Virus record (IMG/VR): IMGVR_UViG_3300036770_007999
Location: 1 to 64,000 of that record
Direction: 5' to 3' (one strand)
DNA from: a virus
Length of the DNA: 64,000 nt
How positions within the stretch are numbered: position 1 is the stretch's first letter; every line of letters begins with the position of its first letter. Under the pieces are notes generated by a model. It saw nothing but the letters and a program-made list of their open reading frames with translations, was not told where the DNA came from and did no database searches. Both the position numbers and the translations under genes were made by a program. This document shows, piece after piece, positions 1 through 64,000 of the stretch.

Positions 1-19
1 AGTCTCTCTTGGGGCACCA
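1..19 (+). tRNA. 3' end of a tRNA cut by the window edge
   Basis: The first bases show the 3' strand of a T stem (CTCTC, 4-8), a 7-base acceptor strand TTGGGGC (9-15), a discriminator A and an encoded CCA (17-19). This matches the 3' ends of the complete tRNA genes that follow 7 bases later. The anticodon lies outside the window, so the isotype is unknown. The 5' acceptor strand should read GCCCCAA. Confidence 0.75.
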
Positions 20-26
20 GTTTCAT

Positions 27-119
27 GGAAGAGTTAGCCGAATCGGCATAGCGGCAGCGGTCTTGAAAACCGAAGGCTCAGAAATGGGTGTGTGAGTTCG
101 AGTCTCACCTCTTCCACCA
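27..119 (+). tRNA. tRNA-Ser(UGA)
   Basis: Acceptor strands GGAAGAG and CTCTTCC pair perfectly. The anticodon loop CTTGAAA carries UGA, a long class II variable arm is present, the T loop is standard, and a 3' CCA is encoded. The long variable arm supports Ser. It is the first complete member of the tRNA array at the left of the window. Confidence 0.95.
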
Positions 120-133
120 CGACGGAGATGCAA

Positions 134-241
134 ATGAAAACCATAGCCGGTTTGTTTTTGTTCACAGCAATTTTAATTGGAACGGGCGAAATGTTAGGTT
201 GTTTGACCCTTACAGATCCCTATTCTACATGGTGTGATTAG
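134..241 (+). CDS. 35-residue signal-peptide or lipoprotein-like small protein between two tRNA genes
   Basis: This short frame reads MKTIAGLFLFTAILIGTG and continues into a Cys-containing tail ending STWCD. The N-terminus has a Lys followed by a hydrophobic stretch of about 16 residues, then the sequence MLGC, which loosely resembles a lipobox. A purine-rich CGGAG lies 6 bases before ATG134; an in-frame ATG at 128 is an alternative start. The stop codon TAG (239-241) uses the first base of the next tRNA gene, so the frame exactly fills the gap between two tRNAs. It is probably membrane-inserted or exported. The function is unknown; a small envelope or lysis-related protein is possible but not shown. 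Confidence 0.5.
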   Translation: MKTIAGLFLFTAILIGTGEMLGCLTLTDPYSTWCD

Positions 242-330
242 GAGAGTGGGCAGGATGGTAATGCAGCTGATTGCTAATCAGTAGATTCACGAAAGTGGGT
301 CACAGGGTTCGACTCCCTGACTCTCCACCA
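241..330 (+). tRNA. tRNA-Ser(GCU)
   Basis: Acceptor strands GGAGAGT and ACTCTCC pair. The anticodon loop TTGCTAA gives GCU, the variable arm is long as expected for Ser, and CCA is encoded at 328-330. Together with tRNA-Ser(UGA) it gives this phage two Ser isoacceptors. Confidence 0.95.
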
Positions 331-334
331 AGTA

Positions 335-411
335 CGGTCCTTAACTCAGTGGAGCAGAGTGCCTGTCTTCGAAACAGGAAGTCGGCGGTTCAAATCCGTC
401 AGGACCGGCCA
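335..411 (+). tRNA. tRNA-Arg(UCG)
   Basis: Acceptor strands CGGTCCT and AGGACCG pair. The anticodon stem CCTGT/ACAGG encloses loop CTTCGAA with anticodon UCG. The T arm is standard and CCA is encoded (409-411). Only 4 bases separate it from the preceding tRNA, so the array is probably cotranscribed and processed. Confidence 0.95.
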
Positions 412-436
412 CAAGTAAATAACCAAGGGAGGCATG

Positions 437-907
437 ATGCCACAGATAGATCCACGAGAAGTAGAACACTATGTGCGGGGGTTGGGTCCTGACACACGCA
501 TCTACCTTGGGGCAGATTCTGAACGTTTCAAGATCGATCGCCAATGGTGGGCTGAATACACCACCGTGGCCGTTATCCATCGCAACGGCAACAACGGTTG
601 CAAAATATTCGGCGAAATGGATCGCCAACGAGATTACGACCAGCGATACAATCGCCCCAGTCTGCGTCTCATGAACGAAGTTTACCGTGTCGGAGAACTG
701 TTCCAACGTCTGGCACCTGTGCTGGCGGACTGGCCTATAGAAGTTCATCTGGACGTCAATCCCAATGAGATGCACGGTTCCAGTTGTGTGGTACAACAGG
801 CTATCGGCTATATCCGAGGTACATGCAATGTCATACCCCGGATCAAGCCTCTGGCCTTTGCAGCTTCTTACGCGGCTGATAGACTCAAAAGCGTAAGAGC
901 AGCCTAG
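437..907 (+). CDS. DUF458/YkuK-type RNase H-like protein
   Basis: The protein is about 156 residues. Its order of motifs fits the DUF458 (YkuK) predicted RNase H-like family: an early strand with an acidic residue (IYLGADSERF), a central strand ending in Asp (IEVHLDVNPNEMHGSS) and a C-terminal KPLAFAASYAADR helix. Family members are predicted nucleases with an RNase H fold; the activity here is inferred. Two ATGs are adjacent at 434 and 437. The strong AGGGAGG at 426-432 is only 1 base from the first, so 437 is the better start. The gene sits inside the tRNA array, between Arg(UCG) and Gly(GCC), which may hint at a role in RNA handling, but that is speculative. Confidence 0.75.
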   Translation: MPQIDPREVEHYVRGLGPDTRIYLGADSERFKIDRQWWAEYTTVAVIHRNGNNGCKIFGEMDRQRDYDQRYNRPSLRLMNEVYRVGELFQRLAPVLADWPIEVHLDVNPNEMHGSSCVVQQAIGYIRGTCNVIPRIKPLAFAASYAADRLKSVRAA

Positions 908-911
908 ACCA

Positions 912-985
912 GCGTCCGTAGTTTAGGGGCAAAACGCCACGTTGCCAACGTGGGGTCGAGAGTTCGATTCTCTCCGGACGCTCCA
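912..985 (+). tRNA. tRNA-Gly(GCC)
   Basis: Acceptor strands GCGTCCG and CGGACGC pair. The anticodon stem CCACG/CGTGG encloses loop TTGCCAA, giving GCC. The T arm GAGAG/CTCTC is intact and CCA is encoded (983-985). Confidence 0.94.
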
Positions 986-993
986 GATCAATT

Positions 994-1069
994 CCGTCCA
1001 TAGCGTAGTGGATGACGCAGATGTCTTCTAAACATCTATACGGGGGTTCGATTCCTCCTGGACGGGCCA
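994..1069 (+). tRNA. tRNA-Arg(UCU)
   Basis: Acceptor strands CCGTCCA and TGGACGG pair. The anticodon stem GATGT/ACATC encloses loop CTTCTAA, giving UCU. The T stem is GGGGG/CCTCC and CCA is encoded (1067-1069). It is the second Arg tRNA of the array. Confidence 0.93.
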
Positions 1070-1076
1070 GATCCAG

Positions 1077-1105
1077 TTGACAGTAGACGTTGTAAGTGTT
1101 ATACT
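1077..1105 (+). promoter_or_regulatory. Sigma70-type promoter for rpoZ
   Basis: A consensus -35 TTGACA (1077-1082) is followed by a 17-base spacer and a -10 TATACT (1100-1105). Transcription should start near 1112, just upstream of the AGGAG ribosome-binding site (1121-1125) and ATG1132. It is the best canonical promoter at the left end and lies right after the last tRNA. Confidence 0.8.
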
Positions 1106-1131
1106 GATGCGTTACTAAACAGGAGTGTATC

Positions 1132-1371
1132 ATGGCAAGGATATCCAGTGAACTGGCAGCACGTGCAGTAGGCAGCAAATATGATTTGATCCTGATCGCG
1201 GCCCGTAGAGCACGTGAACTGAACCGCGGGTGGCGACCCACTGTGACCTGCGACAATGGCGCTGTGGTCACGGCCTTGCGGGAGATCGAAGCTGGCAACA
1301 TCGGCAGAGACTATCTGCTCAAACCGCCCACCCTTGATCGCCGTGAGCGGCCGCCTGAATCTGATCGTTGA
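1132..1371 (+). CDS. rpoZ: RNA polymerase omega subunit (RpoZ-like), phage-encoded
   Basis: The protein is 79 residues, close to the usual 70-90 of bacterial omega. It starts MARISS and carries the family core in order: YDLILIAARRARELNRG (about 17-33), a short linker with an Asn-Gly turn, and VVTALREIEAGNI (about 45-57). In omega this region folds against the beta' subunit and assists core assembly and promoter choice. A good AGGAG sits 6 bases before the ATG and a consensus promoter lies upstream. A phage copy could replace the host omega and bias the polymerase towards phage promoters. That role is inference; the family assignment rests on the ARRARxL...ALREIxxG pattern. Confidence 0.85.
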   Translation: MARISSELAARAVGSKYDLILIAARRARELNRGWRPTVTCDNGAVVTALREIEAGNIGRDYLLKPPTLDRRERPPESDR

Positions 1372-1591
1372 TCCATGGTCAAGCCTGTGAGAGAAAGCAG
1401 GCTCGCCACCATCCCAACTGTGAGGGAATATTTACCACCCTGGGCTCTGCTGTAGCCGTTATTGGCCGTGCTCCGTGGCTGGAGATGAACATGCCGCAGG
1501 GGAATGTCAAGGTCAGGTTGGTAGCCTGGCAAAGGCTGGTTTGACCAGCATTGGCATCTTAAACACAGCACAGTGGGCTTGACCATGGATC
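1370..1591 (+). ncRNA. Candidate structured RNA, about 222 nt, class unknown
   Basis: The ends are a perfect 16-base inverted repeat: GATCCATGGTCAAGCC at 1370-1385 and its complement at 1576-1591. Inside, several short hairpins can be drawn by eye: AGCCTG/CAGGCT near 1383-1403, GGCT/AGCC, CTCC/GGAG and GCTGGT/ACCAGC. One inner strand (CAGCATTG) can instead pair with CAATGCTG just after 1591, which would give two alternative folds. No convincing reading frame covers the segment. It would be transcribed from the rpoZ promoter and starts at the rpoZ stop codon. It does not show the conserved blocks of RNase P, 6S or tmRNA. A cis-acting element or a free small RNA are both possible. Confidence 0.5.
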
Positions 1592-1755
1592 CAGGGCAAT
1601 GCTGATAGTCAGTCGGGCATGATGTATCCGGCCCGGGCCTCTAGCCCCCATGATATATAACTGACATGGATCAACAGCGATGTCAGGGTCTGCAAAGCCC
1701 GCAGGTGCATCGGAAGCATCGGCCTCTCGCTGCCATGGCCTTCGAGGAGACAGAG
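1592..1755 (+). other. Leader region with small hairpins, no gene seen
   Basis: This 164-base stretch between the structured RNA and the next small gene has no supported frame. It contains a 7-bp hairpin (CTGACAT...ATGTCAG, roughly 1661-1685), a GGGC...GCCC hairpin near 1635-1650, and the partner strand CAATGCTG for the upstream element. No T-run terminator or clear promoter is visible. Confidence 0.4.
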
Positions 1756-1917
1756 ATGAGCATCAAAGGATTGAAGGAAGCCCTGGCCAAAAAACAGGCA
1801 CAGCAACATCCAGACGGCACTGTGAAAGACAGTATCGGAGCCAAAATCACACCTACTGCACCTGTGCGAGTAGGTGGCAGCAAACCCCAGAAAAAAGCCG
1901 CTGGCAGAGGACGCTAG
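1756..1917 (+). CDS. Small basic protein, 53 residues
   Basis: The frame starts MSIKGLKEALAKKQAQQ and ends KKAAGRGR. The start at 1756 follows a GGAG motif (1746-1749) at good spacing; longer in-frame extensions lack a binding site. The first 20 residues look helical and the C-terminal third is rich in Lys, Arg, Pro and Gly, as in nucleic-acid-binding or disordered tails. I do not recognise the family. It lies upstream of, and reads in the same direction as, the metallophosphoesterase gene. Confidence 0.55.
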   Translation: MSIKGLKEALAKKQAQQHPDGTVKDSIGAKITPTAPVRVGGSKPQKKAAGRGR

Positions 1918-1959
1918 AGTCCGGCTCTTTTCTGACTACACAAAAGAAAGGAGCATGAT

Positions 1960-2568
1960 ATGCCAGCCGTATTCTTAGTTTCAGACACCCACTTTGGACA
2001 CGCCGGGGTGTGCAGATTCACCCGCGCAGATGGAACCAAACTGCGTCCCTGGACCGATCCCGACGAAATGGACGAACATCTTGTTAAAGTCTGGAACGAG
2101 CGTGTTAGACCCCAAGATAAGGTTTATCACCTCGGAGACGTGGTGATCAACCGTAAGGCCTTGCGTACCTTGAGCCGACTCAACGGTGACAAGGTGTTGA
2201 TCCGCGGCAACCATGACATTTTTCGCGATGATGAATATCGTGAATACTTTCGTGAACTGCGCGCCTACCATGTGATGAATGGTATGATCCTCAGTCACAT
2301 TCCTGTCCACGAAGCCAGTCTTGGTCGTTTTGGTGTGAACATACACGGACACCTGCACTACCAGCGTGTGAAACGTGCCCGCGGGGTCAATGCCAAAACC
2401 GGAGAAATCTTGTATTCCGATGACATTGACACGCGTTATCACTGTGTGTGCGTGGAGCAAACTCCGGACTTTGCACCAATCCTTTTTGAAGATATCATAA
2501 AGAGGATCAAAGCAGAAGGCGGCACGGTGGGATTCCGCAACGGTAATGGCCCCCAGGGAGCGGATTGA
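1960..2568 (+). CDS. Calcineurin-like metallophosphoesterase
   Basis: The 202-residue protein has the complete set of metal-binding motifs of this superfamily in order: DTHFGH (9-14), GDV (59-61), GNHD (83-86), SHIPVH (112-117) and GHLH (130-133). Such enzymes hydrolyse phosphomonoesters or diesters in nucleotides or nucleic acids using two metal ions. The substrate cannot be read from sequence. At about 200 residues it is in the size range of compact phage and bacterial stand-alone members. A purine-rich AAGAAAGGAG precedes ATG1960. The next small gene begins 2 bases after its stop. Confidence 0.88.
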   Translation: MPAVFLVSDTHFGHAGVCRFTRADGTKLRPWTDPDEMDEHLVKVWNERVRPQDKVYHLGDVVINRKALRTLSRLNGDKVLIRGNHDIFRDDEYREYFRELRAYHVMNGMILSHIPVHEASLGRFGVNIHGHLHYQRVKRARGVNAKTGEILYSDDIDTRYHCVCVEQTPDFAPILFEDIIKRIKAEGGTVGFRNGNGPQGAD

Positions 2569-2570
2569 CC

Positions 2571-2735
2571 ATGGCCATGAAACTCTGGGAAGCCACTGTC
2601 CGCCAGCCAGGTCCTGGCACTGCGGAAATTCGGGTGCGTATCGGGGCCGAAACCGCAGAAGAGGCACGCAGGTTGTTGCAACAGTTACACGGTCCAAGAT
2701 CGGTGCCTTATCTGCCCAGACAGGTACCGCAGTAG
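2571..2735 (+). CDS. 54-residue conserved-looking small phage protein
   Basis: The frame starts 2 bases after the phosphoesterase stop and reads MAMKLWEATVRQPGPGTAEI, then IGAETAEEARRLLQQLHGP. The pattern is two beta strands followed by one amphipathic helix, typical of small folded proteins. GGGAG at 2556-2560 is a plausible ribosome-binding site. An internal ATG at 2577 is an alternative start. The function is unknown. Close spacing suggests cotranslation with the phosphoesterase. Its stop codon lies just before the tmRNA acceptor piece. Confidence 0.6.
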   Translation: MAMKLWEATVRQPGPGTAEIRVRIGAETAEEARRLLQQLHGPRSVPYLPRQVPQ

Positions 2736-2739
2736 TAAA

Positions 2740-3036
2740 TAGTAACATCGCTGTATGAAGCGAAGCAAAATGTGTTCTGGACGCGGGTTCGATTCCCGCC
2801 CGGTCCACCATAAGCATGTTCTTTGAGGTCTTGGTCGTTACCAGCGTGGCGAAAACGGCGACAGAGCATGCTTATGATGGGCCGGATCTGGTTTCGACAG
2901 GGCAAGCAGTAGCAGAGTGGACAGCGGGGTAGGCGATGACCCTAAATCAAGCAAAACCACAAACGCCAACGACGAGCGTTTCGCACTGGCCGCTTGAGCC
3001 TGCTGAGGGTGGAAGCCCGAGAAACAGAACTTCCAA
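2740..3036 (+). ncRNA. ssrA: Circularly permuted (two-piece) tmRNA
   Basis: The 3' half comes first: a T arm (GCGGG TTCGATT CCCGC) and acceptor strand CCGGTCC, discriminator A and CCA ending at 2810. An intervening segment follows, closed by CATAAGCATG (2809-2818) and CATGCTTATG (2867-2876). Then comes the 5' half, starting GGGCCGG at 2879, which pairs fully with the acceptor strand at 2800-2806, followed by the tmRNA D-loop-like CTGGTTTCGACAG. The reading frame at 2965-2997 encodes ANDERFALAA and stop TGA. This is the gene order of permuted tmRNAs, whose intervening piece is removed to give two RNAs. The tag matches betaproteobacterial tags. The outer 5' border near 2740 is approximate. Confidence 0.9.
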
Positions 3037-3062
3037 AGCCCGCTCTGGCGGGCTTTTTTTTT
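3037..3062 (+). terminator. Rho-independent terminator after tmRNA
   Basis: A perfect 7-bp GC-rich stem, AGCCCGC/GCGGGCT, with loop TCTG is followed by a run of nine T (3054-3062). It ends the tmRNA transcript. Confidence 0.93.
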
Positions 3063-3132
3063 GACTACAAAATCTCAAGATAAATACTTCTACAGCAACG
3101 CCACATCCTGTGACGTCGGACCAAATCGACGC

Positions 3133-3161
3133 TTGACATTGAAATGTCTTTACTGTAGCAT
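3133..3161 (+). promoter_or_regulatory. Sigma70-type promoter for the tct operon
   Basis: A consensus -35 TTGACA (3133-3138), a 17-base spacer and a weaker -10 TAGCAT (3156-3161) lie 65 bases before the tctA start. A separate GATAAATAC at 3079-3087 resembles the late motif seen in the virion block, but it is isolated here. Otherwise the 3063-3226 gap holds nothing I can identify. Confidence 0.6.
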
Positions 3162-3226
3162 CACTACATAACGCCGACCGTACGCTAACCAAGCCCAGCT
3201 GACTTAGATTTCACAAGGACCAAATT

Positions 3227-4567
3227 TTGGATCTACCTCTCCTGTTGGCCATGCTGAGTGGCTGTGGCATCGGCATAGTGATCGGCCTGTTTCCGGGCTT
3301 TTCGGTATTGGCCGCGATGCTGATCCTGTTTCCGTTCCTGTCTTCGCTGGATGCCATGTCAATACTGGTATTCTATGCGGCACTGATGACTTCGGCCCAG
3401 TACTGCGGCAGTATCACGGCCACATATTTCGGTGTGCCTGGCGAGAACACCAGCCTGGTGGCCAGCAAAATTGGTTATCGCATGCATACCAGAGGTTGCA
3501 CCAACTTGGCTATTGGCAGCGCGTCAGTGAGCAGTTTCTTGGCCTCGGCGGTGGGTCTGGCACTGATGTGGTTGATCTCACAGCAACAACAACTGTTCAG
3601 CGGATTCTATTCGGTCAAGATCCAGTTGGCCGCCATGCTGTTTGTGGCAGTGTTCCTGCTGATCTACAGCGGCAACAGGATTGCGCACAACACCTGGATG
3701 ATACTAGTAGGTGCCCTGCTGGGTGCCATTGGCTCACATCCTATACAGGCCTATTCTCTGACCTTGCAATGGGATCTGTTGGGACCGGGCCTGTCCATAC
3801 CACTGGTGCTGACCTTGTGTTTCGTGATCCCAAATCTTCTGAGATACCAAAACCGCGGCGGTGCCATCACCAACCCGGCGACCCGATCCATAGACCGATA
3901 CTGGACAGCGCTAATCCTGTGCTGGCGCAATCGCTGGTCGGCCTTGCGTGGCAGCGTGATAGGCAGCGTGATCGGACTCATGCCCGGCGTGGCCATCCTG
4001 GCCAGCAGCACCTCCGCCTATGGGGCCGAACGGCGCATAACCACGCGCAACACAGCGCATCTCATGGCCGCGGAAGCTGCCAACAACAGCGCAGTGGTCA
4101 TGTGTCTCATGCCCTTGATCCTGTTTGGTGTGCCTGTGATCGCCAGCGAATCCATGGTACTGAGTCTGTTGTTGCAACAAGGTGTGCAAATCAACTTGCT
4201 ATGGATGCTGCAATCATACACTGCCGACCTATCTCACCTGGACATCTTGATGCTGACATTGATTCCAATCAATGTGCTGATGTTGATCATGGCATGGCCA
4301 TTGTCGCGCGTGTTGATATCGGTGTACAGCCGCATCCCGATGTGGTGTATGACCAGCGTGATATATGTGGTGTTAGCGGCCGTGATCGTGGCAGATTCTC
4401 TTGCCAGATTGAGTTGGCAAACCGATATTGCCAGTTTGATTGTGCTAGTTCCATTATGCTGGATCATGATCCGTCACAGGCACGATGGGTTACCGTTGGT
4501 GTTCAGTTTTTTGTTGGCTGAACACGTGATCGGTTTGTTAGTAGTAATGAGTGATTTATACTTTTAA
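3227..4567 (+). CDS. tctA: TctA-family permease of a tripartite tricarboxylate transporter
   Basis: The 446-residue protein is highly hydrophobic with about ten or more membrane segments. It carries the two TctA signatures: GIVIGLFPGF near residues 16-25 followed by YCGSITATYFGVPGENTS near 59-76, and the second-half repeat GLMPGVAILASSTSAYGAER near 250-270. TctA is the large inner-membrane subunit that moves citrate or other carboxylates with a cation, using a periplasmic binding protein. The start is TTG at 3227 with AAGGA about 8 bases upstream. A solute-binding gene follows 13 bases later. No TctB, the small four-helix subunit, is present. It is slightly shorter than typical bacterial TctA (about 500). 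Confidence 0.85.
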   Translation: MDLPLLLAMLSGCGIGIVIGLFPGFSVLAAMLILFPFLSSLDAMSILVFYAALMTSAQYCGSITATYFGVPGENTSLVASKIGYRMHTRGCTNLAIGSASVSSFLASAVGLALMWLISQQQQLFSGFYSVKIQLAAMLFVAVFLLIYSGNRIAHNTWMILVGALLGAIGSHPIQAYSLTLQWDLLGPGLSIPLVLTLCFVIPNLLRYQNRGGAITNPATRSIDRYWTALILCWRNRWSALRGSVIGSVIGLMPGVAILASSTSAYGAERRITTRNTAHLMAAEAANNSAVVMCLMPLILFGVPVIASESMVLSLLLQQGVQINLLWMLQSYTADLSHLDILMLTLIPINVLMLIMAWPLSRVLISVYSRIPMWCMTSVIYVVLAAVIVADSLARLSWQTDIASLIVLVPLCWIMIRHRHDGLPLVFSFLLAEHVIGLLVVMSDLYF

Positions 4568-4580
4568 AAAGGAAAAAGCA

Positions 4581-5471
4581 ATGAAAAAAATATACAATGT
4601 TGTGGCCGGTCTGCTGTTGCAGATTCCACTGTTGGCCTGGGCACAAGGAGTGACCTACTTCAGCATGACCAATCCAGACACACCTCATCTGTCAATCACG
4701 GCAGGCTGGATCAAGGACATAGAACAAAACATGCCCATAGACTGGAAAAAAGGCCTGGGCTGTGGTGGCAAAAGGAACGTGGTCAATCATGATGGACCCA
4801 TGTTGGTAGAGATACCTTCGGGCCGTATGTGGTCCAGCCTGCATGACGGCAATGAAGACTGCCTGTTTGACTGGCGACCCAAGACCATCGTGAGCCTGTT
4901 TTCCTATCCGTTTGACATGTGTGTCAAGGCCGACAGTGCTATCCAGACCTTCCAAGACTTTGCTGCCGCCACATCGGTCAAGATTGGCTATCCCACTGCC
5001 ACCACCAATGCCTACTGGGTCAATGCCTACAACGCCCATAACCGTACCCAGCATCGTGGTGTGATGTTCCGGAGCAGCGGTCTTGCCCTGCTGGGTCTGT
5101 TGTCCGGTGACATCGATGTGGCCATCATGGCCAATCTCGTGAGCCAGAACCAAAAAAACGCGCAAAACATCAGGTGCTTTGCCACCACAGCACCCAACAC
5201 AGCCACCAGCCTGTCCAAGTTGACCCCTTACATCCCGCAGCAGATCAACGAATTCCAGCAGACTTTCGCGCTGTTCGCCAGCAATATCACTGAGAGTAAT
5301 CTGGCGAGCATCCAAGACTCGGTGCACCGGTCCGTAGTGGCACTCAAAGACAAACTGCCTGCATCAGTGACTTTCGCAGTGGTAGGCAAAAACATCTCAC
5401 CTGATGAGGCCAAGGCTTTTTATCAGACCAATGTGGAAGACCTTGCCGTGGCCACGAGAAAACTGCAATAG
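4581..5471 (+). CDS. tctC: TctC/Bug-type periplasmic solute-binding protein
   Basis: The 296-residue protein begins with a clear signal peptide: MKK, a hydrophobic stretch and a likely cleavage after LLAWA-Q. The mature part has the Bug/TctC layout of two alpha/beta lobes, with VKIGYPTATTN near the middle and SGDIDVAIM later, as in TRAP/TTT binding proteins. Such proteins bind carboxylates in the periplasm and deliver them to TctA. The start at 4581 is chosen because it yields the signal peptide and has AAAGGAAAAA upstream; an upstream in-frame ATG at 4551 would bury it. The TctA stop is 13 bases upstream. Four Cys residues suggest disulphides. Confidence 0.8.
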   Translation: MKKIYNVVAGLLLQIPLLAWAQGVTYFSMTNPDTPHLSITAGWIKDIEQNMPIDWKKGLGCGGKRNVVNHDGPMLVEIPSGRMWSSLHDGNEDCLFDWRPKTIVSLFSYPFDMCVKADSAIQTFQDFAAATSVKIGYPTATTNAYWVNAYNAHNRTQHRGVMFRSSGLALLGLLSGDIDVAIMANLVSQNQKNAQNIRCFATTAPNTATSLSKLTPYIPQQINEFQQTFALFASNITESNLASIQDSVHRSVVALKDKLPASVTFAVVGKNISPDEAKAFYQTNVEDLAVATRKLQ

Positions 5472-6635
5472 ATGAGCATGGATCATGCCATGATCACCAG
5501 CGAGATCGATCTCGCTGGTTTTTACGTGGTGGCTGGCAAGAAATACTACAACAAACTGGAGGCCTATCGTGCTGCCTTGCCCCAGGGTTGGTGGCCGCAC
5601 TGGAACTTCAACGAAGATTATTTCAGCCAACTGGATTGGACGCAAGAGCCACAGGAATCTCTGTGGGAGTGCTATGCCATGCGTGCTCGGGATCTGCGGA
5701 GCCGATACGACCATGTGCAACTGAACTTCACTGGTGGCAGTGACAGTGACAACATAGCCAGAGTATTTTTCGACCACAATATCGTACTGGATTCACTGGT
5801 GCACTGGGACTATTCTGGCTACACCAACCGGCGTGATTATGCGCAGGACACTGCCAATCTGGCCAACGAGACCACGTTGGCAGTGAAACCTCGCATCCAA
5901 GAATATCAGTCACGCTACGACCTGTCCCGGACCGAGGTCAGGCTCGATGACATGATGGCCAAAAACTACGAGTTCTGGCAGCACCAAAGCCGAGACCCAT
6001 ACACAACCAACTATTACCTGCCCGTGATGCCGGCCAAAGAACGTGCGCATGAACTGACACCCACTGCATTGCGTCATCGCAAAGTGGTCAAGATATCGGG
6101 ACTAGACAAACCGTGTGTGGTGCGGCGTGATGGAAGATTCTACTTCCGGTTCACAGACACAGTGGTTCACAACAACATGCTGTACACCAAGTTAGGCGAC
6201 AACGATCTCGAAAAAGACGAATGCTTCTATTGGCATCCGCATGCGGCCAAACTGTTGGTGAAACAGGGTCATGAGGTCAAGAAGTGGTTCAAGGCACGAC
6301 CGCACCTGCTGTGGATCCTGGACAGCCTGGACCACGATCCTGACGCCAATGAACTTTATCAAGAGATGGTGAAAACCATCGTGTACCCGTACTGGAGCAG
6401 CGATTGTTGGCAGTGGGCCAAACCCAAGACCAATGTTGATCACAAAGGATTTTACTGGTTCTATCAAGATCGCTCCACCTTGGCCTTCCGCAATTGGTAC
6501 GACATGGCCATTGGCTACAGCCAAGAAGTGCAGAGCATCTATGCACGCAGTCCTGTGGTCTCGAACTTCAAAAAAAACGGGCACTTCGCAGAATTGCCAG
6601 GAAACTACAGCAAATTCTATGATCTCGGTACCTGA
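5472..6635 (+). CDS. PP-loop ATP-pyrophosphatase-like protein
   Basis: The 387-residue protein contains HVQLNFTGGSDSDNI near residues 81-95. TGGSDS (87-92) fits the PP-loop (S/T-G-G-x-D-S) that grips ATP in asparagine synthetase-, thiouridylase- and NAD-synthetase-like enzymes. They adenylate a carboxylate, amide or base before ligation or sulphur transfer. The rest is rich in Trp and Tyr and not familiar. The ATG directly abuts the tctC stop codon, so the two are probably cotranslated. No glutaminase domain is present. A specific substrate cannot be assigned; ligation or modification of a sugar, peptide or tRNA base are all possible. Confidence 0.65.
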   Translation: MSMDHAMITSEIDLAGFYVVAGKKYYNKLEAYRAALPQGWWPHWNFNEDYFSQLDWTQEPQESLWECYAMRARDLRSRYDHVQLNFTGGSDSDNIARVFFDHNIVLDSLVHWDYSGYTNRRDYAQDTANLANETTLAVKPRIQEYQSRYDLSRTEVRLDDMMAKNYEFWQHQSRDPYTTNYYLPVMPAKERAHELTPTALRHRKVVKISGLDKPCVVRRDGRFYFRFTDTVVHNNMLYTKLGDNDLEKDECFYWHPHAAKLLVKQGHEVKKWFKARPHLLWILDSLDHDPDANELYQEMVKTIVYPYWSSDCWQWAKPKTNVDHKGFYWFYQDRSTLAFRNWYDMAIGYSQEVQSIYARSPVVSNFKKNGHFAELPGNYSKFYDLGT

Positions 6636-6652
6636 GACTGCTACAAGCCAGG

Positions 6653-6681
6653 TTGACCGATAAATGCTAAACTGTTACAGT
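6653..6681 (+). promoter_or_regulatory. First of two tandem promoters before the MoxR gene
   Basis: The -35 TTGACC (6653-6658), 17-base spacer and -10 TACAGT (6676-6681) are preceded by ACAAGCCAGG. The same upstream decamer precedes the second promoter 68 bases downstream. Confidence 0.55.
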
Positions 6682-6720
6682 AGACGCATATAACAACATT
6701 CCAGCGTACAACAAGCCAGG

Positions 6721-6749
6721 TTGACCAGTAAATCATTATTTCATACAAT
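6721..6749 (+). promoter_or_regulatory. Second tandem promoter before the MoxR gene
   Basis: The -35 TTGACC (6721-6726), 17-base spacer and -10 TACAAT (6744-6749) lie inside AACAAGCCAGGTTGACCAG. The sequence closely matches the promoter at 9358-9386, including the AATAATTAC that follows the -10 start. The A+T-rich leader ends with AAAGGA before ATG6785. Confidence 0.72.
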
Positions 6750-6784
6750 AATTACTCATTGATATATTTTAAAGGAATAGCCCT

Positions 6785-7876
6785 ATGTCCCATGAGTCAC
6801 GCACTGTAACCGCGGTTGGTGCCCGCCGAGCCGTAATGAAATGCTTCGCTAAGAAGCGTCCCATGTTCCTGTGGGGCCCTCCCGGCATCGGCAAAAGTGA
6901 AGTGGTAGCCCAGATCACCGAAGACCTAGGTGGATTCATGATCGATCTGCGTCTAGGCCAGATGGATCCCACAGACATCCGCGGTATCCCGTTTTTCAAC
7001 AAAGAACTGGGCAAAATGGACTGGGCTCCTCCTATCGACTTGCCCGATGCGGAACTGGCCAGCCAGTACCCCATCGTGGTATTGTTCATGGACGAGATGA
7101 ACTCGGCAGCCCCGGCGGTACAGGCAGCAGCCTATCAATTGGTGCTTAACCGACGTATCGGCAAATATGTTTTGCCGGACAATGTGGTCATGGTGGCCGC
7201 TGGCAATCGTGAATCGGACAAAGGTGTGACCTATCGCATGCCAACGCCCTTGGCCAATCGTTTCGTCCACGTAGAAATGCGTGCAGATTTTGCTGTATGG
7301 CAGGACTGGGCCGTGACCAATGGTATCCACAAAGATGTGGTGGGTTATCTTTCGTTCGCCAAGCAGGATCTCTATGATTTTGATGCCAAGAGTTCAAGCC
7401 GTGCATTCGCCACACCACGTTCATGGTGCTTCGTGAGTGAACTGTTGGAAGATGAGGATCTTGACGATGTCACGGCCACCGATCTTATCGCTGGCACCAT
7501 CGGAGAGGGTCTGGCAGTGAAGTTCCAGGCGCATCGTAGGATCTCGGGTAAGTTACCGAAACCCGAAGATATCCTGAGCGGCAAAGAAAAAGAACTGCAA
7601 GTCAAAGAAGTTTCGGCCATGTATTCGTTGGTAATCAGTCTGTGCTATGAACTCAAAGATGCCTTAGAAGTGCGCAAGGTGGATCAAAAAGAATTCCATG
7701 CCATGGCAGACAACTTCTTCGGCTACATGATGAAGAACTTCGAGACTGAATTGGTTGTCATGGGTGCCAGGATCGCTCTGACCACCTACAATCTTCCGTT
7801 CCAGCCCACCAAACTCAAGAACTTTGACGAGTTCCACCAGCGGTACGGCAAGTACATCCTGCAGGCCAATTCGTAA
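6785..7876 (+). CDS. MoxR-type AAA+ ATPase
   Basis: The 363-residue protein has Walker A GPPGIGKS (31-38), Walker B VVLFMDE (98-104), a sensor-1-like AAGNR (138-142) and PTPLANRF (153-160) as in the MoxR clade. These ATPases are chaperone-like and act on VWA-domain partners to insert cofactors or assemble complexes. A VWA partner gene lies 1.5 kb downstream under a near-identical promoter, which supports a working pair. The C-terminal third is helical. AAAGGA (6771-6776) precedes the ATG, and tandem promoters drive the gene. The target complex in infection is unknown. Confidence 0.85.
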   Translation: MSHESRTVTAVGARRAVMKCFAKKRPMFLWGPPGIGKSEVVAQITEDLGGFMIDLRLGQMDPTDIRGIPFFNKELGKMDWAPPIDLPDAELASQYPIVVLFMDEMNSAAPAVQAAAYQLVLNRRIGKYVLPDNVVMVAAGNRESDKGVTYRMPTPLANRFVHVEMRADFAVWQDWAVTNGIHKDVVGYLSFAKQDLYDFDAKSSSRAFATPRSWCFVSELLEDEDLDDVTATDLIAGTIGEGLAVKFQAHRRISGKLPKPEDILSGKEKELQVKEVSAMYSLVISLCYELKDALEVRKVDQKEFHAMADNFFGYMMKNFETELVVMGARIALTTYNLPFQPTKLKNFDEFHQRYGKYILQANS

Positions 7877-7886
7877 ACTGTCAACA

Positions 7887-7936
7887 GGGCGGAATCCCAC
7901 GCGCGAGCGGACATAGGGCTATGTCGGATTCCGCCC
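7887..7936 (+). promoter_or_regulatory. Hairpin that buries the start codon of the next gene
   Basis: GGGCGGAATCC (7887-7897) is the exact complement of GGATTCCGCCC (7926-7936). Inside it a second stem, GACATA (7910-7915) with TATGTC (7920-7925), covers the ATG at 7921-7923. There is no T-run, so a plain terminator is unlikely. It may limit translation of the small gene or mark the 3' end of the MoxR message. Confidence 0.5.
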
Positions 7937-8160
7937 TCCCCACTGCCAGGGTCCGGATCGAATTTCGGCCCTACAGCCACGGTGAAGTTCATGATCTGCT
8001 GAGAGAGGTCGCCTTGGATTTCGGACCGCCTGGTGATCGTCGCCGATGGCGATTCGAAACTGCCCAGACTCCAGATACCCAGGTCAATGCATGGATCATA
8101 GACTTCGTTTTTCCAGACGCTCACGATGCCATGATATTTGCACTCAAGTATCAGCGGTAA
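7921..8160 (+). CDS. Small phage protein, 79 residues
   Basis: The frame contains RVRIEFRPYSHGEVHDLLRE near residues 10-29 and ends IDFVFPDAHDAMIFALKYQR, suggesting an alpha/beta fold of about 75 residues. The C-terminal pattern, Phe-x-Asp-x-His-Asp-Ala then KY, looks conserved in style with other T4-like phage small proteins, but I cannot name a family. The assigned ATG lies in a strong hairpin and lacks a clear Shine-Dalgarno. The stop at 8158-8160 directly meets the end of the opposite-strand gene, leaving no space for a terminator. Confidence 0.55.
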   Translation: MSDSALPTARVRIEFRPYSHGEVHDLLREVALDFGPPGDRRRWRFETAQTPDTQVNAWIIDFVFPDAHDAMIFALKYQR

Positions 8161-9339
8161 TCATTCCAATAGCAATCTTTTTACCGATGCCAGATCCGGA
8201 TGCAGGGGTCTTTGTCTTCCGTCCACTCTGCCATTGTTCCAGATCCGGATACAGGTATCAAAGTTATCAATCATTTCGTCTACTATGATTTTTCTAAATG
8301 CACCAAAGAAATGAGCCTTGTTGTGTTCTAAGACCGGTAGCATCTCCTGTTGAACACGCATAAGTTCATTCTTATTCAGTGTAGAAAACCGCGTGAGTTC
8401 TTGGACGATAGCATCTAGTCTTTGATCCGGACATTGTATATCATCATATCCTTCGTCGATCCAACGATCGAAAGTTTGGAATCCATAACCGCGTAGATAA
8501 GCAAGATTGCCCGGTGCCGCTGCCAATATGAAAGGCCGTTTGGCTACTATGGGCTTGAACACTTTCTCAGTGAGATGCAGTTTGGGTTCAAGAAACACCG
8601 TTTCGGTCACGAGGTGCCAAAGGCTACTCTGCCACATGCGATATTCCTGGTGTCCAAATCTTGCGCTGAGAGCGCCATTGATCGGAACATTATCCAACAC
8701 CCAGGGTAAAGTTACCAATGTGTCTTGATGTTTGTGCAATATTTTTTTGCTCTGCTCCGAGAGTTCTGTACCAGGGTCGTTTAGCTCTGCCTGCAGTCGC
8801 TCAGGAGTAACATGAAAACTGATTGATGCATTTTGTGTGACTCCTGCGTCAATAAGGCGTGCCAGCAAGGCAACCCGATAAGATCGTTTGTCGAAAACAT
8901 GATTCAAACACAGCAATGCTGTTTTTATAGGCCATTGCTGATGTATATATTGTGCATCGTGATACCAGTCCAAGGCCGCAAAACCATGATAAAAGAAATA
9001 CCAATCCAGTAATTTTCTATCTCGACAGACTTTTTTCTTCAGTTCTGAATGTTCGCTGTTGGCAAGAATCCTGACAATTTTAGTGCTCCATGCAACTCTA
9101 TAATTGTCGTAGATACCAAAATCATCTGACCATATAGGTTCTTGATCATAATGGAACAAAACATTGTGTTCTTGTTGTGGCCTAATGGGGTGGAATTCAC
9201 CTCCATTGCTGAGACGCTGTTTTGTACCAAACGGATAATAATAATGACAGTCTAAGCCAATGGGATCTAGCAAATTGGCGTACAGCACCCAGTAGAGGTT
9301 TTCAATAGAAATCACGACTGTATGTATTCCATATTTCAT
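8161..9339 (-). CDS. 'TEK' family glycosyltransferase-like protein (copy 1)
   Basis: The 392-residue protein belongs to a family with five copies in this window. Shared blocks are FHYDQEP near residues 62-68, FFYHGFAALDW near 114-124, and the C-terminal HLTEKVFKPIVAKRPFIL followed by LRGYGFQTFDRWIDEGYDD. The TEK-x-x-K-P...PF pattern resembles the nucleotide-sugar-binding C-terminal region of GT-B enzymes such as fucosyltransferases. That makes a glycosyltransferase likely, but donor and acceptor are unknown. It is the only minus-strand gene in the left 14 kb and separates the MoxR and VWA genes. Its closest relative by eye is the gene at 16706-17809. Base composition is more A+T-rich than the flanking genes, which suggests an inserted gene. 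Confidence 0.6.
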   Translation of the reverse strand: MKYGIHTVVISIENLYWVLYANLLDPIGLDCHYYYPFGTKQRLSNGGEFHPIRPQQEHNVLFHYDQEPIWSDDFGIYDNYRVAWSTKIVRILANSEHSELKKKVCRDRKLLDWYFFYHGFAALDWYHDAQYIHQQWPIKTALLCLNHVFDKRSYRVALLARLIDAGVTQNASISFHVTPERLQAELNDPGTELSEQSKKILHKHQDTLVTLPWVLDNVPINGALSARFGHQEYRMWQSSLWHLVTETVFLEPKLHLTEKVFKPIVAKRPFILAAAPGNLAYLRGYGFQTFDRWIDEGYDDIQCPDQRLDAIVQELTRFSTLNKNELMRVQQEMLPVLEHNKAHFFGAFRKIIVDEMIDNFDTCIRIWNNGRVDGRQRPLHPDLASVKRLLLE

Positions 9340-9357
9340 TCAAATAAAAGTTCTCGG

Positions 9358-9386
9358 TTGACCAGAAAATCCCAATATCGTATAAT
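9358..9386 (+). promoter_or_regulatory. Promoter for the VWA/metallopeptidase-like gene
   Basis: The -35 TTGACC (9358-9363), 17-base spacer and perfect -10 TATAAT (9381-9386) are followed by AATTAC and then AGGAGAG before ATG9409. The context GGTTGACCAGAAAATC matches the promoter at 6721-6749 closely. Confidence 0.82.
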
Positions 9387-9408
9387 AATTACAATATAGG
9401 AGAGATCA

Positions 9409-10686
9409 ATGACCACAGCCACAGCAGATACCACTAACAAAGACGACGCCAAACGCTTTGCCAACCTGATAGGTCCTATGGATGCTAAAGTGGATCGCGA
9501 AGTGCGTGAGATGTTGGTGACAGCCCGGGTGGGCATGTTGCTCCGGGCTTCGTTTTTTGGCAACCTGGCCACCCGACTCAAACTGATCAATGCCGATGAG
9601 TGGTGCGCCACTGCTGCCACCGACGGTAGGAACTTCTATTACAACAGCCGCTTCATCAAGATGCTGAAGCCCAAAGAGATCGAGTTCTTGTTTGGCCACG
9701 AAGTGCTTCATTGTGTGTACGATCACTTTGGTCGGCGCGGTGATCGTGATCCTCAGTTATGGAATATCGCCAATGATTTCTGTGTTAACGGCGATCTCAA
9801 GAAACATCGTGTTGGTGAGTTCATCACTTCAGTACCATGCCTGTATGATCAAAAGTACGAAGGCAAATCGTCAGAAGAGATCTATGATATCCTGTACGAG
9901 AATGCTGAAAAGATCTCCATAGACGATCTCATCGATCGTGTGCTAGATGAGCACATGGATGGCAACGAAGAAAAAGGCGGTGCCGGTAAAAAAGACGGTG
10001 AAGGCCAAGGTCGACCACGGCTCAGTGAAGAAGAAAAGGCCAAGATCCGCGATGAGATCAAAGAAGCCATGCTCAGTGCGGCACAGACCTGTGACGCGGG
10101 CAACCTGCCAGCAGGCATCAAACGCCTGATACAGAATCTTACAGAGCCCAAAATGAACTGGCGCGAACTGCTCCGGATGCAGTTGGAGAGCACCATCAAG
10201 AGTGATTACACTTTTGCCCGGCTCAGCCGCAAAGGCTGGCATCATGAGGCAATCCTGCCCGGCATGCGCACCACTGATGCCATCGACATCGCCATCGGCA
10301 TCGACATGTCGGGTTCGATCTCTGATCAGCAAGGACGAGATTTCCTGGCTGAAGTGCAGGGCATCATGGAAGCATTTGATTCATATCGTATCCATGTATT
10401 ATGCTTCGATACGGAAATCTACAATCCGCGCCAGTATGATTCAGACAATCTGGAAGACATCACAGACTATGAATTGGCTGGTGGCGGCGGTACTGACTTT
10501 GAATGTGTGTTCAATTATCTCAAAGACAATGACATTGAGCCCAAAAAACTTGTGATGTTTACGGATGGTTATCCTTTCGGCTCCTGGGGTGATGAAAACT
10601 ATGCGGATACCGTATGGATCATTCATGGCAATCCCAACCCAGATCCACCGTTTGGTGTGTGGGCCAAGTACGGCAACACCGACTAA
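9409..10686 (+). CDS. VWA-domain protein with metallopeptidase-like HExxH (DUF2201-like), MoxR partner
   Basis: The 425-residue protein has an N-terminal helical domain with HEVLH (97-101) followed by His106, a zincin-like signature. An acidic linker rich in Glu, Lys and Gly follows at about 180-225. A C-terminal von Willebrand A domain carries the metal-ion-dependent adhesion motif DMSGS (299-303) and a later TDG. This domain order matches the DUF2201 putative metallopeptidase/VWA-like family, which often pairs with MoxR ATPases. The pair may remodel or proteolyse a host or phage complex; the target is unknown. AGGAGAG gives a strong ribosome-binding site. A rho-independent terminator follows. 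Confidence 0.8.
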   Translation: MTTATADTTNKDDAKRFANLIGPMDAKVDREVREMLVTARVGMLLRASFFGNLATRLKLINADEWCATAATDGRNFYYNSRFIKMLKPKEIEFLFGHEVLHCVYDHFGRRGDRDPQLWNIANDFCVNGDLKKHRVGEFITSVPCLYDQKYEGKSSEEIYDILYENAEKISIDDLIDRVLDEHMDGNEEKGGAGKKDGEGQGRPRLSEEEKAKIRDEIKEAMLSAAQTCDAGNLPAGIKRLIQNLTEPKMNWRELLRMQLESTIKSDYTFARLSRKGWHHEAILPGMRTTDAIDIAIGIDMSGSISDQQGRDFLAEVQGIMEAFDSYRIHVLCFDTEIYNPRQYDSDNLEDITDYELAGGGGTDFECVFNYLKDNDIEPKKLVMFTDGYPFGSWGDENYADTVWIIHGNPNPDPPFGVWAKYGNTD

Positions 10687-10704
10687 TCTTGCCAGAATCA
10701 CCAA

Positions 10705-10738
10705 AAACCCTGCTGATTTCCGTAGGCAGGGTTTTTTT
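10705..10738 (+). terminator. Rho-independent terminator after the VWA gene
   Basis: The stem AAACCCTGC (10705-10713) pairs with GCAGGGTTT (10726-10734). A run of seven T (10732-10738) closes it. Confidence 0.88.
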
Positions 10739-10755
10739 GTGGCGTAAATATCTGC

Positions 10756-10962
10756 ATGGAGAATGAACCCACACAACTATCGATCACTGATCTAGCAGTG
10801 CTTAAAAACATCATCGATCTGGCCTGCAGCCGAGGTGCGTTTCGTGCGCCGGAGATGAAGGCCGTGGGCGAAGTGTATGACAAACTCTCCGCCTTTCTAG
10901 ACACAGTGATCAAACAGGCCGAAGCAGAGATGCAGGCAGGCCAACAAGGAGACCAAAAATGA
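10756..10962 (+). CDS. Small acidic helical phage protein, 68 residues
   Basis: The protein reads MENEPTQLSITDLAVLKNII, then a Cys-Ser-Arg-Gly turn, RAPEMKAVGEVYDKLSAFLD, and an acidic, Gln-rich tail. It looks like two or three amphipathic helices. I believe similar small proteins occur in T4-like marine phages next to the same neighbours, but that is memory, not a search. Its stop overlaps the next start (ATGA at 10959-10962). The function is unknown. Confidence 0.6.
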   Translation: MENEPTQLSITDLAVLKNIIDLACSRGAFRAPEMKAVGEVYDKLSAFLDTVIKQAEAEMQAGQQGDQK

Positions 10963-11645
10963 TCAAACATATCGGAAAACACGGCGACCGTAGGGTAGCC
11001 ATCGTGTTCAGAGAAGTACCAGGTGAAGACCATATGTGCCTGGTAGTATATCCGGACGTATTGCCCGTGGCCATGCATGACAGCATGATGAAAGTGATCG
11101 AATCCGAGCCGGGCCAAACAGCCGAGAATCTCGGCGATGCCCTGTTCCGCAGCCTGTTCAATGACGGCAGGCCCATGTTGCAGACCCTGCATGCAGAAGG
11201 CATGATCAAGAAAGTGCAAACCAAACAGGTCACGGTCACACCCACGGCCACCAGCCATGTGAATCTTGAAGAGATGAACAACATCATCCGCAAGATGAAA
11301 CTGGGTGAGGATGCCATTCGCGAGATGGCGGATCTCGATGCCAATCGCGGCATGACTGGCCGTGTGCGCCAGAAAGATGACTTTGGTCGCGAAGTAGGTG
11401 CGCCCAATGAGTTCGTGCGTGGTGCCAGCGTGGCTGGCAGTGATGCCGCGCGTGCCTTGGACGATGTGGCTATCGCGCAGGATCTGCAGACCCAGGCACA
11501 GCGCATGGCGGCAGAAGCACGGTCATTGTTGGCCGAGAGCGAGAGGCTCATGAAAGAAGCAGCGGTACTCAGCGGTGAACCCACGGCCAAACCTGCTGCC
11601 AAAGCGGGACGGGCCAAAAAGGTCCGGGCCGCCGATGCTGCTTAA
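10959..11645 (+). CDS. Conserved-type T4-like phage protein with C-terminal coiled coil
   Basis: The 228-residue protein opens MIKHIGKHGDRRVAIVFREV, with a compact alpha/beta N-terminal part of about 90 residues (VPGEDHMCLVVYPD...), a middle part with short helices, and a C-terminal Ala-, Glu- and Arg-rich stretch (about 165-200) that looks like a coiled coil, followed by a Lys/Ala tail. I do not know a function. The gene overlaps the small gene before it by 4 bases and the one after it by 11 bases, so the three form a translationally coupled set. GGAG lies just before the start. Confidence 0.65.
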   Translation: MIKHIGKHGDRRVAIVFREVPGEDHMCLVVYPDVLPVAMHDSMMKVIESEPGQTAENLGDALFRSLFNDGRPMLQTLHAEGMIKKVQTKQVTVTPTATSHVNLEEMNNIIRKMKLGEDAIREMADLDANRGMTGRVRQKDDFGREVGAPNEFVRGASVAGSDAARALDDVAIAQDLQTQAQRMAAEARSLLAESERLMKEAAVLSGEPTAKPAAKAGRAKKVRAADAA

Positions 11646-11934
11646 CGACGATTTCCTGGCAGGGTGGGAGGACATAGTCAACGGTGTTGACAAAGATCAT
11701 TGTCCGATCACCTGTGTGAAAAAAGTGGTGTTCCGTACCCGGCAGGGACAAAAGACCATCAACTTGCGCAATCTCCGTCGACAGGGCATCGATGATGACA
11801 GCATTGAACAGGCCGTGAGTTCGTTCATCGAGGACAATGAAAAAATCATCAAGAGCATGGAACTGGTACTGGACGTGGAAGCAGTGGCTGAGATCGTACA
11901 GCCAGAAACTGACAAACTCCTGAAAGGCATGTGA
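11635..11934 (+). CDS. Small phage protein, 99 residues
   Basis: The start at 11635 (MLLNDDFLAG) is preferred over upstream in-frame codons because it gives a short overlap with the preceding gene, the usual arrangement here. The protein carries CPITCVKKVVFRTRQGQKTI, a basic strand pair, then helical INLRNLRRQGIDDDSIEQAV and a C-terminal VQPETDKLLKGM. The two Cys near residues 23 and 26 could bind metal but are not a full zinc site. The function is unknown. It overlaps thyX by one base. Confidence 0.6.
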   Translation: MLLNDDFLAGWEDIVNGVDKDHCPITCVKKVVFRTRQGQKTINLRNLRRQGIDDDSIEQAVSSFIEDNEKIIKSMELVLDVEAVAEIVQPETDKLLKGM

Positions 11935-12617
11935 TGCATGTTCGCTTGGTATCCTATTCAAGACCCACAGAGGAATTTGCCGAACACGGTATCACAGATG
12001 CGCAGGAACTCATCGCGTATTGCGCCCGTGTCAGCAACCCATCGAACCAATTCAACACAGAGACATCAGAGAAGCTTATCCGATATCTTATCAAACACGC
12101 ACACTGGAGTCCCTTGGAAATGGTGTCTGCTTGCCTGGAGATCACTACCACGAGAGACATCGCGAGACAGATCCTCCGGCACAGAAGTTTCTCATTCCAA
12201 GAGTTCTCACAGCGATATGCTGACCCAGTGCGAGACCTTGAGTTTGAAACACGACCAGCACGTCTGCAGGACACCACCAACAGACAGAACAGCACGGAAC
12301 TGGATCTCCGAGATCCCGATCAACGAGAACTGGCACGTTTATGGATGGAAAAACAACAGGCTGTCATTGGAGCCGCTACAGAAGCCTATATCTGGGCTGT
12401 CACTAACGGCATAGCCAAAGAGCAGGCGCGGGCGGTGTTGCCCGAAGGAAACACCCAGAGCAGGCTCTACATGAATGGCACCTTGCGATCATGGGTGCAT
12501 TTCATTGAGCTCAGGAGTGCCAATGGTACGCAACAAGAACATCAAGCCGTGGCTCGAGCCTGCGCAGAAGTCATAGCCACAGTGTTTCCCATGGCTGCCG
12601 AATTCGTCGGCCAATAG
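11934..12617 (+). CDS. thyX: Flavin-dependent thymidylate synthase ThyX
   Basis: The 227-residue protein carries the ThyX signature RHRSFSFQEFSQRY (82-95), matching RHRxxSxxxxSxRY, which binds FAD and dUMP. Later RAVLPEGNTQSR and MNGTLRSWVHFIELR fit the substrate-binding region. ThyX makes dTMP from dUMP using methylenetetrahydrofolate and reduced FAD, supplying thymidylate for phage DNA replication. Many T4-like phages of marine and freshwater bacteria carry it instead of the T4 td gene. The ATG overlaps the previous stop (TGATG); a GTG 3 bases upstream is less likely. The length is typical (about 210-250). Confidence 0.95.
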   Translation: MHVRLVSYSRPTEEFAEHGITDAQELIAYCARVSNPSNQFNTETSEKLIRYLIKHAHWSPLEMVSACLEITTTRDIARQILRHRSFSFQEFSQRYADPVRDLEFETRPARLQDTTNRQNSTELDLRDPDQRELARLWMEKQQAVIGAATEAYIWAVTNGIAKEQARAVLPEGNTQSRLYMNGTLRSWVHFIELRSANGTQQEHQAVARACAEVIATVFPMAAEFVGQ

Positions 12618-12629
12618 TCTCTTATCTGC

Positions 12630-12635
12630 TATAAT
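12630..12635 (+). promoter_or_regulatory. Extended -10 promoter with near-leaderless start
   Basis: TGCTATAAT (12627-12635) is a consensus extended -10. No good -35 is present 17 bases upstream. Transcription would start near 12642, essentially at ATG12641, so the message would have almost no leader. Confidence 0.45.
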
Positions 12636-12640
12636 ACAGC

Positions 12641-12892
12641 ATGAAGATCACGTTCCATACCTTTACCATGGGAGATGTGGAAGATCCTGACATCTATGCG
12701 GCCGAACCTATCTATCGATGGCAACAGACCGAGCAGGGAGTCTGGGCCATGGAACACGCACACGATCTCACTTATTATACCGGCACAGACCCGCACGGTT
12801 TTGGATATCTGATCAGCATAAGAGGCACCATAAATGATCCCAAACGCATCACGGAGTATTTCCTAAGATGGCCCAGACAAGAAAGGTACTAG
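12641..12892 (+). CDS. Small phage protein, 83 residues
   Basis: The protein starts MKITFHTFTMGDVEDPDIYA and contains YRWQQTEQGVWAMEHAHDLT. It ends with KRITEYFLRWPRQERY. The mixed strand pattern and Trp/His content suggest a compact beta-rich fold. I cannot assign a function. It has no clear Shine-Dalgarno sequence, which fits the near-leaderless promoter just upstream. It overlaps the epimerase gene by 25 bases. Confidence 0.6.
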   Translation: MKITFHTFTMGDVEDPDIYAAEPIYRWQQTEQGVWAMEHAHDLTYYTGTDPHGFGYLISIRGTINDPKRITEYFLRWPRQERY

Positions 12893-13851
12893 TCACTGGC
12901 GGCCTTGGCTTGATCGGACACAATGTGGTCCGGCGCCTACATGACCAAGGACATCAAGTGGTCGTGACTGATATCTGCACCAACTATGGCATAGTACCGC
13001 AGAGCGAGATCGATTATCTCATTGGTGAACGCCGGAAACGCCTGGATCCTGCTACCAGGATCTACAGCGTAGACATCGCGGACCAAGTGGGCATGGATAA
13101 CCTTATGCGCAGCCACCGGCCAGATACCGTGGTACACATGGCCAGTTTCCCCCGGCAAAAAGTGGTGAACGCTGACCCCATGCGTGGCAGCCGGACCATG
13201 AGTGAAGGGCTGCTCAACCTATTGGAACTCAGTGCAAGACATAAGGTAGACAGATTCGTGTACATCTCGTCGAGCATGGTTTACGGTGATTTCGCAGATC
13301 AAGTTCGCGAAGATGCTGCTTGCCGGCCCCAAGGACAGTATGGCATCATGAAGCTGGCCGGAGAATGGCTGGTGCGAGACTACACACGCCGTGGCAGTTT
13401 TGATCATGTCATAATCAGACCCTCCGCAGTGTATGGTGAACTGGACGTAGAAGATCGGGTAATTGCCAAGTTCATGCTGGCCGCGTTGCGTGGAAACGTG
13501 CTGCGAGTAAATGGTGCCACAGAAACTCTGGACTTTACCTATGTGGAGGATGCGGCCGATGGCATCACTGCTGCCGCATTGCTGCCTGTGGCGCGCAACA
13601 AGACCTACAACATCACCAAAAGTCATTCGTGGAGCTTGCTAGAGGCCGCCCGCCTAGCAGTGCGCATCGCCGGTCGAGGCTCGGTAGAGGTACGCGATCG
13701 TGATGCAGATTTCCCCAGCCGAGGTGCGCTGAACATCGACGCCGCACGAAGAGATCTTGGTTTCGATCCCAAAGTAGACATAGAAGAAGGATTCCAGAGA
13801 TATCATGACTGGCTTAAAGATAGCGTTTACTGGTCTCCAAAAACAATATAA
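12868..13851 (+). CDS. NAD-dependent sugar epimerase/dehydratase (extended SDR)
   Basis: The 327-residue protein has the Rossmann glycine motif GGLGLIG (11-17), an Asp-containing second strand (VVVTDI), the Ser triad SSS (134-136), and YGIMK (158-162) with catalytic Tyr and Lys. RPSAVYGE follows in the right place. This is the layout of GalE/RmlB-like enzymes acting on nucleotide sugars. The exact reaction, epimerisation, dehydration or reduction, cannot be fixed. It overlaps the next gene, an aminotransferase, by 47 bases, a common pairing for amino-sugar synthesis. It probably feeds the downstream glycosyltransferase-like genes. Confidence 0.85.
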   Translation: MAQTRKVLVTGGLGLIGHNVVRRLHDQGHQVVVTDICTNYGIVPQSEIDYLIGERRKRLDPATRIYSVDIADQVGMDNLMRSHRPDTVVHMASFPRQKVVNADPMRGSRTMSEGLLNLLELSARHKVDRFVYISSSMVYGDFADQVREDAACRPQGQYGIMKLAGEWLVRDYTRRGSFDHVIIRPSAVYGELDVEDRVIAKFMLAALRGNVLRVNGATETLDFTYVEDAADGITAAALLPVARNKTYNITKSHSWSLLEAARLAVRIAGRGSVEVRDRDADFPSRGALNIDAARRDLGFDPKVDIEEGFQRYHDWLKDSVYWSPKTI

Positions 13852-14911
13852 CAATCTCCGCACAGAGATCCTGGATGCCACCGATGAGGTCTTGCGCACT
13901 GGCCAGCTCATGGACGGCAATTTTACTGCAGAATTTGAAAACTGGTTGGCAAGACGAAACAGCACCAAGTATGCTGTGACCTGTCATTCTGGTACACAGG
14001 CTCTGGAGATCATCGCAGCCTATTATGCCACTGAACGTGAGGCACCTAATCCTCCCACGGTACTGATACCGGCCGTGACCTACGTGGCAACTGCCAATGC
14101 TTTCATGCGCGCGGGCTGGGACATACATTTCGTTGATGTGGATGCCTCGGGTATATTCGACATGCGGTCGATACCTGATGTAAGTTATCAGGCCATGGTC
14201 TTGGTAGGTCTATACGGGGCTGCTATCACCCACATAGGTGATACCAAGATCTGGCGGCAGACAGTGTTGCGCGATGGTCTCGTAATAGAAGATGCAGCAC
14301 AGCATTGGCTGGCCAGTGGTGCGATCCGTATCGGCCAGGCCGCAGCGATCAGTTTCGATCCCATGAAGAATTTGGCTGCTTATGGCAACGGCGGCGCCCT
14401 AGTTACGAATGATGCTGATCTATATCGCTATGCACAGGCCTGGCGCAACAACGGCAAGCCCGACCATCATCATGTTGGAACCAACAGCCGGATGAGCGAA
14501 ATAGACTGTGCCCAGTTGCTGGTAAAAACACGCTACATCGATGAGTGGCAACAACGGCGTGGCAAAATAGCGCAGTTCTGGATGGACAAGTTGCAATCGT
14601 CAGCGGTGCGCTGTCTTGTCACTCGAGACAACTGGCACGACCATTCTTTTCACAAGTTCGTTATCGACGTAGAAGCACGCGACATACTGCAAAAGAATCT
14701 GGCCATACGTGGCATAGAAACCCGGGTGCATTATGCGCAGCCTCTGCATGAGATCGATATCTATCGGCAGTGGCCTGGTCCCACTTTCCTGAGTTCGGCT
14801 TCGGCACTGTGCCGCAGGGTGTTGAGCCTGCCTATCTATCCTGAGCTCACAGATCTGCAGGTGGAGTATATAGCGGATCAGGTACGAGATTGTGTGACCA
14901 GTTCTGGATGA
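13805..14911 (+). CDS. DegT/DnrJ/EryC1-type PLP sugar aminotransferase
   Basis: The 368-residue protein shows the family pattern: LIPAVTYVATANAFMRAGW near 87-105, IEDAAQHW (161-168) with the Asp that contacts the PLP ring, and the Schiff-base Lys188 in SFDPMKNLAAYGNGGAL. NSRMSEIDCAQL follows as in sugar aminotransferases. Such enzymes transfer an amino group to a keto sugar on a nucleotide, consistent with the upstream SDR. The 3' end overlaps the opposite-strand gene by 34 bases in a tail-to-tail arrangement. Alternative roles in antibiotic-type sugars cannot be separated by sequence alone. Confidence 0.85.
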   Translation: MTGLKIAFTGLQKQYNNLRTEILDATDEVLRTGQLMDGNFTAEFENWLARRNSTKYAVTCHSGTQALEIIAAYYATEREAPNPPTVLIPAVTYVATANAFMRAGWDIHFVDVDASGIFDMRSIPDVSYQAMVLVGLYGAAITHIGDTKIWRQTVLRDGLVIEDAAQHWLASGAIRIGQAAAISFDPMKNLAAYGNGGALVTNDADLYRYAQAWRNNGKPDHHHVGTNSRMSEIDCAQLLVKTRYIDEWQQRRGKIAQFWMDKLQSSAVRCLVTRDNWHDHSFHKFVIDVEARDILQKNLAIRGIETRVHYAQPLHEIDIYRQWPGPTFLSSASALCRRVLSLPIYPELTDLQVEYIADQVRDCVTSSG

Positions 14912-16707
14912 AGCATCATGGCATAGGTAGCAAGCCATGCCCATTCGTAGCTTTTCTTGATCGCGTCAAAATCTCCCCCGACTTCTTCATAGTAACGCAC
15001 AGCATCCTGGGCACCGCGCAGACTCCAGACACCGTTGACACCATCGCCTTTAGATAGCCATTCTGCCAATCGGTATTCATTCTCTACATCTGGAAGACTG
15101 TGCCGAAGTTTCAGGCATTCTCTGAAAGCGGTACGCCAACAGGTCCAGGGATCGTTGTCGTAGTAGGCAGTACCTGATACCATGGGCACAACCTCGTGTG
15201 GATCTTCCAAGGTAAAATCCAGCCCCTGCCCTGTATTGGCCATCACTAAATTTACATTGTAGGCTATCATGGCCTGGTGTCCGTACACCAAGTGATTCAC
15301 AGGATTGTAGGCATGGAAAATATAGTGTTTGGGCTGTTGCATGCGATCCGGCTGCCATGACCAATCAAAGTCTGCATTGACCTGCAGTTTAGCAAACACA
15401 GCAAAGAACCAAGGCGTGCGACTTTTTTCGGCCGCGGCTTGATAAGCAGCCACCCGACCGTTCACACCATCCACACGATGCAATTGATTAGGCGCCATGT
15501 GGTTGGTCAGCGCACCTTGCAGTATGTTCCAGTGATGCTCGGCTCCATGTTCTCCATTGGAGATGAATACTATGTCTAAAGGTCGATCCTGTATCCAATT
15601 GCGATAGTTTCGATCAATCCATGCGTAGTCGTAGACTTGCGACTTAATAAATGGTACTGCTTCTTTAGGTACCACTACTAGTCCTGCTCCGACACTGAGC
15701 GGAACCACAGTCCTTGTCTGGTCTCTCCATAGAGATATAGTCGGTATCCTATTTGTATTCATGTCTTGGCAGGCAAACAAAGCGATAGGACCGGACCAAT
15801 GTGAATTTTGTATCGCTGTAACTTGACTGTCATGTTGATGCCGCACAACTGGTACAGGTTTCCTTGGCACCGTGATATCGCTGACAAAATTTAGATCGTA
15901 CCATTCCAACAGTTGAAATTCCGAGATCTTGGCACGGAACGTGGGCACATGCATGAAAAAGGTATCGCCAAACTTCTGTTCTTCGCTGGGGAAAACGTGC
16001 AGCATGTGGTTCTGCCAGGACTCCGGATGCCATGAGAAATCAAAATTGTAGTAGTTGCAGATGGTGCTACAGATCCATACAAATTCTTGATCGTTAGGTA
16101 TGCTGGTTGCCAGTCTGGTCAGGGTATCTTTGTAGTTGTTGAAATATCGTATCCGGCGAGCCACTGGCTGACAGAATTCGTCAACGGTACCATTCATGTG
16201 ATCTATGAGATAGATCGCCGCGGCCTTGGCACGCACACGGCTTCCGCTCTGGCTCACATACTTGGTTTGACTTCCGCCCGGTACAAGATACCGAGGTCCA
16301 CCGGTTTTTTGCCATTGGGTACCGAATTCATAGTGGAAGGGCGGATCAGTATAGTCAGGGTGCCAGGAGAAATCAAAGTCTGTGACACTGTCGGTGTTTT
16401 CCCAAAGATCGAGATCTGTTGTCATTGCGATCACGGGTGATGTATGATAGTTGGTGTCCGTATATCTCGATTTTGGAATCAAATAGGTACCAGAATCACG
16501 TTGCCATTGGCTGGCCCAGGCATGTCGTTGAGAGGCCTGCCACGGTGGGGGTTCCCAAAGGAAGTCGAAGTCTGCATAGTCCGCTAAGTACGTCACTATC
16601 CAACAGTAACGTGTGCGACTTTGTTGTCGTGCATGCTCGACGCTCAAAGCCTCACGCTCATGAGCAAACAGATTAGGCTTTTTTCCGATATAAAATACGT
16701 CAAACAT
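14878..16707 (-). CDS. Large glycosyltransferase-like protein with repeated 'DFSWHPD' blocks
   Basis: The 609-residue protein carries repeats of the block DFDFSWHPD followed by a Trp/Gln strand: near residues 46-55 (degenerate), 110-120, 220-230 and 420-430 (DFDWSWQPD). The C-terminal half, from LDIVFISNGEHGAEHHW onwards, parallels the GT-A-like gene at 32823-33749: both have an RVDG.NG/KG..AA..AAAE segment. In that relative the next strand ends in DGD (a DxD metal motif), whereas here it reads VFAKLQVN and lacks it. It may be a degenerate or noncanonical glycosyltransferase. The start at 16707 is the Met of MFDVFYIGKK and overlaps the divergent gene's ATG. Confidence 0.55.
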   Translation of the reverse strand: MFDVFYIGKKPNLFAHEREALSVEHARQQSRTRYCWIVTYLADYADFDFLWEPPPWQASQRHAWASQWQRDSGTYLIPKSRYTDTNYHTSPVIAMTTDLDLWENTDSVTDFDFSWHPDYTDPPFHYEFGTQWQKTGGPRYLVPGGSQTKYVSQSGSRVRAKAAAIYLIDHMNGTVDEFCQPVARRIRYFNNYKDTLTRLATSIPNDQEFVWICSTICNYYNFDFSWHPESWQNHMLHVFPSEEQKFGDTFFMHVPTFRAKISEFQLLEWYDLNFVSDITVPRKPVPVVRHQHDSQVTAIQNSHWSGPIALFACQDMNTNRIPTISLWRDQTRTVVPLSVGAGLVVVPKEAVPFIKSQVYDYAWIDRNYRNWIQDRPLDIVFISNGEHGAEHHWNILQGALTNHMAPNQLHRVDGVNGRVAAYQAAAEKSRTPWFFAVFAKLQVNADFDWSWQPDRMQQPKHYIFHAYNPVNHLVYGHQAMIAYNVNLVMANTGQGLDFTLEDPHEVVPMVSGTAYYDNDPWTCWRTAFRECLKLRHSLPDVENEYRLAEWLSKGDGVNGVWSLRGAQDAVRYYEEVGGDFDAIKKSYEWAWLATYAMMLHPELVTQSRT

Positions 16708-17809
16708 GATCAGGATTGATGAAATATACAATAACACATTTTGGCCTTGGTTGCGATCTAATAGGCCAGGAACAAGGATGTTTTTTCATGATCCCTTTGG
16801 GCGCAGCGATGCCGAAAGTCTTTACAATTATGGACAAGACACACAACAAGAAAGTAATTATATGTATTTCTTTGACCAGGAGCCCATACATTTAGATCTA
16901 CACATGTCTACCTTCGATGATGTAGTAAGGAGAAACCTCGACATTTGTTGGCCCCATCAGACCCCGGGTTCGATTGTTACCAGTGAACAGCACAGTGAGT
17001 TTGTGGAGAGCATCTGCAACACCTATGGTTGGCGCAGTCATTATTATTTTTTCCACGGATGGGCCAGTCTGGATTGGTTCCGAGGTTATGATAGGACTTT
17101 TTTGATGCCAGATCCCAAAGACAGAAAGATCACGAAAAGTTTTATCAGCGCAAATCGCATCGTGGGCGGTAAAAGAGATCATCGCATCATACTGATGTAC
17201 AAATTATTCAAGAAAAAAATCAACAACGCCCACATAAGTTTTCCCGGGATCTGTCCTGCCGAAGGCACACACATAACGTCACTGGTTCACAAATGGCACG
17301 ATCAATACCCAGATATGCCAGAAACTTTTGCTGCACAGAACCTGCCTTGGAATTTCCAGGGTGAGACCGATCATCCCATGCACAGTTGCTGGTTGAGCCT
17401 CTTTGATCAGTGTGCCGAGACCTGTGCCTATGTGGTGACCGAGACTGTGCAACAGGGCAATCGGCATCATCTCACTGAAAAAACTTTCAAACCTATCTGT
17501 TTACAAATGCCTTTTGTTTTGGCGTCCACACAGGGCAGCCTCGACTATCTTAAAAGTTATGGATTCCGGACTTTCAATCATGTCTGGGATGAAAGTTATG
17601 ATCATGAAAGCGACGATCATCGGCGTATAGAAATGATAGCACACATTCTCAAGTCACTGGATGACTGTTCACCTGCTGAATTACACAGCATATATAGACA
17701 CACATATGAAACTGTGGTCTGGAACTATCAACACTTTTACGGCGGTGATTTTGAACGCCTGTTGTGGAAAGAATTGCAGCACATGATGCAGGACATGAAA
17801 CAGACATGA
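16706..17809 (+). CDS. 'TEK' family glycosyltransferase-like protein (copy 2)
   Basis: The 367-residue protein carries MYFFDQEPI, YYFFHGWASLDWFRGYDR and the C-terminal HLTEKTFKPICLQMPFV, with LKSYGFRTFNHVWDESYDH. It is the closest by eye to the minus-strand gene at 8161-9339. The TEK block is like the donor-binding end of GT-B enzymes. Its ATG at 16706-16708 shares bases with the divergent start at 16707, leaving no intergenic promoter. It is joined to the next gene by an ATGA overlap at 17806-17809. Acceptor and donor are not known. Confidence 0.6.
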   Translation: MIRIDEIYNNTFWPWLRSNRPGTRMFFHDPFGRSDAESLYNYGQDTQQESNYMYFFDQEPIHLDLHMSTFDDVVRRNLDICWPHQTPGSIVTSEQHSEFVESICNTYGWRSHYYFFHGWASLDWFRGYDRTFLMPDPKDRKITKSFISANRIVGGKRDHRIILMYKLFKKKINNAHISFPGICPAEGTHITSLVHKWHDQYPDMPETFAAQNLPWNFQGETDHPMHSCWLSLFDQCAETCAYVVTETVQQGNRHHLTEKTFKPICLQMPFVLASTQGSLDYLKSYGFRTFNHVWDESYDHESDDHRRIEMIAHILKSLDDCSPAELHSIYRHTYETVVWNYQHFYGGDFERLLWKELQHMMQDMKQT

Positions 17810-18990
17810 TCAATTTCTGTTACGATTCGCTGGGAGACAATCCCGATCTCGGTTATCCTAATCTAGCGCAGCCGGCACTGGCTCCGGACGAATTTGATAC
17901 AACATGGCCCAGGGTGCTGCCGCTCAGGCTGCTGATGTATCTACAACAGTTTGGTCATCATTTCCAAAGCTGGCATGTAGCACACGCGCCCAAGGGCAGT
18001 TGGTATCCTATCGCATTGGCCTGGCATGACTTTGAATGCGATTATTTGGCACTGGCTTCTCACACTGCCCTGGCACGCGCCAGGCGCGGTGAAATCAAGT
18101 TCTTTTTCTACTACCACGAAGGCGATCACCCTGGCAGGATCCAACAGAGATTTGATCTTCTGTGCCGGCAGCATGATCTGCCTCATGACTGTTATCTGTT
18201 CATTAGTGCCAACAGCGCAGCCGATCAATATCCGCGCTGTTATTATTTCAATGATCATGAATATTTTCTCAGTTACATCAATCGTAGACAAACAGCAGAC
18301 TGGTGCGACCGCAGTGAAAGGCCTTATGAATTTACCGCACTGAATCGCATCCATAAATGGTGGCGGGCTTCGATTATGAGTGATCTATATCATGAGAAAG
18401 TATTGGATCACAGTCTATGGAGTTATAACACGGTGCTGACAGAAGATGATCGACCCGAAGACAATCCCATCAGATTGGATGCGAGATCAGATTGGTCAAC
18501 GAAATTGCAACAGTTTCTTTCTGGAGCGCCTTATGAATGCGACGGTGCTGACGCAGTATCTCACAACGATCATAGACGCATCAATGTTGATCTTTATACC
18601 AAAAGTTACTGCCATCTTGTGTTGGAAACTCTGTTCGATGTGGATCAGAGTGGGGGCACATTCCTCACCGAAAAGACCTGGAAATGCATGAAATTTGGAC
18701 AGCCTTTTGTAATCATTGGCCCTGTGGGCAGTCTAGATATCTTACGCAGATCTGGGTATCGCGTGTTTGACCATGCTATTGACAATGCCTACGACACTAT
18801 AGAAGACAACACTGACAGATACCTGGCTGTGAGAAAATCCATCGCCGAGATCAAAAAGCAGGACATGCATCAGTGGTACCTAAGGTGTCTCGACGATGTA
18901 AAATATAACCAATGGCAATTTCACACCAAAGCCAATGGAACCTTAGATTGTTTGGTTAAAAAATTAACTGAACACTCGTACACCATATAG
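17806..18990 (+). CDS. 'TEK' family glycosyltransferase-like protein (copy 3)
   Basis: The 394-residue protein starts MINFCYDSLG. The start at 17806 is preferred to the upstream GTG because it gives the ATGA overlap common in this region. It contains a KFFFYYHEGDHPGRI strand, NRIHKWWRASIMSDLYHEK, and the C-terminal TFLTEKTWKCMKFGQPFVII with LRRSGYRVFDHAIDNAYD. It is more diverged from copies 1 and 2 than they are from each other: the Pro after TEK-x-x-K is replaced by Cys. It ends tail-to-tail with the carbamoyltransferase gene, overlapping by 27 bases. Likely glycosyltransferase; donor unknown. Confidence 0.55.
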   Translation: MINFCYDSLGDNPDLGYPNLAQPALAPDEFDTTWPRVLPLRLLMYLQQFGHHFQSWHVAHAPKGSWYPIALAWHDFECDYLALASHTALARARRGEIKFFFYYHEGDHPGRIQQRFDLLCRQHDLPHDCYLFISANSAADQYPRCYYFNDHEYFLSYINRRQTADWCDRSERPYEFTALNRIHKWWRASIMSDLYHEKVLDHSLWSYNTVLTEDDRPEDNPIRLDARSDWSTKLQQFLSGAPYECDGADAVSHNDHRRINVDLYTKSYCHLVLETLFDVDQSGGTFLTEKTWKCMKFGQPFVIIGPVGSLDILRRSGYRVFDHAIDNAYDTIEDNTDRYLAVRKSIAEIKKQDMHQWYLRCLDDVKYNQWQFHTKANGTLDCLVKKLTEHSYTI

Positions 18991-20448
18991 CTTTTCAAAT
19001 CGGTCAGCGTCTGATCGATCGTTGACCATGGGTTCGCCGCGGATGTTGAGGCTGGTATTTAACAGCATGGAACAACCGGTTCGTGCATGCCAGGCCTCCA
19101 GCAACCGACGGAATCCGGATCCATCAGCCGGCACAGTCTGTACTCGAGCAGTACCATCTACATGTGAGATTGCAGAATACAAATCAGGTCTGCGCACGCG
19201 GGCCACGATCTGCATGTATCTTGAAGCGGCGAAACTGCGCGGCATCTCAAAATAGTCCGCCACATACTCTTCCAATATGGCTGGTGCAAAAGGTCGGAAT
19301 TTCTGTCTGCGTTTGATTGCATTCACTAGGTCTTTGATTTCCGGTCCTCTAGGGTCCGCGAGCAGACTGCGATTGCCCAGTGCGCGCGGACCAAACTCAG
19401 CACGGCCGCTAGCCACACCAGCAATAGCATGGGCACAGAGATGATCAACAACGTCGTCAACAGGATAAGGCCCAGGAATATCATGACCAAGATAAGCATG
19501 GCGCCAGTTAAGTCTTCCGCCATGAGCCAAAGCCGCTGCACCCAGGCTCGATCCTGCGTCGCCCGGGTTGGGCATGATCCAGATGTTGTCATATACGTCT
19601 CCTATTCTTGCGTTGGCCACGCAGTTCAATGCCACTCCACCCATGTATACGAGATTATCGCTGTTGACCAGACTCCTGGCCCGCTGCACGACATTGTGTA
19701 TCATTTGCTCGGCTAGATGTTGACCTGCTGCGGCCAAATCTACAGCCTTGTAAGCACTGAGTTCATCGTCATCGAACCCTATGTGCAGATTCCTTCGCAT
19801 GCGGACATCAATTAGATCGTCTATGCAATGATCTCGTAACCAAGCAGTACCTAGACCAGATCCGTAAGCGGCCATGCCCATGGTGATGTATTCTTCTTCC
19901 ATGGGCTTCAAGCCCACGGCTTTTGTGATGGCCGAATAGAAAAGGCCGATGGAATGTGGATAACCTTGCCTCCATACACGCTGATACTGGGCATGCCCAT
20001 CGTGATCGTACCAGGCACGGAATATAGATACGGTATCCATCTCGCCTATGGCATCTATCACCACCACAGCGGCCTCTTGGAAAGGTGAAGTCTGGAATCC
20101 AGCAGCGGCATGACTGAGATGATGAGGATAACTCGCTTCTCTACGAGCAGGATGTTGATACCAAGAGCCTAGGTGTTGCCGTATGGCCTGACCAGTGGTC
20201 CAGGGCCCATACTCTCGCTGCCCGCTGCGCCATTGTTGGAGATTGTGCATCCATGGACGCTCGTAGAATGCCACTGTGTCAAATTCATGATCACAACATT
20301 CTCGTAAAAGATCCGGATGTATGTTGGGATCATTCTTTATCTTACTGTAGCGTTCAGAATGTCCTGCAAACATGATCTCGCCGTCTTGGCGCACCACAGT
20401 GACAGCAGCATCGTGGAATCCGGCACTGATGCCTAACACCTTTTTCAT
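18964..20448 (-). CDS. NodU/CmcH/TobZ-type carbamoyltransferase
   Basis: The 494-residue protein has the conserved HHLSHAAAGF (109-118) of the ASKHA-fold domain, VVVIDAIGEMD, EEEYITMGMAAYG, YMGGVALNCVAN, and the C-terminal EFGPRALGNRS and LNTSLN motifs. These enzymes make carbamoyl-AMP from carbamoyl phosphate and ATP, then transfer the carbamoyl group to a sugar or other hydroxyl. Carbamoyltransferases of this kind occur in T4-like cyanophages. Here it follows a 33-residue gene by an ATGA overlap and lies beside glycosyltransferase-like genes, so it probably decorates a glycan. Confidence 0.92.
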   Translation of the reverse strand: MKKVLGISAGFHDAAVTVVRQDGEIMFAGHSERYSKIKNDPNIHPDLLRECCDHEFDTVAFYERPWMHNLQQWRSGQREYGPWTTGQAIRQHLGSWYQHPARREASYPHHLSHAAAGFQTSPFQEAAVVVIDAIGEMDTVSIFRAWYDHDGHAQYQRVWRQGYPHSIGLFYSAITKAVGLKPMEEEYITMGMAAYGSGLGTAWLRDHCIDDLIDVRMRRNLHIGFDDDELSAYKAVDLAAAGQHLAEQMIHNVVQRARSLVNSDNLVYMGGVALNCVANARIGDVYDNIWIMPNPGDAGSSLGAAALAHGGRLNWRHAYLGHDIPGPYPVDDVVDHLCAHAIAGVASGRAEFGPRALGNRSLLADPRGPEIKDLVNAIKRRQKFRPFAPAILEEYVADYFEMPRSFAASRYMQIVARVRRPDLYSAISHVDGTARVQTVPADGSGFRRLLEAWHARTGCSMLLNTSLNIRGEPMVNDRSDADRFEKLYGVRVFS

Positions 20449-20546
20449 TTGTAGATAAAAGGATCTCGTTTACGCAATTCTTTAAGTTTCTTGCGGTACC
20501 GTATTTCCAAGCGAATCTTTTGCCATAGGTCCTTGAGCCATTTCAT
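20445..20546 (-). CDS. 33-residue basic peptide
   Basis: Reading the minus strand from ATG20546 gives MKWLKDLWQKIRLEIRYRKK, then LKELRKRDPFIYK and stop TGA. AGGAGA lies 6 bases upstream. Both ends couple to neighbours: its ATG overlaps the stop of the upstream gene and its stop overlaps the carbamoyltransferase ATG, both as ATGA. It has 13 Lys/Arg, four acidic residues and regular Leu/Trp spacing, so it can form an amphipathic helix. It has no Cys. It could be a small accessory or host-acting peptide, or a substrate for the radical SAM enzymes encoded upstream; neither is shown. Confidence 0.75.
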   Translation of the reverse strand: MKWLKDLWQKIRLEIRYRKKLKELRKRDPFIYK

Positions 20547-21601
20547 TGTGTTTCTCCTGTCATGCGATATATGTAGTCCGGATCGCGCCAACAGTAATCA
20601 TATTCGGTCTGCTGGTGCGCTGTTTTTACCGCGGCCACATCTAGATGGCTGTTCAACTGTTGCCAGATATCTTGATAATCGGTGGTGCCAAAACTGCGCT
20701 CAAGATCCACCTGACCTATCTGCGGGTGCCCAATGGTGAGAGCAGGATCATCAGGATCAAATCCATTGTGTTGCAGCCACTCACGGAATTCAGACAATTG
20801 TTGATGCATGAACGGATGCTGCCCGGGATCCTGGCCCCATTCGATATCAAAGTCTGCTGCTGCTTCAGTCTGGCTGCGCAAGGTCGTGGTGGTCAGTTCA
20901 TCTAGACGGCTGTCTCGGCCCTCATCTTGGAAGACTTCCCAGTGATGCTTGCCCACGGCTTTGTTTACTCCTACGTATACCCCTCCCATTGGGCGTGCAA
21001 TGGTATTGATACCAAATAGATCGAGATCTTCTGTGTCTAATGCGAATCGAGGAGCATGATTCCAACACATGAGTTGGCTAGGCCTTTGCCATTCTGGCAG
21101 TGTGTGTTTTTTCCGCCAACTCAAGGCCCAGGTTTCAAATTCGTGGCACAGGAGATTGAGTTGACTGATATGCCATCGAGTTTCGGCATCGGCTGCATTC
21201 CAGTACTGGCTCATGCTGCCACTCACGCCTTGTAGATCTTCAAAGTATCTGTGCAGGCGATTGAAACGATCGTGTCGCAGCCTGTGTTCGCTGTCAAGGC
21301 AGTCTGCGTACTCAAACATGTCGTTGATCTCATAGCCCAGTCTTTTATCATTGATATGAGCGATAGATCGGTTGATCTCGCGGCACAGAAATTGGCCGTT
21401 TCTAGGTGAATCTGCGAAGCCAAGAAAACAGTAATGTTTTTGCAGCGCCATTGATCGTGCCAGCACATCGTCTAATGCGGCCAGCCAGCGTCTGGCCAAA
21501 GAATTATCCCAGACATCGATCCACACAGTGATATCGTGGCGAGAGTCGGTATTTCTAAGAACAATCTCTACGGTATCAATCAATGCTTTGCCACCAATCA
21601 T
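20543..21601 (-). CDS. Unrecognised phage protein, 352 residues
   Basis: The protein is soluble, Trp-, His- and Asp-rich. It includes HRYFEDLQGVSGSMSQYWNA near residues 116-135, a long helical region, and MGGVYVGVNKAVGKHHWEVF in the C-terminal part. No Rossmann, PP-loop or TEK motif is seen. It overlaps the neighbouring radical SAM gene by 26 bases and the 33-residue gene by 4, so it is part of the same operon. The style resembles conserved T4-like phage proteins, but I cannot name it. Confidence 0.55.
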   Translation of the reverse strand: MIGGKALIDTVEIVLRNTDSRHDITVWIDVWDNSLARRWLAALDDVLARSMALQKHYCFLGFADSPRNGQFLCREINRSIAHINDKRLGYEINDMFEYADCLDSEHRLRHDRFNRLHRYFEDLQGVSGSMSQYWNAADAETRWHISQLNLLCHEFETWALSWRKKHTLPEWQRPSQLMCWNHAPRFALDTEDLDLFGINTIARPMGGVYVGVNKAVGKHHWEVFQDEGRDSRLDELTTTTLRSQTEAAADFDIEWGQDPGQHPFMHQQLSEFREWLQHNGFDPDDPALTIGHPQIGQVDLERSFGTTDYQDIWQQLNSHLDVAAVKTAHQQTEYDYCWRDPDYIYRMTGETQ

Positions 21602-22865
21602 AAATGTGCGGGTCCTGTTTCAAAATATCAGTCATGGTGAATCGATCTTTGCGGATCTGTTCTAGCCGCAGGATGCGCTGTTTGCCTCGGCGAAGTGCTT
21701 GTGCGTACTGATCGGGCCACTGCTGTTGGAAGGTAGGTCTTTGCTTCAACTGCAACAAAGTATCCTGCAATACGCCCTTGGTACAATCTGCCAGGTGGTC
21801 TATTCGTTGATCCAATATTGATCTAGGCAATGCCAACGGACTCATCACGATGTCGGGAGAAAAACTGAAAATCACTTTGGCCAGAATATCTACTCCGAAT
21901 CGATCGGCCAATTGCTGTAAATTAATCACTTCAAACAGTCCCGGCAAGGTCAGCGTGAAGTCGATGCGCATCTGCCTCCGATGTGTGGCTATATCCAGTC
22001 CCTGGGCAAAATTCCTGCACCACTGGTCGTAGTCGAGCCCGGTGCGTATATATTCTCCTGTGATTCCGGTCCCGTCGAGACTGGCACAGATCTGCCAATC
22101 TCGCACATGTTGGAGAATATCACGGTAAAGATTGACACCACCATAGTCAACCCTAGAGAGATTAGTGTTATATCTAGCATATAGTTTTGCACCATCTCCC
22201 AATTCGATGATGCGTTTCATGTACCTCCAATGTTGCTCGTACATCAAAGGTTCGCCACCTACCCAGTAGATTTCCTCCACTCTGTGTTGCTCTACCGCCT
22301 CAGCGAATTCCGCTTCGATCTGGGTGTCTTGGAACCGAGTAATTTCCCGTCTTACTTCGGGCTTCATCCAATGATTTTTAGGATTCGACCAATCTACCAT
22401 GTTGTGTTGGCGTTGCTCGCTCTCCCAGGCCGAGCTCAACATGTCGCCACACGTGCGACATTTGAAATTGCAAAGATTTGAGAACCTGTAGTCCCAACTC
22501 ACTGGTTTCATTTCCGTCTGACCATCAGCATCAGTCTTTTCGATGGCTTCCGCATATTTGTGCCCAAACATGCTATTGAAGTAGCTGCGGTACACATCAG
22601 TGTTCAATAATTTTTGATTGCACACTTCGCATTCGGGCAAGGTTTCTCCGGCCATCATGCGACGACGCACCGACCGCATGTGATCTGAATTCCAGTGTTG
22701 TTCCAAGGTGATAGGCACGTATCTACCTGTGCCAGCTGATGTATCGATATACTGTTGGAAGTTCTGAGCTGGTTCTCGACTGGCGCAGCACATCCTGCGC
22801 TCAGTCTGTGGACTCAAGTAGGTGTGAGTCCACGGTGCCATGCACAGTGTTTCAGATCGGATCAT
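21576..22865 (-). CDS. Radical SAM protein 1 with N-terminal Cys cluster
   Basis: The 429-residue protein carries the radical SAM motif CNFKCRTC (132-139) with Cys at 132, 136 and 139. The GGEP motif follows in WVGGEPLMYE. Extra Cys at 8, 26, 27, 79 and 82 (LCMAPWTH, MCCAS, CEVC) form a twitch/SPASM-like auxiliary iron-sulphur site placed before the core. Radical SAM enzymes use SAM to make a radical that starts difficult chemistry, often on peptides or sugars. The substrate is unknown. Its start overlaps the next gene's stop. Confidence 0.85.
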   Translation of the reverse strand: MIRSETLCMAPWTHTYLSPQTERRMCCASREPAQNFQQYIDTSAGTGRYVPITLEQHWNSDHMRSVRRRMMAGETLPECEVCNQKLLNTDVYRSYFNSMFGHKYAEAIEKTDADGQTEMKPVSWDYRFSNLCNFKCRTCGDMLSSAWESEQRQHNMVDWSNPKNHWMKPEVRREITRFQDTQIEAEFAEAVEQHRVEEIYWVGGEPLMYEQHWRYMKRIIELGDGAKLYARYNTNLSRVDYGGVNLYRDILQHVRDWQICASLDGTGITGEYIRTGLDYDQWCRNFAQGLDIATHRRQMRIDFTLTLPGLFEVINLQQLADRFGVDILAKVIFSFSPDIVMSPLALPRSILDQRIDHLADCTKGVLQDTLLQLKQRPTFQQQWPDQYAQALRRGKQRILRLEQIRKDRFTMTDILKQDPHIYDWWQSID

Positions 22866-24066
22866 AGTCTAACGCTTCTGCTAACTCCCAGATCACTGCA
22901 CGGAGATTTTGTCCGCGACGTTGATCTAATCTCTGTATCTGTTCGCGTATCTGTTCCAAGGGCATGCTTTCACCGGCCGTCATGAAATCTCTGATCTGAT
23001 CAAAATGCTGTCGATGAAAGGGCCTCACAGTGGCAGTATCTAAACGGCGTGCGGCAAGCTCTTTGGCCTGCGGTGGCAAACTGGTAATGCTGAAATATCG
23101 TGCCTCGTGCAGCATGTTCCAGTAAATGAAATCAAAATCTTGCATGTCAATCCATTCAGCAAGACTTTCAAGATGCCACACATTGAAAATGTTTACCGTG
23201 CTGCATACCTGTAGTTGGATATTTTTGTTCACAGATCGCAGCCTACGGAATCGATCGAGATTGTGCATGACTTCCGCCCACACAGCATTGGTGCGCTGGT
23301 ATTCGAATCTCTCACCGAGATCATCAATGCTAAACGCTATCTCCACAGTCTTGAAATGTTTCCAAATGTTTTCGGCCAGTTCCGGATAATGCGTTCCGTT
23401 GGTGTTGTAGTGTATCTCAACCTGGGATGCTATGCCACGATCCACCATGCCCTCGAGTATGTCAAAATGTTCTTGGATCATGAAGGGTTCGCCTCCGGTG
23501 AATTCTATGTAACGGATCTGATCCATCATGCCGTCTATCTGATTCCAGAATGTGCGATTTTCTCTGGGCCATGCTCCCTGTCGCAGCATCTGATAATGCA
23601 GGCTGCTTTTACGGAAGGCAGGATCCGGAATGTGTGTTAGTTCTTCTGTGGCAAAGGCGGAACTGCTCCACGAACCGCAGATTCGGCATTTTAGATTGCA
23701 AATATTGCCCAGTTTGAGATCCAGGAACATCAGAGGTCTAGGATGGTCGGTCCATGGCTCATCAGAGATCATGTGTTTGAGTCTATCCAGCGTGTGCATA
23801 CGTTTGCTGGTCCTGCCAGCATCTTCTTCGGCCCAGCACTTGCGACATGTAGCAGGACGTTGCTCTGCCAGAAATGCTTGCCTGAGTTGACGCATGTATT
23901 CGCTGTTCTGCACAGTCTTGAGATTGGCACTGGCGAGATTGTATTTCACACAGTCAGAATCTACGATTTCTTCTTCAGCCAAACAACACGGTCGCACAGT
24001 CCCAATGGGACTGGTTTCTAGGCTGACCCAAGGTAACACACAAAATTTGCTGTGAGGTATCTTCAT
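22852..24066 (-). CDS. Radical SAM protein 2 with N-terminal Cys cluster
   Basis: The 404-residue protein carries CNLKCRIC (Cys123, 127, 130) and FTGGEP. The N-terminal part has FCVLPWVSLETSPIGTVRPC with Cys9, Cys27 and Cys28, then CRKC at 74-77, the same extra-cluster order as proteins 1 and 3. The C-terminal part contains no obvious Cys-rich domain. It is one of five such proteins lying nearly in series, which implies distinct substrates or steps rather than simple duplication. ATG24066 overlaps the stop of protein 3. Confidence 0.85.
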   Translation of the reverse strand: MKIPHSKFCVLPWVSLETSPIGTVRPCCLAEEEIVDSDCVKYNLASANLKTVQNSEYMRQLRQAFLAEQRPATCRKCWAEEDAGRTSKRMHTLDRLKHMISDEPWTDHPRPLMFLDLKLGNICNLKCRICGSWSSSAFATEELTHIPDPAFRKSSLHYQMLRQGAWPRENRTFWNQIDGMMDQIRYIEFTGGEPFMIQEHFDILEGMVDRGIASQVEIHYNTNGTHYPELAENIWKHFKTVEIAFSIDDLGERFEYQRTNAVWAEVMHNLDRFRRLRSVNKNIQLQVCSTVNIFNVWHLESLAEWIDMQDFDFIYWNMLHEARYFSITSLPPQAKELAARRLDTATVRPFHRQHFDQIRDFMTAGESMPLEQIREQIQRLDQRRGQNLRAVIWELAEALDYDPI

Positions 24067-25322
24067 AACAGCGCTTCAAGTTCTGGAAGATGATCTAGCC
24101 ATCGTTCGCGGCGTATGTCATCCAGTTGGTGAGTCTTCCTCCAGAAATTGTCTAAGAGATGGGTATTATTTGTTGCCATCATGAACTTGATCGCCGATTC
24201 AAATCCCACTGTGGCACGATTAAGTTGGTCGTATGGACGCAACCATTCTAGATGCTCCTCGAATTTGATTCTCAGCCTCTGTTTGTATTTGATAGGAGCG
24301 ATATCTATGCGATAGTGAGCAGGATCTTGAAGGATATTGACATTGAGATCTTGAGGCGCGATAAGCCCTTGTTCGACCCATGATCGATGGAAATCTGGCA
24401 GATGCCATGCATTCATGATTGACAGCGTAGGCGAGATGTAAAAATCCACGTCAGGGCAGACCTCTAGCATCCTACGGCGATTTTCCTCCACCACTGCCCA
24501 GTCCGTACCTTTGCGGATGTATTCAGCTCTCGATCCCATGGCGTCAAGGCTGGCACCCACTGCCACGGAATCAAATTGGCGCCAATAATCGAATACCGAA
24601 CGATCTTTGAGTTTGGTGTGTGTGAAGTTTGTGTTGTATATCAAACGTACATCAAATCTTTGGCGACGTTCCAGTTCCTCAAGGATGCGATAGTGCTCAT
24701 GCATCATGAGTGGCTCGCCACCGGCGAAGTAGATCTGTTCTACATAGTCGATGTGTGGCAACAACTGTTCCCACATGTCTGTTTCAGTCTGACCAGCATA
24801 GTTCAAGGGAACGTTGTTGCCACGCCATTCAGGACCAGCCAGTCGGGCCTGGTCTTGATACCAAGAGCTGGAAAATATGTGACCGCAACTGCGGCAACGT
24901 AGATTGCAAAGATTACTGAATCGGATATCCCAATAGGTCATCTCAAATGGTGTGGTAGCCAATTTCTTGATGTGATGGCCATGATGCTTGTTTGCGCTGC
25001 GCCGCCCACTGAAAAATCCCGACTGTTCTTGTTCATAACAGCGTGTGCAGGCCGGGTTGGCAGTTTCGCTCAACATATCAGCACGCAGTTTGGTCATGGC
25101 AGCACCGTGCCAGATCTCTGCCAGGGTATTTTCCTTGCAGTGTCCCACTGGATGTGCCATCTCTGCATGGCAGCAAGGATATGCTTCACCGGTAGGGTAA
25201 GCATGCAGATGTATCCAGGGATAGATGCAGAAGGTTCGTGATTGTTTGAGCAGGAATTCTTCACGTTCCGTGAGTTTTGTAGGACGAACCAGATCGGCAC
25301 TGTTGTAATTATAAACTGTCAT
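24063..25322 (-). CDS. Radical SAM protein 3 with N-terminal Cys cluster
   Basis: The 419-residue protein carries CNLRCRSC (Cys139, 143, 146) and YFAGGEPLM. The N-terminal cluster reads FCIYPWIHLHAYPTGEAYPC with Cys32, 50 and 51, then CTRC (92-95). The first 30 residues are an extra N-terminal stretch. NTNFTHTKL and the SLDAMGSRAEYIRKGTDW segment match the SAM-binding barrel. It overlaps protein 4's stop by 14 bases. The substrate is unknown. Confidence 0.85.
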   Translation of the reverse strand: MTVYNYNSADLVRPTKLTEREEFLLKQSRTFCIYPWIHLHAYPTGEAYPCCHAEMAHPVGHCKENTLAEIWHGAAMTKLRADMLSETANPACTRCYEQEQSGFFSGRRSANKHHGHHIKKLATTPFEMTYWDIRFSNLCNLRCRSCGHIFSSSWYQDQARLAGPEWRGNNVPLNYAGQTETDMWEQLLPHIDYVEQIYFAGGEPLMMHEHYRILEELERRQRFDVRLIYNTNFTHTKLKDRSVFDYWRQFDSVAVGASLDAMGSRAEYIRKGTDWAVVEENRRRMLEVCPDVDFYISPTLSIMNAWHLPDFHRSWVEQGLIAPQDLNVNILQDPAHYRIDIAPIKYKQRLRIKFEEHLEWLRPYDQLNRATVGFESAIKFMMATNNTHLLDNFWRKTHQLDDIRRERWLDHLPELEALL

Positions 25323-26643
25323 ACCACTCCTTCAACCCTGGAAAGGTTGCACCAAAATTCTTGTTACGTCGTTGGTCGTACTGCTGATAAAACTGTCGGA
25401 AATCATTCAGGAGTTTGGTGCTGTCAAATGCTTCACTGTGTGGAGTTTCCACTACATCTAAGTAATCGATCAGCCGTTGTACATGATTGCGTTCGTGTGG
25501 TTGCAGGTAGATATTGCTCTCCCACTGATCCAACCAGTAGCGCAGCCGATTTCGATGCCGCATACGGATGTGTTCGGGCAATACCAAGGGACTTTGGAAG
25601 CTAGGGAACCGCAGTATGTTCAAGGTGAAGTTGGGGAAGTCGGCACCGTATTGTTGTTTCCAGATCATGACATAGGTCAAGAATTCCGGCAGGCTCTCCA
25701 GGCACAAGGCATTCACAGTACACATCACATGCAGCCCCCGAAGCCTACGGATTTCCATGATCTGGTTCATGTTGTACACCCATTGGGTATAGTCTAGACC
25801 ATCACGGATGTATTCCGCATGTGGCCCTATACTTTCCATGCTGGTGTACAGATCCAGTTCGATGTCTGCACAGGCATCCAGCAGTCGTCGCACCGTGTCA
25901 AACTCCATGCCGAGATTTGAGTTGATGGCTAGTCGGGTTTGAGATCGCCCGGGGTTGTCCCGGAACCAGTCAATGAGCTGCCAGGTGTAGCCGGACATGA
26001 GCGGCTCGCCGCCTGTAACACGGAGTTCGTCCAGTGTGCGGTGAAGATCGGTTTCCCACCATGAGAAAAAAGCGTCCACGTACGGATTAGGTTCTCCAAA
26101 GCGAAAAAGTTGAGCAGCAGCATGATCGTGGGTAAAATGATTTCTGCCATCTGAAATGAGACCTTGGTAGGGTCCATTGTTCCGGATGTCTTTAACCCAT
26201 GTACTACTGAAAGCAGGATTACAGTAAGAGCAAGCAAACTGGCAAGTACGATCAAACGATATCTCAAGGGTTCGCAGATTGATATCCTGATCTGGCGGCG
26301 TGCCAGCAGCCTCATGTAGGTGATGTATTTCATAGATCTTGCTTTTATATATGCGATCGCTCACAGCATCTCGCCCCATGTCCTCGATCTTCCAGCAGTA
26401 TTCGCAGCCGGCGGGCCTCCGGCCCGCCTGCATGTCCGCACGATCCTGTTTTTTCAGATCAGTATTGTGCAGCAGTCTGGGATTGGTTTTCACTGCTTCA
26501 CGGTCGACCTGGTGTGCTGGCGGGTGGTGGCAACTGGTAGTCATACCGGATCCTAGCCATATGGTGGCGTTGTACCATTTGGCGCCGCAAAAACTGGCGG
26601 ATATTGGATCCAGCACCTGCTGGCGATATTCTAGGTCATCCAT
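25309..26643 (-). CDS. Radical SAM protein 4, second N-terminal subtype
   Basis: The 444-residue protein carries CQFACSYC (Cys134, 138, 141) and VTGGEPL. Its N-terminus differs from proteins 1-3: FCGAKWYNATIWLGSGMTTS, then SCHHPPAHQ (Cys38), LHNTDLKK and CEYCWKIEDMG (Cys80, 83). Protein 5 has the same order, so these two form a subtype with Cys-x-x-Lys-Trp, SC-x-HPP and CxYCWxxEDxG blocks. They may share a substrate type. The gene follows the TEK-family gene at 26636 with an 8-base overlap. Confidence 0.82.
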   Translation of the reverse strand: MDDLEYRQQVLDPISASFCGAKWYNATIWLGSGMTTSCHHPPAHQVDREAVKTNPRLLHNTDLKKQDRADMQAGRRPAGCEYCWKIEDMGRDAVSDRIYKSKIYEIHHLHEAAGTPPDQDINLRTLEISFDRTCQFACSYCNPAFSSTWVKDIRNNGPYQGLISDGRNHFTHDHAAAQLFRFGEPNPYVDAFFSWWETDLHRTLDELRVTGGEPLMSGYTWQLIDWFRDNPGRSQTRLAINSNLGMEFDTVRRLLDACADIELDLYTSMESIGPHAEYIRDGLDYTQWVYNMNQIMEIRRLRGLHVMCTVNALCLESLPEFLTYVMIWKQQYGADFPNFTLNILRFPSFQSPLVLPEHIRMRHRNRLRYWLDQWESNIYLQPHERNHVQRLIDYLDVVETPHSEAFDSTKLLNDFRQFYQQYDQRRNKNFGATFPGLKEWYDSL

Positions 26644-27772
26644 GTTGTTTTATGAAATGGAAAAATCTTTCAGGGAAAGACCTACGGGTCTCTGCAGTGA
26701 ACACATCTAGATGTTGTTGATTGTATTTACAGACATCCTCACAGGCCGCAAGAAAACTAGCAAGATCCTGATCACAGAGATCTGCTACCGTGTCGATGAT
26801 CCGATCCATTCGATCCTGTGAATTCTCTATCGTGTCAAAACTTTCGTCGATCACATGATTGAATGTGCGGAATCCTAAACATCGCAAATCACGATAGAAG
26901 CCCGGCGTGGAGGCCACTATGAAAGGATGACCCATGGCCAAGGGTTTGGCTATCTTCTCTGTGCGGAAACTGATGTCACTCTCGGCGCAAACAGTTTCGG
27001 TTATCACACTGAAATAGGTATCAAGATAGGCAGCAGGCTCTAGATATATTTCTCCCCATTCTCGACGGAACAGTTCTTGTTTGAGATAGGTCCGATCAGT
27101 GATGGGACCGAACACCGGTTGTCTATATCTCGCTACCTCATAGTGATCAGGTAGACGACGCAGTTCGGACGTGGTGGCCATGACATTGATGTCGCCCTCT
27201 ACAAAATCAAAATAACGCACCACAGTAGGTTTGGCATCCAGCATGGTGTAAAGGCTGTGATCCAGCAGGCCACGGCGCCGCATGCGTTCATAGAGATATT
27301 TCCTGTGTGGCCGCGCACGCCCGTTGAGGAAAAGAAAAGTGTATGGCTTGTTTTTTTGATCAAAGATGTCCTGTGTGCGCGACTGCGCTGTGCGATTTTC
27401 AGGATAGTCCATGATCCTGATCAAAAAATGATCCAGCGTGAGGCAAGCATATTGGGGCGCAATATCAGCACCCCCTATCAGCAATATCTTGCCTTGGATC
27501 ACACGTTCAGCAATCTTGATCTGCAGGATTTGCGATTCTAGCGTCCAAGATCCTTCACAGGCATTGCAAAAAATCATGCGGTATAGACCACTATCGGCCA
27601 TGTCACAGAAACGTTGCATGTTATCCAACAAATTTTGCCGCCCTACCACGTACACTGCCCCTGCTTGATTGGGCACCTCGGCAAAGTCATAGAAACAATT
27701 AGTGGCATAGGATTCTAACATGTCAAACACTTCGCTGAATCGGTCAACAAACAGTTTAGGCACGTTTTGCAT
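26636..27772 (-). CDS. 'TEK' family glycosyltransferase-like protein (copy 4)
   Basis: The start is set at 27772 (MQNVPKLFVDRF); upstream in-frame codons run into the neighbouring gene. The 378-residue protein has FLFLNGRARPHRKYLYERM, a pattern like fucosyltransferase-type acceptor regions, and SDISFRTEKIAKPLAMGHPF with LRCLGFRTFNHVIDESFD. It sits between two radical SAM genes of the same subtype (4 and 5). Glycosyl transfer is inferred from the TEK block only. Confidence 0.6.
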   Translation of the reverse strand: MQNVPKLFVDRFSEVFDMLESYATNCFYDFAEVPNQAGAVYVVGRQNLLDNMQRFCDMADSGLYRMIFCNACEGSWTLESQILQIKIAERVIQGKILLIGGADIAPQYACLTLDHFLIRIMDYPENRTAQSRTQDIFDQKNKPYTFLFLNGRARPHRKYLYERMRRRGLLDHSLYTMLDAKPTVVRYFDFVEGDINVMATTSELRRLPDHYEVARYRQPVFGPITDRTYLKQELFRREWGEIYLEPAAYLDTYFSVITETVCAESDISFRTEKIAKPLAMGHPFIVASTPGFYRDLRCLGFRTFNHVIDESFDTIENSQDRMDRIIDTVADLCDQDLASFLAACEDVCKYNQQHLDVFTAETRRSFPERFFHFIKQHG

Positions 27773-29144
27773 GCTGCTCACATTCTGTCCACCACTGTCG
27801 CATCTGTGGAAACACACCAAGGAAGTTGGTACCGCGACGCCGATCGTGTTCTGAGAAAAATCTCCAAAAGTCCGCGCGCTCCTGCGTGCAATCACGCTTT
27901 TGTCCATCTCTCATCCAGGCGATGTCTCGGCGCAGGCGTTGTACTTCAAAATCTCGGAATCCATTCAATGGATCGCGATCGGTTGCCAGGTTCAGTTCCA
28001 TCCAGTCAGCGGTGCGTTCCAGGATGGCAGCATAGCTTTCAGGCAGGATCTGCAGGCTCTGCCAAGCGGGCTGTCGCAGCACCGGTGTGTCAAACCAGAT
28101 GCGTTGATATCCAGCCGTGTTTTCTTTGCGTAGTTCTAAGATGACCTCTAACAGTTTCTGCAGACCCAACACAGATAGATTGTTCATGGTGATGATAAAC
28201 GTTAGACTGTTGCGCCCCGGTATCTCATCAAGCCATTGGGCACAACGACTTAGGCATAGATGGGCATCAAGACCGTGTCGGATGTATTCAGCATGTGCCA
28301 GGAACCCTGAATCTATCGACACAAACTGCATGAAATGTTCTATGTTTGTGGCACACAGTCTTTTGGTATAGTTTAGATACTTCTGCCACAGTTTTTCTTC
28401 CACTGAGAAATTGCTGGTTACATTTAGATGTAGGTCGGGCTTGGGCATGGCCAGCACATAGTCAAACACTCGATAGGTATTGCGATCCATCAAGGGTTCA
28501 CCGCCGGTCATACGGAAATGGCGCAGTCGAGGATACAGAGTGGGCCACCAGGCCCAGAAAGCATCTACCCAAGGATTATGCTCCCTAGCAGGAATAGGGC
28601 GACGCTCACCGCGAAAATGATCGGGATCATTGTGAGGCGTGGCAGTAGGATAGGCGCCATGCCTTTCTACTTCGGCCTGCCAGGTGCTAGAAAACTGAGG
28701 ACTGCAATAACTACAGGCCAGATTACAAGCATGATTAAAATTGACTTCCACATAACTGGGTATAACATCATCCTCATCTCCTGTGCTTGCAGCAATACGA
28801 TCAAAATCAATGGCTGCCCAGGGTTCGCCGGATCTGTAGTGTCTGTCAGACATCTCACCTAGATCTTCCATGTTCCAACAGTACTGGCATTCTGCCGGCC
28901 GTTCGCCGCGCAGCATCATCTGGCGTTGAACCTTTTTGTGAGCAGTGTTGTGCAGGGCGCCAGGTGTGCGTCCTATCTCTTCGATGGGTATCCTGTGTAA
29001 GGGCGGGTGATAGCAGGAATTGTTCATGCCAGTGGCGAGATGCAGGCTTACCTGCTTCCACTTGGCGAGGCATAGGCTGGGACTGACGCTGTCTAAACGC
29101 TGTTTCATTGCCTCGGCATCATTGAGGAATCGTGACTTTGTCAT
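27756..29144 (-). CDS. Radical SAM protein 5, second N-terminal subtype
   Basis: The start at 29144 (MTKSRFLNDAEAMK) is preferred; the longer frame begins inside the next gene. The 462-residue protein carries CNLACSYC (Cys140, 144, 147) and MTGGEP. Its N-terminus matches protein 4: LCLAKWKQVSLHLATGMNNS with Cys25, SCYHPPLH (Cys44), LHNTAHKK and CQYCWNMEDLG (Cys86, 89). The paired presence of proteins 4 and 5 with a TEK enzyme between them suggests a joint task. Confidence 0.82.
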   Translation of the reverse strand: MTKSRFLNDAEAMKQRLDSVSPSLCLAKWKQVSLHLATGMNNSCYHPPLHRIPIEEIGRTPGALHNTAHKKVQRQMMLRGERPAECQYCWNMEDLGEMSDRHYRSGEPWAAIDFDRIAASTGDEDDVIPSYVEVNFNHACNLACSYCSPQFSSTWQAEVERHGAYPTATPHNDPDHFRGERRPIPAREHNPWVDAFWAWWPTLYPRLRHFRMTGGEPLMDRNTYRVFDYVLAMPKPDLHLNVTSNFSVEEKLWQKYLNYTKRLCATNIEHFMQFVSIDSGFLAHAEYIRHGLDAHLCLSRCAQWLDEIPGRNSLTFIITMNNLSVLGLQKLLEVILELRKENTAGYQRIWFDTPVLRQPAWQSLQILPESYAAILERTADWMELNLATDRDPLNGFRDFEVQRLRRDIAWMRDGQKRDCTQERADFWRFFSEHDRRRGTNFLGVFPQMRQWWTECEQHAKRA

Positions 29145-29149
29145 TTTTG

Positions 29150-29848
29150 TCACGAGTGCAAGGCCAGCCAGGCCAGCACCGTTGGTTTGAGATACTCTGC
29201 AAAGTCTCGATGAGCCTCTGGAGTTGGGTGTTCGTGGCAAAAATATCCGTGCTCTTCCCACCAGCACCACTCTTTTATCTGCTGGTCCCAGGCAAATACC
29301 ATTTCGCGAGAGGGAACTATGGCATCTGCGTGCATGCGCCAACCCACATCGCTGGCTCCCCATCCTTGAATAAACCACTGACTGTTCAATCGATCAGCGA
29401 TCCATCTTTGCCAACTATGGTGCAGCACTGTCCATCTTGATGGCATTTCCACATGCTTTGGTATGTCACTCAACCCTCCTATCCAGGCTATGGGATTGGG
29501 TAAGGCATGTTGTATGTCAAGGAACAACTGTGTTTCAACACTGCGTCTCCGGGCGCCAAAAAAAGGCTCATTGATTATCCAATCGTGCGCCGATGTGCCA
29601 TTGATCTTGGCGCTGTCTCTGCCCGGTTCGGTGTAAATCCACACTATGGGACATTGCGGTGACAGGCGTTGAGCTCGCAATTGTTCTAAAATGTCCAAGT
29701 TACCTTGTCCAGGTCTAGCACAATGCTGATATTCTTTGCCCCAGAAATCTGCCAAGCATACATCTTGCGGTTGATCCTGGTTAGAATCATAGTTGTCTTT
29801 GGTGTAGCCTTTCCAGGCCCAACTGTCTCCGGCAAATATGTAGGTCAT
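29150..29848 (-). CDS. SGNH-hydrolase-like protein
   Basis: The 232-residue protein begins TYIFAGDSWAW, where GDS (7-9) fits the block I catalytic Ser of SGNH/GDSL enzymes. Near the C-terminus, HEHPTPEAHRDFAEYL has the His expected in block V. PGQGNLDIL near residues 46-54 could supply the Gly/Asn oxyanion residues. Such enzymes are esterases or acetyl-transferring hydrolases on sugars and lipids. In this operon it might remove or add an acyl group on the glycan. It overlaps the following gene by 4 bases. Confidence 0.65.
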   Translation of the reverse strand: MTYIFAGDSWAWKGYTKDNYDSNQDQPQDVCLADFWGKEYQHCARPGQGNLDILEQLRAQRLSPQCPIVWIYTEPGRDSAKINGTSAHDWIINEPFFGARRRSVETQLFLDIQHALPNPIAWIGGLSDIPKHVEMPSRWTVLHHSWQRWIADRLNSQWFIQGWGASDVGWRMHADAIVPSREMVFAWDQQIKEWCWWEEHGYFCHEHPTPEAHRDFAEYLKPTVLAWLALHS

Positions 29849-30708
29849 TTTAGATCTCGCTTGAGCTGCGCATAGATCTGATCACCAATGTATTGTTCAG
29901 GGCAGAAACGACACTGGTCTATGGGCTTGTCTAGATTGTTGATAAAATGCTGTTTTTGTTCCCTGGTATGATCGATTCTCAGTGGACGGTAATCCAGCAT
30001 CAGCACCCGGTCCTCGGCACTGAGAGTCAGTTGATGTTGTCGATCAAATTCCGGCAATACAGCCACTACCCCACATTTATACAGTTCACCACGGATAAAA
30101 TGATGGCAGGTTTTCATGTGACAGGTATCATGTGCTTTTTTTGGATCACTCTGGTGCAACGACAGTGCTCCTGTCTGCTTGACGATGGCACCTTGATGGA
30201 ACCACCAATTGTACTCAATCTTAACTGGCACCTTGGCCGAGTCGGTTATTATCATGTATTGCTGATAAAGATTGTCGCTATTGAATGTCACTGTACATGG
30301 TAATTGCAAAAAGTCATGTACTTTGGCAACGATTTCTTTTTTGTGTTGCTTGTTGTGGATTCCGATCCATAACTCGATATTGCGATGTTTTTGCAATAAT
30401 GGATATAAATCAGCCCTGCGGTCCAACCTAAAACCATTGGAAATGATGCGTATGGTTCGACCTGGCCATAGTTGATTGACGCCTTGCACCCAATCAAGAA
30501 ACGTGGGATTCATCAAGGGCTCTCCACCCAAGATCGAGATGCTGCCAATGTTGATTTCTTGTGCCCACTGCTGATATGTATCAGCATAGTCTGACCAGCG
30601 TTGATATCCGGTAAAGACATAATTATTAAAACGATTGCAACCTGGGCACGCAAGATTGCACATGTTAGTGATGTAAAATTCAACATAGGGTATGTGCAGT
30701 TTGGTCAT
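29845..30708 (-). CDS. Radical SAM protein 6
   Basis: The 287-residue protein has the core motif near the start: CNLACPGC (Cys17, 21, 24) and ILGGEP. The C-terminal part holds several Cys (HDTCHMKTC, YKCG and CRFC), which could ligate an auxiliary iron-sulphur cluster in a SPASM-like way. It lacks the long N-terminal extension of proteins 1-5. Of the seven it is the shortest. The gene is 36 bases upstream (in position) of the TEK copy 5 end, so it is less tightly packed than the others. Confidence 0.85.
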   Translation of the reverse strand: MTKLHIPYVEFYITNMCNLACPGCNRFNNYVFTGYQRWSDYADTYQQWAQEINIGSISILGGEPLMNPTFLDWVQGVNQLWPGRTIRIISNGFRLDRRADLYPLLQKHRNIELWIGIHNKQHKKEIVAKVHDFLQLPCTVTFNSDNLYQQYMIITDSAKVPVKIEYNWWFHQGAIVKQTGALSLHQSDPKKAHDTCHMKTCHHFIRGELYKCGVVAVLPEFDRQHQLTLSAEDRVLMLDYRPLRIDHTREQKQHFINNLDKPIDQCRFCPEQYIGDQIYAQLKRDLK

Positions 30709-30744
30709 GTCGATCTTGGTCGCTGCTTAATTTGTTGTCATTGC

Positions 30745-31740
30745 TCATCTGGTTTCAGATTGTATCAAGGCTATCACCTCTTGATGATCTAGATTCAGCA
30801 ATCTATCACGGTTGTGTTTTAATATAGGCAGCATTTCGGTATAGGTCTGTTGTATTTCGTTCAAAGACCAGGTAGCCAACCGGTCTAAATTCTTTTCAAT
30901 GTCAGTACACTGCCCCGAGTAATGATCCTCATTATAGCCTTCATCCCACCACTGATCGAACGTCTTGAATCCCAATCTGCGGAGGCGTGATATGTACCAT
31001 TGAGGTCCTTGCACCATAAAGGGTGTCATCATGACCATTGGACGCCATGTTTTTTCTGTGGGGAAAAAAGTATTGCCCATTGAATAAGTCTCAGTCACAA
31101 TCTCAACAAAAAAATGTTGATAGTGATTGATCAATCCATACCCGGCAGGATTGGTTATAGGGTAGATATAAACATCATCCAGCGTGATAGGACTATTTTT
31201 CCAAAGATGTACGATGTCATCTAGCCGGTCTATGTGGTTGAAGTTGATGAGATCTTCAATCCCGATATTCTGATTATGGTAGTCATTGCCAGGATCATAG
31301 TGAAAACTTTGCAAAGTGCGCGAGGCATGACGACTGTGCAGATAGCTGGCCAATTTTAATCTATGCCAATTGGATCTTGCCACAAAGGATCCAAAGGTTC
31401 TAAAATTGTGATCGAACTGTTTGATCATGGGAGCTCGTACACTGGCCTGCTCTTTGGCCCAATTTAAATACATCCAAGGAAAATTGCGTCGGAGACGTAT
31501 TTCCGGATGGGCTTCAAAAATATTACCGGTCCTGATCTCTATTCGAGATTTGTCATAATCAGTTTTGTCAGCAATATCGTTGATATACTGATACACGTCC
31601 AATGTGTCAAGATCAGGTCCTTCGGTATTGAGATCGATGGTGATATCTTGAGATTGGCACATAGCGATCGATAACTCAATCAAAAATTTTTCTTTATGCC
31701 ATATACGACCATCGGTTGTGATCAAGTCAATTTTGGTCAC
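30745..31740 (-). CDS. 'TEK' family glycosyltransferase-like protein (copy 5)
   Basis: The 331-residue protein starts with GTG at 31740 (GTGA overlap with the preceding radical SAM stop). It contains FVARSNWHRLKLASYLHSR and the C-terminal FFPTEKTWRPMVMMTPFMVQ with LRRLGFKTFDQWWDEGYNED. It is the most reduced member in length. The A+T content is higher than in the rest of the island. Function is inferred from the TEK block. Confidence 0.58.
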   Translation of the reverse strand: MTKIDLITTDGRIWHKEKFLIELSIAMCQSQDITIDLNTEGPDLDTLDVYQYINDIADKTDYDKSRIEIRTGNIFEAHPEIRLRRNFPWMYLNWAKEQASVRAPMIKQFDHNFRTFGSFVARSNWHRLKLASYLHSRHASRTLQSFHYDPGNDYHNQNIGIEDLINFNHIDRLDDIVHLWKNSPITLDDVYIYPITNPAGYGLINHYQHFFVEIVTETYSMGNTFFPTEKTWRPMVMMTPFMVQGPQWYISRLRRLGFKTFDQWWDEGYNEDHYSGQCTDIEKNLDRLATWSLNEIQQTYTEMLPILKHNRDRLLNLDHQEVIALIQSETR

Positions 31741-32783
31741 TGATTGATACCCCGCATGTAAGTGTAAATATCGGTTACCAGGTGATTGCCCTTACCACAT
31801 TGGTGTGCGCATCTTTCTAACCTGCTATCATCATTCCAACTCGATTCTATGACGTTGAACCACGGGCCATGGATGATATCATAAAGTTTGGTAAAATTAA
31901 GATTGGCCATGTGTGCACCGCCTGCACGCTCAAAAAGATCCGCCATACGTGCATGATCTGGATGATTTTCCGCCTCAAACCCATACAATCTGTCCGCTAA
32001 AAATCCACAAGGAAATACATAGCCATCTGCACCGATATAGATAATACTGAGTTTTTTGGAGATACAGTTTATATCAACGGTTTTGTAATCAGATTGTTGT
32101 TGCAATTGCTGATATCCTGGATTGACCAATGCAGGATCCGTGGGCAATTTAAGGAAAAAAATCTTTTTGCCATCCAGCACCGGAACACTGTGTACTAGCT
32201 CGTGTTGTTTATTGACGAATCGTGTTGTATACTTGGCCATAAAATTCTTAAATCCAAGATCCTTGCTCATTTGTCTGGCTTTTTCGATCTGATGTTGGTT
32301 ATGTTCAAAAACCAGGAATTGCCATGTGGCCTGGCCGCCTTGCTCAATGAAAGCCTTGGCATGGGTTATCACTTTGTCAAAAGCCACACCTTTACGGTAC
32401 AAGTGATTGGTAGATCGCAACCCGTCAATACCAAAAATTACTTCATCACTGCTGCCAAGCGCATTCGCCAGATCCCGCCACCAATGTGTGGATCTGATCC
32501 CACCATTGGTGCTGACAAAAATCTTTGCCGGTGACACCGATCTCAACCAAAAAATGATTTCGATCAAATCTGGGTGAGTACAAGGGTCACCGTAGGTTCC
32601 ACAAAATCTAATGACCTCAAGTGAAGACAACAGATCCTGGGGTAATTTTTCTTTTAACCAAGTCAGTCTCAAAGACACATCGGGTACAGTAGGCCATTTG
32701 GGTCCACCATAAAGGTTTCTGCTACACTGCGGACAGGCAGCATTGCATGCTGTGGTAATCTCAAGTTCAAGTTGTTTGATCAA
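31737..32783 (-). CDS. Radical SAM protein 7, SPASM-like C-terminus
   Basis: The 348-residue protein has CNAACPQC (Cys13, 17, 20) followed by SRNLYGG, and IRFCGTYGDPCTHPDLIE in place of the usual GGEP strand. The C-terminal part contains IGADGYVFPCGF and CAHQCGKG, as in SPASM domains that bind extra clusters. The CSRNL and GDP variants place it in a separate subgroup from proteins 1-6. It shares its stop with the next gene's start (GTGA). Confidence 0.82.
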   Translation of the reverse strand: MIKQLELEITTACNAACPQCSRNLYGGPKWPTVPDVSLRLTWLKEKLPQDLLSSLEVIRFCGTYGDPCTHPDLIEIIFWLRSVSPAKIFVSTNGGIRSTHWWRDLANALGSSDEVIFGIDGLRSTNHLYRKGVAFDKVITHAKAFIEQGGQATWQFLVFEHNQHQIEKARQMSKDLGFKNFMAKYTTRFVNKQHELVHSVPVLDGKKIFFLKLPTDPALVNPGYQQLQQQSDYKTVDINCISKKLSIIYIGADGYVFPCGFLADRLYGFEAENHPDHARMADLFERAGGAHMANLNFTKLYDIIHGPWFNVIESSWNDDSRLERCAHQCGKGNHLVTDIYTYMRGINQ

Positions 32784-32822
32784 TTTATCTCAAGCTCTTC
32801 AGAATCGCTGTAAGTTTTGCAT

Positions 32823-33749
32823 CTACCAACCTTCTTGTCTCCGTATCACATCTATCTCGCGGACCATGATACCTTGGTTCGACCAATTGCTGCGGTAATG
32901 ATGTTTGAAGAATCTGCTGTGAGAGGCATCCATGCTGATCACAGGAAGATCAAGTCGTGTTTTTAACGCATCTTCATGATCTCGGACAACAGAATCTGGA
33001 TCTAAGAACTGGGTTTCTTGCCATATCTGTTCTAGCGCATCAAACCATTGTACTTCTCTGTGATCCCAATCTGTAAGCATGGTTTTATAGGTACCTTGAC
33101 GTGCACCGACCATGGCCCAGACACCATGCTCCACATCGCGTCCTACGTTGTGCCATATAGTGAGATGGTCAAAATTTCTTCGGTGTACTCGATCTCGGAA
33201 TTCGGTCACAGAGGGTCGACGACCTTTGTCTAGGCACATCTTTACACCTTCTCGAAATCCTGCACGCCAGGCATGCTTGGCGGATCCGTTGGGATATGTA
33301 GTGGAATAACAGTCATGCATGGCCCAGTACAAGGGATCAAAACAGAATTCAACCTGGGTTTCATCACGTCCGTCAGTATTTTCATGTGTTTTCATGTTCA
33401 GCACAAAATCTCTGGTCCATGAACTAATACCACCGTTGCCATACATTAAGCCGTTGACGTGATTGCGGGCACGCCAACGGAACACGGCTTGTTCCCATTG
33501 TTCGTCTGGCAGTTTCAATGTTAGATTGAAAAAACGCTCATCTGGCACATTGTCACCATCAATGAGAATGAAACGTTTGGTATCAGATGCTTCCGCTGCT
33601 GCTTTGTGGGCAGCATCAGATCCTTTGATGCCATCCACTCTCTTGGCCCAAGGGATCATGTTGCGAATGCGCACCCAGAATTCTTCCTTCTGTGGTTCAT
33701 CGTAACTGAGATAAATGCAGTCCAGATCTGCTACGTCAATTGATGTCAT
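32823..33749 (-). CDS. GT-A-like glycosyltransferase with DGD motif
   Basis: The 308-residue protein (start at 33749, MTSIDVADLDCIYLSYDEP) has RVDGIKGSDAAHKAAAEAS near 47-65, then FILIDGDN with DGD in the right place for a GT-A metal site. Later WRARNHVNGLMYGNGGISSW and HAWRAGFREGVKM follow. The layout matches the C-terminal half of the gene at 14878-16707. The longer upstream frame overlaps another gene and is less likely. It overlaps the next gene's stop by 14 bases. Confidence 0.62.
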   Translation of the reverse strand: MTSIDVADLDCIYLSYDEPQKEEFWVRIRNMIPWAKRVDGIKGSDAAHKAAAEASDTKRFILIDGDNVPDERFFNLTLKLPDEQWEQAVFRWRARNHVNGLMYGNGGISSWTRDFVLNMKTHENTDGRDETQVEFCFDPLYWAMHDCYSTTYPNGSAKHAWRAGFREGVKMCLDKGRRPSVTEFRDRVHRRNFDHLTIWHNVGRDVEHGVWAMVGARQGTYKTMLTDWDHREVQWFDALEQIWQETQFLDPDSVVRDHEDALKTRLDLPVISMDASHSRFFKHHYRSNWSNQGIMVREIDVIRRQEGW

Positions 33750-34092
33750 TAGTGATTTTTTTCCATTTTTGGTGTGGACGATCCGGCGCAACTACCACAC
33801 ACACGTCTCGATGATCGCAGGGCACTCCATGTTCGCTGTGCCTAGCCAGTTTTGAAACCTGGATCCGGGGTTCCAACACCATCATCCGGCCATCTTGTAT
33901 ACGGACCTGATAAGACGCACGCACATAAGTGGCCTGATCCACTTCTATGTACGTACCTGGCAATTGTTCCATAGAATAAAACAAAGGATGCCCCCGATCA
34001 TCATGATAGAGTCGATAGGTCACCGGCGCCGGCTCCGGCCATTGGAATTCGCTCAGCGCCGTCCAGAAATTTTGGGTGGTAGAATCACTCAT
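33736..34092 (-). CDS. Small phage protein, 118 residues
   Basis: The start at 34092 (MSDSTTQNFWTALSEFQWPE) gives an ATGA overlap with the preceding gene. The protein has a Tyr- and His-rich centre (TYRLYHDDRGHPLFYSMEQL), several beta strands and a C-terminal CDHRDVCVVVAP pair of Cys. No known motif is recognised. It may be a small accessory protein of the glycosyltransferase-like genes on either side. Confidence 0.55.
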   Translation of the reverse strand: MSDSTTQNFWTALSEFQWPEPAPVTYRLYHDDRGHPLFYSMEQLPGTYIEVDQATYVRASYQVRIQDGRMMVLEPRIQVSKLARHSEHGVPCDHRDVCVVVAPDRPHQKWKKITNDIN

Positions 34093-34856
34093 CCGATTAG
34101 CCACGACTTGATATGATAGTGCACCGGACCCCATTGAGCCACTGTGTTGATGCGCACAGGATCGATTTCCAATGTGAGTTCTTTTGTCCAATCATTGGTC
34201 TTGATTGGGTTGATGCCCGGTTTCATGTGGACTATAGATGGTCCTAGGCCCGAAGGCAGTGTCACACGCTCTATCCCCATGATCACAGCCGCCATGGCAT
34301 AAACTACATCCGTGGTAGGTTCTTCATCGGGGTATTTCAACAAGGTTCGATATGACGCCCAATAGATGAAAATCGCGCGTACGAGCCTGAAAAATTCCTG
34401 CGCTGTCTGGCTCACGCGCCAATAAGTTACGGCATTGTACACATCTGGCAAGTGGTTGTGATCAAATGTTCGACGATAGGTCCGGCACAATGTGTGTTGA
34501 TCGTAGAAGTCTCGAGCACCTTGGCTGATCACCACATCTCGCAGTTCAAACAAGTTCCACCAGTGATCGATTGGACTGGCCAAGATCATGTCTGCTTCCA
34601 GTTTGATGGTTTCACGATAAGGGCTGACCTGCCAGCACTGCCAGTCGTTAGCGAAACCACCTAGGTCGCCATGCGGTAAATCTAGATCCGTAATCACAGT
34701 GACGTGGGCGTCCGGATGCCATGTGAGGATGCTGCGACGCAGTCTGTCAGCGCAGGCTTTGTAGTCCGAGCCATCTCGATCCACGGCCATGATCAGATAG
34801 CCACGTTCATGCGTGATCGGCAACGATGGCCTCCAACTGTGTTTTGCCCATGGCAT
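34089..34856 (-). CDS. GT-A-like protein with EAD motif
   Basis: The C-terminal part is clear; the start is not. I use MPWAKHSW (34856), which overlaps the preceding gene by 50 bases, because the first strand GYLIMAVDRDG aligns with ALIFAVNNGATD of the neighbouring protein. The next in-frame Met would cut into that strand. KLEADMIL has Glu-Ala-Asp where GT-A enzymes have DxD, and later FDHNHLPDVYNAVTYW resembles a GT-A acceptor loop. It is related to the gene at 34807-35562. Confidence 0.52.
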   Translation of the reverse strand: MPWAKHSWRPSLPITHERGYLIMAVDRDGSDYKACADRLRRSILTWHPDAHVTVITDLDLPHGDLGGFANDWQCWQVSPYRETIKLEADMILASPIDHWWNLFELRDVVISQGARDFYDQHTLCRTYRRTFDHNHLPDVYNAVTYWRVSQTAQEFFRLVRAIFIYWASYRTLLKYPDEEPTTDVVYAMAAVIMGIERVTLPSGLGPSIVHMKPGINPIKTNDWTKELTLEIDPVRINTVAQWGPVHYHIKSWLIG

Positions 34857-35562
34857 GGAAATCCTGCGATATCGTGATCCAACGAGCACGATTGGCAGTG
34901 TCTTGGAAATCTACACGATACTGGTCCTGGCCAGTCTGTCGTAGCCTGTGGTCAGGTATCAGCGTGGCCAGGCCCCAAGGAATCGCGGCATGATCCAACC
35001 AGTGTCCATCACTGACCAACATGGCTATGCTGAGGGCGTGATCGTTGCGATAGGTGGCCTGGCGTATCTTGTAGAGATCGCGATAATGGCTCCAATTATC
35101 ACGCACCATCCGCATCATATCGAAAATGAAACGTGCGTGATCGCTGCGACGGAACATCATCACAGTGGCCCACCACATGGGCATCCGATGTTCCCCGAAG
35201 TGATTCAACCCCTGGAAATCGTTGCAGCCAGTGATGTCATAGGCTGATCGGTGTGCTAGAAAATCTTGATCTGCCTCAAACAGGCTGCCAAGAGTATCGC
35301 TGGCCACCACGTAGTCGGCATCCAGCACCAAGGTACGATCCCACGGCGTGACATCATATGCATCAACCCTACTGGCATTGTGCCAGGCCACATGTCCTAG
35401 ATCAGTGAAATGTCTGCTGTTGCTGCTGTGCGGATATTGGTCAGTGACAATGTAAGTGGGTATGCCAAGATGACGCTGAATGTTGCCGGCATTCCAGCGG
35501 GCCATGGCCTCATAGTCAGTGGCACCATTGTTTACAGCAAAAATCAATGCTCCAGTGGTCAT
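34807..35562 (-). CDS. GT-A-like glycosyltransferase with DAD motif
   Basis: The 251-residue protein has ALIFAVNNGATDYEAMARW near the N-terminus, VLDADYV with DAD as a likely DxD metal motif, then GLNHFGEHRMPMWWATVMMF. The layout is like small GT-A enzymes, for example GT8-like. The donor is unknown. Overlaps the preceding small gene by 4 bases (ATGA at 35559-35562). It and the 34089 gene look like a divergent pair. Confidence 0.62.
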   Translation of the reverse strand: MTTGALIFAVNNGATDYEAMARWNAGNIQRHLGIPTYIVTDQYPHSSNSRHFTDLGHVAWHNASRVDAYDVTPWDRTLVLDADYVVASDTLGSLFEADQDFLAHRSAYDITGCNDFQGLNHFGEHRMPMWWATVMMFRRSDHARFIFDMMRMVRDNWSHYRDLYKIRQATYRNDHALSIAMLVSDGHWLDHAAIPWGLATLIPDHRLRQTGQDQYRVDFQDTANRARWITISQDFHAMGKTQLEAIVADHA

Positions 35563-35864
35563 CTCTGCTGCGCGAGTGAGTCATGTTCGATCAACCATGC
35601 CGTCATCTGTTCCTGCCATCGCTGCATGGCAATATCACGCAGTTCCGCAACCGTGATGCGCACCGGTGTCTGATAGAGGTCCAAGATCACTGCTTCGGCA
35701 TCCGGACAAACTGCCAGGAGGTTCAGCAGTTCCGGGCCGGCCTGCCACATGCCACCAGAATAGGCAAAGGTCATTTTGGCTTGATATTTTTCTATGAGCA
35801 AACGCCGGGCTGCTGCATGTTCAAATCGGGCACGCCCGTGCGCAATCAATTGATCAGTATCCAT
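35559..35864 (-). CDS. Small phage protein, 101 residues; first gene of the island operon
   Basis: The protein reads MDTDQLIAHGRARFEHAAAR, LLIEKYQAKMTFAYSGGMWQ and ends WQEQMTAWLIEHDSLAQQR. It has a strongly helical beginning and end and a short central strand with a Gly-Gly turn. I believe related proteins are common in T4-like phages, but this is from memory. It is the promoter-proximal gene of the long minus-strand operon reaching to 18964. Confidence 0.6.
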   Translation of the reverse strand: MDTDQLIAHGRARFEHAAARRLLIEKYQAKMTFAYSGGMWQAGPELLNLLAVCPDAEAVILDLYQTPVRITVAELRDIAMQRWQEQMTAWLIEHDSLAQQR

Positions 35865-35870
35865 AGGATG

Positions 35871-35899
35871 ATTTTAACAGAAATGTGTTGCAAAGTAAA
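35871..35899 (-). promoter_or_regulatory. Candidate promoter for the island operon
   Basis: On the minus strand TTTACT (-35, plus coordinates 35894-35899), a 17-base spacer and TAAAAT (-10, 35871-35876) lie 7 bases before ATG35864. The -35 overlaps the terminator stem. It scores 4/6 and 5/6 against consensus, so it is only a candidate. Confidence 0.42.
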
Positions 35900-35920
35900 G
35901 GGCTCTAAGGCCCTTTTGGT
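35897..35920 (-). terminator. Hairpin at the end of the virion operon
   Basis: AAAGGGC (35897-35903) and GCCCTTT (35910-35916) form a perfect 7-bp stem around a 6-base loop. On the minus strand it follows the last virion gene and is followed by ACTTTG, a weak U-tract. It may act in both directions. Confidence 0.6.
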
Positions 35921-35942
35921 GAGATGCTATCTGTTTGCTAGG

Positions 35943-36950
35943 TTAGGCCACTGCGGCAGCAATCGTGGGTGTACCCCATGCAGCCGATGTTAGATATGTG
36001 GTGCTAGGCGGCAGATATGTGAGCAAGGTAGTAGGTGCTGTGCCGGTGATCGTGGTGCTGGGACTGGAAGTGGCAGTGCCACCGGAAATGTTTGCAGTGG
36101 TTCCTGCAGCCGAAGTACCGTCATCGCTCCAGACCGTGGTAAAGGTCAGTATGTTAGAACCTGCATCAAGAGCCACCTGGGTGCGGATGAACTCTGGGGT
36201 GTAGGGGGCAGATGCATTGTTGAGTTGGAAGATGGTAGTGGCTGCTGCGCCTGGCGTGAGGTTGTAAAATCCCGTGGTTGTTGCCAGGGTGGTCTCCGTG
36301 CCTCCAGAGCCGTTGAGACGTGTGGTGCCGGTGTAGGCTTGGCCTGCGATGGTGTTGGTGGTGGAATTCACACGACCTGTGAAATAGATCTGGCCGGGCT
36401 GGCCGGCCAGGGTGTTCCAGTCTGGATCATGGTCTGTGCCTGTGCTGGACTTACCGTACTGTAGTTTGCAGATGCCGCCGGCATTGAAAAAGTAACGTGC
36501 AGCATTGGCCGATGCGAAAGTCAGAGTATGAGTGAAAGTGATGGTCCATGCAGCGGTGCCAGATCCTGTGGTACCGGTCTTGGATGTGGTACCGGAAAAT
36601 GTACCAACTTCTGTGCCAGATGCCACTGCGTTGCCTCTATTGCTGGTGATGTTGGTGAGATCGGTATTCAATGCAGCCAGGATAGTGATGGTATCACCAG
36701 TGACAGGGGCGGTGCGCGCCGTGATAGAAGTGCCTGTGTGGTTGCCCATGGCAGCGATGTTGTTCACAAGACTGGCCCAATTTGTAGCGGTCACAGTAGC
36801 AGCAGCACTCACAGTGCTCAATGCTGACTGACCGTATCCTTTGTCGCCTGATCCGGTCGACCAGATATCGTTCACATTTGCGCCTGATGTTGTTGAAGCG
36901 AATCCGTTGTAATCTGTGGCCTGGATCAATCCACCTACTGAATACGTCAT
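35943..36950 (-). CDS. Fibre-type virion structural protein
   Basis: The 335-residue protein is rich in Thr, Ser, Gly, Ala and Asn with beta-strand periodicity, typical of fibre or head-decoration proteins. It starts MTYSVGGLIQATDYNGF and ends with a hydrophobic Ala-Val tail. AAGGAA precedes the ATG by about 7 bases. It is the last gene of the virion operon. T4-like cyanophage structural proteins are built in a similar way, but I cannot give it a specific name. Confidence 0.6.
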   Translation of the reverse strand: MTYSVGGLIQATDYNGFASTTSGANVNDIWSTGSGDKGYGQSALSTVSAAATVTATNWASLVNNIAAMGNHTGTSITARTAPVTGDTITILAALNTDLTNITSNRGNAVASGTEVGTFSGTTSKTGTTGSGTAAWTITFTHTLTFASANAARYFFNAGGICKLQYGKSSTGTDHDPDWNTLAGQPGQIYFTGRVNSTTNTIAGQAYTGTTRLNGSGGTETTLATTTGFYNLTPGAAATTIFQLNNASAPYTPEFIRTQVALDAGSNILTFTTVWSDDGTSAAGTTANISGGTATSSPSTTITGTAPTTLLTYLPPSTTYLTSAAWGTPTIAAAVA

Positions 36951-36960
36951 GTCGTGTTCC

Positions 36961-38313
36961 TTATTTGATAGTGACTATGGCTTCTACCATGCCTTCGTTG
37001 GTGTCTTGTCGATCTTCCAGAGCACGACCAATCACATTGAATGCAGTGGCTTCTCCGGGCAGGGCGGCACGGGCAAGACCATTGCCGGCAGCTACCAACC
37101 GATCGCCTTTGCGCACAGCGCCTACCACGCGCACAGGAACTCGACCTGTCATGGCCACTGGAGGGTGTGTGGCATCTGACCCTGCACCATGATTCATGGT
37201 AAAGGCTGCACGGGTACTTATCACACCAAAAACATTATCACTGAGTTCCTGACGGCTTTTGGTAATTTCTGCGCTGCCTCCCAGTTCTACCACAGTTCCT
37301 GGTTCATACACAGTATCAGCATGGAATCTCTCCGCAACGTCAGCATACAAGGCCGTGGTCGCGGTGGCAAACACAGTGTTGAAATATCCTGAGCTGGACC
37401 CAAGGTTGCCAACACCGTTGGCATTGAGGTTTGTGAGTCCGGTCACACCCGGGATGCCTGTAGCTCCATTGATGTTGATTGCAGTAGTGTTCACGCCACC
37501 GTCATTGACTTGAAGTGTGAGATTGCCATCTTGTGTTTGATTGCGCAGGAAAACATCACTGCCTGTGATGATAATGCGTGCATCGCTGTCCGCGCCCACT
37601 GACAGGCCGGAATCGTTGAGTATGCCTAGTGTGCCCGTGGTAGTTTGATTTACATTGCGTTGGATAAAACCAGTGCTGGCGATACCACCCAGTAGATTAG
37701 AATCTGATGCGGTGCCACGAAACAGAGCATTGCTTACAGTAGAACTAAGTTGGATACCGGGTCCGATGGTAGCGAATCCTGTGATGGCTACCTGTGGTGT
37801 AAAAGTGGCATCTTTGGAAATGATACCAACAATGGTATTGTTTACGAACAGTTGTACAACTACGTGATCCACGGCCACGTTGTCTGTGATGGTGGTCACA
37901 ATTGCGCCAGAAGTGCCCTGGCCTGATGTGGAAGCCGGTCCTACCAGGATAAAGGAGGTACCGTTGTAAACTTTTAATTGCTGATTGGTAGTGTCAAACC
38001 AAAGATCGCCTGTGACGTTGCTGGTGGGAGTGCTGGCACTGGCAGTGGCAGCAGAGATAGTCTTGAACGTGGTACCGTTGTAGACCTTCATGGTATTGGT
38101 GGATTTGTCCCACCAAAGCTGACCTGTGAGTGGCGCACCTGGAGCAGTGGTATTGGCACCGTTTTCCAAGAGGTGGATAAAGTTTTCATCCAGGAACTCA
38201 CCGTAGCCCGCGTAGTTCTTGCCTACCAGGATCATGCTTGAACTGGTATTGATGGTACCATCCGCCACTGTGGCGAATATAGTACCGTCTGTTAAGTTAA
38301 TGGTATATGCCAT
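36961..38313 (-). CDS. Fibre-type structural protein with conserved C-terminal domain
   Basis: The 450-residue protein starts MAYTINLTDGTIFATVADGT. Repeats of LWWDKSTNTMKVYNGTTFK and LWFDTTNQQLKVYNGTSFIL (about residues 68-125) look like adjacent shaft repeats. The C-terminal part has YADVAERFHADTVYEPGTVV and VFGVISTRAAFTMN, a domain I recall from T4-like cyanophage fibres. Minus-strand AGGACGGAG lies before the ATG. Two ATAAATA late motifs (38335-38341 and 38360-38366) are upstream. It probably forms a tail fibre or whisker. Confidence 0.7.
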   Translation of the reverse strand: MAYTINLTDGTIFATVADGTINTSSSMILVGKNYAGYGEFLDENFIHLLENGANTTAPGAPLTGQLWWDKSTNTMKVYNGTTFKTISAATASASTPTSNVTGDLWFDTTNQQLKVYNGTSFILVGPASTSGQGTSGAIVTTITDNVAVDHVVVQLFVNNTIVGIISKDATFTPQVAITGFATIGPGIQLSSTVSNALFRGTASDSNLLGGIASTGFIQRNVNQTTTGTLGILNDSGLSVGADSDARIIITGSDVFLRNQTQDGNLTLQVNDGGVNTTAININGATGIPGVTGLTNLNANGVGNLGSSSGYFNTVFATATTALYADVAERFHADTVYEPGTVVELGGSAEITKSRQELSDNVFGVISTRAAFTMNHGAGSDATHPPVAMTGRVPVRVVGAVRKGDRLVAAGNGLARAALPGEATAFNVIGRALEDRQDTNEGMVEAIVTIK

Positions 38314-38334
38314 GTTGTTGCTCCGTCCTATCTG

Positions 38335-38341
38335 TATTTAT
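38335..38341 (-). promoter_or_regulatory. T4-like late promoter motif, proximal copy
   Basis: On the minus strand the sequence reads GCATAAATAC, matching the T4 late -10 TATAAATA at 7 of 8 positions. It ends about 21 bases before ATG38313. Confidence 0.6.
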
Positions 38342-38359
38342 GCAACTGTAATCTACCCA

Positions 38360-38366
38360 TATTTAT
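38360..38366 (-). promoter_or_regulatory. T4-like late promoter motif, distal copy
   Basis: GCATAAATAT on the minus strand, inside the end of the preceding gene and 25 bases upstream of the proximal copy. The two copies share GCATAAATA. Confidence 0.5.
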
Positions 38367-38983
38367 GCAGCACTGAGGTTTGTCAGTGTCTGTATACGCA
38401 CAGTGTAATCTATCTGTATCTGCCGATTAAGACTCTTTTGCACCGGATGGAAGATCACATGGGTGATCAACATTAGATCTTCGCCTGTACCTTCCCAGGC
38501 TTTAAGTCCTAGTTCGTCAAAAACAAATTCTCCGTTGAAATTGGTGGAGTTGTCAAAGGCCTGCTGTCCGGCTGGTTCACCATAGTCTAATAGACAACTT
38601 ACCAAGATGTCTGTGTACACACGACCAGAAGTGTGCAACACAGTGAGATTGTTGCGTGTGGGATCTGTGTTGGCAGCGGAGTTTTGGTTGACTACCTTGA
38701 GATAGGTTTGGTTGTATAGATCCGCATTCTGCCCGGTGACATTAGGCGGCAAATAGGTTATCACGCCGGTAGGGTCTACGCTGGAACCGCCATTGCCAAA
38801 TGCCATGGCATAGATATAGCCTACGCGCTGGCTGTTCACAGTAAGTTCTGCCAAGCTCTGCGCTAGAGCGATGCTCATGTTTTCGTAATGGATCGCGTTC
38901 TTTTTGTCTACCAAAACCTCGGACGTGACAGGATCATAAATCCTGACGTGTCCTTCTATATGGACAGGACCCAGCGCAATCAT
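38363..38983 (-). CDS. Virion structural protein, 206 residues
   Basis: The protein starts MIALGPVHIEGHVRIYDPVT, and the fragment IYDPVTSEVLVDKKNAIHYE is followed by a helical segment and GYIYAMAFGNGGSSVDPTGV. It ends in a beta strand, IDYTVRIQTLTN. A similar IYDP..G.vl.. opening appears in the next small gene (ISDPNTGTVILEQ), suggesting a shared N-terminal attachment motif. It overlaps the 47-residue gene upstream by 4 bases. Probably a baseplate or fibre attachment protein. Confidence 0.65.
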   Translation of the reverse strand: MIALGPVHIEGHVRIYDPVTSEVLVDKKNAIHYENMSIALAQSLAELTVNSQRVGYIYAMAFGNGGSSVDPTGVITYLPPNVTGQNADLYNQTYLKVVNQNSAANTDPTRNNLTVLHTSGRVYTDILVSCLLDYGEPAGQQAFDNSTNFNGEFVFDELGLKAWEGTGEDLMLITHVIFHPVQKSLNRQIQIDYTVRIQTLTNLSAA

Positions 38984-39123
38984 GCTCGCTGCTCCAGGAT
39001 CACCGTACCGGTATTGGGATCGGAGATTTTGATGTGTTCGTCGATGTTGAGTCCAGTACTTTCATTGGGTCGAGCCGCAGGTTGCTGTGCTGGAATCGGA
39101 ATAGAATTTTGGGTATCGCTCAT
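38980..39123 (-). CDS. 47-residue structural-operon protein
   Basis: The frame from ATG39123 reads MSDTQNSIPIPAQQPAARPN then ESTGLNIDEHIKISDPNTGT. A longer in-frame extension exists but lacks a ribosome-binding site. The C-terminal IKISDPNTGTVILEQ resembles the start of the gene at 38363-38983. This suggests a split or partial paralogue. A late motif lies 6 bases upstream of the ATG. Confidence 0.5.
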   Translation of the reverse strand: MSDTQNSIPIPAQQPAARPNESTGLNIDEHIKISDPNTGTVILEQRA

Positions 39124-39128
39124 GTTAT

Positions 39129-39135
39129 TATTTAT
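39129..39135 (-). promoter_or_regulatory. T4-like late promoter motif
   Basis: On the minus strand the sequence is CCATAAATAATAAC, directly before ATG39123. The short distance would give a nearly leaderless message. Confidence 0.5.
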
Positions 39136-39139
39136 GGTG

Positions 39140-42100
39140 TCAAAGTCCGCGTATAAATCTAGCCGCCAGGGTTTCTGTTTCCTGTAGTGGCACACCGTCG
39201 CTGGCAGTATTGATACCGGGCCGGTACCAACTTTCACTACGGCGTACCCTGATACTGACTTGGTATCCTGAGTCTGGTGCTGTGGCAAACACTATGGTCA
39301 CTGGATCACTGCCGGTCACAGTGTAACCCGATGTCTGCAGGATGCCACCAACATAGACCTCTACTGCCTCTACCAGTTCTGTGGAATCTAGATCAGTGAT
39401 CACGATGCTTTCTGCTACAAACAGTGTCTGCGTGCCATCTGCTAGAAAATTGTCAAAAACCACTCTATCCTGATATTCCGCTGGCAACAAATTGCCTAAA
39501 CCGATGTCGTACACGGCCGTACCCGCGGCATGTTCTGCCGCGCCTGTGCCTGCTGTGCCTCGGCGCAGGCCGCTGATGGTGTTGTTCACAGTGTCTCGGT
39601 TGCGATAGGCTATGCGCTCGCCATTGATGGTTATCAATCCAAATATGCCCTGCGGCAGATTGGGTTCACTCAATCGGCTGGCATCCTGCACGTAGATCGT
39701 GTCTCCTTGTGCTGCCAAACTTTGTGCCAGCACTGTGGTGGTGTCTGGTGTGATACGGTATGTGCCTTGAGTACCACGCATGTCTTGGAATATGCGGAAC
39801 GCAAGGGCGTTGGGTACCACACTCTGTGTGAAACTGGTTATGGCCACCACGTCTGCGGGGCCAATCACTGTGCCCAGCAAGATTACCCGGGTTCCTTCTA
39901 CCACGAAGCCTGATCCTTCGAACAGATAGAAACCATTCAAAGTCACTTCAATTCGGCTTGCGTTGACGATGTCACGCCCTGTGTCAAATTCATTGGTCTG
40001 GATCACAGATCCTGTGCCAAAATCAAACGATCCGGGGGTGTCGGACACCGTGGCTTCGTCGTACAGCGTGGTGTCGTAGCCTTCGCTGATCTGGATACCG
40101 GTGGTGGTGGGACCCACAAAAACTTGTGTCAGTATGTTCTGTTCTCGGGTGTCATTGAACGTGGTCACGGTCAGGACGTCGCCAAACAAAGGCAGGATGC
40201 TGCTGCCGGATCGGAACACAAGATTAGTACCAGAGATAAAGTAACCAGCAGCATGGTTGACGGAAATCAAGACTTGTGAGCCTACGTCTGGAAGATCGGT
40301 CAGTGTTATGGTACGATCTGTGCTGCCATCGTCAGGATCCACTTGGTAGTCGACGCCCTGTGTCAAAGGTTCACCGTCTAAGTACACAGATACTTCGTTG
40401 TCTGCTATAAGACTCTGATCGTAGCCACCACGCGTGGGCAAATAGTATTGCAGGCTAGATCCGTCTGCGATATACTCCACACCTTCAGCTGGACGCACCC
40501 GCCGCCCATTGACCTCAACAATGATGTTGACAGGATTGGTACCTTGGAGGCTGTTGTCCAAGGGGAATATCAAGGTGCTGCCGTCACCTATGTCGTTCTG
40601 TTGCACCGGCGCGCTCCAGGATCCCGAACCTGCGCCCAGGGCAGTAACGGCCACATAATCGGTGACAGTGAGCGTTTGACCAAACACGATATTGGTAGCG
40701 AAGTTGCCTGAGGCCGAGAAAGTAAAGTTGTCTGTGGGATCACCGTTGATGAATATGGCAAATTCAGATATGAGGCTGGTCTGTACCGGCACAGTGATGG
40801 TGTTGTTGGGTTGTGTGCCGGTATAGGCCTCGCGGAAGATCTGATTTCCACCGCCCAGACCGTATATCTGTATGGCTATCACATCACCCGCATTGGCACC
40901 TGAGATCACGCGCAGGGTGTGTGCTACCCAATCCACAACATAATCTTGGTCCTCTATCAACTGCACGCCGTTGGTGATGTTGTACACCATGACCATGACC
41001 AACATGTCTACTTGGTCTGCAAAACTTAGATCGGCGTCTGCAGATGTGTATTCATAGTTGATCTGGCCAAGAGCGAATCCATGTCCGTCGCCTAACCAGT
41101 CGCCACCGGGCGTGGTAAACACACGGAAGTCCAGAGTGTCGAATATGGCACCCGGTACCAGTTCTTCAGGCGCATGGCTGGAGTAGGTGTCAACGAAGGC
41201 GCCGCCGGCCACTGTGATGGCATTGGCTGGACCAGTGGTAGGAGGATCACCGTTGTAGGCCGGAGCAGGCAAGGTACCCAGATAGGGATCAGTGAACTCG
41301 CTTTCATAGATCGCATCCAGGATCGCGGGATCGTATGTGGGTTGGCCCTCGGGTCCGATGGAGATGTTATCAAAAGGATTGATGTCGTAGTTGCCCACAT
41401 CAAATCCGGTGTTCTGATTGAAATTGGGACCACTGACCTGCACACCTGGATAGTCTACACCCGATATCAACAAGGCCAGATCCAGTCCAGGTTCGTTCAC
41501 CGTGGGTGCATAAAAGCCCATGGTGCGATCCACACCACTCAGCGTGGCAGCATCTACCAAGGTCCAGTCCTCGGGATCAAAAGTCGCGGTTTCAACTGCT
41601 GTGCTGTCGTCGCTGCTGGCAGACCACACTCGGTCTTGATAGCGTACCTGCGTGCCATTGTCATACTGCACATTGGGCTGCCAATCCACAATGGTGGTCT
41701 GGTATTGATAACGGTCATATCGCAGGGTAGTGGTAAATTCTCTGATCTTTTGGTTGCCCATCACTGCCACGGCCCTGGCACCGGTGCCGTTGCCACCTTC
41801 CAGCGTAATTAACGCTGTGGTCAGATAACCTTCACCAGGAGATACTACGTCTATGGCGATTACCTGTCCTGCGCTGTTGATACGAGCCGTGAGCACAGCA
41901 GGCGTTTCTGCTTCACCGGTGACGATCACCTGTGGCGGTACCGTATAGCCAGATCCCCCGTCTACCACTGCGACAGATTCTATGGTCAGCAGATAGTTCT
42001 GGAACCATTGATTCCATGGCAAGGTCTGCCAGATCGGACTGGTGCTGGGTGTGCTGGATGTAGTGCTCAAGGGATCATCGAGATTGTCGTCGAGCACTGG

Positions 42101-45100
42101 GCTGATAAACAAGTTCTGTGCGGAATCCCAGAAGGCCGGCACATCAAAGTCTGTCACAGTACCATCATACACATCATTGCCCTGATAGATCAGGTTGAAC
42201 TCACGGATCTGAGTATGATAGGGCTTGACTTCCTGGATGTAGTTCAACACGAAATCTTGGTTGTCCTGGCGATATATCTGGAACGGTTGCAGGTTGCGTA
42301 TCACATGATCCACGTCAATCAGGCTGGTCTTTGTGAGCCACAGCGGTGCTACCTGCTCGCTCAGTATGAAGTTGAACATCAGCACTAACAGACGATTGCG
42401 CTCTATGGCAAGATCATCGATGAAGATCTCTTGATTGATGGCCTGAATGATCCTTCGTGTTTCCGTCACGGGTTCTTGATCGAAATACTGCGCATCAAAA
42501 ACTTCCACGTCAAAACCAAACCTACCAATGCTGTAGTCCCAGATCTCCGGTGAGATAGCAATGGTTCCAGATTCTAGGCCTACTCGTGTGTACACACCGT
42601 CTTCAAACACGTAGATCTCGAATTTGCCTTGAGCATTGGCCGTGACCTTGACACTGCTGCCAGGTGCTACCGTGATGGTTTCCAGATCGCTGAAGTTGGC
42701 CACTTCAGCAGCGATCACTGTTAGTGGATCGTAACCAGGAGCATACCAATCAATGTATGACCAGTAGCGCTTGGTGTCATAGTTCTGCACACGCACCAGG
42801 GCCAGTGTGCGGCTGCCGGGGGCGGTACCGGCCTGTACTTCGTAGATGGTCCAGAGGCCATCGTTGGTTGCATCTGATTGCACCAAGTATAGGTAACCAA
42901 CGGGCACCTGTGCCAGATCTTGATAACTCAGTTCCGTATCATTGGCCACGCGTTTGTTCCAGGCACCGCTGCCTGCTGCTGGTTCTGGCTCTTCGCTGTC
43001 CAACAATGGAAAGCGCCTGGTTTCAGCCAAGGGTAAAGTAGCCATCACACGGTTGGCCGCCACCAAATAGTTTTCCAAGGCCAGGAACCTGTTGGCGAAT
43101 AGGCTCTGACGCGGCCGGAACTGGACGCCGTACAGTTCGCTGGGTGGTAGGAATGGATCTGGTACCAGGTTGCCTGCTATATCGACTCCGCAGAAACTGT
43201 CCTGCAGTTTGCGATACAGACTATCGGTAAGGAAGCCGTCGCCGCGTCCTTGCGGTATCAGTTGGTATTCAAGGTGTACAGCATCTTGATTGCGCTGCTG
43301 ATCGTATTCCACGTGCAACACTGTGTCTTCGGCCTGGATATAGGGCAGGCCGTTGTAGATGGCTATGGTGCTGGCATTGATGGGGGCGATGTAGGCGATG
43401 CCGCTGCTGCGCGGTGCTTCGATGTAGCGCGTGATGGTATCTACGCTCAAGGTTTTGCGGGCTGCTCGATCTACTGTGCGAATACCAGTGACCCAGAAGA
43501 AGTAGGTGGTCTGGAATAGACCTTGTGCATCTATGTTGCTGGTCACGCTGTAACTGTTGATGTCGCGCACAGTGCCTGGACCGGTGTACTGCGCAGGCGG
43601 CACTGTGCTGGAGATCCACTGGAACACTTCCACGGTGCTGCCAGGAAACAGTTGTCCCCAGCGCCGGCTGGCATAAACGATGTCATCCTGATTGGGATCG
43701 ATAAATCTGGCGTTGGTGGTGTTCCACCAGATCTGCCCCACCCGTGCCTGCGTCCAGGCATCTCCATAGTTGTTCACAGCACCCACGTTGTAGGCTGCCG
43801 GATCTATGGCGCCGATATAGTCCAGATTCTGACGAACAGCACCCAACACGCGACCCTGCAAGGGATCAAAGAAATCAAAATACTGTTTGCTGGATCCCAG
43901 GAATCGGTCATACATGAACACTGTGTTCAAAAGATCAACATCGACCACAGGAGTCTGCTGCCGGATCGCCTGCCAACTTGGTTCACGTGTGGCGTTCACG
44001 TATTCGATCATGGCTCCATAGTTTGCAGCACTGTCTCCGCTGTCATCACCTGGTGCCCCTACCAGGAGCACGCCGGTGGTATAGTCTATGGCAGAACCAA
44101 ACTGATCCAAGGGCGACAGCGCACTGTCATACAGTTGTTGACCAAACACAAACTGTCCGGGGTTATTCACGCTGGCATTGGCAGCAGGCAAGAAGTCATA
44201 GGTGTAGACCACTCCACTCTGTGTGACCGCATCCAGGAATTCTGTGCTGCGACCATCGAATATGGTAGTGTTGTTGTCAAAGGTACAAGGGTTGAATGCG
44301 CTGCCGTCCGGCGCTCCTACTACCAAGTCCACAGTGCTGTCACTGACAAACACTGTGGTTCCAAAATGGGAGTAGGATTGGGGGACAGGACTCGCGATGG
44401 TCTGCGTGTATACATAGGTTAGAATGCCTAGATCATCAAACACAGTTCCTGTACCAGGCATCACTCGCAGTTTGTTCAAGACTGGTGCAGCATCAAAGTT
44501 AGTCACCGACAGCACCAGTCTAGCCCCTATGATCCTGATCTTGCTGGGTGCCAAGGGTGCAGTGACAAAAGTCACTGTGTTGGTGTCGGGATCGTAGGTG
44601 TAGTTTGCGGGATCTGACTGCAGCACGTTGTCCACATAAACCAAAGTGGTATAGGTGTCTACGGCGGGTGCCGCATACAGTGCACCAGTGGAAAATTCCG
44701 TTGTGATGCCATCGGCATCGTAGTCTAGATCCTGTGTCAAAGACACAGTGACATTGGGGATGGCAGCGTCTCTGATGGCCTGGGCCATCACGGCCGACCA
44801 GTTTGTGGCCTGCCAAAAATCAGTGTCTGTGATGGCTGTGCCCGCGGGTACCGGAACACGAGCACGATACAGGCTTACTCCGCCCAGCAACACATAGTCA
44901 TCCACGGCGTAGGTCAAGGCGCTGTTGTGCGCGGCCACTATGGGCACTACCACGAATCTGTCATTGACACGCAGATAGTCGCCTGGAGACAGCACAGGAT
45001 TTGCCACAGGGCTGGTGGTGATGCCGTACACTCGGCTCTGATTCAGTTGATATTCCACGTGGCCGGCTTCGGGCAGCACGGCACCATCATAGGGTGCGCC

Positions 45101-48100
45101 AATGTAGAGGCTGCAGTCATTGATGCATTGGTCTACTGTGAAGCCATATTGACCACCTTGGAATGGTTCGGCATCTACCAGGGTCTGCACCAGGGAAAAC
45201 TGATTGGTTTCGATCACCAGAGTATCACCCACAGCAATGTCTGTGTCCAGTGTGACTGTGTTGCCGGCGATGCTGAATGTGCCTCCAATGTTGTCCTGTT
45301 CATTGAGCAGGAACTCCCCATTGAGTTTGACATTGATGGGGGCGCCAGGTAACGAAAGGCTCTGTACCGTGGTATAACTTAAAGTAGCCGCATTGGTTAT
45401 CTGGAAAGCCTGCACAGATCGATCGAACACATAGACCTTGCCTTCTTGGGAATCGGAACCAGGGGTGCCGATCAAGACCTGGCGTCCATCGGTAGTGGTG
45501 CTAACACTATGACCAAATCTGGCATCGGCTGCCAGGCCCGGCACAATAATCTCGGCTACTGGTTGCCAATAGTCAGTGGCCCGCACACGGATCTCTGTGC
45601 CCGAGGCCGGTGCTGTCACGAATGTGAGATCCAGTGAACTGCCCTCACCAAAGTCATAGTCATATTTGGGGCGCTGTATCACATTGTCCACATACACGGA
45701 AATGCTGTTGACCGATGTGGCGGAATATATGTTGTCCAAGGGAAAAACCAGGGTGGATCCATCACCGGTAAACGTGGCTGCAGAACGACGCGTAATGGCC
45801 ACAGTCTGTCCTGCAGTGGGTGTAACGAGCAGCACTACCGATGTGGCGTTGACCACGTAGTCCGTATTCAAAGTCTGTAACACATTGCCCACTACCACTG
45901 CCAACTGTGCACTGGTATCCACCACGACATGGTCCACATAGTTGAAACTTGCAGTGGTACCATCGGCCACATACTCCACTGATTGCTGTTGCACATCTAT
46001 GCGTCCATAGGCGTAGACACGGTTGCCTCCGGGAGCACCAATGTACATCCAGCGTTCGTCATTGCTGACAGTAACGCTGTATCCAAATTCGTCTGCGACT
46101 GTGATCTTTTCGTCCTGCGGTATCACCAAGATCTGATGCTTCACAAAGGCGTTAGACGTGGGTGGGTTGAATATCACCAAGGCATAACCATGATTGCTCA
46201 GGCTTTCCGGTGCACCAATCACGGCCCAGGTCTGGTCGCCCATGTCCATGCTAGAGCCAAAGCCTGCAGTGCCGGTGGTCAGCAGTTCGATGATGATGTT
46301 TTCAGAGTAAGCTTGTCCGGCAGTTTTCACATATGAGTAGACCACTCCGCCCGGCAACACACCCGGTGCACCCACCATGGCAGCAAGATTCTGGAAGCCT
46401 TGTGTTACCGCGGTGCCAAATCTGGCATTCTCGATCTGGATTTCTGGTTCGATCACCGTGGCCGGGGCAAAAGGATTGGTTTTTTCCAGCACGGTCCACA
46501 GGTCTTGACCGTTATTGTCCACCCACACTCGCGATCCTGATGACAGTTCACGGCTGTAAGATAGGTTCACCACGTCGCTGGCCTGGGCCACACGTGCGGT
46601 ATCCAGCGAGAATCCTACTCCGGATCCGGTTACTTCGGTCTGGCTGCCTAAGAAAACCAGGTTGATCAAGACTGACTGGAGACCAGGTACAGCGGCCACA
46701 CGATAGGTGCCGTCAATGGTAACATTGAAAAACTTGATAATGAGATAATCATTCACGCGAAGATTGTGTTGCCGCGAGAACTCTACCAATGCTCTGCCAT
46801 CAAGGTTGTCTGACACAGACAGTATACGACCGGGCACTTCACGCACACGATACACGTTCCAATCATGGGGGTTGCTCTTGGCCACCCATATTGTATTGCC
46901 CAGGGCCAAGTCTTGGATTTCTTGGTCAAGGCTGGCAGCAACAGCCACAGGATTTTCCAGATCAAACACTGTGTAATCTACGTCGTCAAGATTCACATAG
47001 CCAGCGGTGGGCAGGCTGTTTTCCGTCACGGGTGTGACTGTGGTAGGCAGCACATCAGGACTGGTAAGTCGTTGGCTGCTTTTCCAGATGTTCTGCAGCA
47101 GCACTGTCTGATCTGCTTCGCTGGATTGATCTGGTTGGATGATCTGGATCAGGCTGGGATCGCTGCGCAACAGGCTCTGATCCAGCAACAGTTCCACATA
47201 GTTGCGATTGGCAGTGGCTCCATAGGTGGCTTTCTGCATGGCCCACAGTTCAAATATGTCATACTGTGCTGTTTCTTTGCCGAGATCTGCAAAACTGAAC
47301 AGTTCTGCGGCCTGGCGTGTACCTTTGGTGCCCAGGAACTGCTGATAGAGATTGACCTGGCTCACATCATCCAAGTTCAAGGCCTGCATGTATTCGCGTG
47401 GTCTGAATCCAATCAAGCCATAACTGAATAGATCTACTTCAGTTTCTAGATTGGCATTGTACACGCTGTAGGCCGTGGCCAATTGATCGCTGGCATTGGC
47501 GGAGTTGGGCAACAGACCTTTCTGTATGTCGTCGTAGTCACTCTTTATCCATTCTGCGTAGTTGAATTCCTGTGAAGGCTGTATGATCCGGCTGGCCGAC
47601 CAGTATTCATTCTTGAACAGCACGATTTCGCCCTTGGCATACACACGATTTGGATCCCATTCTACGATGTTGTCTTCGTTGATCACGAAGCCAGGAGCAT
47701 CCACTGTGCCGTTCCAGTCGCCGGAAATCCAACCTGACACCAGCACACGATTCTGTCTGAGACCGGTAACGGGTTGATAGATCAAGTCAGCGAATGTGCT
47801 GACATTGTCTAGGACCACTAAATGCTCATAGGCTGTGAATCGCAGATTTAGATAATTGATGGTATTGGAACTCAGGCTGGTAGCCCGAAAGGTGTTGTCT
47901 ACACGTTCGATCACGAGATCCGCTGCCGGCAAGGGCTGGCGGTTCTGATTGAGGATGAGATTTTCTGGACGCAGAGTATTGACGCTGTCTACTATGCTGA
48001 GTGGCTGCGTAACAGATACTGAGGTAGCACCTGGGTTGAGATTGATGATGGTGCCAGGTGCCCAGCCTTGACCGCTCCAGTAAAGAAACTCTTGGCACAT

Positions 48101-51100
48101 CTGCAACCAGTTCAGAATGTAACCATTTTCTCTGGTGTCAAAAACAAAACCCTGCCTCTCTAACAACAATCCATAACTGTATAGGAAGTCGCACACACCT
48201 GTTGCTGTCTGGAAGGTATATCCGTAAGGCACCTGCACAACATTATCTGAATGGTCCAGCGCGATGCGCACTGTGGTACCACCGGCTGTGATCGGTATGT
48301 TGTTGCCATTGGGTCGGCTGGCCAAAATCTCAAAATAAGGTCTTGCAGTGCTATAACCATAGACCTGCCAACCCGTATCTGTGGCCTGTACCACTACGCT
48401 GCTGAACACACTCTGATTGAATGGTTGATTCTTGTACAGCAAGATCTGGTAACTTTCATCCGGTAACAGCAGGCTGGTGTTGAGACTGTTGGGGGTAGAA
48501 CGCTCAGTGAAGATCTTGAGATAGCGTTTGTCCGTGAAACCACCCACACGCCAACACAGGCGCATATCAGTATTGGCCAGCGTGGTCTCTAGCAGATCAG
48601 TGCTGTTGGCACCCAACTGTCTATTGTAATCAATGATCCAATCTATGTAACTGGCCCGGCTGACACCATTGCCGTATAGAGGCGCTATCTGTTTGCTGTC
48701 CAGACGATACCTGCCATCCCACACATACTGATCTAGATTTGCATCAAATTTGTAACGATCACGATCCACAAACAGACCAAAGAATTTGGCAGGCTTGGTC
48801 AGAGCCAACAGCCGCATCACAGCAAAAGGCCATGCGGAGGACGACCGCCAAACATTTTCTACTGGACCGTCGTCACCAAAGGTCCAGGATCGGCGGAAAC
48901 TGGTGGTATCATAGTTGCCAGTGGTTACTTCGATGGGCGGCAACAATTCACCTTCAGATCCTGCAGGAATCACACTGAGCAGATCAGGTCTTGCATACTG
49001 TGGCAGGATGTATTCACCGGCGGGATCTCGCACCAGGCCTTGGGCAAGATCTTCCCATAGCACCAAGTTGCCCGATGTATAAGGAGCCGGGCCATAGTAA
49101 TCCGACCACCATGCAGGTTCTTGGCTGAATCCCAACATCTCCCAGGGTTGGGTATTTGGTGCTGTAGTATCATAGAAAAAGTTATAGATACCTCGCCATG
49201 CACCCAACAAGGGCTGACGGTTCAATTTGTTAGCACTCTGGCTGTAATTCCAAGTGAATCCATCTTGTGCGAGATAGGTCTGGCTGGTGTAATCCAACTT
49301 GTTCCAGCCCACCCAACTCAGGAAGTCCGGCGCCAGGATTTCTGTGATTTCTGCCAAGGTATAATCGGTGGTGCGGAACTGTCCTGGAATCACCTCTGCC
49401 TCGCTCAGTGGTATCTCGCTCACGATCTTGATGTTGTTGAAGATCCTGGTCTCAAATTCCAACAGGACATCATCGCGATAATCTCCGAAGGCCACGGTGA
49501 TGGAGCCGTCATGTCCTCGGATCACCAGGGTGGGTTCAAGATAGGTAGTGTCAAGGTACATCTCGGGACGATAAGCAGGATACAGACCCATCTTGCTGGG
49601 TGTGTTGGGCACGAAACTGCCGTAGGTAGCAGAGAACTCGCGGATCTCGATCTGATCACCCACGGCCAATGGCACAGATATATCTATGGTGGCGCTGTCT
49701 ATGCCGACCGTGTATTCGTATCCGCGCACCAGGATGCGACCATTGAGATACACGTTCATGCCTTTGTAATTGCTGCTGGTATAATCGTAGGTTTGTACTG
49801 TATCAAACACTGATGTGCTGATAGGACTGTACACATACACTGTGCTGGTGTAATTTTCTCCAGACGGCATCATGTCTGACCAATAGAATGGGCTTACATT
49901 ATTGCGTCCCAGACCCATCTGGATTATGACATCATCCAAGACCTGGGTAGGTGTGGAGTTGATGAAATCGCCCTGTGCTGCCAGATTCATCATGCGTGCT
50001 TTGAATTTCTGATATTCACGACTGTTGAATTCTATGGCAGCCACTACTTCAAACTGTGGTTGGCGCAGGAAGGTACCGGCCAAGCTCAAGGGCGCGCTGT
50101 GCTGCACGATGTTGTCGCCATAGATCAGGATGTTTCCTAGATCTCTGGTGTTGTTGGCACCGTCAATGGGGCCCTGGATGTTGCGCAGATTCTGCCCGAT
50201 ACTCTGGTAATGATTGCGTATGCTGCCTAGAGTAAATGCGGCAGCATCTTGGTTGATGGCATTGTTTTCGAGGTTTAACGGCACCTGATAGAAGGCAACT
50301 GCGCTGGCCCGATTGCTGATGGCCTGCACTTCAATAATGGTGCCTACGGCCGGTGGTGATGATAGGTCGATCACAGTGCTCTGCCCCACAATGCTGTAGG
50401 CATAATCCGTGGGATCGATGAATTCGGTACCCAGGAAAATCTGCAGAGGAGCAAACACTGAGGTTTCGTCAATGGGCACATCCAGCACCAGAGGTTCATC
50501 ATCCCAGACAAAACGGAACACCTGGCGGCTGCGATTTTGTTGCGCAGCGGGCTGCCAACCTATGAGATCCGAGAAGGTCACACGATCGATGTATTGACGC
50601 ACAAATCCTGTGCTTACAGGTTCTGTAACGCTGACCGCATCTCTCACATACAGGAATGTGTCTGTGTAGAGATAGTTGTCAAACAGGATGTCGCCTACGT
50701 TGTTGAAGTTTAAGAAACGCAGAGCAAAGCCCAGGACCTGATCGGTGATCTGTGTCTCGCCCACGGCATATCCAAACAGCCGGCTGCCTGCAAAGGTAGT
50801 GCTGGGATAAACAGCACTGTCGCCCAGGCTGTGACCTTGCGAATCATAAACATCGAACAAGGGAGTCTGGTTCACAGATGTCTTCTGTTGCGATGGTATC
50901 CAGTTCACACCATCAAACCAAAAACTGAGACCTTGTTGGGTGTTGCCGCTGAGACATACCACAGTCTGATTGATCAGAGCCTGTCCCAGGGGTGCTTCAG
51001 TGAGATTGATGATAGGAATAGAATTAGGATCACCGTCGGGATCGATAAACTCTACCTGGTAAATTTTGTTACGCACATCTGGATCTATATCAGCCGCAAA

Positions 51101-53233
51101 GATAACACGGCTGCCCGTAAGCAAGGTATATCCGTCAGTGCTAAATCCTGTCTGACCATTGATATCACTGAATGCATCTGTAGCAGAGAAATCAATGATA
51201 TCCACGGGCTGTTTACCTTGGGTGCCAAAGTTGAACAGGCGCAGATTAGCACGGAATTCGATGATGGGCCTCTTGCCTCGGGCACGTTCATTGAACACAG
51301 CGATCTGGTTGTTGTAATCTGCTGTGGCCTGTATCACGTCGCGATGGAACCAACGATTTGATCTGCTCCAGGCGTTGCGATCCTGCGCAGCCCGGTTTAT
51401 AGTAATATAGTCAGGCACCTCCGGAGCATTCAACGTCTCATCAAAAGGTGTACTGTCATATCCGTTACTGTCAAAGGGCGTGGTACGGCTCTCAGTGTAG
51501 GTCTCTGGTGTTACAAAGTCAGACACCGGAATCAATCTGATACCGTTGCCCAAGGTAGCGTTCAGCACGCCTTCAACAGGCAATGGTGCTCCTGCAGGAC
51601 CGCCGGCTCCACGATTGGCCAGACTTTCTGCTATTGTGTCATAGATAAATTGATGAAAAGTGTCTGGAGTGTGCGATGCACCAGTCATCTTCTGACCTTC
51701 GTGTACATGGAAAGCGCCGAAGTATGCTTCACCGTCTATGAAACCCACACGGCTATCTATGCCCGGGCCGGTGCCCACGCCCTCTACATAATATTCGAGA
51801 TTTTGAAACTCGGCTGGTTCTGTGAGTCCGCGGAACTGTACCTTGAGGCCGTTGGTAAACGCGACCCCATTGGGGCTGATGTAGTTCTTAGCACCGATGA
51901 TGTCGTCGATGCTGATGGGATTGTTTTCGCTCTGATCCACCAACTGTATGCGGCCGAATATGGCAGGATCGGTGCCATCCTGGTAGTACAGCGTGTCAAG
52001 CACCGCGGTAAGCAAAGGTATCTGCTCAAAAAATCCCGAAGCATTCTTGAACCACTGGGTACTGGCATATTGTTCGCCAAACCGTATGCGAAACTTGGTA
52101 AGGTTAGGTACGGTGCGAATGCTGGCCAGTTGTATGTAAAAATTTCCGTCATTGTCAGGAATGTAATTGATCTGCCACACCGAGTAACGCTGTGCCTGTG
52201 TCGTGATGTCAGTGGTCTGATCAAATAGCGTGGTATCATAACTGCCGATCAATCCGTTGGTAACGATTTCTGGAGGGTTATCTGGCAACAACGGATCAAA
52301 CTGTGATGTAATCTGCCAACCGCCGTCCTGTGCATTGATGATCTGGTTGGTAAAGATCACAGTACGGCCATTGAGATTGGTTATACCGTCTATGCCATTG
52401 GGATTGGCGGATAGGAATTGATCCACATACACATTATTGATCTGATTGAATTTCAAACCAGTCACAAGATCTACAGGAGCCAGTTCGGTGAGTCCAAAAT
52501 AGAAATCCTGGGCGCTCTTCAATGGCACATTGAAGGTCACTGTGCCTAGATCTTCTCCGTTGTTGATCACTCCCAGCACATCTCTGCTGGAGATATTAGG
52601 AGTAGACGGAATGCGTCCATCTACACCTGGATTGGTCTGTATCCAGAATCCGTGACCAGGTTGGTTGACTTGGAATGTGTAATTGCCGCCACGAACCAGG
52701 GTGATTATGGGATTGTTGCCCGCTTCATCACTGAACTGATATGCACCCTGACTGCGAGTTATCTCCCAAGCATCGGTGGTGGGGTAAACTGTGCTACCCA
52801 CATCTACAGAGTCTGGGCCCTGTGGCAACCAGAAATACTGGCTGTAGTTGGTAAATTTATCAAGATCACAGAACGGATCCCAACTGTAGAATTCGCTCTG
52901 CCACAGTCGATCCTGGCGTTCAGTGTCAGCGCCCTGTAGATCCAAAGCATCCAACATGCCCGGATACGTGATAGCATCGCGTGCTCGGTTAGTATCCGGA
53001 GCAAAAAACACCACTCCTGGTTCTAACTGATATTCTGCTCTGGTTTCGGTAGGTTCTGTGACATAATTGTCAGCCGGATTCACCCCCGGGCCTACGCGGC
53101 GCCCTACAAATCCTTGGGTGCGTTTGAGATTGGGTTCCTGTGTGAGTTGATCCAGGGTAGCAGACAGGAACTGCTTGTTGGTGGACGTGCGAAAGATCTC
53201 TGGTAGTAGATCTACTGTTCTGCGGCGGGCCAT
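39140..53233 (-). CDS. Giant virion structural protein, 4697 residues
   Basis: A single uninterrupted frame of 14.1 kb encodes about 510 kDa. The N-terminus (MARRRTVDLLPEIFRTSTNK...) and the WDPFCDLDKFTNYSQYFWLP segment near residues 120-140 match my memory of giant T4-like cyanophage structural proteins. Seven FG-GAP-like repeats lie at about 2265-3080 (for example FGTAVTQG, FGSSMDMG, FGYSVTVS, FGHSVSTT, YGFTVDQC, FGTTVFVS, FGSAIDYT). Other parts repeat a YVDNVLQ...DYxY module and three CBM5/12-like blocks near 1857, 2770 and 3850. The C-terminus has ITINGERIAYRNRDTVNNTI followed by GLRRGTAGTGAAEHAAG. Its start overlaps the gp6 stop by one base. It is likely a baseplate- or tail-associated adhesion scaffold. 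Confidence 0.88.
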   Translation of the reverse strand: MARRRTVDLLPEIFRTSTNKQFLSATLDQLTQEPNLKRTQGFVGRRVGPGVNPADNYVTEPTETRAEYQLEPGVVFFAPDTNRARDAITYPGMLDALDLQGADTERQDRLWQSEFYSWDPFCDLDKFTNYSQYFWLPQGPDSVDVGSTVYPTTDAWEITRSQGAYQFSDEAGNNPIITLVRGGNYTFQVNQPGHGFWIQTNPGVDGRIPSTPNISSRDVLGVINNGEDLGTVTFNVPLKSAQDFYFGLTELAPVDLVTGLKFNQINNVYVDQFLSANPNGIDGITNLNGRTVIFTNQIINAQDGGWQITSQFDPLLPDNPPEIVTNGLIGSYDTTLFDQTTDITTQAQRYSVWQINYIPDNDGNFYIQLASIRTVPNLTKFRIRFGEQYASTQWFKNASGFFEQIPLLTAVLDTLYYQDGTDPAIFGRIQLVDQSENNPISIDDIIGAKNYISPNGVAFTNGLKVQFRGLTEPAEFQNLEYYVEGVGTGPGIDSRVGFIDGEAYFGAFHVHEGQKMTGASHTPDTFHQFIYDTIAESLANRGAGGPAGAPLPVEGVLNATLGNGIRLIPVSDFVTPETYTESRTTPFDSNGYDSTPFDETLNAPEVPDYITINRAAQDRNAWSRSNRWFHRDVIQATADYNNQIAVFNERARGKRPIIEFRANLRLFNFGTQGKQPVDIIDFSATDAFSDINGQTGFSTDGYTLLTGSRVIFAADIDPDVRNKIYQVEFIDPDGDPNSIPIINLTEAPLGQALINQTVVCLSGNTQQGLSFWFDGVNWIPSQQKTSVNQTPLFDVYDSQGHSLGDSAVYPSTTFAGSRLFGYAVGETQITDQVLGFALRFLNFNNVGDILFDNYLYTDTFLYVRDAVSVTEPVSTGFVRQYIDRVTFSDLIGWQPAAQQNRSRQVFRFVWDDEPLVLDVPIDETSVFAPLQIFLGTEFIDPTDYAYSIVGQSTVIDLSSPPAVGTIIEVQAISNRASAVAFYQVPLNLENNAINQDAAAFTLGSIRNHYQSIGQNLRNIQGPIDGANNTRDLGNILIYGDNIVQHSAPLSLAGTFLRQPQFEVVAAIEFNSREYQKFKARMMNLAAQGDFINSTPTQVLDDVIIQMGLGRNNVSPFYWSDMMPSGENYTSTVYVYSPISTSVFDTVQTYDYTSSNYKGMNVYLNGRILVRGYEYTVGIDSATIDISVPLAVGDQIEIREFSATYGSFVPNTPSKMGLYPAYRPEMYLDTTYLEPTLVIRGHDGSITVAFGDYRDDVLLEFETRIFNNIKIVSEIPLSEAEVIPGQFRTTDYTLAEITEILAPDFLSWVGWNKLDYTSQTYLAQDGFTWNYSQSANKLNRQPLLGAWRGIYNFFYDTTAPNTQPWEMLGFSQEPAWWSDYYGPAPYTSGNLVLWEDLAQGLVRDPAGEYILPQYARPDLLSVIPAGSEGELLPPIEVTTGNYDTTSFRRSWTFGDDGPVENVWRSSSAWPFAVMRLLALTKPAKFFGLFVDRDRYKFDANLDQYVWDGRYRLDSKQIAPLYGNGVSRASYIDWIIDYNRQLGANSTDLLETTLANTDMRLCWRVGGFTDKRYLKIFTERSTPNSLNTSLLLPDESYQILLYKNQPFNQSVFSSVVVQATDTGWQVYGYSTARPYFEILASRPNGNNIPITAGGTTVRIALDHSDNVVQVPYGYTFQTATGVCDFLYSYGLLLERQGFVFDTRENGYILNWLQMCQEFLYWSGQGWAPGTIINLNPGATSVSVTQPLSIVDSVNTLRPENLILNQNRQPLPAADLVIERVDNTFRATSLSSNTINYLNLRFTAYEHLVVLDNVSTFADLIYQPVTGLRQNRVLVSGWISGDWNGTVDAPGFVINEDNIVEWDPNRVYAKGEIVLFKNEYWSASRIIQPSQEFNYAEWIKSDYDDIQKGLLPNSANASDQLATAYSVYNANLETEVDLFSYGLIGFRPREYMQALNLDDVSQVNLYQQFLGTKGTRQAAELFSFADLGKETAQYDIFELWAMQKATYGATANRNYVELLLDQSLLRSDPSLIQIIQPDQSSEADQTVLLQNIWKSSQRLTSPDVLPTTVTPVTENSLPTAGYVNLDDVDYTVFDLENPVAVAASLDQEIQDLALGNTIWVAKSNPHDWNVYRVREVPGRILSVSDNLDGRALVEFSRQHNLRVNDYLIIKFFNVTIDGTYRVAAVPGLQSVLINLVFLGSQTEVTGSGVGFSLDTARVAQASDVVNLSYSRELSSGSRVWVDNNGQDLWTVLEKTNPFAPATVIEPEIQIENARFGTAVTQGFQNLAAMVGAPGVLPGGVVYSYVKTAGQAYSENIIIELLTTGTAGFGSSMDMGDQTWAVIGAPESLSNHGYALVIFNPPTSNAFVKHQILVIPQDEKITVADEFGYSVTVSNDERWMYIGAPGGNRVYAYGRIDVQQQSVEYVADGTTASFNYVDHVVVDTSAQLAVVVGNVLQTLNTDYVVNATSVVLLVTPTAGQTVAITRRSAATFTGDGSTLVFPLDNIYSATSVNSISVYVDNVIQRPKYDYDFGEGSSLDLTFVTAPASGTEIRVRATDYWQPVAEIIVPGLAADARFGHSVSTTTDGRQVLIGTPGSDSQEGKVYVFDRSVQAFQITNAATLSYTTVQSLSLPGAPINVKLNGEFLLNEQDNIGGTFSIAGNTVTLDTDIAVGDTLVIETNQFSLVQTLVDAEPFQGGQYGFTVDQCINDCSLYIGAPYDGAVLPEAGHVEYQLNQSRVYGITTSPVANPVLSPGDYLRVNDRFVVVPIVAAHNSALTYAVDDYVLLGGVSLYRARVPVPAGTAITDTDFWQATNWSAVMAQAIRDAAIPNVTVSLTQDLDYDADGITTEFSTGALYAAPAVDTYTTLVYVDNVLQSDPANYTYDPDTNTVTFVTAPLAPSKIRIIGARLVLSVTNFDAAPVLNKLRVMPGTGTVFDDLGILTYVYTQTIASPVPQSYSHFGTTVFVSDSTVDLVVGAPDGSAFNPCTFDNNTTIFDGRSTEFLDAVTQSGVVYTYDFLPAANASVNNPGQFVFGQQLYDSALSPLDQFGSAIDYTTGVLLVGAPGDDSGDSAANYGAMIEYVNATREPSWQAIRQQTPVVDVDLLNTVFMYDRFLGSSKQYFDFFDPLQGRVLGAVRQNLDYIGAIDPAAYNVGAVNNYGDAWTQARVGQIWWNTTNARFIDPNQDDIVYASRRWGQLFPGSTVEVFQWISSTVPPAQYTGPGTVRDINSYSVTSNIDAQGLFQTTYFFWVTGIRTVDRAARKTLSVDTITRYIEAPRSSGIAYIAPINASTIAIYNGLPYIQAEDTVLHVEYDQQRNQDAVHLEYQLIPQGRGDGFLTDSLYRKLQDSFCGVDIAGNLVPDPFLPPSELYGVQFRPRQSLFANRFLALENYLVAANRVMATLPLAETRRFPLLDSEEPEPAAGSGAWNKRVANDTELSYQDLAQVPVGYLYLVQSDATNDGLWTIYEVQAGTAPGSRTLALVRVQNYDTKRYWSYIDWYAPGYDPLTVIAAEVANFSDLETITVAPGSSVKVTANAQGKFEIYVFEDGVYTRVGLESGTIAISPEIWDYSIGRFGFDVEVFDAQYFDQEPVTETRRIIQAINQEIFIDDLAIERNRLLVLMFNFILSEQVAPLWLTKTSLIDVDHVIRNLQPFQIYRQDNQDFVLNYIQEVKPYHTQIREFNLIYQGNDVYDGTVTDFDVPAFWDSAQNLFISPVLDDNLDDPLSTTSSTPSTSPIWQTLPWNQWFQNYLLTIESVAVVDGGSGYTVPPQVIVTGEAETPAVLTARINSAGQVIAIDVVSPGEGYLTTALITLEGGNGTGARAVAVMGNQKIREFTTTLRYDRYQYQTTIVDWQPNVQYDNGTQVRYQDRVWSASSDDSTAVETATFDPEDWTLVDAATLSGVDRTMGFYAPTVNEPGLDLALLISGVDYPGVQVSGPNFNQNTGFDVGNYDINPFDNISIGPEGQPTYDPAILDAIYESEFTDPYLGTLPAPAYNGDPPTTGPANAITVAGGAFVDTYSSHAPEELVPGAIFDTLDFRVFTTPGGDWLGDGHGFALGQINYEYTSADADLSFADQVDMLVMVMVYNITNGVQLIEDQDYVVDWVAHTLRVISGANAGDVIAIQIYGLGGGNQIFREAYTGTQPNNTITVPVQTSLISEFAIFINGDPTDNFTFSASGNFATNIVFGQTLTVTDYVAVTALGAGSGSWSAPVQQNDIGDGSTLIFPLDNSLQGTNPVNIIVEVNGRRVRPAEGVEYIADGSSLQYYLPTRGGYDQSLIADNEVSVYLDGEPLTQGVDYQVDPDDGSTDRTITLTDLPDVGSQVLISVNHAAGYFISGTNLVFRSGSSILPLFGDVLTVTTFNDTREQNILTQVFVGPTTTGIQISEGYDTTLYDEATVSDTPGSFDFGTGSVIQTNEFDTGRDIVNASRIEVTLNGFYLFEGSGFVVEGTRVILLGTVIGPADVVAITSFTQSVVPNALAFRIFQDMRGTQGTYRITPDTTTVLAQSLAAQGDTIYVQDASRLSEPNLPQGIFGLITINGERIAYRNRDTVNNTISGLRRGTAGTGAAEHAAGTAVYDIGLGNLLPAEYQDRVVFDNFLADGTQTLFVAESIVITDLDSTELVEAVEVYVGGILQTSGYTVTGSDPVTIVFATAPDSGYQVSIRVRRSESWYRPGINTASDGVPLQETETLAARFIRGL

Positions 53234-56200
53234 CAGTATGCTCCGCCAGTGCTAGTAATTCCCGACGCAGGTGCCACGTTGGTTATGCCACTAGCACTGG
53301 TGCCCGATCCACGTCCGGCAGACCCTTGCGTGATGGCTCCAGGATAGAGTCCCGACACTGTGGTCTGGCTGCGCAGATTGCTCTGTGTCAAGGCATCAAT
53401 CACTTCGATGTCTGTGACTGTGGCAGCGTTCACAAAGATCTCGTTGGGCGCAGATCGTATTTCATAAAGGTCTCCAAAACTTTTCAAAGGATTCAAGGGC
53501 ACCAAGACCACGGACGCTATGATCGATCCTAGTTGTTCGTGTAGATAGGCAGCCAGTTCAGAGAAGAAGAAGTTGTCTCCAAAGTCCCATTTGTCTATGG
53601 TGAAATATTCGTTGATGGCAGCCACTACAGCGCTCTTGATCTCGCTCACTGACGCTGTTGTCTTGGGATCGCGCACCACCTTGATGGTGGCTCGAAGTTC
53701 TGGTGCGGCCTTGGCACCAAATAGAGGTTTGAACACCACAGAGTTCAGCACGATGTTGTCTGAAATCATCTTGAAGTCATTGAGGCCGCTGTAGGCAGTG
53801 GTCAGTTCGTCTATGGTAGGCAACGGTGGCTCGGGCACGGAATCTGTAGTGTCTCTGATGTAGTTTTGATACTGGGTATAGTATTCCTGTGGTACCACAT
53901 AGAGATCGATGATGTTGGTGATGCCAGGATCGATCACATTGGTCAAAGGTGAATTGTGACGGTACTGGAAATACAGGCTCTGCCGGCCAGTCTGTGCCTG
54001 GAAATCTGCGCGTGGTATCAGGGTACGTTGCAGCACTCCATTGATTGTGGTAATCTCCAGGCTGTAGAACGCCTGTTCTGTGGTAGCATAAAACACCTGG
54101 CCGTTCACGAACTCGCTCTTGACCAATTCTATAGCATCTTTGGTGGGGTATGCTGCGTTGACCACTCCGGGTTCCAGAGGAAGATATCTTTCTAGATCAT
54201 CAAAGTCAATGGTCTGTTGGAAGAACACCAACTTGTTGGTAGGTGCCACAGCAGGAGCAACCAAGGTATCAAAGAAATCAGGGTCATCGGCCACTCCATC
54301 CCCGTCGCTGTCTGCATAACTCACGACCACTTGATAATCATTTACATAGCCATCACTCTGCACAGGTTGCGCGATGATGTCCACTGTGATGTCTGTGGCT
54401 AAGGCTTCGTTGCTGTCAGGCCTGCTGTTGCTTTTTAGGATCTTGACGAAATCATTGATCACCAGTCCGGTACGGCTGTCGTAGATCTCTTCAGAACCGT
54501 CAAACGTGAAACGGGTCTGTATCACGGATGCAAACACATATTGCAGTGAACGCGAAGTCACAGTATAACTTACACCATCGGTAACAAACTGTATCATCCA
54601 ACTTGCATCAAGATTGGCTCCGGCAGTGCTTCCAGCATTCACAAGACTGAACGCAGCATCGGCCGCAAGATTGGTAGATGTTATGATATACCAGGTGCCT
54701 GGCGTCCCGGTAATGTTGCCGGTGTTGTCATAGCCCAGTCCAAAGTTGCGGAACAGTTCAATCTGCTGGATCATGTTGTTGACCAGACTGGAAGGAAAGT
54801 CTGTGACCAACTTGGGAATAACCTGAGTGGCTAGGGCACCGGTGGGCACGAAGTTGTTAAGGGCCACTGGGCCCGACCCGTCTGGCAGATTGCCAAGACC
54901 ACTGTTGGTGCCGTCTAAAATAACGGCTGTCACGGTGGCCCAGACCACCAGTTTTTCGTCGGCCCGTACAGGAACTCCGGCCACCAAACGATTGTTGGCA
55001 TCAAAGAAAAATCCTGGTGGCGGTTCAAACTTGATCAAACTGCCCTGGGTGATATAACGAGTGTTGTTGCTGCTGAATGAACCAACGGGCTGAGGTGCAG
55101 CCGCTGTGCCTACATAGAAAAAACCCGTGGTTTCATTTACCAGACGCGTGCTTTGTTGCCATGCCAGGTTCAGCACGGCCAGATTGGGCCGTATGAAGTT
55201 GGCATAGTAGAACTGAGTGAAACCTCTGGACGGCAACAAGGGTTCCACGGTGGTGTTGAGCACATCTACGATGTCGTTGCGATTGATCCAGTCAAAATCA
55301 AAGGTAGGCAGTTGGTTGCTACGATAGATCACACCGTCACTGCCAAAGATATTGGTGCTGCTGTATTTGCCTGTGATGTCCGTGAGATCCACATACCGGC
55401 TGGTTCCGATGGAACTGCGTGCCACGGCTTTGCTCTTGATAATGGAGTTGTATTGTGTGAACGGAAAATTGTTATAATCTTCGCCGTTGACCATCCTGTT
55501 TTGGGTGTAATAACGAGCCGGGGCGCGCTGTTTGATCTCCTGGATGGTCTCCCTGGGCTGCGCATTGCTCACAGGTTGTGTGATTCCGCAGGTGAATGTG
55601 GCAGTCTCCAGACGACCAAATCTGCTTACATAAGAGATCTGTATGGCCACGCTCTGCATCTCTTCGGGATTGATGATGTAGCGCAGACCGTTGGATGCGC
55701 GCACATAGGCTCGGAAGGTGCCCACGGGAACTTCGGCGAACACACCATCACCAAAGGTAAGCGTGATCTGATCGTTGGCTCGGCTGGTGATGGAATAAAA
55801 TTGTCGTTGATCCGGAGCCAACTGTTCCACTGCTCCGGCATAGATATTTTCTACAAAAGTCCATTCTGCGGAAATACTGCCTACGTCATCTAACTTGTAT
55901 AACCAATGATCTTGGTCGTTGCAGCCTTCGATGTTGATGTTCACAGCACGATTGGGGATGGCTTCGGCTAGGTTAAAGTCTTGATTCTGCAGCACACCCT
56001 GTTTGAACAGGAAGAAAAATCCAGTATTTTCCGAACCAAATCCCAGTTGATCGTTGCGATAGAGTATGTTGAAACGCCCTGATGGCCTAGGTGCAGGTTC
56101 ATACACAAAATCGCGTCCTTCGGATGTGCCACTCACTGCCTCAAAGGGCATGTTGATACCGTCCACTGTGGCAGTGTATGGTATCACCGGCAGGAATCCT

Positions 56201-56778
56201 GGCACAAGATTGATGGCGTATTCAGAAGTACGCACTCCCAGCAGGGTCTGTTCGTTGCCAGGCCGACCAAATTTCTGGCTGTCAACCAGGGCAGCATTGA
56301 TGATCTGTGTGAACTGCTCCAGCCAATCGCCGTTGGTGGGATCGTTCCAGTCCACAGTGACGTTGGCGAGATTGACGCCGTTGTAGTCCACGAGATTTTC
56401 TGTGGTGCTCACAGACTGCACCTTGATAAAACCCTGGGCAGCGTTGTTGCGTTTGGGCGTGTAGGAAACCAGATTGGCCAGGCGTACCACACTATCCCTG
56501 CGCTCTGCTGTGTCAAGAAAATTCTCGCGTGCGTTGAGATCGTTGCGGAAGGCCAGGGCCTGGCCCATGAACGCCATCACATCTAATAGAGCGATGAACT
56601 CCGATGATTCTATGTAGTCATTGAATGTTTCAGGATAGTAAAGGCGAAGATAGTCAACAAAACTCTTGCGCAGGGTTTCGAAATCGTAACTCTGGAAGTC
56701 GGCTTCTCGATAGGTCTGGTACAGTCTTTTCCAGTCTTCTACGCCGAATATAGCAGTCTGTCTAGCGGTCTTGGCCAT
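53233..56778 (-). CDS. 6: Baseplate wedge protein gp6
   Basis: The 1181-residue protein has a typical T4-like gp6 N-terminus: DYLRLYYPETFNDYIESSEF, followed by IALLDVMAFMGQALAFRNDL and NARENFLDTAERRDSVVRLA. gp6 dimers form the inner ring of the wedge around the hub. It is longer than T4 gp6 (about 660), mainly through a C-terminal part that resembles extra baseplate domains. A late promoter motif (56798-56804) lies 20 bases upstream of the ATG. It ends with a TGATG-like overlap with the giant gene. Confidence 0.85.
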   Translation of the reverse strand: MAKTARQTAIFGVEDWKRLYQTYREADFQSYDFETLRKSFVDYLRLYYPETFNDYIESSEFIALLDVMAFMGQALAFRNDLNARENFLDTAERRDSVVRLANLVSYTPKRNNAAQGFIKVQSVSTTENLVDYNGVNLANVTVDWNDPTNGDWLEQFTQIINAALVDSQKFGRPGNEQTLLGVRTSEYAINLVPGFLPVIPYTATVDGINMPFEAVSGTSEGRDFVYEPAPRPSGRFNILYRNDQLGFGSENTGFFFLFKQGVLQNQDFNLAEAIPNRAVNINIEGCNDQDHWLYKLDDVGSISAEWTFVENIYAGAVEQLAPDQRQFYSITSRANDQITLTFGDGVFAEVPVGTFRAYVRASNGLRYIINPEEMQSVAIQISYVSRFGRLETATFTCGITQPVSNAQPRETIQEIKQRAPARYYTQNRMVNGEDYNNFPFTQYNSIIKSKAVARSSIGTSRYVDLTDITGKYSSTNIFGSDGVIYRSNQLPTFDFDWINRNDIVDVLNTTVEPLLPSRGFTQFYYANFIRPNLAVLNLAWQQSTRLVNETTGFFYVGTAAAPQPVGSFSSNNTRYITQGSLIKFEPPPGFFFDANNRLVAGVPVRADEKLVVWATVTAVILDGTNSGLGNLPDGSGPVALNNFVPTGALATQVIPKLVTDFPSSLVNNMIQQIELFRNFGLGYDNTGNITGTPGTWYIITSTNLAADAAFSLVNAGSTAGANLDASWMIQFVTDGVSYTVTSRSLQYVFASVIQTRFTFDGSEEIYDSRTGLVINDFVKILKSNSRPDSNEALATDITVDIIAQPVQSDGYVNDYQVVVSYADSDGDGVADDPDFFDTLVAPAVAPTNKLVFFQQTIDFDDLERYLPLEPGVVNAAYPTKDAIELVKSEFVNGQVFYATTEQAFYSLEITTINGVLQRTLIPRADFQAQTGRQSLYFQYRHNSPLTNVIDPGITNIIDLYVVPQEYYTQYQNYIRDTTDSVPEPPLPTIDELTTAYSGLNDFKMISDNIVLNSVVFKPLFGAKAAPELRATIKVVRDPKTTASVSEIKSAVVAAINEYFTIDKWDFGDNFFFSELAAYLHEQLGSIIASVVLVPLNPLKSFGDLYEIRSAPNEIFVNAATVTDIEVIDALTQSNLRSQTTVSGLYPGAITQGSAGRGSGTSASGITNVAPASGITSTGGAY

Positions 56779-56797
56779 TTGGTCTCACTGTGTCTTG

Positions 56798-56804
56798 TAT
56801 TTAT
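56798..56804 (-). promoter_or_regulatory. T4-like late promoter motif before gp6
   Basis: On the minus strand the sequence is CGATAAATACAAG, 20 bases before ATG56778, where no coding sequence covers it. It is the clearest intergenic late motif of the window. Confidence 0.65.
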
Positions 56805-56826
56805 CGCAGGTAAAAACTGCGCAGTT

Positions 56827-57201
56827 TTACAAGAAACTGGCCCGGCGAGTCTCTTGATCAAAGAATATGGCCAGGCGTTCTGCGGTTTCGCTGGCTACAA
56901 CCTGCACTTGGACTTCTACCAAGATGCCGTTGTCCTGCGGATACACAGTGGCATCTGAGATGTACACACGAGGATCGCCGCCGGCCACACGCTGTATTTC
57001 TTGCAGGATACCTTGTTCCGTTTCCGGAGTCTGGCTTTCAAACACATAGCCCCAGATGGTGGTGCCGTATCCAGGTCGCCCTGGCAGTTCTCCCTGCTGG
57101 ATGTTGAAAGCGTTGGCGAGATCACGCTTGATCAGTTCGAAGTCCAACAAAGTGAACTTCTTGAACTGGTTGATGGTGTTGAATCCAATGAATGTTGGCA
57201 T
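56827..57201 (-). CDS. 25: Baseplate wedge protein gp25
   Basis: The 124-residue protein shows the GPW/gp25 fold signature: LIKRDLANAFNIQQGELPGR followed by PGYGTTIWGYVFE (about residues 45-57), then EQGILQEIQRV and DPRVYISDATVYPQ. gp25 initiates sheath polymerisation around the hub. The length is close to T4 gp25 (132). The neighbours, a gp5-like gene before and gp6 after, are the expected T4-like order. Confidence 0.93.
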   Translation of the reverse strand: MPTFIGFNTINQFKKFTLLDFELIKRDLANAFNIQQGELPGRPGYGTTIWGYVFESQTPETEQGILQEIQRVAGGDPRVYISDATVYPQDNGILVEVQVQVVASETAERLAIFFDQETRRASFL

Positions 57202-57211
57202 GATGTATTTA

Positions 57212-59560
57212 CTATGTTCTTATGCCGTCACCAGAGGCCAAGGGTGGCAGGCCACGCCGTCTGCGTTCTTGATTGATGCGCTCCAGCACTATGGGATCGT
57301 CTCCGGAGTATGTGAGATCAGCATCCGGTGTGGAGCTGTATAGACCTTGACCGAAATTGGGCGTTGGCACCTTGGCATTGCCGATGATGTTGGTCACGGC
57401 CTGATCCAGTTGTCCACGTTCCACAGTGCCAGTGAACCCACCTAATTGTATGCCGCCGGCAACCAGTTCTGTGGCCTTGTTGTTGACAAAATTCACGGCA
57501 TATTGTGCTGATTTGGCCACAGAATTGATCTCTGAAGCCACGTCTGGAGGCACAGCGCCATTGACCCAGGCCACGGTGTTGTTGACACCAAATCTCGAAG
57601 CGGTCTGTACAAAACTGGCCAGATCCTGTGGTCGTTCAGATCCTGTGACCACGCCGGCAGACCTTAGTCCATCCAAAGCCGATACCATGATCTCATTTTG
57701 CGTGGCACTCTGCAAGGCAGGGTCGGCCAAGAGGCTGCTCAGGTTACCTACACCGGCCTTGCCAGTCCATACCGATGGTGAACTCAGCACAGACTGCAAC
57801 TGGGCGGGATCTTTGAGATAGGTCTGCACTGTGCCGGGTTTGAGGAATCCTGCGCCTTCCAGTTGACCGGCGCTGATGCCAAACTCACCAATGCCCTTGT
57901 CCAGGCTTACCACATCAAAACTCTGGCCAACATCCAGTCGGGTCTGGGCCAGCAAACCAGTGACCTGGCCCAGATCTAGACTGCCCACTGAAAGTTCGGC
58001 CGGTGTCTGTTCCAGGAAGGCCGCGGCATCTATGGGTGCGGTGACCGGCACTGTGTCCAGCCCGGACAAGACCTCTGCTGTGGCCCTGGTGAGATCGGCC
58101 GCGGGAGGGTCACTGACATTGGTCACGGTGCTCACGCCTTGATTGTGATAGGGATAGGGTTCATGCGTAGGCGCACGCGTGACTATGGTCTTGAGTTTGC
58201 CAAATTCCACTGTCCAACCTTGATCAGGCACGAATCGAGTATCTGCCAGGCTGAGATCGCGGAGATCACTGGGTGTATTCACCGGCGCGCCGCCGCCAGA
58301 GTTTAGGCTGATACAGCCCGCTTTGAGATTCATGGAAGATCCTGCGTCCCATGATCCTGCTGATGTGTTTTTGAGATTGAGACTTCCATCGCTCTTGATG
58401 CCAATGAGATTTTTGCTGTACAGGGTCATGCTGCCGGTGCCTATGAGGTCCAAGGTGGCATCGGCCTGTGCCTTGAACGTGGTCGATTTCATGTTGATGG
58501 CGCCGCCCGCAAACATGTTTATGTCGCGGTCCGCGTGCAGATTGATGGTGCCTTGGGTGCGCACGTTCACAGAATTAGTAGAGAACACATCTACTGTGCC
58601 TTGCTTGCCAAACTCCAGCCAGGTCTGGCCGTTGGCATGTATGATATAGAAACAGTCACCGTCGTCGCTCATGGTGATCTGGTGGCCCTTGGCTGTGCGT
58701 ATGCGCACCAGGCTGTCTTTGCCTTCTAGATTGCCGTCGTCCATGACGATGCTGTGGCCGCCTTGGCGAGAGATAACCTGGATGTCTTCTGGTGTGAGTT
58801 CGCCACGCTCCAAGCGATTCTTGATCTCCAGATCTGATATACCGCTCTGATATACGGGCTTGCCAGGTGTGACCATGCCGTAGCAGGCAGAAGGTGATTC
58901 TCGCTGGCTGTTGGATGTGATGGGGCCACGCACTGTATCCCGGATCAAACCTTGCTGCATCATGATGCCGGCCATCACGGAGTGAACCGGTTTGGGCTGG
59001 TCAAAGAACCTGGGATTCTCTGAAATGGCAGTGTTTTCGGTGTTGATCTCTGTGACTGGCAGTTGTGTGGCACCAGCAAAATAACTGTCCTGTGGACCGT
59101 TGGCCAGTTCAAAACGCTGACTGGCACCAATGGCCGGAATCATGTGATTAACACTGACATTGGGCACGCAACCGATGTAGTAACCTTGGTTTGGGTCGCC
59201 TTCGATGAAGAAACAGATCACTTCGGTGCCAAGGTCGGGTGGTGTGAACCATATGCCGTAACTCTGTTGATTGCCCGTGAATGTGCCTACTCCGGCATTG
59301 GTACCAGAGTGAGGTGTAGAACCATAGAATGGCGGGATGTAACTGACAGTGCGCCAGGTGCTGGGGTCAGCGAGATCGGGCGAGCCGTCGGGATTAGAGG
59401 CACCGAACTGATTGATCCAGACCTGCAAGCGTCCGGCACGTGTGGGATCGATGTTGTTGGTCACGATGCCAATGAAAGGGCCCATCTCTGTGGGCATGCC
59501 GCCGCGGTCGAACTTGTATTGCTGGCTGCGGCCTTTGGTGCGGATTATGTTGTTGGGCAT
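57212..59560 (-). CDS. 5: gp5-like baseplate hub/spike protein without lysozyme
   Basis: The 782-residue protein has an N-terminal OB-fold of hub proteins (PFIGIVTNNIDPTRAGRLQV at about 28-47 and YGIWFTPPDLGTEVICFF at about 100-120). A central beta-helix-like stretch follows (VRIRTAKGHQITMSDDGDCF, then INLHADRDINMFAGGAINMK), as in the gp5/VgrG spike. A long C-terminal Ala/Gly/Leu-rich part follows. There is no T4-type lysozyme insertion between the OB-fold and beta-helix. The protein forms the central spike. It starts two bases before the stop of the 1109-residue gene. Confidence 0.8.
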   Translation of the reverse strand: MPNNIIRTKGRSQQYKFDRGGMPTEMGPFIGIVTNNIDPTRAGRLQVWINQFGASNPDGSPDLADPSTWRTVSYIPPFYGSTPHSGTNAGVGTFTGNQQSYGIWFTPPDLGTEVICFFIEGDPNQGYYIGCVPNVSVNHMIPAIGASQRFELANGPQDSYFAGATQLPVTEINTENTAISENPRFFDQPKPVHSVMAGIMMQQGLIRDTVRGPITSNSQRESPSACYGMVTPGKPVYQSGISDLEIKNRLERGELTPEDIQVISRQGGHSIVMDDGNLEGKDSLVRIRTAKGHQITMSDDGDCFYIIHANGQTWLEFGKQGTVDVFSTNSVNVRTQGTINLHADRDINMFAGGAINMKSTTFKAQADATLDLIGTGSMTLYSKNLIGIKSDGSLNLKNTSAGSWDAGSSMNLKAGCISLNSGGGAPVNTPSDLRDLSLADTRFVPDQGWTVEFGKLKTIVTRAPTHEPYPYHNQGVSTVTNVSDPPAADLTRATAEVLSGLDTVPVTAPIDAAAFLEQTPAELSVGSLDLGQVTGLLAQTRLDVGQSFDVVSLDKGIGEFGISAGQLEGAGFLKPGTVQTYLKDPAQLQSVLSSPSVWTGKAGVGNLSSLLADPALQSATQNEIMVSALDGLRSAGVVTGSERPQDLASFVQTASRFGVNNTVAWVNGAVPPDVASEINSVAKSAQYAVNFVNNKATELVAGGIQLGGFTGTVERGQLDQAVTNIIGNAKVPTPNFGQGLYSSTPDADLTYSGDDPIVLERINQERRRRGLPPLASGDGIRT

Positions 59561-59561
59561 G

Positions 59562-62500
59562 CTATGGCTCTCTTACTGTGTCTTGTGGTGTGCGGTTGTT
59601 GACAGGAGCATTGGCCTGCTGCTGTCTGATGTTCAGTTGTCGTGTCAATTCGTTGGCTACTACCCGGTTTATCAATCCTGCGTTGAACGCAGCAGTGACA
59701 TCTTGCACAGAAGTGAAGGTCAAGGGCCGGCCTGTGGCCGTGGTAAAGGTCACTGCCGGAATGCCTGTGCCTTCACCGGTGGCGCCGTACTGTCCAAAGA
59801 TGCTGGTGGGCGTGCTGGCGGGTCCGATGATCTGGCCACCGCTGGTGGGTGCTGTGCTGGGAGCGGCCGGAGCGACCACTCCTTCGGCTGCCAAGGAATC
59901 CGGAGTCAAGGGGTTGGTGCTGCTGGCAGTTCCGGTAACAGCGCCGATGGGATTGGTCGCCAGTTGATTGACCTGATCTCTTCGGGCCTGGGCCATGACA
60001 CCAGCGGCCTGTTGTTGGCGCTCTGCGAAGGTGCCGGATCCGGCCTGGCGCAGCAGCCGTCGCGTTTCTGCTTCGGTCTCGTTGGGCAGTGCGGACACGT
60101 CTCGCTGATTGGCATCCACCTGATCGCGATCTTGCTGCGGTAGATCAAACAGGATCAACACACCTTCTAGATCCTGTGTGAAACGTCCAGCGTTGAACTT
60201 GCTGACCACTTTTTTTGCACGATAGATATAACTCTGGCGTGCAGATCCGGCTGATGTGCTGGTCCGATCAAAGTTATTGGTGGTAGGATCCATCACGCCA
60301 GTATCAAGATTGTAATCCACAGGAAGATTGAAAGCGATTTCAAACATGACCTCTTGCCCTTCATAGTTGATGGTGCCATCATCCAGGAAAGGTCCATAAT
60401 TTTGTCCTGCACCGGCCACACCGGCCCAGAGTTCTCCTTGCTGCAACCAGGCCGGGTCGCCCACTATCTCCAGGCTCACCTCTCCTTGATCTCCAGGAGA
60501 GTACAGGTAATCTGCAGCATTTGCACTGGGCTCGTTGGTGGGCCCTTGAGCTCCCATGGCGCTCTGGGCGCTGCGTGGCGAGAATGATCGTTTGAGATAC
60601 TCTCTATAGTCCGTGGTCTGAGTGGCTGGTTGAACCGACTGTGTGCTTGCACTGTTGATGGTGAGATAATAGATGTAGTTGAAATCCTGTTCAAATTTTA
60701 AGATCTGTGTGTTCTCGCCCGTGAACCAGTAGTTGTATTTTTTGTGCGTGCCTTGGAACCGGGCCTGGGGGAAATAATCACTCTGCAGATCGTTTACCTT
60801 GTAGGGGCTGAGTTGATAGGTTATGTCGTAGGCATAGTCGTTGCGTTTGGGATCATAACCGGCCGTGGTCTTGGGCACAGTCTGGATGCCCACGCGATAC
60901 CAAGCCGTTACTTCGGCCGGTGTGCCGTTGTCGCGTTCTTTCTGAGTCTTGGGATCTCGGATCTTGGTCTGTTGATCGTAGATATAGGTGCTGGTACGAG
61001 TGTACTGATCAATGAACTGCATGATGCTCATGCCGGCCAAGGCCGATGTGTTTTTGGCATCTTTGTTTTGGCTCTGCGTGGCTGGATTTTTTTGCTGGTT
61101 GGCAGGTGCCTTGGCACCTGGACCCATGGGCACTAAGCGCTGGTTGGTTTCACCCGGCGGTACCACGCGCGCATTTTGCAGGGCCGGAGTCAAGATCTCG
61201 ATCCGATAGGTATCGGGCACAGTGTACACGCCCTCGGTCACTAGATCTGCCTGATATTGATTCAAGGCCTGGCTCAGGCCCTGTGTTATAGTAGGTGTGC
61301 TAGCCGCCGATGCTTTGGGTGGCGCCGCGGTGGTTGCACCAGGTGCTGTAGGAAACACAGTGACCCCGGGTATCTCTCCCGGATCTGTGGCTGTGCGATT
61401 GGCCACCGATACTCCAGGAACCTCTCCAGGATCTGTGGGCGTGGCTGCTCCTGCGCGACTGGAAGATGAAAACGCCAGCGGGCCGTTGAACAGTTCCTGC
61501 AACGTCTTGCTGGTGATCTCTACATTGTATGGTATCACACCACGCGCAGGTCCCGTGGCGATGAGATTCTGCGGACAAACAGCCTCACAGGTATATTCTG
61601 TGATGCGGTCAGCCACGCGAAACTTGATGGATTTGAACTGGAACGGTATGAACTTTTCAATGGCTTGCTCAGTGGTCCTGGAGCCATCGGCCAACAGGCG
61701 GCTGCCTTTGATAGGAAGGTATTGATTGCCTGTTTGATCATAACCATAGAACCGGATCACCATGAGATAGTTCTGTGCCGCATAGTTTTGATCGCCGGTG
61801 CCGCCAGATCCGGCAACATACTGCTGTACTGCCCGGTATAGCCTGGGTAGAAAGGTGATACCGTTGGGTTCTATGATCTTGAAATCCAGTTCGGCCACAT
61901 TGTGTGGCCCTGCAGTGCCCTTGCCGGATATCATGCTGGTAACACGCAGATCGTCAATATAGAAATCTTCCTGGAAATACTGATTGCGCCCAGCATCAAG
62001 ACTGAACGTGGTTACGCCTGGAATTTCGCCGGGATCGGTCTGCCCATTGGTACCGGTGTTGCCAAACCCGGTACTGATCGGAATGCCTGCGCTCTGTATC
62101 AAGAGATTGTAGCCGGCAAGATTTTTCTGCTGCGTGCGGATGAGCCTGGCATAGTCTTGCGGACTCATGAGATAGATGCTGATGCTGTAGGTGTAACTGG
62201 CATATTTGTCCAGCACATTGTCCTGTGTGATGATTCGTCCTTGTTCACCGCCAAACAACACATTGATGCTGGCACGCACATCATCGCCCGCGGCTGCCAC
62301 TCCGGCATTCTGTGCTGCCTGGGTAGTCTGTGTATTGGGTGGCGGTGCGCCAGGTGCGGGCAGAGTGGCGGGCGTGGCTTGAGTTTGTCCTTGGCGGCGC
62401 ACAGGATCATTCAGGCCGCGGTCCTGTGCTACTCCTGGTACACCAGAGGTCGGAGTCTGTTGGGCATTTGTGACTTCGTCGTTTTCCTGGGGCCGGGCCA

Positions 62501-62891
62501 CGCCATCGATCTCGATCACCAAAGCAGGTGGTGGTGGATTAGTGGCACTCGCGCCTTCGTCGCGTGCTGTCTGCGCTTCTCGCACGGTTTGGCCGGCGCT
62601 TTGCCGAGGCGCTGAGGCTGCCTGCTGGGCAGCGGAGATCTCACGATTTACCTGCGCCAGTTCCGCTTCCAATTGCGCTTCTTCTTCGCGCAGTCTTTGC
62701 AATGTGCGTTGCACCACTCTGACCTGAACCTGTTGCTGTTCCCGGTCGGCTGTCTGGTCGGGTTGCAGTTGTTCCAGTGCCAGTTGGCGTCTCTGCAGGT
62801 TCTGTTCTGTTGCTTGGATTCGGAACCGCACTGTCTCCAACTGCCGGGTGATACTGCTGCGCCGATCGTACAGGATGTTGATGTCGGCCAT
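59562..62891 (-). CDS. Large virion structural protein with N-terminal coiled coil, 1109 residues
   Basis: Residues 5-90 form a strong coiled coil (RLREEEAQLEAELAQVNREI). A Pro/Thr/Gln-rich linker follows, then a beta-rich region (RASINVLFGGEQGRI, then DNVLDKYASYTYSISIYLM). The motif TDPGEIPGV recurs near residues 284, 502 and 517 with variants (TDPGEVPGV). A further globular part contains KFEQDFNYIYYLTINSAS. A long, low-complexity C-terminus ends DTVREP. Gene order suggests a hub-associated protein; I do not equate it with a specific T4 protein. Its start overlaps no other gene and lies 4 bases after the gp53 stop. Confidence 0.65.
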   Translation of the reverse strand: MADINILYDRRSSITRQLETVRFRIQATEQNLQRRQLALEQLQPDQTADREQQQVQVRVVQRTLQRLREEEAQLEAELAQVNREISAAQQAASAPRQSAGQTVREAQTARDEGASATNPPPPALVIEIDGVARPQENDEVTNAQQTPTSGVPGVAQDRGLNDPVRRQGQTQATPATLPAPGAPPPNTQTTQAAQNAGVAAAGDDVRASINVLFGGEQGRIITQDNVLDKYASYTYSISIYLMSPQDYARLIRTQQKNLAGYNLLIQSAGIPISTGFGNTGTNGQTDPGEIPGVTTFSLDAGRNQYFQEDFYIDDLRVTSMISGKGTAGPHNVAELDFKIIEPNGITFLPRLYRAVQQYVAGSGGTGDQNYAAQNYLMVIRFYGYDQTGNQYLPIKGSRLLADGSRTTEQAIEKFIPFQFKSIKFRVADRITEYTCEAVCPQNLIATGPARGVIPYNVEITSKTLQELFNGPLAFSSSSRAGAATPTDPGEVPGVSVANRTATDPGEIPGVTVFPTAPGATTAAPPKASAASTPTITQGLSQALNQYQADLVTEGVYTVPDTYRIEILTPALQNARVVPPGETNQRLVPMGPGAKAPANQQKNPATQSQNKDAKNTSALAGMSIMQFIDQYTRTSTYIYDQQTKIRDPKTQKERDNGTPAEVTAWYRVGIQTVPKTTAGYDPKRNDYAYDITYQLSPYKVNDLQSDYFPQARFQGTHKKYNYWFTGENTQILKFEQDFNYIYYLTINSASTQSVQPATQTTDYREYLKRSFSPRSAQSAMGAQGPTNEPSANAADYLYSPGDQGEVSLEIVGDPAWLQQGELWAGVAGAGQNYGPFLDDGTINYEGQEVMFEIAFNLPVDYNLDTGVMDPTTNNFDRTSTSAGSARQSYIYRAKKVVSKFNAGRFTQDLEGVLILFDLPQQDRDQVDANQRDVSALPNETEAETRRLLRQAGSGTFAERQQQAAGVMAQARRDQVNQLATNPIGAVTGTASSTNPLTPDSLAAEGVVAPAAPSTAPTSGGQIIGPASTPTSIFGQYGATGEGTGIPAVTFTTATGRPLTFTSVQDVTAAFNAGLINRVVANELTRQLNIRQQQANAPVNNRTPQDTVREP

Positions 62892-62894
62892 GCG

Positions 62895-63194
62895 TTAGAA
62901 CCCCAGGGCGCTGCGCAACACGCTGAGTTTGGGGAGATAGATCTGTGTGTTGGCCACGAAGTCCCAGGGCGGTGCTGTCAATGTATTGGGATTGCGCTGA
63001 TAGAACACCCACCACAGGGTAGCATTGTCGTAGAGGTCGAAGGCCAGGAGATCAGGACGATACTGATAGGTCTGATTGATCAGGAACAGCCGGTCATCGG
63101 ATTCCGAGGGTATGGGCCGATTCACCATGTTTGACAGATAGAACTGCTGATATGGTGTGGTGAAGTAGGGGCTGGTAGAGTCGTACTGGGCCAT
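62895..63194 (-). CDS. 53: gp53-like baseplate wedge protein
   Basis: The 99-residue protein contains YRPDLLAFDLYDNATLWWVF (about residues 45-64), followed by YQRNPNTL and IYLPKLSVLR. This matches the gp53/LysM-type pattern: a residue pair WW in a helix, an NP turn and a terminal IYLP strand. gp53 binds the gp25-gp6 region of the wedge. It starts within the stop of the partial gene to the right (TAATG). Confidence 0.72.
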   Translation of the reverse strand: MAQYDSTSPYFTTPYQQFYLSNMVNRPIPSESDDRLFLINQTYQYRPDLLAFDLYDNATLWWVFYQRNPNTLTAPPWDFVANTQIYLPKLSVLRSALGF

Positions 63195-64000
63195 TACCAG
63201 AATCCTCCTTTGAGCAGATCGCCATTGGCATACTGTTTAAGGCTGAACTGGCGACTGACTTGTTCGCGGCTCTGCATGGGTTTCAAGATGAGACCGACGT
63301 CCAGTTTGGTTGGCACATAGGTGCTGTCTGCTGTGCCCAATACCGGCACCGGCGGTGGAAAGGGCTGTGCTCCTTTGGTGAGACCGGCAGCAGTGAGCCT
63401 GGCCCATACGCTTTCAAATATGTTGGTTGGCACGGCCTGCCGTTGCCGGCGCTGTAGCAGTCCTGGCGGTATGGTGTTTTTGCTGCGCGCCCGGATGTAG
63501 TCGATGTCTTGCGGCAAGTTGTAGTTGAACTGGGCCACTACACAGGGATGCTGGTTGTATTGAAAATCTCCGTAACCGGACAAGTATACCAGGGGTGGTG
63601 GTGTGCCACGCTGAGGATCTTGACCGTAGAACATCTTGGTCACTGATTTGAAAAAATGTATCACGGCCAAGAGATATTCGGCTTCGGCTGTGTCCTGCGC
63701 AGTGAACGTGGCTTCGATCTGTATGTCGCCTACCTTGCTGCCTTGATAGAAGAAACCGCGATAGTTGCTGTGCGTGAGATTGTACTCGTTGTAGGTGGCT
63801 TCATATACCGTGGTGATGCGCGGAGTATAGGGAAAGATCACGCCATTGGTACGCCGCAAAGGTGCCAGTATTCCAGATCCGGGCTGACCGGCTGAGTCAG
63901 GTGCGTTGTAGAGATAGTTGCTCTGTGGTGCCAGGCTCAAGCGCACACGCCAGTCTGTGTCGTTGTTCTGTTTGCGCTGGCTCTGTATGGCTGCCTGCTG
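63194..64000 (-). CDS. Tail/baseplate protein, N-terminus outside the window
   Basis: The frame is open at the right edge: upstream of the GTG at 63946 the codons read QQAAIQSQRKQNNDTDWR without a stop, so the real start lies beyond 64000. The visible 268 residues include WRVRLSLAPQSNYLYN, VIFPYTPRITTVYEATYNEY, GFFYQGSKVGDIQIEATFTA and SGYGDFQYNQHPCVVAQF. This looks like a tail-tube-end or baseplate junction protein of T4-like myoviruses. The exact T4 counterpart (gp48 or gp54-type) is uncertain. Confidence 0.62.
   Translation of the reverse strand, partial: QQAAIQSQRKQNNDTDWRVRLSLAPQSNYLYNAPDSAGQPGSGILAPLRRTNGVIFPYTPRITTVYEATYNEYNLTHSNYRGFFYQGSKVGDIQIEATFTAQDTAEAEYLLAVIHFFKSVTKMFYGQDPQRGTPPPLVYLSGYGDFQYNQHPCVVAQFNYNLPQDIDYIRARSKNTIPPGLLQRRQRQAVPTNIFESVWARLTAAGLTKGAQPFPPPVPVLGTADSTYVPTKLDVGLILKPMQSREQVSRQFSLKQYANGDLLKGGFW

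What the first reader, a model, noticed from the sequence alone, without database searches (positions are those of the whole stretch)
2740..3062. Phage-encoded, circularly permuted tmRNA with a betaproteobacterial tag
The acceptor half (CCA at 2808-2810) precedes the coding half (5' end at 2879). The two acceptor strands (2800-2806 and 2879-2885) pair 7/7, and the frame at 2965-2997 encodes ANDERFALAA. Two-piece tmRNAs are known from alphaproteobacteria, cyanobacteria and Cupriavidus-like betaproteobacteria. A permuted copy on a T4-like phage is, as far as I know, rare. The phage may use it to tag and destroy stalled host proteins or to supply ribosome rescue after host shutdown. It also points to the host lineage.
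Basis: partly seen in the sequence, partly recalled or inferred. Interest (0 to 1): 0.82.

Follow-up and report, generated by a model that had tools for sequence, protein, structure and literature searches.

The report
Phage tmRNA with conserved spacer module
This virus carries a genuine two-piece version of the bacterial ribosome-rescue RNA, a kind already known in phages, but the spacer cut out of it holds a conserved, swappable folded RNA that also sits next to tRNA genes in many unrelated phages and matched no described family we could search.

Summary
Window 2694-3059 is a complete circularly permuted (two-piece) tmRNA gene: Rfam beta_tmRNA 158.2 bits (cut-off 84), tmRNA_permuted 140.4 (cut-off 47), G3·U70 in a 7-bp acceptor stem, tag ANDERFALAA, terminator. 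It lies on a 78-kb T4-type phage fragment. As a phage permuted tmRNA it is a new member of a known kind: 53 two-piece phage tmRNAs were reported in 2022, and two partial IMG/VR scans gave about 30 more.

The unexpected part is the discarded 68-nt intervening sequence (2811-2878). It is a structured RNA module (P1-P2-P3; covariation beaten by 0 of 500 shuffles) present in 61 IMG/VR loci, but absent from Rfam, 50,697 phage records and 72,556 plasmids, and found in 1 of 84,980 species genomes. It also occurs directly 3' of complete tRNA genes and caps stem III of hammerhead-like ribozymes. tmRNAs with 98% identical coding pieces carry unrelated spacers; others with 49% identical coding pieces carry 96% identical spacers. 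The spacer is thus a swappable cassette, one of many sharing a CCA-anchored stem in phage tRNA arrays. Its function is inferred: most likely a small RNA released by tRNA-end processing.

The parts
2749..2810 (+). acceptor (3' tRNA-like) piece of the two-piece tmRNA, with T-arm GCGGGTTCGATTCCCGC and encoded CCA
   Evidence: RF04321 match starts at 2749; RF01850
2800..2806 (+). 3' strand of acceptor stem (CCGGTCC), pairs with 2879-2885, U70 at 2804
   Evidence: sequence, model pairing, MFE fold
2811..2878 (+). intervening sequence (IVS), 68 nt, predicted to be removed between CCA and the RNase P site
   Evidence: lies between CCA and G1 of the coding piece
2808..2877 (+). conserved structured RNA module: P1 2809-2821/2864-2876, P2 2834-2839/2854-2859, P3 2844-2845/2849-2850; near-invariant core 2822-2863
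   Evidence: alignment A1 of 42 sequences, pair counts, covariance model R1 93.1 bits
2879..2885 (+). 5' strand of acceptor stem (GGGCCGG), 5' end of coding piece, predicted RNase P cleavage before 2879
   Evidence: cleavage inferred
2879..3034 (+). coding piece of the tmRNA (D-loop motif CTGGTTTCGACAGGG, tag frame, 3' structured part)
   Evidence: RF01850 full-length match to 3059
2965..2997 (+). proteolysis tag reading frame ANDERFALAA, stop TGA
   Evidence: sequence and ARAGORN
3035..3062 (+). rho-independent terminator (9-bp stem, T tract)

Best explanation
The gene encodes a two-piece tmRNA that the phage uses with host SmpB, alanyl-tRNA synthetase and proteases for trans-translation. One transcript folds so that the acceptor stem is continued by the IVS helix. 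RNase P is expected to cut before 2879, and 3'-end processing to cut after CCA 2810, leaving two tmRNA pieces and a free 68-nt hairpin. That IVS is not filler. It is one member of a pool of swappable, structured RNA modules that phages attach immediately after the CCA end of tRNAs and tmRNAs, in the same strand and on a common type of stem. The most likely working is that the tmRNA or tRNA is the carrier, tRNA-processing enzymes release the module, and the module acts in trans as a small phage RNA (for example as decoy or inhibitor of a host factor). Shown here: the tmRNA anatomy, the module's structure by covariation, its recurrence in unrelated contexts, its strand bias and its swapping. Inferred: the cleavage events, the release, and any action in trans.
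For: tmRNA. Module structure: 42 sequences, 24 pairs, 96.5% of cells paired, 15 pairs with changes on both sides, covariation 0.369 against 0.153 (sd 0.009) in shuffles (0/500), slid controls at most 53% paired. G-U pairs (69) far outnumber A-C (17), which fits pairing of the tmRNA-sense RNA strand. Recurrence: 36, 46 and 63 viral stretches with three patterns, of which 61 loci are real and 45 regions distinct; flanks fall into 23 groups. Contexts among the 45: 24 tmRNA IVS, 2 hammerhead stem III caps, 19 in tRNA arrays or elsewhere; where tRNAs were found in the locus, 26 of 26 modules lie on the tRNA strand. Copy number: one in 43 of 44 positive records. Swapping: L013 and L130 coding pieces 98% identical but IVS 51%; L155 and L177 IVS 96% but coding 49%; median IVS identity within the family 91% against 63% for the coding piece. 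Wider class: a CCA-anchored stem with more than 100 distinct inner loops; helix starting at or near CCA after 51 of 1,664 phage tRNAs against 3 in shuffles.
Against: No expression, processing or binding data exist for any of these contigs. If the module acted in trans, a stand-alone promoter-driven copy might be expected more often. The module could work only in cis. The contigs are uncultivated, so host and infection context are unknown. Loci were partly gathered by sequence patterns resembling the module, so frequencies are not population estimates and the invariance of the core is overstated by the pattern choice. Single-linkage grouping of flanks includes tRNA similarity and is approximate.
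Confidence: 0.6

Rival explanations
1. The module works in cis: it is a folding or processing element that keeps the two acceptor strands together and recruits or positions a nuclease, so that tRNA or tmRNA ends mature correctly during infection.
For: It always sits at the end of a helix that continues the acceptor end or starts at CCA. Different loops share a similar stem, as expected if the stem is what is recognised. Theta ribozymes show that phages do use RNA elements for tRNA 3' processing (PMC10879173).
Against: Many tRNAs in the same arrays and many permuted tmRNAs do without this module or use unrelated loops, and it occurs on hammerhead stems, where maturation of a tRNA end is not the issue. 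A generic clamp would not need 26 invariant positions.
Confidence: 0.22
2. The module is an undescribed small self-cleaving ribozyme that releases tRNA or tmRNA ends without protein.
For: Compact, about 43 nt, near-invariant core with possible pseudoknot GGU/ACC (invariant); position at tRNA 3' ends as in theta ribozymes (PMC10879173).
Against: In L143 and L167 it caps stem III of a hammerhead core, which would already cleave. It has no Rfam ribozyme match. It is closed at both ends by one long helix, so cleavage inside would not free the tRNA end directly.
Confidence: 0.08
3. The IVS is neutral filler whose similarity reflects recent horizontal transfer of whole tmRNA genes between phages.
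For: Phages exchange genes, and window and L131 are similar in mature parts too (IVS 99%, coding 82%).
Against: IVS identity stays at a median of 91% while coding pieces fall to 49-63%; compensatory changes keep the helices; the same core occurs outside tmRNA.
Confidence: 0.03
4. The hairpins are DNA-level mobile elements (terminal inverted repeats inserted at tRNA 3' ends) and the RNA structure is incidental.
For: Insertion exactly at CCA, a common target of mobile DNA; a shared inverted repeat in many contigs.
Against: Helices vary with compensation and G-U pairs are four times as common as A-C, orientation is always that of the tRNA strand (26/26), and inner loops are diverse rather than one element.
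Confidence: 0.05

Closest known systems
Betaproteobacterial two-piece tmRNA (Rfam RF01850; permuted family RF04321, PMC11915505)
   Same: Gene order, acceptor stem with G3-U70, T-arm, tag frame ending in ALAA, full-length model match
   Different: On a phage; IVS is 68 nt (a long insertion relative to the Rfam consensus spacer) and carries the conserved module, whose core was found in only 1 of 84,980 species genomes
Two-piece tmRNA of Methylophilales phage Melnitz and other marine phages (PMC9004378)
   Same: Phage-borne permuted tmRNA on a T4-type genome
   Different: Melnitz ssrA is of alphaproteobacterial type and controlled by a glutamine riboswitch; no IVS module is described in the passages read
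Theta ribozymes of gut phages (PMC10879173)
   Same: Small structured RNAs directly at the 3' end of phage tRNAs
   Different: Theta ribozymes are HDV-like with the cleavage nucleotide G1 at the tRNA 3' end; here the element starts with U after CCA and is closed by one long outer helix
GOLLD and ROOL RNAs (PMC12286853)
   Same: Structured noncoding RNAs near phage tRNA clusters, function unknown
   Different: Hundreds of nucleotides long and cage-forming; the module is about 43 nt plus stem and has no Rfam match
Hammerhead ribozymes (RF00163, RF00008)
   Same: Cores in L143 and L167 carry the module on stem III
   Different: The module itself is not part of the hammerhead fold and most copies have no hammerhead

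Membership tests
Permuted two-piece tmRNA, beta type (RF01850) | Covariance-model score above the gathering cut-off over the full model | tested here: met
   158.2 bits against 84, model positions 1-331
Permuted two-piece tmRNA, beta type (RF01850) | Acceptor piece encoded upstream of coding piece, separated by an intervening sequence | tested here: met
   CCA 2808-2810, coding piece from 2879
Permuted two-piece tmRNA, beta type (RF01850) | Seven-pair acceptor stem with G3-U70 and A73 | tested here: met
   2879-2885 with 2800-2806; 2881 with 2804; A 2807
Permuted two-piece tmRNA, beta type (RF01850) | Tag frame starting with Ala and ending in a degradation signal (ALAA) and stop | tested here: met
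   ANDERFALAA* 2965-2997
Permuted two-piece tmRNA, beta type (RF01850) | Pseudoknots of the coding piece | tested here: inconclusive
   Model does not score pseudoknots; nested helices match
Permuted two-piece tmRNA, beta type (RF01850) | Processing into two RNAs, alanine charging, SmpB binding | not testable with these tools
   Needs RNA and biochemistry; no SmpB gene in the 78-kb record
Any Rfam family (for the IVS module) | Match to one of 4227 covariance models | tested here: not met
   Only chance hits, best mir-5882 at 15.6 bits against a cut-off of 95
Theta (HDV-like) ribozyme (for the IVS module) | G1 as first nucleotide after the tRNA 3' end | tested here: not met
   First nucleotide after CCA is U in 37 of 38 CCA-anchored arms and in the window
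Theta (HDV-like) ribozyme (for the IVS module) | Self-cleavage in vitro | not testable with these tools
   Needs transcription and assay
Hammerhead ribozyme (L143, L167 carriers of the module) | Score above the Rfam cut-off | tested here: not met
   27.5 against 34 bits and 30.3 against 48.5 bits, E 7.5e-5 and 1.3e-4; core CUGANGAG...CGAAAC and GUC site are present in the sequence

The most novel reading that the evidence does not exclude
Phage tRNA arrays and permuted tmRNAs hold a large undescribed class of exchangeable RNA cassettes: a CCA-anchored stem with dozens of unrelated structured heads, swapped between phages and released by tRNA-end processing as small effector RNAs. The window's tmRNA spacer is one of the most widespread heads found here.
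Probability: 0.42. Interest if true: 0.88.

Novelty: new variant of a known kind. Interest (0 to 1): 0.72.

Why it matters
Here the throw-away spacer of a permuted tmRNA gene is better conserved than the working RNA, and the same fold turns up beside tRNAs and on ribozyme stems in unrelated phages. If the module is a released small RNA, tRNA processing would be a general route by which phages deliver RNA cargo, and it would offer a new reason for carrying tRNA arrays and tmRNA genes. The prediction is directly testable with small-RNA sequencing, and the covariance model gives a handle for searching metatranscriptomes.

Tried and rejected
A first viral-contig pattern for permuted tmRNAs mostly caught pairs of neighbouring tRNAs; only about 20 of its 120 rows were tmRNAs. 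ARAGORN's second tmRNA (2644-2810, tag AQTGT...) was rejected as spurious. SmpB on the phage: none found. The IVS in cultured phages or plasmids: none at E up to 1, and 15 other tRNA-array hairpin loops gave no phage hit at E up to 1e-3. Host comparison: host chromosomal ssrA could not be fetched, and a plasmid search gave only a partial Cupriavidus match to the coding piece, so the host lineage rests on the beta-type model and tag alone. Other IVS loops (families 2 and 4) were at first seen only in tmRNA IVS; relatives then turned up inside tRNA arrays (L178; L324 and L259). A small hairpin GGU/ACC within the core was dropped because L125 breaks it while GUCGUU/AACGGC is kept by a compensatory change there.

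Full report
Observation. ARAGORN calls a permuted tmRNA with tag ANDERFALAA. Rfam's beta_tmRNA matches over its whole length at 158.2 bits and tmRNA_permuted at 140.4 bits, both far above cut-off. The acceptor stem is 7/7 with G3·U70 (2881·2804), A73 and encoded CCA. A terminator follows at 3035-3056, and the minimum-free-energy fold stacks the acceptor stem on the spacer helix.

The genome. The window belongs to a 78,136-base linear virus record. T4-type genes are present: late sigma factor (gp55-like), SbcCD, portal, baseplate wedge and hub. Five tRNA genes lie just upstream. No SmpB was found, so trans-translation would depend on host SmpB; the record may be incomplete.

Is it rare? No. PMC9004378 reports 53 two-piece tmRNAs among 133 unique phage tmRNA structures, and PMC11915505 lists 79 phage tmRNA sequences. 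Two viral-contig scans here gave about 30 permuted tmRNAs, and the 27 records tested exceed the beta_tmRNA cut-off. As a tmRNA this is a new member of a known kind.

The intervening sequence. Comparing those genes showed the spacer of the window to be nearly identical to spacers of tmRNAs with different mature parts. A search for its core found 36 viral stretches but one bacterial species genome out of 84,980, and that hit is a 3-kb contig of a metagenome-assembled genome holding another permuted tmRNA. Relaxed patterns raised this to 61 loci with 45 distinct regions. Nothing was found in 50,697 phage or 72,556 plasmid records, and no Rfam family matches.

Structure. An alignment of 42 sequences has 26 invariant columns and a closing helix P1 of 13 pairs, 12 of which change on both sides with pairing kept. 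P2 (GUCGUU/AACGGC) keeps pairing through G-C to A-U and U·G to U-A or C-G changes, and P3 has one double exchange. No covariation measure was reached by any of 500 shuffles, and sliding the partners destroys pairing. RNAalifold finds the same helices and adds an inner GUC/GAC step. A GGU/ACC pseudoknot is possible but its columns never vary. Caveat: part of the core's invariance follows from the search patterns; P1 lies outside the patterns, so its covariation is not biased by them.

Context. Of the 45 distinct copies, 24 lie in tmRNA spacers. The first-pass script counted 22; L149 and L175 were added because L149 shows the tmRNA anatomy and L175 has Rfam tmRNA matches. Two cap stem III of hammerhead cores (L143, L167; both below Rfam's cut-off). 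The remaining 19 lie in tRNA arrays or elsewhere, many directly after the CCA of a complete tRNA (Lys, Gln, Arg, Asp, Leu, Gly, Asn). In every locus with tRNAs the module is on the tRNA strand (26 of 26). G·U pairs (69) exceed A·C (17), so pairing is kept on that strand, as RNA. Records carry one copy in 43 of 44 positive cases. Flanking DNA falls into 23 groups, so the carriers are diverse.

Swapping. Among 44 unique permuted tmRNAs, pairs sharing the module have a median spacer identity of 91% with coding pieces at 63%. L155 and L177 share 96% of the spacer and 49% of the coding piece. Conversely L013 and L130 share 98% of the coding piece and 51% of the spacer, and window and L127 share 88% and 59%. 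Spacers are thus exchanged independently of the tmRNA.

A wider class. Many tRNA-array copies have the stem CCATATTGAARYACAYT...ARTGTRYTTCAATATGG. The interiors comprise 114 distinct sequences in 84 similarity groups, including relatives of tmRNA spacer families. Among tRNAs in loci not fetched with that stem, a near-perfect 16-bp helix starts at or near CCA after 51 of 1,664, 38 of them exactly at CCA, against 3 of 1,664 in shuffled sequence. Some of those loci were fetched through the module itself, which inflates the count. None of 15 such interiors occurs in the phage records at E up to 1e-3.

Mechanism. Removing the tmRNA spacer at CCA and at the RNase P site would release a 68-nt hairpin. 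The same processing would release the tRNA-array copies, and a hammerhead would release its own. The common outcome is an end-defined RNA carrying one of many structured heads, which is why I favour a released small RNA. This is inference; cis-acting processing and ribozyme readings remain open.

Novelty. The tmRNA is ordinary for its kind. The conserved, exchangeable spacer module makes it a new variant. The wider cassette class, if it holds under pattern-free search, would be new; I found no description in the papers searched, which cover only openly licensed literature.

Noticed in passing
window 1132-1371 (+): 79-aa protein matching RNA polymerase omega/Rpb6 (PF01192, E 1.8e-12): a phage-borne omega-like subunit next to the tRNA cluster.
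   Followed up: no
window 3227-5471 (+): TctA-family tricarboxylate transporter membrane protein (PF01970, E 2e-53) followed by a weak TctC-like binding protein (PF03401, below cut-off), directly downstream of the tmRNA. An unusual auxiliary gene pair for a phage.
   Followed up: partly
window 12868-34889: A block of sugar epimerase, DegT aminotransferase, carbamoyltransferase, radical SAM/SPASM and further similar-looking ORFs, suggesting surface-sugar or peptide modification.
   Followed up: no
window 39140-53233 (-): A single open reading frame of 4697 aa in the structural region.
   Followed up: no
L143 from 11662 and L167 1410-1508: Hammerhead-like ribozyme cores in phage contigs whose stem III is capped by the tmRNA spacer module; both are followed by a shared ACCTTATGGTGTA.TCGT stretch.
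   Followed up: partly
L178, L181, L198, L120, L225 and others: Several hairpins in one tRNA array with the same outer stem and different interiors; some interiors contain tRNA-like T-arms.
   Followed up: partly
L144 5204-5278 and 10349-10422: tRNA-Pyl type (cta) and a suppressor-type tRNA (anticodon tta) in a phage tRNA array, suggesting stop-codon recoding.
   Followed up: no
L175 (contig PWFW01000218.1): Permuted tmRNA with the module on a 3-kb contig binned as a Halanaerobiaceae genome; probably a viral contaminant of the bin.
   Followed up: partly
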